From contig JBDRED010000002.1 of NCBI GenBank assembly GCA_043820025.1, forward strand, positions 1-28,595: 28,595 nucleotides of DNA, written 5' to 3'. Below are positions 1 through 28,595 of the stretch, piece by piece. The translations under genes were made by a program, and so were the position numbers. Under the pieces are notes generated by a model. That model was not told the DNA's origin, made no database searches, and saw only the letters and a program-made list of their open reading frames with translations. The DNA is from JBDRED01 sp043820025 [NCBI: Elusimicrobiota bacterium]. GTDB taxonomy: Bacteria; RUG730; JBDRED01. Each line of letters starts with the position of its first letter. Positions within the stretch are counted from its first letter, which is position 1.

Positions 1-1
1 T

Positions 2-1078
2 GGGCACTTGGGAATGATGTTGGAGGGCGGCGACGGAGCAGGGGGCGTAGAGCAGAGGTGGGATATAAGAGTAAATAAGGTTAATGATAATTTAGAATTT
101 GTAGATAATTCTTATTCCAACTTAGTATGTATGACAATTAGAAATATTTCAGGTTATGTGGGAATAGGGACAACTATTCCAAAGGGTTTACTCCAGGTCG
201 GGTCATTGACAGTGCCAAGCGATGGGAATGTAGGCATAGGCACAACAGAACCCGGAGCAAAATTAGATGTTAGAGGAAATATATCTCTCAATAATAATTG
301 GCTGTCAGGGGATGGAGGCAGTGAGGGAGTTTTCGTTAAATCAGACGGCAATGTAGGAATAGGCACAACAAACCCATTAGGCCAAATGCATGTATACAAG
401 GCAAGCGGAGAGGCTCTCGCTAAAGTTGAAAGTGGAGCCGACGGAAATGCAGGCCTTGTTTTAAGCGCTCCTTCCGCAAGTTATCAAACCAGCCTGATGT
501 TTGGCATTGGAGCTAATAATTACTGGCAGATCAGGCACCGCACGAATGGTTCATTTGCAGTTTATAGTTATGCTCTTGCTACTGATATTATGACATTTAC
601 AAGCGCTGTAGGTAATGTGGGTATTGGCACAACATTGCCTATAAGAAAGCTTGATGTTGTAGGCGGCGATATTCGAGTTAATAATATGAGCAGCGGCGAT
701 GGCCCTGCGCTCGTTTGGAAAGATGGTACGCATGAAATTGCGTGGTATAGCTCTTCGCTGCGTTATAAAGACAATGTAAGGCCGTTGGAGGATGATTTTT
801 ACAAGATTCTTACAGTAGATCCCAAAGTATATAATCGTAAAGATACTCCTGAAGCAGAAGAGATAGGATATATTGCAGAAGAAATGGATGCTGCAGGATT
901 AAACAGGCTCGTTTTTTATGATGATCAGGGCAGGCCTGACGCAATAAATAATAAAATGATTGTGCTATATACAAACGAAATTGTTAAGGATAATGTTAAA
1001 AAAATAGAAGGACAACAAAAAATGATTAAAAGTTTAGAGGCGCGTATCAAGGAGTTAGAAAAGCTTATGAAAAAATAG
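2..1078 (+). CDS. VGIGTT-repeat fibre protein with C-terminal S74-type chaperone domain (5' end outside window)
   Basis: The frame is open from the window edge, so the true start lies upstream and this is a C-terminal fragment. It carries several 'NVGIGTTxP..KLDV' repeats, the beta-structured motif common in tail-fibre-like and surface proteins. The last ~110 residues look like a peptidase S74 intramolecular chaperone: SSLRYKDNV (candidate Ser codon 752-754, Lys codon 767-769, five residues apart, as in the S74 Ser-Lys dyad), then GYIAEEMD, and a final coiled coil rich in K, E and L. Known S74 domains trimerise a fibre and then cleave themselves off; that role here is inferred from the family. 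The next gene starts 10 bases downstream, so the two are probably co-transcribed. It could be an adhesin or fibre of the cell rather than a phage tail, since no phage genes are near. Confidence 0.8.
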   Translation, partial: GHLGMMLEGGDGAGGVEQRWDIRVNKVNDNLEFVDNSYSNLVCMTIRNISGYVGIGTTIPKGLLQVGSLTVPSDGNVGIGTTEPGAKLDVRGNISLNNNWLSGDGGSEGVFVKSDGNVGIGTTNPLGQMHVYKASGEALAKVESGADGNAGLVLSAPSASYQTSLMFGIGANNYWQIRHRTNGSFAVYSYALATDIMTFTSAVGNVGIGTTLPIRKLDVVGGDIRVNNMSSGDGPALVWKDGTHEIAWYSSSLRYKDNVRPLEDDFYKILTVDPKVYNRKDTPEAEEIGYIAEEMDAAGLNRLVFYDDQGRPDAINNKMIVLYTNEIVKDNVKKIEGQQKMIKSLEARIKELEKLMKK

Positions 1079-1088
1079 GAGAAAGGAA

Positions 1089-4000
1089 ATGGGCGCCGGT
1101 ATTCGAAAATTATCATTAATTTTATGTTTTCTTCTTCTTAATGCTTCAATTCTACTTGGCGCAGATACAGCAGTGCGTCCGGGAGACATAACTGACCTAA
1201 AGTCTGAAGAAACCTCGCAGATTGCGCTTACTTGGACAGCGCCGGGAGCAGACTGGTACAGCGGAGATAATGTTACAGGCGGCGTATGGCATATAAAAGG
1301 AACAGCTGATCCGGCGAAAAATCCTGACACTGCAGAATATACACTGAATATTTCTACAAACTGGGTTTATAATACAAAACAAACAGCAATTGCTACAGGC
1401 CTTACGCTAGGCGTTACATATTATTTCTGGATAAAAGCAGAGGACAGCTTTGGGACACTTGCATCCAATTGGTCAAACAAATCAACGGCTACGCCGACAC
1501 AGTTCTCAGTCGTGGTAGATACCAATACATTTACCTCAAAAGCATTCGAAGGCGCAGTTAGCTGGGGCGACTATGACAATGACAATGATCTGGACGTTGC
1601 GGTCTGTGGTTATGACGGAGTTTCACAGCCGATAACAAAGATTTATCGTAATAACGGCGGCGGCAGTTTTATAGACATAGGATCATCTATTTCAGGCGCG
1701 GGAACGTATGACAGTAAGGGCTCATTGAGCTGGGGCGACTATGACAATGACGGAGACCTGGATTTATTAATAGCAGGTAATAATGGAAGCAGTCCTGTCA
1801 CAAAAATTTATAAGAATAATAACGGGAGCTTTGCTGACTCAGGAGAGAGCATTACCGGATTTGAAAAGTGCGCGGTTGCATGGGGAGACTATAATAATGA
1901 CGGTTATTTAGATTTTGCAGTAAACGGTAATAATGGGTTTGTGGACCTATTAGCAGTGTATAGTAATGACGGTGACGGGACATTTACAAACAACGTAGTT
2001 GGGTCAGGCATGAGTAATTCTTCTCTAAGCTGGGGCGACTATGATAATGACGGAGACTTAGATATTGTAACATCCGGTATTAATGGGACAACAAGAGCAA
2101 CAAAAATTTTAAGAAATGACGGCAGTAATACATTTACAGATATTACGGCAGGACTTACAGGCGTTGATTATGGTTCAACCATCTGGGGCGATTATGATAA
2201 TGACGGAGACCTCGATCTTTTGGTAACAGGCAGTTTAGGAAGTTTTGCGTCTTATTCATCAAAGATATACCGTAATGATGGCAGTGATACATTTACCGAT
2301 ATAAGCGCAAGCCTTACGGATGTGGGTAAATCTGCGGCAGCGTGGGGCGATTATGATAATGACGGAGATTTGGATGCGTTTATAGCAGGCTGGAATGATG
2401 CGGATTTCTTTACATTTAATTTATACAAAAATAACGGCAGTGATACATTTGCTAAAGTAAGCTCAAATTTTAATGGAATAGAAAGGCCCGGCATCTCGCT
2501 GGCTGATTTTGATAATGACGGAGATTTGGACGTTCTTGTAACAGGCCAGGAAGAGAACGGCGCTGTTGTTAAGATTTATGAAAATCATCAGGCAGATTAT
2601 AACAGCGCCAACACAGCGCCAACAGCTCCGTCTACAGGATTTAGCGCGTTATACAGCACTACCACTATCCGCGCAGAGCTAAGATGGGATAGGGCAAGCG
2701 ACGCTGAAACAACAAATAATAAAGGTTTATATTATGATGTAAGGGTTGCTACAAAAACGATCGCGTCAAATCCAAGTTCGTGGATAATTTCTCCTTCAAA
2801 AGGAGCAGGGGTTGGTATTGGACAGGTTCAGACTTTTGGTAATTATCCGCATGGTTTTGTGACGAGCGCATATCAACCCGGAGTAGATTTCACAACAAAT
2901 ATTGAAGGCGCTACATATTACTGGCAGGTAAGAACGCTGGATACTGCAGGCGCTAAGAGCGCTTGGGCTGACGGCCCTGTATTTTATGTGGCTGACAAAA
3001 ATCCGAGCGTTCCTGTTCTAAACTCTCCGATTGACGCATTTACAACAAATTATGCAACTGTTACATTTGATTGGCAGGATACAAGCGATGACCTGTACGG
3101 CATAGCAAATTATGAATTGCAGGTAACTGATGATATAACATTTAATACTATTGATTATTCTTCAGCTCCTGTGATTTCGCAGGCAGTAATATCAAGTATG
3201 GCAGAGAACAAGACATACTACTGGCGCGTACGCGCAAAGAATAATGGAAACTACTTTAGTGACTGGTCAGGCGCAAGGTCATTTATATTAGACACAACAG
3301 CGCCTGATGTCCCGTCGTCTCTAAGCCCGTCTAACGGCGCGGTCACGAAACAGACGAGCATTACATTTGACTGGGGAAATGTGATAGATGGTTTGTCAGG
3401 CTTAGATTATTATGAATTACAGGTATCAACATATAATGGATTTGATGTTCTTTACACGAGCTCAGCGGCAACAGCGTCGCAGTCAATAAAGACGCTGGCC
3501 GAAAACCCATATTATTGGCGCGTAAGGTCATTTGATAATGCAGGGAATTACAGCGGATGGACATCTATATTATCCTTAATAGTTGACACATCAAATCCGG
3601 CTTTGCCGGTATTAAGTTTACCAATTGATAGTTTTACAACCAGCCAGGCCTTAATAAGTTTTGACTGGAATGACTCGGACAGTTCAATAGCGGGATTAAA
3701 ATATTACGAGCTTCAGGTTTCAGCTGTAAGTAATTTTAGCAGTATTGCCTTTAGTTCAAATCCTGTATCATCCGAGGCTTATAACACCTTCTCAGAAGGA
3801 ACGTATTATTGGAGAGTCTTAACGCGCGATAATGCGGATAATACGAGCGCATACACTGCGAGCCGCAGTTTTACTATAGACACCAGCGCTCCGTCTGCGC
3901 CTTCATTATTAACGCCTGCAGACAATGCGGAAAGTAATCAAACACTCGTAAACTTCGACTGGGGAGATGTAACGGATGATTCAGGTATAGATTATTATGA

Positions 4001-6878
4001 GCTGGAGTTGTCAACGCAATCTAACTTTGCGTCAATATATTTCAGTTCAAATCCAACTACTTCTCAGGCATACGATACATTGGTAGAAAATATTTATTAC
4101 TGGCGCGTAAGGGCTGTAAATGGCGTAAGCGCTCAAGGCTCATGGTCAACAACAAGATCATTTACCATAGACACGTCGTCTCCGTCTGCTCCGTCGCTTT
4201 TAACTCCAGTTGATAATACTTCGCAGAGCGATGCGTCAGTAACATTTGACTGGAGCGATGTTACAGGCGATATTTCAGGAATAAGTAATTATGTGATTGA
4301 AGTTTCGACAGACATAGGGTTTGGCGCTATATACTATACAGCAAGTCCGTCAGCGTCTCAGCAGCAGCGCAATCTTGGCAATGATTCATATTACTGGAGA
4401 GTAAAGGCTGTGGATGATGTTGGATACCAGTCAGTATGGTCAAGCGTTTGGCGTATAAATATAGTCGCGCCTGCGAGCGCTCCGACGGGATTTAATGGAC
4501 AGGCATTATCTACGAGTATTATAAAGTGGACATGGGTTGATACTGCTAATAATGAAGACGGATATAGAGTAAAGACATCTACTAACGGGCTTGTAGCAAG
4601 CTTAGCCGCTGATACAACATATTACACTGAAACAGGTTTATCAAACAATACATCGTATACGCGCTATGTTGAGGCGTATAATGGCGTAGGCAGTTCACAG
4701 TCATCAAATGTGACAAAATATACATTAACCAATCCGCCGACAGCGCTTACGGTTGTAGGAAAAACCGCCTATACGGCCGATCTGTCATGGACCGGCAGCG
4801 GCGGAACGCAGTTCAAAGTTGAATATTCAACCAATGGCGTAAATTATAATCTTGCAGCGGATAATAGGACGCAGACTACATATACAGTAACATCATTAAC
4901 CCCTGACACAACTTACACATTTAGCGTGCGCGGATATAATGGCGACCATATAATCACAGTGAGCAGTACTACTGTGATAGATTATACTAATAAGATTCCG
5001 CCTACAGCTCCAACAGGATTTGACGGAACCGCGCAGTCTGTAAGTTCTATACGGTGGTCATGGACAGACAATGCAAACAATGAGGATGGTTATAGGGTAA
5101 AGACTTCGACAGGAGGGATACTGGGGACTGTGTCTGCGAACGTAACTATATTTAATGAATCCGGCCTTAGCGCGAACACAGCATATACACGTTACGCGGA
5201 GGGATACAATAACGCAGGCGCAACGCAGTCCTCGACCCGAACAAGATACACATTGGCAAACAGCCCGACAGGCGTTAGCGTAAGCGCAAAAGGAATAACA
5301 AATGTAACTCTTACATGGACAGGCAATGGAGGGACAAAGTTTAAGGTGGAAAGGTCATTGGATGGCGTTTCATGGACACAGGTTATAGATAACCTAATTC
5401 CAACGGTATATAATGTCACAGGCCTTCAGCCGGGCACAACATATCAATTCAGCGTACGAGGCTATAACGGCGATTCAATATTAACAACGAGCTCTACCAC
5501 CGTTCAAGAGGTGACGGATCCATACAAGGTGCCAATAATGCCCACTGATTTTGCCGGAACTGCGCTATCGCCCGCATCTATACGCTGGACGTGGAAAGAT
5601 AATTCAAATAATGAAGATAAATTTTATCTCAGGGATGGGGCTAATGTTATTATAGCTACTATTACAGCAAATACTGAGTTGTATAATGAGACCGGGCTGA
5701 GCCCAAATACGCAATACACAAGATGTATTGAAGCATATCATAACATAGAGGGCGGATCAAAGACAGCGACTGTTTCATTGTATACATTAACAAATAATCC
5801 GACAGCGCTTGCTGTTAGCGCTAAAACTCTGCACACAGTAAATTTAACATGGAATGGAAATGGATGTTCATATTATAAGCTTGATAGGACAGAAGATGCG
5901 GGCGCTTCATGGGAAACATGTCAGACAAATATTGCAGGGCAGAGCCTGGTGGTTTCAGAACTTCTCCCTGAAACCACATATACGTTCAGAGTCTGGGGCT
6001 ATAATGGGGATGATGTAATAAGTTTATCAACAGCCTCAGTCAATGTTGTTACCCCGGACCTGAACTTCCAAACGATTGATCGAAACGCGGATAATGTTTT
6101 AATAATTCAGATTGTAGTAAATGGAAAGTTAATCACTACAAAGCTTTTAATTCCAAAAGGCGCTGTTGATGAAATTGCGTACATTAAGCCGACAGGCGAT
6201 CCGATTAACAGCCCGATAGAGATTGATTCAAAAAAAATAACAGACGCTGATAATAATATAGCTCAAGACAGTAATATATATCTTACAGGAAGAATAATTG
6301 AGTATACAATGTATTCAATGAGAGGAATAAGAAAAACAAATTTCTTAAAAACAATACAGATAGTTATTCCTTATGATGATATAAATAATGACGGCTTCTT
6401 AGACGGCAGCGCTCCGCCTATACGAGAAACCTCATTAAAGATGTATGTTCTTGATGAAGTATCATCGAGATGGACTGCTTTGCCAAGCAGTATTGATGAA
6501 TTAAGTAATTTGATAACAGCTGATGTAACGCATTTTTCAGTCTTTACGCAGATAGGCGGAATACCATTTAAAGACGATTTAAGTAATGTTGTAGTTTATC
6601 CAAATCCATATAAACCCGGTTCAGGCACAAAGTTTGACAGGAGAAGCGAAGGCGGCATAGTGTTCAGCAACTTGACCAAGAGCGCGAAAATCAGGATATA
6701 TACTCTTATGGGCGAACCTGTGTTTATCGGGTATGAAGACAATGAAGACGGCGAATATGAGTGGCCTGCGGTTAATGATGCAGGTAATCCGGCAGCCAGC
6801 GGAGTTTATGTGTATATTATAACAAATACCGAGGACACGAGCGATAAAGCAAAAGGGAGGCTCGCGATTATTAGATAA
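1089..6878 (+). CDS. Giant secreted multidomain protein: FG-GAP/VCBS repeats, FN3 arrays, ZU5-like region and FlgD/T9SS-like C-terminal domain
   Basis: A 1929-residue protein with a signal peptide (about residues 1-24, KLSLILCFLLLNASILLGA). In order: an FN3 domain (33-140); seven FG-GAP/VCBS-type repeats with Ca2+-binding-like cores such as WGDYDNDGDLD (158-485); five ~95-residue Ig/FN3-like repeats ending in 'YYWRVRA...W' (about 637-1124); three pairs of FN3 domains alternating two subtypes (about 1127-1654); a ZU5-like stretch with 'IPKGAVDEIAYI' and 'THFSVF' (about 1658-1825); and a C-terminal domain with VVYPNPYKPG, IRIYTLMGE and SGVYVYII (1828-1929), typical of FlgD-like/T9SS-type sorting domains. 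The ATG has an AGGAG ribosome site seven bases upstream. It is probably a cell-surface adhesin or polymer-binding protein, and the ligand cannot be told. The PorV-like gene next door suggests a shared export or anchoring route. Confidence 0.85.
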   Translation: MGAGIRKLSLILCFLLLNASILLGADTAVRPGDITDLKSEETSQIALTWTAPGADWYSGDNVTGGVWHIKGTADPAKNPDTAEYTLNISTNWVYNTKQTAIATGLTLGVTYYFWIKAEDSFGTLASNWSNKSTATPTQFSVVVDTNTFTSKAFEGAVSWGDYDNDNDLDVAVCGYDGVSQPITKIYRNNGGGSFIDIGSSISGAGTYDSKGSLSWGDYDNDGDLDLLIAGNNGSSPVTKIYKNNNGSFADSGESITGFEKCAVAWGDYNNDGYLDFAVNGNNGFVDLLAVYSNDGDGTFTNNVVGSGMSNSSLSWGDYDNDGDLDIVTSGINGTTRATKILRNDGSNTFTDITAGLTGVDYGSTIWGDYDNDGDLDLLVTGSLGSFASYSSKIYRNDGSDTFTDISASLTDVGKSAAAWGDYDNDGDLDAFIAGWNDADFFTFNLYKNNGSDTFAKVSSNFNGIERPGISLADFDNDGDLDVLVTGQEENGAVVKIYENHQADYNSANTAPTAPSTGFSALYSTTTIRAELRWDRASDAETTNNKGLYYDVRVATKTIASNPSSWIISPSKGAGVGIGQVQTFGNYPHGFVTSAYQPGVDFTTNIEGATYYWQVRTLDTAGAKSAWADGPVFYVADKNPSVPVLNSPIDAFTTNYATVTFDWQDTSDDLYGIANYELQVTDDITFNTIDYSSAPVISQAVISSMAENKTYYWRVRAKNNGNYFSDWSGARSFILDTTAPDVPSSLSPSNGAVTKQTSITFDWGNVIDGLSGLDYYELQVSTYNGFDVLYTSSAATASQSIKTLAENPYYWRVRSFDNAGNYSGWTSILSLIVDTSNPALPVLSLPIDSFTTSQALISFDWNDSDSSIAGLKYYELQVSAVSNFSSIAFSSNPVSSEAYNTFSEGTYYWRVLTRDNADNTSAYTASRSFTIDTSAPSAPSLLTPADNAESNQTLVNFDWGDVTDDSGIDYYELELSTQSNFASIYFSSNPTTSQAYDTLVENIYYWRVRAVNGVSAQGSWSTTRSFTIDTSSPSAPSLLTPVDNTSQSDASVTFDWSDVTGDISGISNYVIEVSTDIGFGAIYYTASPSASQQQRNLGNDSYYWRVKAVDDVGYQSVWSSVWRINIVAPASAPTGFNGQALSTSIIKWTWVDTANNEDGYRVKTSTNGLVASLAADTTYYTETGLSNNTSYTRYVEAYNGVGSSQSSNVTKYTLTNPPTALTVVGKTAYTADLSWTGSGGTQFKVEYSTNGVNYNLAADNRTQTTYTVTSLTPDTTYTFSVRGYNGDHIITVSSTTVIDYTNKIPPTAPTGFDGTAQSVSSIRWSWTDNANNEDGYRVKTSTGGILGTVSANVTIFNESGLSANTAYTRYAEGYNNAGATQSSTRTRYTLANSPTGVSVSAKGITNVTLTWTGNGGTKFKVERSLDGVSWTQVIDNLIPTVYNVTGLQPGTTYQFSVRGYNGDSILTTSSTTVQEVTDPYKVPIMPTDFAGTALSPASIRWTWKDNSNNEDKFYLRDGANVIIATITANTELYNETGLSPNTQYTRCIEAYHNIEGGSKTATVSLYTLTNNPTALAVSAKTLHTVNLTWNGNGCSYYKLDRTEDAGASWETCQTNIAGQSLVVSELLPETTYTFRVWGYNGDDVISLSTASVNVVTPDLNFQTIDRNADNVLIIQIVVNGKLITTKLLIPKGAVDEIAYIKPTGDPINSPIEIDSKKITDADNNIAQDSNIYLTGRIIEYTMYSMRGIRKTNFLKTIQIVIPYDDINNDGFLDGSAPPIRETSLKMYVLDEVSSRWTALPSSIDELSNLITADVTHFSVFTQIGGIPFKDDLSNVVVYPNPYKPGSGTKFDRRSEGGIVFSNLTKSAKIRIYTLMGEPVFIGYEDNEDGEYEWPAVNDAGNPAASGVYVYIITNTEDTSDKAKGRLAIIR

Positions 6879-6893
6879 GGATAAGGAATAAGG

Positions 6894-6915
6894 GAAAAAT
6901 GCCGGAGCATTTTTC
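6894..6915 (+). terminator. AT-rich hairpin, possible weak or attenuating terminator
   Basis: A perfect 9-bp stem (GAAAAATGC / GCATTTTTC) closes a CGGA tetraloop in the short gap between the giant FN3 protein and the PorV-like gene. The U-run lies inside the stem rather than after it, so full termination is doubtful. It may instead reduce read-through or stabilise mRNA ends. Confidence 0.35.
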
Positions 6916-6927
6916 TTGGGGGATTGT

Positions 6928-8334
6928 ATGAGAAGATTTAGTGCGATAATATTACTTTTAATATTTTTGAATACCGCTCTTCTTCATGCTGATTTCACAA
7001 GGAATGATATTGGCACGCGCGGAGCCGAGTTTTTGAAGATGGGAGCAGGAAGCCGCGCCGCTGCTATGGGCAATGCGCAGGTCGGTTTGACCGATGATGT
7101 AAATGCAATATACTGGAATCCGGCAGGCCTTAATCATATAAATCAGAAAGAGTTTGCATTTATGCACTGTATGTGGTTTGAAGAGATAAGTTATCAGTAT
7201 CTCGCGTATGCTCAACCCCTGGGAAAGGCAAGGCTTGCAGGATCAGTTTATTATTTAAGTATGTCTCCTATGGATAAATACGATAAGTCAGGCGTGTATT
7301 TAAACGAATCATTCGCTCCGGCTGATATGGCAATAGCTCTCGCGTATGCGAATAAAATAAAAAAATTATTGTACGGGTTTAGTGTTAAATATATTTCGAG
7401 TAAGATTGAAGACGAGAGCGCTGCAGCTTATGCAGGGGATATAGGCATTCAATATCCTTTGGTTAAAGATAAAATTAACGCGGGATTGGTATTGCAGAAT
7501 ATAGGAAACAACTTAAAATATATACAAGAATCTACATTACTGCCGTTTAATATTAAGCTGGGGATTGCGTATATGCTGGACATAAAAAAAGACAGGCTAA
7601 TTTTTCTTGCAGATATTAATGCGCCTATTGACGATGAATTAGCGATAAATCTTGGAGCCGAGTATTCGCGCAGATTCGCTAATGGATATAGATTAAGCCC
7701 AAGAATCGGAGTAAGAACTAAATTAAATTCGAATATTAACAGTTTATTTAATATGAGCCCAAAGGTCGGGAGTAATAATACCGACGGAGAACTTGACGGT
7801 TTAAAGGATGTTACAGCCGGGCTGGGTTTTGCGTACAGAGGATCGAATATTGATTACGCGTGGGCGCCTTTTGGCGAGCTTGGATCTACTCACAAATTTT
7901 CAATAATGTTTAAATTTGGGGAATATCATGATGTTATTGTTCCGGTTGATAAGTATTTTTATAAAGACTATTCCAGAGAAGTCGAATTCTATAAGGGGAC
8001 TGTCCCCGAATGGGGACTGTCCCCTAAAGAAAGAGAACAAATAAGGGCGAAATTAAGAATAAAGTCCGAAAATAGAATGGAAAAACTAAGAATAAAAAGG
8101 GATAAAATATTAGCTGATTTTAGAAGAAAAGCTGAGAGAATAAGAGCTAAATTAGCTAAACAGTTAGGCGCAGGGACTGTCCCTGAACAGGAGCTGTCCC
8201 CTCTGGAAGACGAAAAAGCAGATATGGGGACTGTCCCTGAAGAGGGACTGTCCCATCTGGAAGACGAAAAAGCAGATATGGGGACTGTCCCTGAACAGGG
8301 ACTGTCCCCTCTGAGAAAAGGAGCAAAGCAATGA
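6928..8334 (+). CDS. PorV/PorQ-family outer-membrane barrel with repeat-derived C-terminal tail
   Basis: A signal peptide (MRRFSAIILLLIFLNTALLHA) is followed by the PorV/PorQ-family signature: GAEFLKMGAGSRAAAMGNAQVGLTDD is the recognisable segment, then AIYWNPAGL. Long amphipathic beta segments follow to about 'IMFKFG'. PorV is the outer-membrane shuttle that collects CTD-bearing cargo in the type IX system; other family members have unknown roles. I chose ATG 6928 because GGGGGA lies four bases upstream; a TTG at 6916 in frame is an alternative. After the barrel comes a charged helix (KEREQIRAKLRIKSENRMEK and on), then 18-residue repeats of the form GTVPEQGLSPLEDEKADM, which encode the GGGACTGTCCC repeat family. 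The tail is therefore probably a recent, family-atypical addition. The last codons overlap the next gene by four bases (ATGA). Confidence 0.82.
   Translation: MRRFSAIILLLIFLNTALLHADFTRNDIGTRGAEFLKMGAGSRAAAMGNAQVGLTDDVNAIYWNPAGLNHINQKEFAFMHCMWFEEISYQYLAYAQPLGKARLAGSVYYLSMSPMDKYDKSGVYLNESFAPADMAIALAYANKIKKLLYGFSVKYISSKIEDESAAAYAGDIGIQYPLVKDKINAGLVLQNIGNNLKYIQESTLLPFNIKLGIAYMLDIKKDRLIFLADINAPIDDELAINLGAEYSRRFANGYRLSPRIGVRTKLNSNINSLFNMSPKVGSNNTDGELDGLKDVTAGLGFAYRGSNIDYAWAPFGELGSTHKFSIMFKFGEYHDVIVPVDKYFYKDYSREVEFYKGTVPEWGLSPKEREQIRAKLRIKSENRMEKLRIKRDKILADFRRKAERIRAKLAKQLGAGTVPEQELSPLEDEKADMGTVPEEGLSHLEDEKADMGTVPEQGLSPLRKGAKQ
7995..8024 (+). repeat. GGGACTGTCCC-family element inside CDS
   Basis: Two GGGGACTGTCCCC units, 17 bases apart, sit in frame in the PorV-like gene and are read as GTVPEWGLSP. 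The same pair occurs between genes elsewhere in the window, so this is a repeat translated in place. Confidence 0.8.
8173..8310 (+). repeat. In-frame 54-bp tandem repeat of the GGGACTGTCCC family (about 2.6 copies)
   Basis: Units start at 8173, 8227 and 8281, a period of 54 bases, which is 18 codons (GTVPEQ-LSPLEDEKADM). Each unit contains two near-palindromic GGGACTGTCC cores and a spacer containing 'gaagacgaaaaa', which is related to the 'gaagtcgaaaaa' of the intergenic copies at 26366 and 28408. The intergenic array has a 56-base period instead. Confidence 0.85.
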
Positions 8335-8873
8335 AAAGATATCTTACAATGCTGATTATATTATTCACAATCGTAAGTTTATCGCGCGCAAAAGAAAAAA
8401 ATATTATTGCTGTGAACCTCTTAGGCTTTGCTATTGACATGCAGAATTTCGAGTACGAATCAGCAGTGGGTGATAAGACAGGTATAGCGCTTTATTTTGC
8501 GCGCAGCGGATATGCAAACAGCGAGGTTGATAGTATCCAAAAAAATATTGCTGAACAAAAAATAACTATAAGGCATTATATAGGCGAGGAATGTTTAAAA
8601 GGAGCTTGGTTTGGATTTAGTGTTGGGTATATTTCCGGCGATGTGTGGAACGTCAAAACGCCAAGCGCTGACTATATTAATAATCTAAGCATGCTTATAC
8701 CCGGGGTTGAAGCAGGATATAGATTTATGATGAAAAAGTTTAATGCTGCGCTTTTCATTACTACAAGATATGCAGTAGCAGATAATCTTATAGGCACAAA
8801 AGAATCAAAAGGAACCGTCGAAGATTTAAAACCCTCCGCAGGCATGGGCATTACCATAGGCTGGCACTGGTAA
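8331..8873 (+). CDS. Small secreted, probably outer-membrane beta-barrel protein of unknown function
   Basis: 180 residues: a signal peptide (MKRYLTMLIILFTIVSLSRA) and then alternating polar/apolar beta segments (IIAVNLLGFAID, TGIALYFARSGY, WFGFSVGYISGD, GVEAGYRFMM, ALFITTRYAV), ending in GMGITIGWHW. A terminal aromatic residue after an amphipathic strand is the usual signal for outer-membrane insertion. The style recalls DUF3575-like small barrels, but I do not recognise a specific family. It is coupled to the PorV-like gene by a 4-base ATGA overlap, and its AAGGAG ribosome site lies inside that gene's repeat-built 3' end. The two products are thus made together. Confidence 0.7.
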   Translation: MKRYLTMLIILFTIVSLSRAKEKNIIAVNLLGFAIDMQNFEYESAVGDKTGIALYFARSGYANSEVDSIQKNIAEQKITIRHYIGEECLKGAWFGFSVGYISGDVWNVKTPSADYINNLSMLIPGVEAGYRFMMKKFNAALFITTRYAVADNLIGTKESKGTVEDLKPSAGMGITIGWHW

Positions 8874-8901
8874 ATAGAAGAAGCCAGAAGTCAGAAAGCG
8901 T

Positions 8902-8970
8902 ATCATTGGGGTCAGGTCTGTAATATCAGTTTTATTCCTATAAGTAGCGGCGATTCATGAATCGCCCCAA
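8902..8970. repeat. Intergenic repeat remnants with a perfect 18-bp palindrome
   Basis: The 293-base gap before the first VGIGTT paralogue holds a perfect palindrome GGCGATTCATGAATCGCC (8949-8966) and, just before it, a 'ggggtcaggtctgtaat' stretch resembling repeats found near REP-associated transposases. No open frame or transposase is present. The rest of the gap up to 9082 shows nothing I can name. Confidence 0.5.
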
Positions 8971-9081
8971 AATAATCAAACGAAAAACCACAATAATCCT
9001 TTCTCCGAACTAGCTTTGTAACCCTGTCCGTATGTTCATTTCTACTATTCTTCGCAATAATTTCACATTTTTCACTGCAAA

Positions 9082-9285
9082 TTCGCTTGTTTAAAGATAG
9101 GATTATGCTTTAATTATAATAGTAGGGATAGATTTATTATGCGCTGTCTTTTCGTAAGGAGTATGTATGAAAAAGATACTGTTGGCAATAATAGTATTCA
9201 TAATACTGCCGGCCTTTTTATACTGCGCGCCTGACGTAACAATCAAGCTGGAGACAAACAACGGCTCAAGCACACTCAATGTAAC
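9082..9285 (+). repeat. Duplicated promoter, leader and signal-peptide block, copy 1
   Basis: This 204-base block matches 14311-14514 with only two differences that I can find (9111 t/c and 9153 c/a). It runs from the promoter through the ribosome site and about the first 40 codons, then identity stops abruptly. Confidence 0.9.
9087..9120 (+). promoter_or_regulatory. Putative promoter of the first VGIGTT paralogue
   Basis: A perfect -10 TATAAT (9115-9120) lies about 47 bases before the ATG. The -35 is weak: TTGTTT at 9087-9092 is too far (22-base spacer) and TAAAGA at a 17-base spacer is a poor match. The leader then has an AAGGAG ribosome site (9156-9161) five bases before ATG 9167, which decides that start over the out-of-frame ATG at 9163. 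Confidence 0.5.
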
Positions 9286-10927
9286 TGACTCAGATAATAT
9301 CACTGTCTCAAGTATAACTTCAAACGGTAAAATATATTCCGTCGATATAATAGAATCCGGGTCAGGATTTAAACTTCCTGACGGTAGTCTGGTACAAGGC
9401 TCAGGTGATTTAGGTAAATGGACAGAAGGCGCAGGTAATATAATTTACTACAACACTGCGAATGTAGGAATAGGCACAACAAATCCTGCGGCCAAGTTAG
9501 ATGTTAATGGAAGTATAGAAACAAATTATGGTGTTATGGCTGTAACAGGAGTATTCAGCGGAGCAGTAACAGCAGACAGAATAAATGTAGCTACAGTAGC
9601 AGCAACAACAAATCAGGGTTTAAGACTTGTAGACGATGGTGGAAACTTAGGATTAAAGGTTCTTGATGGAGGAAATATAAGATTAGGAGCAGGAAGAGCT
9701 TTCACATTAGGAGATTCGGCAGATAGCAGGCTTTTTAGTATGTATTATTCAGCTGCGCCGGAAATGATATTTAAAAATGAATCAGGCAGTAAATGGACAA
9801 GATTTATAGAAGCATCAAGTAAAAATGTTTTAGGTATATGGGGAAGCGGAGATTCAAGCGGAGTTATTGTAAGTACTTATGTAGCAAGTCCCCCTGTTAA
9901 AGGATTATGGGTCCAAGGCAATGTAGGAATAGGAGCAGGAAATTACGGAGCAACAACATCAGAGCTGGAAGTCGCAGGACGAATAGAAGCATCGTCTTCA
10001 ATGAAAGCTCCGCAAATAAACGCGTTAGACGCAAACGGATTAAAATTATACGACGACGCTGCGAATGGAATATTTATTAAAGATGGCGGCAATGTAGGAA
10101 TAGGCACTGAAGTTCCTACTGGGAAATTTGATGTATATGGAGGCGGAATTAAATGCAGGGTTGGAACAGGGGTGAGCGATGGTATAATAGTGCAGAGCAC
10201 AACAACTCTCTCAAGGCGTATAGGAATGATTCCAGGTGATGATAATGTAGGGCTAATATTTAGAAATGATGGGACAGGGCATAGAGGAATAAGGTCAGAC
10301 GGATCAAAGTTTGAATTTATGAATGCAGGAGTATCTGCTGTAAATCCTGATTTATGGACAACTATTTATATGACTCTTGACAGCAATGGAAATCTTGGGA
10401 TAGGTACAACAGCGCCAACAGCTAAATTAGATATTATACAATCAGGGTCAGTTGCAGGATTAAAGGTTAGCGGTGGAACAAATTCTTATATGTTAACAAC
10501 AAATGGAACTGTTATAAATAAACTTCAAGTTATAGATGCAATCAATGTGGGAACAATTGGGAACCAAACAGGGCATAGACTTGATGTAATCACTAACAAT
10601 ACAGCGAGAATATCAATTGAGGGTGGCGGCAATGTGGGAATAGGTATAACAAATCCTGTAGGATTGTTTCAAGTCGGAATAGGAACAATGACAGTATTAA
10701 GTAATGGCAATGTAGGAATAGGAACAACAAATCCGACTGAGAAATTGTATGTAAACGGCAACATAAGAATTATAGGCACAGGCACAGCTCTGCCTTCGGC
10801 CTCAGTAAATTACAGAGGGACATTGTATTTATTGCAGGGCGGTACGGGAGTTACTGATAAATTGTATTTATGCATGAAAACAGACACTGATACTTATGTT
10901 TGGGTCTTGGTTTCTCTTGGCAATTAG
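9167..10927 (+). CDS. Secreted VGIGTT-repeat fibre-like protein without S74 domain
   Basis: 586 residues with a signal peptide (MKKILLAIIVFIILPAFLYC, where the Cys could be a lipobox-like residue but the context APD is atypical). About six 'NVGIGTTNPxxKLDVxG' repeats are spread along low-complexity Gly/Asn/Thr-rich beta sequence. The end 'RGTLYLLQGGTGVTDKLYLC...WVLVSLGN' resembles short C-terminal modules of fibre proteins; unlike its paralogue at 14396 it has no S74 chaperone or coiled coil. The first ~40 residues and two internal blocks are nearly identical to that paralogue, including at DNA level, which points to recent duplication or gene conversion. The kelch gene begins 24 bases downstream and is probably in the same transcript. 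Role: likely surface filament or adhesin, function unproven. Confidence 0.75.
   Translation: MKKILLAIIVFIILPAFLYCAPDVTIKLETNNGSSTLNVTDSDNITVSSITSNGKIYSVDIIESGSGFKLPDGSLVQGSGDLGKWTEGAGNIIYYNTANVGIGTTNPAAKLDVNGSIETNYGVMAVTGVFSGAVTADRINVATVAATTNQGLRLVDDGGNLGLKVLDGGNIRLGAGRAFTLGDSADSRLFSMYYSAAPEMIFKNESGSKWTRFIEASSKNVLGIWGSGDSSGVIVSTYVASPPVKGLWVQGNVGIGAGNYGATTSELEVAGRIEASSSMKAPQINALDANGLKLYDDAANGIFIKDGGNVGIGTEVPTGKFDVYGGGIKCRVGTGVSDGIIVQSTTTLSRRIGMIPGDDNVGLIFRNDGTGHRGIRSDGSKFEFMNAGVSAVNPDLWTTIYMTLDSNGNLGIGTTAPTAKLDIIQSGSVAGLKVSGGTNSYMLTTNGTVINKLQVIDAINVGTIGNQTGHRLDVITNNTARISIEGGGNVGIGITNPVGLFQVGIGTMTVLSNGNVGIGTTNPTEKLYVNGNIRIIGTGTALPSASVNYRGTLYLLQGGTGVTDKLYLCMKTDTDTYVWVLVSLGN
9896..10059 (+). repeat. 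Internal block shared by the two VGIGTT paralogues, copy 1
   Basis: 164 bases matching 15083-15246 with one difference visible (ATGAAAGCT versus ATGAGAGCT). A shorter shared block lies at about 9544-9611 and 14725-14792. Sequence between the blocks is diverged and of different length, so the genes are mosaics. Confidence 0.85.
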
Positions 10928-10951
10928 TGTGGGGCGTATGGAGGGGTAATT

Positions 10952-13900
10952 GTGTTAAAATTAAGCAAACTACCTGTATTGTTTTTTTTTACATTTAATA
11001 TTTTAAGCGCAAATATTTCTGCTTACGCAAATTCGGCAGTCGCATACGCTAATACAAACACAATAAATTATATTTTGGAAAATTTTAAAGTTCCGGAAGT
11101 AGCAGAAAAAATCAATAACACAAGTAAAATAGAATTTGAACAAACAAACCAAATAATTAAACTAAAAAAATCTTTATCATACTCGTCAAATAATCAAAAG
11201 AATTTAAAATCAGCAGAGATAAAAGCGTTAGAATTAATAGAAGCGCGTTCATGTGAACTAGATTTTCCGGAATTTGTATTTTCAAAAAACATTATTGACG
11301 GATATACAGTAAAAACTAAAAATAATGAAATAAAGATAAAACATGTTTTAGCAAAAAATGTTAAGAGCGTTGCAGGCAACGGAATAATAATTTATAAAAA
11401 TGCGTACAAAGCATCAGATGTTTTATATGCGTTTGGAAACAGCTCGTGCGAAGAAATGATTCTTTTGAAAAACAATAAAGCTCCGACAAGATTTGAATAT
11501 GATTTTGGGAAAAGCAGTGTCAGCGTAAATGTAAAAGGCGAGCTTGTAGTAGACGGACTAATTTTCACAAGACCAATAATAATTGATTCAGAAGGAAAAA
11601 AGATAAATGGAATGTATGAAGTAAAAAACAAGAGAGCGATTTTAGGTTTTTCAAATAAAGATTTAAAATATCCATTACTTGTAGATCCGACTTGGGTGGC
11701 TACTAATTCTATGGCAAACGCAACAAATTATAGAACATTAACATTACTGCCAAGCGGCAAGGTGTTAGTAGCAGGCGGTTATAATGGCACTTCTGCCTTG
11801 TCCGCATGCGAGCTCTATAATCCGTTATACGGAACATTTTCTAGTACAGGTTCAATGGCAACTGCAAGGCAGCTGCATACAGCGACATTACTTCCAACAG
11901 GTAAGGTGCTCATCACAGGCGGAGGTTCTGCAACCTGCGAGCTTTATGATCCTGATTCAGGAACATTTTCAAATACTGCTGCTTTGCCGTCTGACAGGAG
12001 CTATCATAGCGCAACATTGTTATTAAACGGCAAGGTCCTTGTAACAGGAAATAATAGTTGTGTATTATATAATCCAACTACAGGAACTTTTTCTAGCACA
12101 GGTTCTATGAAGGTTACTGCAAGGTCGAGGCATACAGCAACATTACTGCCAAATGGCAAGGTATTAATGGCTGCAGGTTATAGCGGCAGCGCAATAAATA
12201 CAGCTGAATTATATGATCCTGATTCAGGCGCATTCGATTATACAGGTTCTCTTGGGACAGCAAGAGAGAGGCACACTGCCACATTATTGCCGAACGGTAA
12301 GGTATTTATTGCGGGTGGTCAGTCGATTACACAGTGCGAGCTGTATAATCCGGATACAGGGACATTTTCAAATACTGCTGTGCTATCATGGGGATGTCGT
12401 AATGCAACAGCAACATTACTGCCAAATGGCAAGGTTCTAATAGCAGGCGGTTTTAACGGAAATATTTTTACGAGCGTGTGTGAAGTTTATGATCCCGCAT
12501 CAGGAACACGTACAAGGGTTGATAATATGATTAATTATAGATGTTATCATTCCGCAATTTTATTGGACAATGGCAAGGTTTTAATAACAGGCGGACAAGG
12601 GAGTGGTGGATATCAAAATAGCTGTGAGCTTTATAACCCATCACTTGGAACATTTTCTTCTGCAAGTAATGATATGGGAACAGTAAGAAATTTTCCTACA
12701 GCAACATTACTGCCAAATGGCAAGGTGTTAATAGCAGGCGGTTATAGTGGTTCTACAAATCTTACAAGTTGTTTAATTTTTGATCCTGCAGGCAGTGGAA
12801 CATTCTCATCTACCGGTAATTTAATAACAGGCAGATATCAACATACAGCAACATTACTGCCAAATGGCAAGGTGTTAATAGCAGGCGGTTATGGCAGTGG
12901 AACAACAATACTAAGCAGCTGCGAGCTTTATGATCCGTCTGAAGGAACATTTTCAAGCATTGGTTCTCTTAATACTGAGCGGCGGTATCATACAGCGACA
13001 TTACTGCCAAATGGTAAGGTTCTAATGGCCGGAGGCACTACAACTACAGACGGATATACGGATACATGCGAACTTTATAGTCCATCGATAGGGACATTTG
13101 CATATACAAGTAATAATATGCCTACAGGAAGAAGTTATCATGCAGCAGTATTGTTAACAAACGGCAAAGTTTTAATAGCAGGCGGTTATGATGGAGGGGA
13201 TTTAGCTACTTGTTTGCTTTATGATCCGACAGCAGATACATTTACAAGCACAGGTTCTCTTTCAGAAACGAGAAGTCATTATGCAGCAACTTTATTACAG
13301 AATGGGAGAGTGTTGTTATCAGGAGGCTTCAGAGCTGCTGGCGGCGTATATATAAATACTTGGGATCTTTATGACCCGACATCAGGCGCAAATGGCCAAG
13401 TTATCGCAACCGGAAATATGACTAGCGAAAGGCGCGCGCATAGAGCAATATTATTGCCAAATGGGAAAGTGTTACTAGCCGGAGGATCAACATCCATTGG
13501 GCCAACGGTTCTTAGTAGTACTGAACTTTATGACCCCGGATTAGGTTCTAATGGGACATGTATAGCTTCAAGTAATATGACATCAGCGAGAGATTATCAT
13601 ACAATGACATTATTACCAAACGGCAGGGTATTAATAGCAGCCGGAGGATATACAAATACAGCTGAAACAGCAAGATACACGGAATATGATTATACAACTT
13701 ATTCATCAGTTATGCAGCCTCTAATCTCTACTCTTGAGGGCTCGTCAAGTTTTCCTATTAAACTTACAAGGAATAGGCCTTTCACAATAGGGGGATCTAG
13801 ATTCAAGGGCTGTGGAGAAGCTTCTAGCAGTTTTAATCATTCGAATTCTGCTACAAATTATCCGAGGATTTATCTAAGAAAGATAGGAGATTATGCTGAT

Positions 13901-14257
13901 GCAAGAATAATAGATTTAACAGCTTTGCAATATCCAATGAATGACTGGAGCGCGACTGACACAGCTGTTACCTTTAATATGCCTGGAGATATGGAAGAGG
14001 GTCATTATTTATTGTCTGTTAATGCAAGCGCAGTTCCGTCTGATTCACAGATTGTGTATTTTAGAGAAATTCCAACCAGTTCATCATATACAACCATGTC
14101 AGGTAGTGCTGAAAATTGGGAATGGAATACAGCTGGCACAGGTGATACTGTAAGGTCCGGATCGCCGCAAGCATGGACATGGCGGACTTGGGATCCGGAA
14201 TCCGGCAGAAAGGTTCCGCAGGGAAATGCGCAAGACTGGTCGTGGGAATATGAATAG
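10952..14257 (+). CDS. Secreted kelch-repeat protein with galactose-oxidase-like C-terminal E-set domain
   Basis: 1101 residues. GTG is the start: GGAGGGG (10940-10946) lies five bases upstream and a hydrophobic signal segment follows (KLPVLFFFTFNILSANISAYA). Residues ~50-240 form an unrecognised Lys/Asn-rich region. Residues ~247-900 contain 14 kelch-like units with the core 'HTATLLPNGKVLIAGG', each followed by 'CELYDPxxGTFSSTGSM', enough for two propellers of seven blades. About 920-1045 resembles the E-set domain that follows the propeller in galactose-oxidase-like proteins. I do not see evidence for the Cys-Tyr copper cofactor, so enzyme activity should not be assumed. The end carries three Trp motifs (ENWEWNTAG, QAWTWRTWD, QDWSWEYE). 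It sits between two fibre-like paralogues and is likely exported with the first. Confidence 0.82.
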   Translation: MLKLSKLPVLFFFTFNILSANISAYANSAVAYANTNTINYILENFKVPEVAEKINNTSKIEFEQTNQIIKLKKSLSYSSNNQKNLKSAEIKALELIEARSCELDFPEFVFSKNIIDGYTVKTKNNEIKIKHVLAKNVKSVAGNGIIIYKNAYKASDVLYAFGNSSCEEMILLKNNKAPTRFEYDFGKSSVSVNVKGELVVDGLIFTRPIIIDSEGKKINGMYEVKNKRAILGFSNKDLKYPLLVDPTWVATNSMANATNYRTLTLLPSGKVLVAGGYNGTSALSACELYNPLYGTFSSTGSMATARQLHTATLLPTGKVLITGGGSATCELYDPDSGTFSNTAALPSDRSYHSATLLLNGKVLVTGNNSCVLYNPTTGTFSSTGSMKVTARSRHTATLLPNGKVLMAAGYSGSAINTAELYDPDSGAFDYTGSLGTARERHTATLLPNGKVFIAGGQSITQCELYNPDTGTFSNTAVLSWGCRNATATLLPNGKVLIAGGFNGNIFTSVCEVYDPASGTRTRVDNMINYRCYHSAILLDNGKVLITGGQGSGGYQNSCELYNPSLGTFSSASNDMGTVRNFPTATLLPNGKVLIAGGYSGSTNLTSCLIFDPAGSGTFSSTGNLITGRYQHTATLLPNGKVLIAGGYGSGTTILSSCELYDPSEGTFSSIGSLNTERRYHTATLLPNGKVLMAGGTTTTDGYTDTCELYSPSIGTFAYTSNNMPTGRSYHAAVLLTNGKVLIAGGYDGGDLATCLLYDPTADTFTSTGSLSETRSHYAATLLQNGRVLLSGGFRAAGGVYINTWDLYDPTSGANGQVIATGNMTSERRAHRAILLPNGKVLLAGGSTSIGPTVLSSTELYDPGLGSNGTCIASSNMTSARDYHTMTLLPNGRVLIAAGGYTNTAETARYTEYDYTTYSSVMQPLISTLEGSSSFPIKLTRNRPFTIGGSRFKGCGEASSSFNHSNSATNYPRIYLRKIGDYADARIIDLTALQYPMNDWSATDTAVTFNMPGDMEEGHYLLSVNASAVPSDSQIVYFREIPTSSSYTTMSGSAENWEWNTAGTGDTVRSGSPQAWTWRTWDPESGRKVPQGNAQDWSWEYE

Positions 14258-14310
14258 GGACCAGCCATTCTTAAAAATCTTCACAAAAAATTCATGTTTT
14301 TTACAATACT

Positions 14311-14514
14311 TTCGCTTGTTTAAAGATAGGATTATGCTTCAATTATAATAGTAGGGATAGATTTATTATGCGCTGTCTTTTAGTAAGGAGTATGTATGAA
14401 AAAGATACTGTTGGCAATAATAGTATTCATAATACTGCCGGCCTTTTTATACTGCGCGCCTGACGTAACAATCAAGCTGGAGACAAACAACGGCTCAAGC
14501 ACACTCAATGTAAC
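14311..14514 (+). repeat. Duplicated promoter, leader and signal-peptide block, copy 2
   Basis: Near-identical copy of 9082-9285 at an offset of 5229 bases. It includes the TATAAT at 14344-14349, the AAGGAG ribosome site and the first ~40 codons of the 14396 gene. The pair is in direct orientation and flanks the first fibre gene body plus the kelch gene, so recombination between copies could delete or amplify both. Confidence 0.9.
14316..14349 (+). promoter_or_regulatory. Putative promoter of the second VGIGTT paralogue
   Basis: Same -10 TATAAT (14344-14349) and same weak upstream region as the 9087-9120 promoter. Both fibre genes are therefore expected to respond to the same signals. Confidence 0.5.
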
Positions 14515-17377
14515 AAATTCAGACGACATCTCAGTATCAAGTATCACATCAAGCGGCAATGCATATTACAAAGGAGATATAAATACGACTTATGGGGTAA
14601 GAGCAGCCACAGGAGTATTTACCGGAGCAGTAACAGCAGACAGTTTAACAATAGCAAACAATATATCAGGTTTAAATGTTACTGGAACAAATGGATTAGT
14701 AACGACATACGGTGTTAGCGCAGGAACAGGAGTATTCAGCGGAGCAGTAACAGCAGACAGAATAAATGTAGCTACAGTAGCAGCAACAACAAGTCAGGGA
14801 TTAAGGCTTGTAGATGATGCGGGGAATTTAGGGTTTAAAATTGCTGATGGTGGTCAACCAGAAATAGGTCAAGGTAAAACATTGTCAATTCCAAATATTT
14901 ATGGAGGCGCTCTTAAATTTACATATTCTGCATATCCAGAAGCTCTTATACAAAACACATCAAACGGTAAGTGGACAAGATTTACAGAGTCAGCAGGAAC
15001 AAATGTTATGGGTATTTGGAATGCTATTAATAATGCCAGTGGTGTTGTAATAAGCACATATACAGTTGGAGTAACTCCCCCGGTTAAAGGATTATGGGTC
15101 CAAGGCAATGTAGGAATAGGAGCAGGAAATTACGGAGCAACAACATCAGAGCTGGAAGTCGCAGGACGAATAGAAGCATCGTCTTCAATGAGAGCTCCGC
15201 AAATAAACGCGTTAGACGCAAACGGATTAAAATTATACGACGACGCAACAAATGGAATATTTATAAAAGACGGCGGGAATATAGGAATAGGAACAACAGA
15301 TCCGGTTTTTAAATTAGATATGGTAACAGGAGATTTTGCATTACAAATGAGAAGAAGTAACTGGACAAATTCATTTTTTTGGTTAACTAGCGGATTAGCC
15401 GGTTCGGAATCTTTGTCACATAGGTGGTATACTATCCCTATTTTAACTGAGTACAGTAACGGAACATCAATATTTAACCAGAGATTAGGTGTTAATGTAT
15501 CATCTGCTACATTAACAGGTTTAGATAGATTTGTCGTTGGAGGAAATATTTTAGCAACAAATATTACAGGAACAAACGGATTAAATACGACTTATGGAGT
15601 AAGCGCAGGAACAGGAGTATTTACAAGCACAGTCACTGTTTTTGCACTTGACACAGGACAGGGAGCAAATGAATTGTATGATATGGATCAGAATATGAAA
15701 ACAACAGATAATGTGCAGTTTAATGTATTAACATCAAGCGCAGTAAAAGCTGCAAGTTCAAATGGATTATATTTAATTGACGATGCAAATAACGGAATGA
15801 TAGTTCGTGACGGAGGCAATGTAGGAATAGGAATAACAAATCCAGGATCAAAACTTGAAATTAGGAATGATAGCACAGATTTTATATCACACAAATTTCA
15901 AACTAGTGGTAGCGGAGAATTGCAAATGCTTGGTTGGGCTTCAGGATGGAATATTAATGCGCTAACTACTGGAAAGAATTTGTATATTAATCGTGATGCA
16001 AGTTCAACCTCGGATCTTTATCTAGGGCGTAATACTTACGAATTATTTATTGATGGCGCAACTGGCAATGTAGGAATAGGCACAACAAATCCAAGTGCTT
16101 TGCTGGATCTATATAAATCAACTTCCGGGGAGTATCTCAGATTATCAGGCGGAGCTGCTCAAACATATATGACATTTTTTAATGGAGCTACCAGGCAGGG
16201 CTATATTGGCACAGGCGGATCCGGCAATGACACAATATTAAATTCGGATTTTAACCTTACTTTGCAAGCTGGAGGAGTAAGTAATAATGGAATTACAATA
16301 AAAAGTGACGGGAATGTAGGAATAGGAACGACAGATCCGGATGGGAAATTAAGAGTTAATAGTTCTGTTAGAAGTAATGAAGCGTTCATTATAGATGGTC
16401 CTACCGCAAAAATGAGAATGACAACAGGAAGCAATGCTACATATATACAATCAGGCACAACTGAAACAGGTGGATCAACAGCGGATCTGCATTTTACAGG
16501 TTGGTTTGCTTCAGGTTATCATATGACAATAAAAGGGTCAAATGGGTGGGTAGGAATAGGCACAGTATCTCCGGGAGCTCCACTTCATATAGATAATGGT
16601 ACAAGCTACAGCTCTACGTATGATGATTATCTTATACAAGATGGTGTGCATAATATAACTGCGCAAAGTTGGTCGGCTAATATATCAGTTAGGGCTGCTT
16701 ATGGTTATTTCGGTTCAGGATTTTATACATCTTCTGACAAGCGCATAAAAAATATTACAGGAATATCTAACATAAAGAATGATTTGGACTTAATAAATAA
16801 ATTAAATGTTGTAGATTATAAATATATAGATTTTAGGGAACAAGGAAATACGCCAAAGAAAGGTTTTATAGCGCAAGATGTGGAAAAAGTATTTCCACAA
16901 GCAGTATCTACAACTGTTGGGTTTGTGCCGAATGTATATGAGTCTTCAAAAAAAATACAATTTAATGAAAAGACAGGAGAATTAACAGTAAAAGCGTTAA
17001 AAAAACATGATTTTAAAGAAGGTGATAAAGTAAGAATAATAACAAGGAATGGGGCAAAAGAAGAGAAGGTAGTAAAAATAAATGATGATACGACATTTGT
17101 GGTCGGGAATTTTACAAAAAAAGATTTAGGTAAAGATGATAACGTTTTTGTATTTGGGAAACATGTGAATGATTTCAAAACAATAAATTATGATGAGATA
17201 TATGCGGCAGGCATAAGCGCGATACAGGAATTGAGCAAAAAGATGGACGAGAAAGATAAAGAGATACAAGAATTGAAAAACGAGAATAATAATTTGAAAT
17301 TAGAAAATACTGCTATTAAACAAGAAAATAAAGAGTTCTCAATAAGACTTAGCGCGCTGGAAGAAAAGATAAAATGA
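14396..17377 (+). CDS. Secreted VGIGTT-repeat fibre protein with S74 chaperone domain and C-terminal coiled coil
   Basis: 993 residues with the same signal peptide as the 9167 gene (MKKILLAIIVFIILPAFLYC). The body has about six 'NVGIGTTxP' repeats and 'TTYGVSAGTGVF' modules. From about residue 775 there is a peptidase S74 domain: SSDKRIKNI with Ser780 and Lys785 spaced as in the family's catalytic dyad, then VDYKYIDF, and KGFIAQDVEKVFPQAV. A ~75-residue insertion (about 850-925, including KHDFKEGDKVRIITRNG) separates this from the helical end, which starts near NYDEIYAAGISAIQEL and forms a long coiled coil of E, K, N and L heptads. S74 domains trimerise fibres and self-cleave. Nearby genes are not phage genes, so a cell-surface fibre is more likely than a tail spike. 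Confidence 0.82.
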   Translation: MKKILLAIIVFIILPAFLYCAPDVTIKLETNNGSSTLNVTNSDDISVSSITSSGNAYYKGDINTTYGVRAATGVFTGAVTADSLTIANNISGLNVTGTNGLVTTYGVSAGTGVFSGAVTADRINVATVAATTSQGLRLVDDAGNLGFKIADGGQPEIGQGKTLSIPNIYGGALKFTYSAYPEALIQNTSNGKWTRFTESAGTNVMGIWNAINNASGVVISTYTVGVTPPVKGLWVQGNVGIGAGNYGATTSELEVAGRIEASSSMRAPQINALDANGLKLYDDATNGIFIKDGGNIGIGTTDPVFKLDMVTGDFALQMRRSNWTNSFFWLTSGLAGSESLSHRWYTIPILTEYSNGTSIFNQRLGVNVSSATLTGLDRFVVGGNILATNITGTNGLNTTYGVSAGTGVFTSTVTVFALDTGQGANELYDMDQNMKTTDNVQFNVLTSSAVKAASSNGLYLIDDANNGMIVRDGGNVGIGITNPGSKLEIRNDSTDFISHKFQTSGSGELQMLGWASGWNINALTTGKNLYINRDASSTSDLYLGRNTYELFIDGATGNVGIGTTNPSALLDLYKSTSGEYLRLSGGAAQTYMTFFNGATRQGYIGTGGSGNDTILNSDFNLTLQAGGVSNNGITIKSDGNVGIGTTDPDGKLRVNSSVRSNEAFIIDGPTAKMRMTTGSNATYIQSGTTETGGSTADLHFTGWFASGYHMTIKGSNGWVGIGTVSPGAPLHIDNGTSYSSTYDDYLIQDGVHNITAQSWSANISVRAAYGYFGSGFYTSSDKRIKNITGISNIKNDLDLINKLNVVDYKYIDFREQGNTPKKGFIAQDVEKVFPQAVSTTVGFVPNVYESSKKIQFNEKTGELTVKALKKHDFKEGDKVRIITRNGAKEEKVVKINDDTTFVVGNFTKKDLGKDDNVFVFGKHVNDFKTINYDEIYAAGISAIQELSKKMDEKDKEIQELKNENNNLKLENTAIKQENKEFSIRLSALEEKIK
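15083..15246 (+). repeat. Internal block shared by the two VGIGTT paralogues, copy 2
   Basis: Matches 9896-10059 at an offset of 5187 bases, smaller than the 5229-base offset of the upstream block, which shows that indels separate the shared segments. Confidence 0.85.
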
Positions 17378-17443
17378 TATTTATACACTTCTTTTAAGCC
17401 GCGCCAATCTAAATAAACCGGAATATTCTTTGGGTGAAAATCC

Positions 17444-17497
17444 ACATTTCACTGCAACTTCGCTTATTTTCGCCTTATAATTCTTTAATTATAATGG
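17444..17497 (+). repeat. Degenerate third copy of the fibre-gene upstream region
   Basis: The stretch 'catttcactgcaacttcgctt' to 'ctttaattataatgg' follows the same order as 9062-9122 (catttttcactgcaaattcgctt ... ctttaattataatag), with a diverged middle. A TATAAT is present at 17490-17495. It precedes the AddB-like gene rather than a fibre gene, and another promoter lies between. Confidence 0.5.
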
Positions 17498-17531
17498 ATG
17501 CGGAATAAACTCCGGCCGGAATCTTAGCAGC

Positions 17532-17560
17532 TTGCATTGTTTTTAAGCATAAATTATAAT
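17532..17560 (+). promoter_or_regulatory. Sigma70-type promoter giving a predicted leaderless mRNA
   Basis: TTGCAT (17532-17537), a 17-base spacer and a perfect TATAAT (17555-17560). The ATG begins at 17566, only five bases after the -10, so transcription should start at or next to the start codon. No Shine-Dalgarno sequence is present. The 29-base element is almost the same as the one at 23818-23846. Confidence 0.75.
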
Positions 17561-17565
17561 ACTGC

Positions 17566-20442
17566 ATGAAACAAATATTTACAGGCGCCTTTGGCTGTGG
17601 TAAAACCAAAAGCCTCATTAATATATATTTAGGCCTTATTGAATCCGGAAAGGGATCTCCGGATGAGATATTATTTCTAAGCTTAAATGAAAATAATATT
17701 AAGGATCGGGCCATGCCTATATTAAAAAATGTATTAAAGAACGGATGCGGCGAGCTATGGGTAGATTCTTACTCCTCATTTGCGAGAAAGATATTAAAAA
17801 AACATTCGCTTGAAGCCGGAGTTCCTCCTAACTTCGAGGTGCTGTCCGGGCTTGAGGAAAGGCTTTTATTGGAAAATGTAATTGAGCATGGCGTAAAGCT
17901 AAAACATTTTGAAGATGTAAAAAAGTATCCCGGGTTTATAAATTCAGTCGTGGACACAATAGACCTTATAAAGTTAAACGAGCAGAAATTTAAGGAGAGT
18001 AAGATTAAGGACGATAAAACCCTCTCCGAAAAATTCGATGATTTACTGCTTCTATATAACGCATACCAAAATGAGATCAAGAAAAAACAGCTGGTTGATT
18101 ATAAAGGCCTTGCGCTCCTTACATTAAATCTTTGGCAGTCTCATCCTGAGCTTTTGAAACTATATACAAATAAATTTAAATACCTAATAGTTGATGACAT
18201 AGAGGAAATAACATATGTTGACCAACAGCTTGTAGAAAGCCTTGCAGATAATATTCCAAACCTTTTATTCGCGGGAAATATTAACGGAAGTGTATTTAGA
18301 TTTAGAGGAGCTCAGGCTGAAAAATCATTGCCAAAGCTTATAGAAAAATACAGCCTCGAAAATATAAAATTAGAAAAAAACGAATCTGCGTTTAAGTATT
18401 CTTATAAGGTGTGCGAGTCAGAGACAGCTGAGGCAGAGTATGCCGCAAGGCAGGTAAGAGGTCTTGTGAAGAGCGGACAGTATAATTTCGAGGATATAGC
18501 GGTACTGCATAGAGATTTTAGCGGTAATGCCGCAATATTCAGGGATGTGTTTAATAGGTATATGATTCCATTTAACTTTGGAGGAAGCGAGGTTTTTTCT
18601 AACCCTCAAATCATACTTCTTATTTCAATATTAAAAATACTATATCTTAAAAAGCGCGGCAGAATTTATGACTGCAGCGACGAATGGTTTATATCTATAT
18701 GGAAGGCATTGCATATAGAAGAAGGCGCAGGAGATGATGCTTACAGGTTAAAGGAATATTGCGGTAATACTAAAGAAAACATATTCGTTCTGGCGCAAGA
18801 GATTGTCCTGGAGAAAAATGCAGAGAAATACAAAACCTTTCTTAATATTTTATCTGAAGGCTTTAAGGATAAGGCTGATAGATTTAACGAGTTTATTTTG
18901 AAATATGAAAATGATATAGAGAGGAGCGCAATATCCGATGTAATTAATAATTTAATATATGAGCTGGGTTTATGGGAATATGCGCTGGATAACCCTTGGC
19001 AGATAGATATTCTTCGAAGCTTTTATGATGTTGTGAAGGATTTTGACGCAATAGAAAGACGGTTTAACAATACAGAGTTAGAGCTTGAGAGATTTATTTA
19101 TCTCCTGGATAAGATGCTTTCCGCATATTCGCTGGAGACAAACGCTGATAATAATAATCAAAACAGTATTGATATTATTACTCCTCAGAAAGCTAAAGGA
19201 AAATATTATAAGGTAATATTCTTAACAGGCCTTGCAGAGGGTATAATGCCCAGGCAGTACAGAGAGAATGCGCTTCTAACAAACCATGAGATGTCGGTTT
19301 TAAATATTGCAACAATACATAATATAGATGAGTTTTTAGTACAGGAAGAGACAATGTTTAATGTTAGTATCACGCGGTATACGGAAAAATTATTTCTATC
19401 ATATCCGAAATCAAGCGGCTTGCAGAAAGATTTAAGCGCATCGTCATTTTTACAATCTAAGATAAATGCCGGCGATCTTTGCTCCGCAGAAGAGGATATA
19501 TACTGCAAAGATGATATTGTCTCCAGCGATATAAATATTAATGATGTTCAGACAAATGCAGAGCTTGAGTTGTTTAAGATAAAGAATGGTATTATAGAAT
19601 TTAAAGAAAATAGCATAATCCGCGCCAAACAATCTGACATCTTGAATGATTTTGCATTTTCAGCATCTTCATTAAAGTTATTTAACGAATGTCCCGCTAA
19701 ATTTATGTTCGATAAGATTCTTAAAATAAAACAGCCTGAAAACGCGAGTCTTATTTTTGGCACAATTGTCCATTCTATTCTCGAAGAGTTTCATAGAATG
19801 TATAACGAGTCGGTTAAAACCGGCGATCTAAAGACAAAAGAATATGCAAAGGAATTAATTGAGAAACATTTCAATCTAAACAGAGCAAAGTTTGTAAGTA
19901 AGGGCGATTTTGACTGGTATAAAAAGAGAGCGGAGAATATAATGGCGGATTACGCGGAAGATCTAGAGGAGTACGGCGATTGGAAGATTACTGCGCTCGA
20001 GAAATCATTCGATGTAAATTTCGAGGGGCATAAAATAAAAGGCAGGGTAGACAGAATAGATGAAAATAATTCAGGCGAACTTAGGATAATAGATTACAAA
20101 ACCAATAAGAGTAATGTTCCAATGGAGACTGCTTTAAAGACTGCCGTAAAAAAAGGCGATGATTATCAGCCGGTGATTTATTATTATGCGATGCGCGAGC
20201 TGTATGGGGATAAGGTAAAGAGTATGATTTATCATTGGCTTCAAAAGAAAACCGGCAAGAAGCTGGCAAAGCTTAGTTTTGACGAGGAAGAGATGGAAGA
20301 TGTTTTAAGGCAGGGGTTGGAGCATTTACGAAGTATATTGAATGAGATTAATAAGAGTAAGTTTTTATCAAAGCCAAAGAATCATTATAACTGCGGTAAA
20401 TGTTATTATAACTTACTCTGCGAAACGAGTTTATTAGAATAA
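17566..20442 (+). CDS. AddB-like helicase-nuclease subunit with PD-(D/E)XK nuclease and Fe-S signature
   Basis: 958 residues. N-terminal Walker A GAFGCGKT (7-14) with UvrD-like layout. The motif II position reads LIVDDIEE (D210-E214) where active UvrD-type motors have DExxD, and motif III is GNINGSVFRFRGA. The arginine motif 'NxRS' is absent, while 'SITRYTEKLFL' remains, so this motor is probably weak or inactive. The C-terminal part is a RecB-type nuclease: GTIVH, GRVDRID (D829), IIDYK (D843, K845) and QPVIY. Cys709 plus CxxCx5C (943, 946, 952) matches the spacing of the AddB Fe-S cluster. It is expected to resect double-strand breaks together with the product of the next gene, 157 bases downstream. 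Start: ATG with a promoter directly in front. AdnA or another RecB-like subunit is the alternative name. Confidence 0.82.
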   Translation: MKQIFTGAFGCGKTKSLINIYLGLIESGKGSPDEILFLSLNENNIKDRAMPILKNVLKNGCGELWVDSYSSFARKILKKHSLEAGVPPNFEVLSGLEERLLLENVIEHGVKLKHFEDVKKYPGFINSVVDTIDLIKLNEQKFKESKIKDDKTLSEKFDDLLLLYNAYQNEIKKKQLVDYKGLALLTLNLWQSHPELLKLYTNKFKYLIVDDIEEITYVDQQLVESLADNIPNLLFAGNINGSVFRFRGAQAEKSLPKLIEKYSLENIKLEKNESAFKYSYKVCESETAEAEYAARQVRGLVKSGQYNFEDIAVLHRDFSGNAAIFRDVFNRYMIPFNFGGSEVFSNPQIILLISILKILYLKKRGRIYDCSDEWFISIWKALHIEEGAGDDAYRLKEYCGNTKENIFVLAQEIVLEKNAEKYKTFLNILSEGFKDKADRFNEFILKYENDIERSAISDVINNLIYELGLWEYALDNPWQIDILRSFYDVVKDFDAIERRFNNTELELERFIYLLDKMLSAYSLETNADNNNQNSIDIITPQKAKGKYYKVIFLTGLAEGIMPRQYRENALLTNHEMSVLNIATIHNIDEFLVQEETMFNVSITRYTEKLFLSYPKSSGLQKDLSASSFLQSKINAGDLCSAEEDIYCKDDIVSSDININDVQTNAELELFKIKNGIIEFKENSIIRAKQSDILNDFAFSASSLKLFNECPAKFMFDKILKIKQPENASLIFGTIVHSILEEFHRMYNESVKTGDLKTKEYAKELIEKHFNLNRAKFVSKGDFDWYKKRAENIMADYAEDLEEYGDWKITALEKSFDVNFEGHKIKGRVDRIDENNSGELRIIDYKTNKSNVPMETALKTAVKKGDDYQPVIYYYAMRELYGDKVKSMIYHWLQKKTGKKLAKLSFDEEEMEDVLRQGLEHLRSILNEINKSKFLSKPKNHYNCGKCYYNLLCETSLLE

Positions 20443-20507
20443 ACGCGTAGGGGCGCGGCGAAAGGAACTTATTGGATTAAAGTATGGTTATCCTGAGTAA
20501 TCTTTCG

Positions 20508-20583
20508 TCATCCTGAGCGAAGCGAAGGATTTTCGTTAGAGAAACCATTATCGGAGATTCTTCCGGCAGGGGGACTGTCCCTT
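20508..20583. repeat. Two intergenic palindromic repeats between the helicase-nuclease genes
   Basis: TCATCCTGAGCGAAGCGAAGG and the following AT (20508-20530) form the common ATCCT...AGGAT mobile palindrome; a partial 'tatcctgag' lies just before it. A single GGGGGACTGTCCC (20571-20583 region) follows. No promoter or terminator is clear in the 157-base gap. Confidence 0.65.
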
Positions 20584-20599
20584 CTGAAGCCAAAGGGAT

Positions 20600-23500
20600 G
20601 TGTTAAAGCTTATGAACAAAACACTAACAGATCAGCAAAAAGAAGCAATAAATGCGCTTAACGGAATCGTATGCTTATCCGCAGGCCCCGGATGCGGCAA
20701 AACATTCGTCCTTGTAGAGCGGTATTTTGCTATTATACAAAAACTTTTAGATGACGGTATAGGTCTGCCTGACGCGCTTAACTCGATTCTGGCTGTAACT
20801 TTCACAAATAAGGCAAGCCGCGAGATGCAGGAGCGTGTCCGGCTGAGATTATCTTCATTTGATGATACATTAACAGCGTCCGAGATAGAAAGCCTTATGC
20901 AAAATACGCGTATATCTACAATCGACTCATGGGCTTTGAGATTGTTGAAAGACAAATCATTAAGTATTGGAATAGATCCGTCGTTTAAGATAGTTGACCC
21001 TGCTATGATGCGCAGCCGCTTTATTAAGGAATCAAGGCCATATTTAGATAATATAAGTTTTGAACAGCTTAATTTAGATAAAAATATCGATGGCTTTTTG
21101 CATGATGTATTCAAGTTTATATCGCGTTTAAAGTGCCTTTTGCTCATTCCGTCAGATTTTAAAAAAATTATAAAGGATAATAATAATCTAAATGCTGATG
21201 ATTTAAAGATAGCTGAGCTAATAGCGGATCTTTATAGAATGTATGAAGAGAGCTTAGCAAAAAATAATCAGATCGATTTTGGAAATCTATTGTTCATGAT
21301 TAACCATGCGCTAAAGAAATATCCTGATATAGTATTATCTTCGGAAAAGAATATCAAATATATGCTTATTGACGAATACCAGGATATTAATGACGGCCAG
21401 GATATGATATTGAGAAGAATTTCAAAGTCTGTGCGCGGAGATGAAGACGAAAATTATTTTATTGTAGGAGATATAGGCCAGTCAATATACGGCTTTAGGA
21501 ATGCAAACTATAAAAATATGCTTTCATACAAGACAGATAAGGCTGATACAGCGCTTAATCTATCTATAAATTTCAGATCAACCAAGAATATCATAAATCT
21601 TATTAATAAATTCTTCAATTCATTTGACACTATTTCCCCCTCTCTATCAAGAGAGGGGGGTGTTTCTTCCGGAATGAGTGGAAACGAAATCTTTCAAAAA
21701 TTAGATACCTTAGACTCAGTAGAAGACGGAGAAAAGATTGAAATAATCTGCGAAGATTCAATGCAGAATGAAGCGCTAACCATAGCAAAACGCGTTCGAG
21801 AACTCGTAAACGACGGCTATAATCCAAAAGATATTAAGATACTATTCAGAGGATTAGGAGAGGCAGTCTGGGTCTATGCTGAAGCATTAGATAGATATAA
21901 TGTTCCTTTTACTGTTATCGGGCCTGCAGGCTTTGATAAGAGAAGCGAGATACGCGATTTCCGGGCAATGTTTAAGGTGTTAATAAATCCATTAGACGAT
22001 ATTGCAGCGGTACGAGTATTAAAATCAAGTGTTTTTGGGCTTACAAACTATGATCTAATGGCGCTCTGTCAAAAATATAAATCAAATAAGAATGAACATA
22101 TTTACGATACTATAAAAAGCGCTCTATCAAAGGACGATCTTGGCGAAGGCCTTAAAGTGTCCTTAAGTAAATATATAAAATATTTGAAAGATATGGATAA
22201 GATCTTAAATATAGGATCTTTAAGCAGGGTATTCGACGAGATTATAAGCTCGACAGGTTATGGCCTTTATATAAGAACGCTTCCCGGGACGGATTATTTA
22301 AGATGTTTGGATAGCATAGATACCATGCGTTCTATAATATTAAGTTACAATAAGGATGAGGTATTTGGAACGCTCGAGGGATTTCTTGCATATTACGATG
22401 AAATAGCAAAAGGAGGGTTTACGGGATTCAATGAGATAGACCTGCAGGCTGTAGAGAATGTCGCGCTTATGACTGTTCATCAGTCAAAGGGCCTGGAATT
22501 TCCTGTTGTAATAACAGCAGGCGTAGCGCAACGCAGATTCCCGTCGCCAAATAAGCATGGCGACTATCATTTGAATAATGAAAAAGGATTCATAATAAAA
22601 AATGAAGACAAGGAATCATTATATGATAAGTTTCTCAAGGACGAGCTGGATAGAGAACATATGATGGAAGAAGAAAGAATATTTTATGTTGCATTATCGC
22701 GCGCTAAAAAGAAGTTGATCGTATCAGGCTATAAGGATAAGAAGGGGAAATTAAGCGGGTTTATGGCCGGATTAATTAAGGATGATGACGGCAAATATAT
22801 TCCAAACAGCGAGCTTAAGGATATTGTTTATATGTATGATAAAACAAAAACGCAGATTGAAAATAGACCAACAGAATATGCAGAAGATAAAATGTGCGCG
22901 ATTGACGAGGAACTTAGTAAAATTTCCTTTAATCTTTATGATAAAGTTAAGATAGATTACGAAAGAAATAAACAGGATACATTCTCCGTCAGTAGTTTAG
23001 AATTGTATAATGAATGCCCGTATAAATATTATTTAAGATATGTATTGCGTATTCCGGAACATTCCCCCTGTCATCCTGAACTTGTTTCAGGATCTACGCA
23101 GGTTTTTATAAATCTTGATCCGATCACTTTCGGAAACATAGTCCATAAATTCTACGAATATTGTTCTACTGTTGAAAAATATCCGGGACAGTCCCCGGAT
23201 GCGGGACTGTCCCCTCTGAAGACAGGGATGTCTGTAATTTCCGGCCGCTTGTCTAAAGATTCCAAGATACTTTTTAAATCTATCGCCCAAGACTTTGGCG
23301 TAAAATGGACAGATGAACTAGAGAAAAAATTCGATAAAATTTATGAATACATTAAAAATGATAAATCAAAGATCACGGCTGTTGAAAAGAATTTTGTTTG
23401 GAATGTTGGCAGAGCTTTTGTTAGAGGCACAATAGATAGAATCGATCAAAATGATAATGGAACTGTAAATATTGTTGATTATAAGACCGGAGCTAACCCA

Positions 23501-23752
23501 AATAAGGAAAAATATGCGCTTTCAATGAATATTTACGCAGAAGCGCTTGAAAAGATTTGGAATTATAGGGTTGATAGGTTGCAGTTAGTTTACCCTTTGT
23601 CGGAAAAATCAAAGATACTGCAGGTTGATAAGATAGAAAATATAGAAGAACCGGTAAGTAATATTATAGAAAAGATAAGAGATGGGAAGTTTGATAAGAA
23701 TGAATCAAAATTATGCGAAATCTGCGAATACAAAAGCATATGTATTAAATAG
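20600..23752 (+). CDS. AddA-like UvrD-family helicase-nuclease with Fe-S signature and three in-frame palindromic repeats
   Basis: 1050 residues with a full set of UvrD motifs: GPGCGKT (29-35), AVTFTNKAS, LIDEYQD (DEYQD 258-262), VGDIGQSIYGFR, NFRSTKNI, TVHQSKGLEFPVV and EEERIFYVALSRA. The C-terminal nuclease has GNIVH, GTIDRID (D946) and VDYKT (D960, K962); the usual Gln before the Tyr of 'QxxxY' is Ser (SMNIY). Cys806 with CxxCx5C (1039, 1042, 1048) predicts an Fe-S cluster here too; classic AddA lacks it, so an AdnAB-like arrangement is possible. Three repeat-derived insertions lie near residues 346-354, 824-832 and 862-872. Start is uncertain: GTG 20600 has AAAGGG only two bases before it, while in-frame ATG 20612 is 14 bases away. 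It pairs with the upstream AddB-like gene. Confidence 0.85.
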   Translation: MLKLMNKTLTDQQKEAINALNGIVCLSAGPGCGKTFVLVERYFAIIQKLLDDGIGLPDALNSILAVTFTNKASREMQERVRLRLSSFDDTLTASEIESLMQNTRISTIDSWALRLLKDKSLSIGIDPSFKIVDPAMMRSRFIKESRPYLDNISFEQLNLDKNIDGFLHDVFKFISRLKCLLLIPSDFKKIIKDNNNLNADDLKIAELIADLYRMYEESLAKNNQIDFGNLLFMINHALKKYPDIVLSSEKNIKYMLIDEYQDINDGQDMILRRISKSVRGDEDENYFIVGDIGQSIYGFRNANYKNMLSYKTDKADTALNLSINFRSTKNIINLINKFFNSFDTISPSLSREGGVSSGMSGNEIFQKLDTLDSVEDGEKIEIICEDSMQNEALTIAKRVRELVNDGYNPKDIKILFRGLGEAVWVYAEALDRYNVPFTVIGPAGFDKRSEIRDFRAMFKVLINPLDDIAAVRVLKSSVFGLTNYDLMALCQKYKSNKNEHIYDTIKSALSKDDLGEGLKVSLSKYIKYLKDMDKILNIGSLSRVFDEIISSTGYGLYIRTLPGTDYLRCLDSIDTMRSIILSYNKDEVFGTLEGFLAYYDEIAKGGFTGFNEIDLQAVENVALMTVHQSKGLEFPVVITAGVAQRRFPSPNKHGDYHLNNEKGFIIKNEDKESLYDKFLKDELDREHMMEEERIFYVALSRAKKKLIVSGYKDKKGKLSGFMAGLIKDDDGKYIPNSELKDIVYMYDKTKTQIENRPTEYAEDKMCAIDEELSKISFNLYDKVKIDYERNKQDTFSVSSLELYNECPYKYYLRYVLRIPEHSPCHPELVSGSTQVFINLDPITFGNIVHKFYEYCSTVEKYPGQSPDAGLSPLKTGMSVISGRLSKDSKILFKSIAQDFGVKWTDELEKKFDKIYEYIKNDKSKITAVEKNFVWNVGRAFVRGTIDRIDQNDNGTVNIVDYKTGANPNKEKYALSMNIYAEALEKIWNYRVDRLQLVYPLSEKSKILQVDKIENIEEPVSNIIEKIRDGKFDKNESKLCEICEYKSICIK
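21636..21659. repeat. Palindromic repeat inside CDS (CCCCCTCTCT stem)
   Basis: CCCCCTCTCT and AGAGAGGGGG form a 10-bp stem around a four-base loop, read in frame as SPSLSREGG. It lies between helicase motifs, after NFRSTKNIINL, where a surface loop can be expected. Confidence 0.75.
23070..23096. repeat. Palindromic repeat inside CDS encoding HPELVSGS
   Basis: ATCCTGAA (23073-23080) and TTCAGGAT (23086-23093) flank CTTGT. Translated as CHPELVSGST, a peptide well known from genomes rich in this repeat. It lies just after the first Fe-S cysteine region of the nuclease domain. Confidence 0.8.
23185..23214. repeat. GGGACTGTCCC-family repeat inside CDS
   Basis: GGGACAGTCCCC (23185-23196) and GGGACTGTCCCC (23203-23214), read as GQSPDAGLSPL. 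Related to the PorV-like tail repeat and to the intergenic arrays. Confidence 0.8.
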
Positions 23753-23817
23753 AGCAGTGGCAATTCAAATTTCCACGGGGATATTCCTTAAGGTAGGATT
23801 TATCACAACCACTCTGC

Positions 23818-23846
23818 TTGCATTGTTTTAATGCATAAATTATAAT
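23818..23846 (+). promoter_or_regulatory. Sigma70-type promoter giving a predicted leaderless mRNA
   Basis: TTGCAT (23818-23823), 17-base spacer, TATAAT (23841-23846), then six bases to ATG 23853, so +1 should fall on the ATG. The spacers here and at 17538-17554 share TGTTTT and GCATAAAT. No ribosome site is visible. Confidence 0.75.
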
Positions 23847-23852
23847 AACTCG

Positions 23853-24788
23853 ATGAAACTTATTAAACCATTTTTAATCATCATTATGACAATAATAATC
23901 TGTAATAGCTTATCCTACGCCTTTATCGTTTATAAATACGAAACGTCAAATTCCGGTATAGAATGCGAGATTGACCCTTATTATTCTTACTCTGAATTCT
24001 ACCGCGCATTTGGGGCAGAGATACCAATCTATGATACTAGTAATGAGATATATATTTACAAAGATCTTTTTAAAAAATCATTCATACCGAAATTAATATT
24101 ATTCGAAATAAGCGTCTATCCTGCGCCGTATATAGGAACATATATTAAGCGCGCGCATCGAGACATATATGATACATTCCAAATAAATGATTCGTTGAAT
24201 CTTATCCAAGCTATAACCATAGGTTTTGAAGAGCCTTATGCTTTTTCTGTGTTTTTTGGGAATATAGCGCGTTTTAAAGATACCGCAAAAAAAGACAAGG
24301 CGCAAGGAAAGGCTTATATGGGATATCTTATAAGCGCAGGCGGGTATCACATAAAAAGTAACGAACTTATAGAGACAAAATGGACAGAGTTTGAATGGAA
24401 GGTTAAGGGCGAGCATAAGAGCGAGATCAAAAAGATGTCTTGGAGTTTTCGAATAGGCGCTAAGATATTTCAAAGCAGAGATATAAATGATACGCTCTAT
24501 ATTTCTCTGAAACGAAATCGTGTAGATTATAATGATACAGTAATTTCGATGTTCAAAAACAGCAGTTTCGAATGGATATACAGGTTTGAGAGCCGCACAT
24601 ATAATCCTGAAAGTATTACGATACTTTTTGGCAAGTCTTTTCCGTTTAAACGATCAAAGAAATCATTAAATCTGAGCATTGGAGCTGTATGGGAGATTGG
24701 CAGTAGATATAAAGGTTCGCTTGGCTGGCTGAATGATGAGGATAAGAGCGATTTCCAGATAATAATCCGCCCCGGATTTCAGTTTTAA
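23853..24788 (+). CDS. Secreted, probably outer-membrane barrel protein of unknown function
   Basis: 311 residues. A signal peptide (KPFLIIIMTIIICNSLSYA) is followed by alternating beta-like segments: ISVYPAPYIGTYI, ITIGFEEPYAFSVFFGNIA, WSFRIGAKIF, FEWIYRFESR, SITILFGKSFPF, LNLSIGAVWEIGS. It ends FQIIIRPGFQF, whose terminal Phe fits the outer-membrane insertion signal. I recognise no named family. The start is fixed by the promoter six bases upstream, which leaves no room for a leader; translation would begin on a leaderless mRNA. It stands alone: the next gene has its own promoter 10 bases after this stop codon. Confidence 0.65.
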   Translation: MKLIKPFLIIIMTIIICNSLSYAFIVYKYETSNSGIECEIDPYYSYSEFYRAFGAEIPIYDTSNEIYIYKDLFKKSFIPKLILFEISVYPAPYIGTYIKRAHRDIYDTFQINDSLNLIQAITIGFEEPYAFSVFFGNIARFKDTAKKDKAQGKAYMGYLISAGGYHIKSNELIETKWTEFEWKVKGEHKSEIKKMSWSFRIGAKIFQSRDINDTLYISLKRNRVDYNDTVISMFKNSSFEWIYRFESRTYNPESITILFGKSFPFKRSKKSLNLSIGAVWEIGSRYKGSLGWLNDEDKSDFQIIIRPGFQF

Positions 24789-24797
24789 TTCTATTTC

Positions 24798-24827
24798 TTG
24801 CAAACAAGCATAATGTTATATTATAAT
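24798..24827 (+). promoter_or_regulatory. Sigma70-type promoter upstream of the GyrI-like/ANTAR pair
   Basis: TTGCAA (24798-24803), an 18-base spacer and TATAAT (24822-24827). Its transcript would have a ~168-base leader before ATG 25002, filled by repeat hairpins. Confidence 0.6.
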
Positions 24828-24874
24828 AATCTGGAATTCAGATGGTATAGGATTAGAAGATATTTCTTGTTTTT

Positions 24875-24948
24875 GTCATCCCGGACTTGATCCGGGATCT
24901 TCGAGAAACTAATATCTCTCGATGTAGCGAAGGGTCTTTAGACTCTTC
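24875..24948. repeat. Palindromic repeat pair in the leader of the GyrI-like gene
   Basis: ATCCCGGA and TCCGGGAT form a stem around CTTGA (24879-24899), the widespread 'gtcatcccggacttgat' repeat. A second hairpin GAAGGGTCT / AGACTCTTC (24929-24948, one G-U pair) follows. Neither is followed by a T-run, so they are not intrinsic terminators. Confidence 0.6.
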
Positions 24949-25001
24949 AAACAGAGAAATAAACCAAGGTTAGTATATTTAACTCAATTGGAGGGAAAAC
25001 A

Positions 25002-25565
25002 ATGAAAAAACTTTTTATAATTCTTGGAATAATCGCGGCGCTTCTGATGTTATGGCTTGGCAGTCAGGGCGTTTTTAGAAATGTTGAGATAGAAGAAGGA
25101 TATAAAGGCCCGTTCACACTTGTTTATGAAGTCCATATCGGAGATTATAAGGAAGTTGGAAATATACAAAATAGATTATATAAGTCGCTTATGGAAGATA
25201 ATATTGATTGTACGCAGGGATTTGGAATTTATTATGATAATCCGGCGAAGGTAAAGCCTGAGGAATTAAGGGCTATTACAGGCTGTATTGTGCCTGCGAT
25301 TTTTAAGGTGCGTCTCGAAAAATTGGGAAATGTGTATAAAGTTAAGAATATTCCTCAGACTAAATGCGTTGGTTCAACATTTCCGTTTAAGAATATGGCG
25401 TCAATAATAATTGGAATAATGAAGGTTTATCCAAAACTTCAAATTTATATCGAGAGGAATAATTTGCAGACAGGCCCGGCTATGGAAATATATGATGTTC
25501 CAAACAAAAAAATCGAATATTTATTTCCTATAGAAAATCTTGATAGCTTTGCGGAAAATTTTTAG
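25002..25565 (+). CDS. Membrane-anchored GyrI-like-domain protein resembling TEX264
   Basis: 187 residues. One N-terminal membrane helix (about 4-24, LFIILGIIAALLMLWLGSQG) is followed at once by a GyrI-like small-molecule-binding fold: VEIEEGYKGPFTLVYEVHIGDYKEV (starting near residue 29), GFGIYYDNPAKVKPEELRAITG, VGSTFPFKNMASIIIGIMKV, and AMEIYD. From memory, human TEX264 has the same order: an N-terminal membrane helix, 'GVEV', 'YKFHMGLYGETG', 'YYDNPHMVP', 'ATFPY', 'HPALDTYIKE' and 'LEIY'. GyrI-like domains bind small molecules or proteins; the ligand here is unknown. GGAGG lies seven bases before the ATG. The GAF-ANTAR gene starts 26 bases after the stop, so the two are probably an operon. 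Confidence 0.75.
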   Translation: MKKLFIILGIIAALLMLWLGSQGVFRNVEIEEGYKGPFTLVYEVHIGDYKEVGNIQNRLYKSLMEDNIDCTQGFGIYYDNPAKVKPEELRAITGCIVPAIFKVRLEKLGNVYKVKNIPQTKCVGSTFPFKNMASIIIGIMKVYPKLQIYIERNNLQTGPAMEIYDVPNKKIEYLFPIENLDSFAENF

Positions 25566-25591
25566 TTTTAAACAAAAGGGAGAATATTAAT

Positions 25592-26347
25592 ATGGCAGAA
25601 CAAAGAAGGCTTATAAAGAAAAATACAAAACCTAATACAAAACGGCAGGGAGCAGACAAGGAATTATTAGGCGCTCTCACCAAGATAAGCGAAGCTATAA
25701 CATCTGACTTGTATGTTGAAGATATTTTAAAGCTTTTGGTCACTATTACAGCAGAGGTTATGGGTTCGAAAATCTGCTCGCTTATGCTGCTGGATCCTAA
25801 AAAAAATGAATTAGAGGTGCGCGCGACTCAGTCAGTAAGCGAGGAATATAATAAAAAGCCGAATATTAAACTTGGGCAGGGTATTGCGGGAATAGTTGCT
25901 GAAACAGGCCGGCCTATTGCAGTTTACGACTTAAAGAAAGATCCCAGGTATTTGAATGTAGGTATTGCGGCTAAGGAAAAATTAATTTCTTTGCTTTCAG
26001 TGCCTTTGATAGTTAAGAAGAAAATAATAGGTGTTTTAAATTGTTATACTGAAAAGCCTCATAAGTTCAGCGATAATGAAATCACAATTTTAAAATCTGT
26101 GGCAAACCAGGCGGCTATTGTTATTGAAAACTTCAGGCTGGTTGTGGAATCAAGGGTTATAAAGGAAGAGCTTGAATCGCGAAAGATGATAGAACGCGCA
26201 AAAGGCATACTTATGAAACAGCGTAAGTTTACCGAAGAAGAGGCGTATAATCATATTCGAAAATTTAGTATGGATAATAGAAAAACAATGCGTGAGATAG
26301 CTGAGGCAATAGTCTTAAACGCGGATATGAATGACGCCTTAAAATAA
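25592..26347 (+). CDS. GAF-ANTAR transcription antiterminator
   Basis: 251 residues. A short basic N-terminus precedes a GAF domain (about 26-190: ALTKISEAITSDLYVEDIL, LGQGIAGIVAETGRPIAVYD, SLLSVPLIVKKKIIGVLNCY, ANQAAIVIENF). A helical linker leads to an ANTAR domain (about 190-245: KMIERAKGILMKQRKFTEEE, then AYNHIRKFSMDNRKTMREIAEAIV). ANTAR proteins bind pairs of RNA hairpins with six-base loops and prevent terminator formation; the GAF domain would provide the signal, which cannot be read from sequence. No receiver domain or histidine kinase is nearby. A matching RNA target, in two tandem copies, lies at 28205-28404. AGGGAG precedes the ATG by nine bases. Cotranscribed with the GyrI-like gene, which might take part in sensing. 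Confidence 0.9.
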   Translation: MAEQRRLIKKNTKPNTKRQGADKELLGALTKISEAITSDLYVEDILKLLVTITAEVMGSKICSLMLLDPKKNELEVRATQSVSEEYNKKPNIKLGQGIAGIVAETGRPIAVYDLKKDPRYLNVGIAAKEKLISLLSVPLIVKKKIIGVLNCYTEKPHKFSDNEITILKSVANQAAIVIENFRLVVESRVIKEELESRKMIERAKGILMKQRKFTEEEAYNHIRKFSMDNRKTMREIAEAIVLNADMNDALK

Positions 26348-26365
26348 CGCTCTTTCATTTTTGCT

Positions 26366-26440
26366 CCCGGGACTGTCACTGAATAGGGACTGTCCTCTGC
26401 GAGAAGTCGAAAAAATCAGGTAAGGGGACTGTCCCCTCCG
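26366..26440. repeat. GGGACTGTCCC-family element between the ANTAR and NAD synthetase genes
   Basis: Three cores (GGGACTGTC at 26370 and 26386, and GGGGACTGTCCCC at 26424-26436) with the spacer 'gagaagtcgaaaaaa'. The same unit forms the tandem array at 28408. It fills most of the 113-base gap; no separate promoter is seen. Confidence 0.8.
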
Positions 26441-26460
26441 AGATCATAGGTAAATGTTTA

Positions 26461-28158
26461 ATGACCAAAAAATCTAAAATACTCAGAATAGCCTGCGCTC
26501 AGATAGACGTTACTGTTGGCGATCTTCAAGAGAATTCTAAAAAAATAATCAGCGCGATTCAAAAAGCTAAAAACGAAAAAGCAGATCTCATTGTTTTTCC
26601 TGAATGTATTATATCCGGCTATCCGCCGGAAGATCTAATGCATAAAGGGCATTTTGTAAGAGATGTGAAAAATGCGGCAGACAAAATCACAAAAGAAACA
26701 CAAGGTATTACAGCTGTAATAGGATGCGTATATCCTGATCATGATGGAAAGGCGTATAATTCCGCGGTTATTTATAATAATGGCAGATTAATAGACGTGT
26801 ATAATAAACACGAGCTTCCAAATTATGGAGTTTTCGACGAGAACAGATACTTTACTGAAGGCGGTAAAAAGATTGTTTTTGAAAAGGATGGTTTTTGTTT
26901 TGGAGTCACTATATGCGAAGATATTTGGGTAAAAAATGGGCCGTATATTGATTTAGCAAAAGCAGGCGCTGATTTAATTTTAAATATTTCAGCCTCGCCT
27001 TATTACGCCGGCAAGATGAATATTCGTTATGATATTGCGAAAGAATGCGCTAAGACAGCAAAGACATATTTATGTTATTGTAATATGATTGGCGGCCAGG
27101 ACGAACTCGTTTTTGACGGTGGAAGCTTTGTGATGAATCCTCAAGGAATTGTAATATCAAGCGCTAAGGAATTTGAAGAGGATTTATTGATTACCGATAT
27201 TCCTTTAATGAGAAAAAAACCTAAAAAATACGGCAAGGTGGTTATTAAACATTTATTAGGAACTGTTTTAGAAAAAAAACCTGTGAAACCCAAAAAATTT
27301 AAGAGATCTTCAGAGGTTGAAGAAATATATAAGGCATTAGTTTTAGGCGCGCGCGATTATGCGCGGAAGAACGGTTTTCAAAAAGCTGTAATGGGCCTAA
27401 GCGGCGGCATTGACAGCGCGCTTGTCGCAAAGATTGCTGTTGACGCGCTTAGCAGTGAAAATGTTATTTGTGTGTCTATGCCCTCTAAATATTCGTCAAA
27501 AGGAACACAATCTGACGCAAGAAAACTGGCAAAAAACCTGGATGTAAATTTTTTTGAAATACCTATTGAAAAAACATTTACAGCTTATATGGAAATGCTG
27601 GATAAAATGTTTAAATGCGCGAAACCAAATATAGCTGAGGAGAATCTTCAGGCAAGGATAAGAGGCAATACTCTAATGGCTCTTTCTAATAAATTCGGAT
27701 GGCTGGTGCTTAGCACGGGCAATAAGAGCGAAACAGCTGTTGGTTATACAACGCTTTACGGCGATATGGCTGGCGGTTTTGCTGTGATAAAAGATGTTAA
27801 AAAAACATTAGTTTATAAATTAGCCGAGTATGTTAATACAAAATCAAAAGCAATGTGCATTCCGTTGAGTGTTATAAAAAGAGCTCCGAGCGCTGAATTA
27901 AGGTTTAATCAGAAGGACCAGGATTCGCTCCCTGCTTACGATATCTTAGATAGTATTTTATCAGCTTATGTTGAGCGTGATATGAGAAGATATGATATAA
28001 GGGTGAAAGGCGCTTCTTCAGAAGAAATTAGTAATGTTGTTAATTTGGTTGATAAGAATGAATACAAAAGAAGGCAGGCTCCGCCCGGGATAAAGATAAC
28101 TCCAAAGGCATTTGGCAGGGACAGAAGAATGCCCATAACAAACGGGTACAAAGATTAA
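26461..28158 (+). CDS. nadE: Glutamine-dependent NAD+ synthetase
   Basis: 565 residues, the usual size of the two-domain enzyme. The N-terminal nitrilase-type glutaminase has the catalytic triad Glu48 (VFPE), Lys116 (KHELPNYGVFDENRY) and Cys152 (TICEDIW). The C-terminal synthetase has the PP-loop GLSGGIDSA (312-320), then STGNKSETAVGYTTLYGDMAGG and the 'RxPSAELR' region. It converts nicotinate adenine dinucleotide to NAD+ with ammonia released from glutamine and tunnelled between domains. It acts in the cytoplasm. The ribosome site is weak (TAGG about ten bases upstream), and ATG 26461 agrees with the family start. The gene follows the GAF-ANTAR regulator and precedes a tandem ANTAR attenuator, which hints at a nitrogen- or glutamine-linked locus. 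Confidence 0.95.
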   Translation: MTKKSKILRIACAQIDVTVGDLQENSKKIISAIQKAKNEKADLIVFPECIISGYPPEDLMHKGHFVRDVKNAADKITKETQGITAVIGCVYPDHDGKAYNSAVIYNNGRLIDVYNKHELPNYGVFDENRYFTEGGKKIVFEKDGFCFGVTICEDIWVKNGPYIDLAKAGADLILNISASPYYAGKMNIRYDIAKECAKTAKTYLCYCNMIGGQDELVFDGGSFVMNPQGIVISSAKEFEEDLLITDIPLMRKKPKKYGKVVIKHLLGTVLEKKPVKPKKFKRSSEVEEIYKALVLGARDYARKNGFQKAVMGLSGGIDSALVAKIAVDALSSENVICVSMPSKYSSKGTQSDARKLAKNLDVNFFEIPIEKTFTAYMEMLDKMFKCAKPNIAEENLQARIRGNTLMALSNKFGWLVLSTGNKSETAVGYTTLYGDMAGGFAVIKDVKKTLVYKLAEYVNTKSKAMCIPLSVIKRAPSAELRFNQKDQDSLPAYDILDSILSAYVERDMRRYDIRVKGASSEEISNVVNLVDKNEYKRRQAPPGIKITPKAFGRDRRMPITNGYKD

Positions 28159-28167
28159 AAAAAATTC

Positions 28168-28195
28168 TTGTAAAATATTGAAATATATATATAAT
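28168..28195 (+). promoter_or_regulatory. Promoter of the ANTAR-controlled leader RNA
   Basis: TTGTAA (28168-28173), 16-base spacer, TATAAT (28190-28195), placing +1 near 28202, three bases before the first hairpin. It begins ten bases after the nadE stop codon. Confidence 0.65.
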
Positions 28196-28204
28196 AATAA
28201 ACAA

Positions 28205-28253
28205 GTACACGCATAATGAAGTGCGCGTATCTTTCAAACAAGGATGTTTTAAG
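28205..28253 (+). promoter_or_regulatory. ANTAR dual-hexaloop antiterminator, unit 1
   Basis: Hairpin 1: GTACACGCAT (28205-28214) with GTGCGCGTAT (28221-28230), one A-C mismatch, six-base loop AATGAA (28215-28220). Hairpin 2: CTTTCAAAC region (28232-28239) with GTTTTAAG (28246-28253), one C-U mismatch, loop AAGGAT (28240-28245). Both loops have A at position 1 and G at position 4, the conserved ANTAR recognition bases. Hairpin 2 uses bases needed by the terminator's 5' arm, so the two structures exclude each other. It could only be chance if loop identity, pair spacing and terminator overlap all coincided. Confidence 0.78.
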
Positions 28254-28283
28254 AAGATATTTTCTTAAAACATCCTTTTTTTT
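28240..28283 (+). terminator. Intrinsic terminator of ANTAR unit 1
   Basis: GGATGTTTTAAGAA (28242-28255) pairs perfectly with TTCTTAAAACATCC (28262-28275) around a six-base loop, followed by eight T (28276-28283). Premature stop here would release an RNA of about 82 bases. Confidence 0.9.
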
Positions 28284-28292
28284 ATGCAAAAA

Positions 28293-28370
28293 CACCTTGA
28301 TAATAAAGACGTTTTCAAGGGTGAAAGATAAAAGCCGTTATACGGCTTGAAAACAGGACAAAGGCGTTCT
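28293..28370 (+). promoter_or_regulatory. ANTAR dual-hexaloop antiterminator, unit 2
   Basis: Hairpin 1: CACCTTGATAAT (28293-28304) with GTTTTCAAGGGTG (28311-28323), one U-U mismatch and one bulged G, loop AAAGAC (28305-28310). Hairpin 2: AGGAC (28355-28359) with GTTCT (28366-28370), loop AAAGGC (28360-28365). Both loops again have A1 and G4. Between them is a small hairpin AAGCCGT / ACGGCTT (28332-28348). Hairpin 2 overlaps the 5' arm of the second terminator. No separate promoter is visible between the units, so both appear to act on one transcript in series. Confidence 0.7.
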
Positions 28371-28404
28371 ATATATTATAGTAGATATATAGGGCGCTTT
28401 TTTT
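28364..28404 (+). terminator. Intrinsic terminator of ANTAR unit 2
   Basis: GCGTTCTATATAT (28364-28376) pairs with ATATATAGGGCGC (28385-28397), 13 pairs including two U-G, loop of eight bases, followed by seven T (28398-28404). Its sequence is unrelated to terminator 1. Confidence 0.88.
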
Positions 28405-28407
28405 ATA

Positions 28408-28595
28408 GGGACTGTCCCCTCAGAGAAGTCGAAAAAACTAGTCACGGGGACTGTCACTGAATAGGGACTGTCCCCTCAGAGAAGTCGAAAAAACTAGTCA
28501 CGGGGACTGTCACTGAATAGGGACTGTCCCCTCAGAGAAGTCGAAAAAACTAGTCACGGGGACTGTCACTGAATAGGGACTGTCCCCTCAGAGAA
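28408..28595. repeat. 56-bp tandem array of the GGGACTGTCCC family, running off the window
   Basis: Units begin at 28408, 28464, 28520 and 28576, with no difference seen between complete units. Each holds GGGACTGTCCCC, 'tcagagaagtcgaaaaaacta', and GGGGACTGTCACTGAATA. There are no variable spacers, so it is not CRISPR. It lies between the ANTAR attenuators and whatever gene they control. No open frame is seen. Confidence 0.92.

What the first reader, a model, noticed from the sequence alone, without database searches (positions are those of the whole stretch)
28168..28404. Two ANTAR attenuators in series after nadE
Seen: a promoter, then two units, each with two hairpins whose six-base loops are AATGAA, AAGGAT, AAAGAC and AAAGGC. 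All four have A1 and G4. In both units the second hairpin overlaps the 5' arm of a strong terminator with a T-run. Established: ANTAR proteins bind paired hexaloop hairpins with A1 and G4 and thereby block terminators. Inference: this is a double-gated ANTAR switch. Single dual-hexaloop leaders are known; two complete, sequence-unrelated units in tandem on one transcript would give AND-like or steep control, and I do not know of a described example.
Basis: partly seen in the sequence, partly recalled or inferred. Interest (0 to 1): 0.88.

Follow-up and report, generated by a model that had tools for sequence, protein, structure and literature searches.

The report
Two ANTAR-gated terminators in series
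Behind an RNA-binding regulator gene and nadE, this uncultured bacterium carries an RNA leader with two transcription stop signals in a row, each built so that the regulator could open it; some relatives carry similar multi-gate leaders before nitrogen genes, a layout I found no published description of.

Summary
At 28168-28404 a promoter-like site is followed by two strong terminators (28240-28277, 28360-28401, about -20 kcal/mol each). Each 5' arm overlaps a hexaloop hairpin with A1 and G4 (AAGGAT, AAAGGC) and each has another A1/G4 hexaloop hairpin upstream (AATGAA, AAAGAC). A GAF-ANTAR gene keeping EutV's RNA-contact residues (one K to R) lies upstream of nadE. In 88 loci, most from the phylum of a record titled Omnitrophota, plus the window, A1/G4 is the commonest letter pair in hexaloops overlapping intergenic terminators (70 of 341; the other 15 pairs 6-20) and occurs before nitrogen genes: the ANTAR gene itself, nadE, amtB, glnA, GSIII, gdhA, gltB, PII. 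Seven relatives have two or more such gates in one leader (one has three); all other letter pairs together give one case. A covariance model built without the window ranks gate 2 first in the window, but scores unit 1 poorly. Its first hairpin is non-canonical and 32 nt away, and downstream gates in relatives mostly lack their own first hairpin. AND logic is untested; both gates probably obey one protein. The regulated gene lies beyond the contig end.

The parts
25592..26347 (+). GAF-ANTAR regulator gene (251 aa), presumed trans-acting antiterminator
   Evidence: Pfam ANTAR 6e-22, GAF_2 8e-24; EutV residues R142, K143, K147, Y164, M172 align to R197, K198, R202, Y219, M227
26461..28158 (+). 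nadE, NAD synthetase with CN_hydrolase domain
   Evidence: Pfam; ANTAR directly before nadE recurs in relatives
28168..28195 (+). promoter-like site TTGTAA-16-TATAAT
   Evidence: 10 of 12 consensus matches; no more frequent than in shuffles
28205..28230 (+). unit 1 first hairpin P1a, hexaloop AATGAA (28215-28220)
   Evidence: shuffle p 0.0002; resembles the relatives' gcac-A..G..-gtgc hairpin
28236..28249 (+). unit 1 second hairpin P2a, hexaloop AAGGAT (28240-28245), overlaps terminator 1
28240..28283 (+). terminator 1 (hairpin 28240-28277, -19.4 kcal/mol) and T-run
28292..28322 (+). candidate unit 2 first hairpin P1b, hexaloop AAAGAC (28305-28310)
   Evidence: MFE fold; shuffle p 0.005; its apex weakly matched by model R1 at 28302-28313, 6.2 bits, E 2.9
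28332..28348 (+). extra hairpin in the unit 2 linker, not an A1/G4 hexaloop
   Evidence: MFE fold
28355..28370 (+). unit 2 second hairpin P2b, hexaloop AAAGGC (28360-28365), overlaps terminator 2
   Evidence: best match of model R1 in the whole window, 28323-28369, 20.6 bits, E 0.0007
28360..28404 (+). terminator 2 (hairpin 28360-28401, -20.0 kcal/mol) and T-run

Best explanation
It is a leader RNA of an ANTAR antitermination regulon for nitrogen assimilation in an Omnitrophota-like bacterium, with two ANTAR-gated intrinsic terminators in series. RNA polymerase starts near 28202. If the GAF-ANTAR protein is inactive, terminator 1 forms and most transcripts end at about 28283; those that escape meet terminator 2 and end at about 28404. 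If the protein is active (as a dimer, its GAF domain sensing a nitrogen-related signal), it binds A1/G4 hexaloop hairpins, stabilises P2a and then P2b, keeps their bases out of the terminator 5' arms, and polymerase reads on into a downstream gene that is off the contig. Two gates multiply: basal read-through is the product of two leak rates. Shown: anatomy, conserved RNA-contact residues, loop-letter enrichment, gates before nitrogen genes and serial gates in relatives. Inferred: transcription start, binding, termination, signal, target gene, and whether unit 2 uses its own P1b or the protein passes from the 5' hairpin to each P2 in turn.
For: Anatomy. ANTAR gene and contact residues (over 86 homologues, window included, R 85/K 1, K 86, R 72/K 13/H 1, Y 54/F 32, M 86). 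Among 341 intergenic terminators of 89 sequences, hexaloop hairpins overlapping the 5' arm have A1/G4 in 70, other letter pairs 6-20; without the window and at other cut-offs A1/G4 is 6 to 10 times the mean of the others. Clusters with two or more gates of the same letter pair: A/G 8 (window plus 7 relatives), all others together 1. Genes of the nitrogen classes have an A1/G4 gate upstream in 49 of 147 cases, other genes in 3 of 195; two or more upstream terminators in 33 of 147 against 8 of 195. Pfam names of targets. Model R1, built from 16 relatives' pairs without the window, ranks P2b first in the window (E 0.0007). Serial leaders printed.
Against: No close relative: the best listed DNA matches to the region are 66-70% over a few hundred bases of ANTAR or nadE and none of the listed ones covers the leader, so this leader itself has no covariation test. 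Unit 1 scores only 4.3 bits (E 8.6) with R1. P2a has 4 contiguous pairs; if 5 are required only one relative (L087) keeps two gates, none at -14 kcal/mol, and the window would fail too. P1b is 32 nt from P2b. In a cruder count (at least 4 pairs) A1/G4 leads among upstream hairpins of first gates only narrowly (17 of 51 against 14 for T/T with six-base loops, 15 against 14 for A/T with seven) and not at all before downstream gates (3 of 19, T/A also 3). R1 also hits 4 of 20 genomes without the ANTAR relative at E <= 0.05, against 11 of 20 with it (at 30 bits or more 0 against 4). Gene classes were partly chosen because some members had gates, and an upstream terminator may belong to the preceding gene. 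Downstream gene unknown; no RNA or binding data.
Confidence: 0.77

Rival explanations
1. One working ANTAR gate plus one plain terminator: only one unit answers the protein; the other terminator is a leftover or insulator whose hexaloop is coincidence.
For: Each P2 alone is not improbable (3-12% by shuffling); unit 1 fits the relatives' model poorly and unit 2 has a distant, non-canonical P1; in most relatives' three-terminator clusters not every terminator has an A1/G4 gate.
Against: Seven relatives have two or more A1/G4 gates in one leader and all other letter pairs together give one such cluster; P2b matches the relatives' consensus AGGACAAAGGCGTTC.
Confidence: 0.12
2. A stand-alone small RNA that ties up the ANTAR protein, in the manner of EutX/Rli55, with no gene to regulate downstream.
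For: Own promoter-like site and terminators; the 191 bases left after 28404 are a 56-bp repeat array, so no gene is seen.
Against: In relatives such leaders sit directly before nitrogen genes, and after nadE they precede a sigma-like gene or amtB; in L095 a further leader before a porin gene follows.
Confidence: 0.1
3. Back-to-back ordinary terminators closing the ANTAR-nadE operon; hexaloops by chance.
For: Two or more terminators occur before unrelated genes too (8 of 195), and three-terminator clusters without any A1/G4 gate exist.
Against: All four loops carry A1/G4, P1a p 0.0002 and P1b p 0.005, and the loop-letter enrichment in relatives.
Confidence: 0.03

Closest known systems
EutV/eutP-type dual-hexaloop ANTAR attenuators of Enterococcus faecalis (PMC3369931; structure paper PMC8934654)
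   Same: Paired hexaloop hairpins with A1/G4, second hairpin inside the terminator 5' arm; same ANTAR contact residues. The eut operon has four such terminators in all.
   Different: In eut they lie upstream of different genes (eutP, eutG, eutS, eutA); here two stand in one leader about 80 nt apart, and the sensor domain is GAF, not a phosphorylated receiver.
NasR/nasF and AmiR/amiE leaders (as described in the sections of PMC3369931 that I read)
   Same: ANTAR antitermination through two hexaloop hairpins.
   Different: No second gate is described in the text read.
Predicted ANTAR regulons of Pelobacter carbinolicus (nitrogenase) and Desulfotomaculum reducens (glutamate synthase), PMC3369931 section 10, part 1 of 2
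   Same: Several ANTAR leaders across nitrogen genes of one genome.
   Different: The text read does not describe serial gates in one leader; other phyla.
Tandem riboswitches with two expression platforms (recalled; the paper search gave nothing useful)
   Same: Two attenuators in series on one leader giving steeper or combined control.
   Different: Ligand-binding RNA rather than protein-bound hexaloops.

Membership tests
ANTAR dual-hexaloop attenuator | ANTAR-domain protein encoded in the genome | tested here: met
   25592-26347, Pfam ANTAR 6e-22
ANTAR dual-hexaloop attenuator | protein keeps the RNA-contact residues of EutV | tested here: met
   R142, K143, Y164, M172 identical; K147 is R (residues named in PMC8934654)
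ANTAR dual-hexaloop attenuator | two hairpins with six-base loops, at least 3 pairs each | tested here: met
   both units; P1b has 3 pairs next to the loop, then a mismatch
ANTAR dual-hexaloop attenuator | A at loop position 1 and G at position 4 | tested here: met
   4 of 4 loops
ANTAR dual-hexaloop attenuator | linker of 2-25 nt between the hairpins (range of PMC8164766) | tested here: inconclusive
   unit 1: 5 nt, met; unit 2: 32 nt with a 17-nt hairpin inside, not met, so unit 2 is filed only as working like such an attenuator
ANTAR dual-hexaloop attenuator | second hairpin and an intrinsic terminator are mutually exclusive | tested here: met
   both units: terminator starts at the first base of the P2 loop
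ANTAR dual-hexaloop attenuator | conservation in relatives | tested here: inconclusive
   motif class recurs in relatives; no relative alignable to this leader was found
ANTAR dual-hexaloop attenuator | protein binding and antitermination | not testable with these tools
   needs binding and transcription assays
Any Rfam family | match at the curated score | tested here: not met
   0 matches in the window at gathering scores; the 19 sub-threshold matches on 28150-28420 all lie well below their gathering scores
EutX/Rli55-type ANTAR-sequestering RNA | no regulated gene downstream | tested here: inconclusive
   the window ends in a repeat array 191 bases after terminator 2

The most novel reading that the evidence does not exclude
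Omnitrophota use multi-gate ANTAR leaders as a recurrent design: one recruitment hexaloop at the RNA 5' end followed by two, sometimes three, P2/terminator gates, so that one protein (or a train of dimers) must be handed from hexaloop to hexaloop, giving very tight, steep control of nitrogen genes and of the ANTAR genes themselves. This would extend the P1-then-P2 model proposed for EutV from one gate to a processive relay.
Probability: 0.33. Interest if true: 0.8.

Novelty: new variant of a known kind. Interest (0 to 1): 0.62.

Why it matters
The ANTAR leaders described in what I read carry one gate each. A group of bacteria with two or more gates per leader is a natural experiment on how an RNA-binding antiterminator works: the EutV structure paper argues that a dimer binds one hexaloop at a time and moves from P1 to P2, and serial gates with a single P1 would test that directly. 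It also points to an RNA-based nitrogen control circuit (ammonium transport, glutamine and glutamate synthesis, PII, NAD synthetase, ANTAR autoregulation) in an uncultured phylum. I saw no report of ANTAR there, but my look was limited: 15 of 541 listed papers, none of them on ANTAR in Omnitrophota by title, and no whole word ANTAR in the one Omnitrophota genome survey I searched.

Tried and rejected
Rfam: no family at gathering score; sub-threshold matches (for example sau-5971 at 28 bits against a cut-off of 90) were taken as generic terminator similarity.

Close relatives: no whole genome is held for the window. Searches of 384 genomes of the phylum gave at best 69% (ANTAR) and 59% (NadE) protein identity among the listed matches, and DNA matches of 64-78% over short stretches, none of the listed ones over the leader. 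A direct alignment of this leader was abandoned.

That downstream gates have their own canonical P1 was tested and is not general: 3 of 19 with A1/G4 (L104, L105 and the window; expected 0.5 by shuffling) against 20 of 51 first or only gates (window included; expected 4.4). The rule (loop 6 or 7, score 5) was set after seeing the leaders, and the intervals before downstream gates are shorter (mean 29 nt against 55), so the raw fractions are biased; relative to shuffles both sets are enriched. The cruder count shows only a narrow lead for A1/G4.

A separate promoter for unit 2: the scan found only a 9-of-12 site at 28355-28382, overlapping gate 2; not credible.

Literature: ANTAR with tandem and hexaloop gave 0 papers; ANTAR with Elusimicrobia 1 paper; ANTAR with tandem, double or multiple terminators 30 papers, 15 listed, none on ANTAR leaders by title; Omnitrophota/Omnitrophica 541, 15 listed; GnfR 38, 10 listed, none holding the word GnfR; tandem riboswitch terms 1; EutX 4; first ANTAR search 85, 20 listed. 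I saw no description of two ANTAR gates in one leader in these. The library holds open-licence papers only. Seen: PMC3369931 passages, section 7 and section 10 part 1 of 2; PMC8164766 passages; PMC8934654 passages, section 20 and section 26 part 1 of 2; PMC3369936 passages; PMC10066038 term search without hits; others in listings only.

Not done: structure prediction, fold search, scans of viral contigs.

Full report
Observation. A TTGTAA-16-TATAAT site ends at 28195 (not rarer than expected by chance). P1a (28205-28230) closes loop AATGAA, P2a (28236-28249) AAGGAT, P1b (28292-28322) AAAGAC, P2b (28355-28370) AAAGGC; all four have A1 and G4. Two terminator hairpins, 28240-28277 (-19.4 kcal/mol) and 28360-28401 (-20.0 kcal/mol), each begin at the first base of the P2 loop and run into T-runs. 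P1a and P2a are 5 nt apart; P1b and P2b 32 nt, with a 17-nt hairpin between. Shuffling gives p 0.0002 for P1a, 0.0054 for P1b, and 0.03-0.12 for the two P2 hairpins given their terminators.

Regulator. Upstream lie a GAF-ANTAR gene (25592-26347) and nadE (26461-28158). The ANTAR domain matches three PDB chains by sequence, 6wsh, 1s8n and 4akk (I recall these as EutV, Rv1626 and NasR, and 6WW6, listed with 6wsh, is EutV in PMC8934654). With a two-residue offset that puts R142, K143, K147, Y164 and M172 on the right letters of that chain (my inference), the window has R197, K198, R202, Y219, M227; among 86 homologues, window included, these columns are R 85/K 1, K 86, R 72/K 13/H 1, Y 54/F 32, M 86.

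Relatives. The genome of the window is not held. Of the ten best ANTAR matches in genome contigs, six are titled Candidatus Omnitrophota, two Clostridia, one Proteobacteria, one only 'bacterium'. ANTAR directly precedes nadE in many of the loci, as in the window. I fetched 80 regions and scanned them with 8 loci and the window: 89 sequences. L001 and L005 were dropped as duplicates; L011-L077, L118-L125 and L166-L175 were not scanned. Regions were chosen for high ANTAR or NadE similarity, not at random.

Loop letters. Among 341 intergenic terminators of -10 kcal/mol or better, a hexaloop hairpin of at least 4 contiguous pairs overlapping the 5' arm has A1/G4 in 70; the other fifteen letter pairs have 20 (T/G) to 6. 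The scan selects on pairing, not on loop letters. Without the window: 68 of 334 against a mean of 11.1; at -14 kcal/mol 61 of 229 against 7.9; with 5 pairs 40 against 5.1. Before restricting to intergenic terminators, at -9 kcal/mol, the excess was smaller (167 of 2887, next 107).

Serial gates. Of 46 clusters of two or more terminators, 8 (window and L087, L098, L099, L103, L105, L134, L142) contain at least two A1/G4 gates; all other letter pairs together give 1. With 5 contiguous pairs required only L087 remains, and none at -14 kcal/mol. Of 15 clusters with three terminators, L103 has three A1/G4 gates, L098, L099 and L105 two, L089, L090 and L147 one, and eight none. Several leaders printed (L087, L098, L099, L103, L105, L134) show the same plan: promoter-like stretch, a cac-A..G..-gtg hairpin, two or three P2/terminator gates, then the gene; others there (L142, L145, L147, L104) lack that first hairpin.

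Targets. The classes behind gates are, by Pfam on one representative each: ANTAR itself, NAD synthetase, ammonium transporter, glutamine synthetase I and III, glutamate dehydrogenase, glutamate synthase, PII, a class I glutamine amidotransferase, a beta-barrel porin-2 and a DHODB-like electron-transfer subunit, plus a sigma-like protein and a small porin-like protein without a Pfam match (names mine). Among genes with at least 80 nt upstream, these classes have an A1/G4 gate in 49 of 147 cases and other genes in 3 of 195; two or more upstream terminators in 33 of 147 against 8 of 195. The classes were named from clusters with gates, so this is descriptive, not independent, and a terminator may belong to the gene before it.

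Model. Sixteen P1-P2 pairs from relatives, selected for A1/G4 and pairing, align with further conservation (CAC...GTG in P1, CGT after the P2 loop); 8 of the 16 have a seven-base P1 loop. All 128 pair cells are standard, partly by selection; 4 cells change on both sides (1 of 500 shuffles as high) but in only two pairs (73 of 500). The model, built without the window, finds P2b as the best match in the window at E 0.0007, the P1b apex at 6.2 bits (E 2.9) and unit 1 at 28210-28249 at only 4.3 bits (E 8.6, twelfth of 15). Over 81 sources it finds 41 matches at E <= 0.01, 16 of them its training set. In 20 genomes with the ANTAR protein, not used for training, it hits 11 at E <= 0.05; in 20 without, 4; at 30 bits or more, 4 against 0; only 148 of the several hundred candidates per genome were scored. 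A Pfam ANTAR search of the latter 20 found none, but its control genomes did not ring either.

Mechanism. By the eut work (PMC3369931 sections 7 and 10 part 1; PMC8934654 passages and section 26 part 1) an ANTAR dimer stabilises P2 against the terminator, and a structure-based model has it bind P1 first and then move to P2, with a limit on the linker. Most gates that follow another terminator have little room for a P1 (mean interval 29 nt); 3 of 19 have an A1/G4 one (L104, L105, window), against 20 of 51 first or only gates. So a single 5' hairpin may serve several gates; this is inference. In the window P1a is the canonical one; P1b may or may not serve gate 2. Bases 28311-28319 (GTTTTCAAG) could also pair with 28346-28354 (CTTGAAAAC), which would break P1b and abut P2b; I have no explanation for this.

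Verdict. Very probably a serial ANTAR attenuator leader, a new variant of a known kind; the regulated gene and the behaviour of two gates remain to be shown.

Noticed in passing
window 28405-28595; similar stretches near 26370-26443 and at 8173-8313: A 56-bp direct repeat (3.4 identical copies, GGGACTGTCCCC core) runs from just after terminator 2 to the window end and may have broken the assembly; similar letters lie between ANTAR and nadE and inside the ORF at 6916-8334. A comparable GGGACGGTT repeat follows nadE in L138.
   Followed up: no
L089, L092, L098, L099, L100, L101, L103, L104, L105, L109, L113, L162: ANTAR genes themselves sit behind such leaders, several with three terminators. 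9 of these 12 loci come from genomes with two ANTAR matches at E <= 1e-50 (28 of 278 overall, counted by eye), suggesting autoregulation or a cascade of two ANTAR proteins.
   Followed up: partly
L117, L129, L132, L142, L143, L145, L158, between nadE and the next gene: A second leader class seen by eye: a ctc-RNNGNN-gag hairpin followed by a P2-like hairpin over a terminator, with a recurrent A.C mismatch in the P2 stem, mostly before a small sigma-like gene (amtB in L145).
   Followed up: no
L160:3308-3892, L117, L128, L129 and others: A sigma-factor-like protein of about 180 aa recurs after ANTAR-nadE; its representative in L160 has no Pfam family at E 1e-5.
   Followed up: no
window 28311-28319 and 28346-28354: Nine-base perfect complementarity that competes with P1b and with the linker hairpin and ends directly before P2b; unexplained (sequence).
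   Followed up: no
alignment A2: In 8 of 16 relatives' pairs the first hairpin has a seven-base loop (A1, G4), not six as in the ANTAR targets described in what I read.
   Followed up: partly
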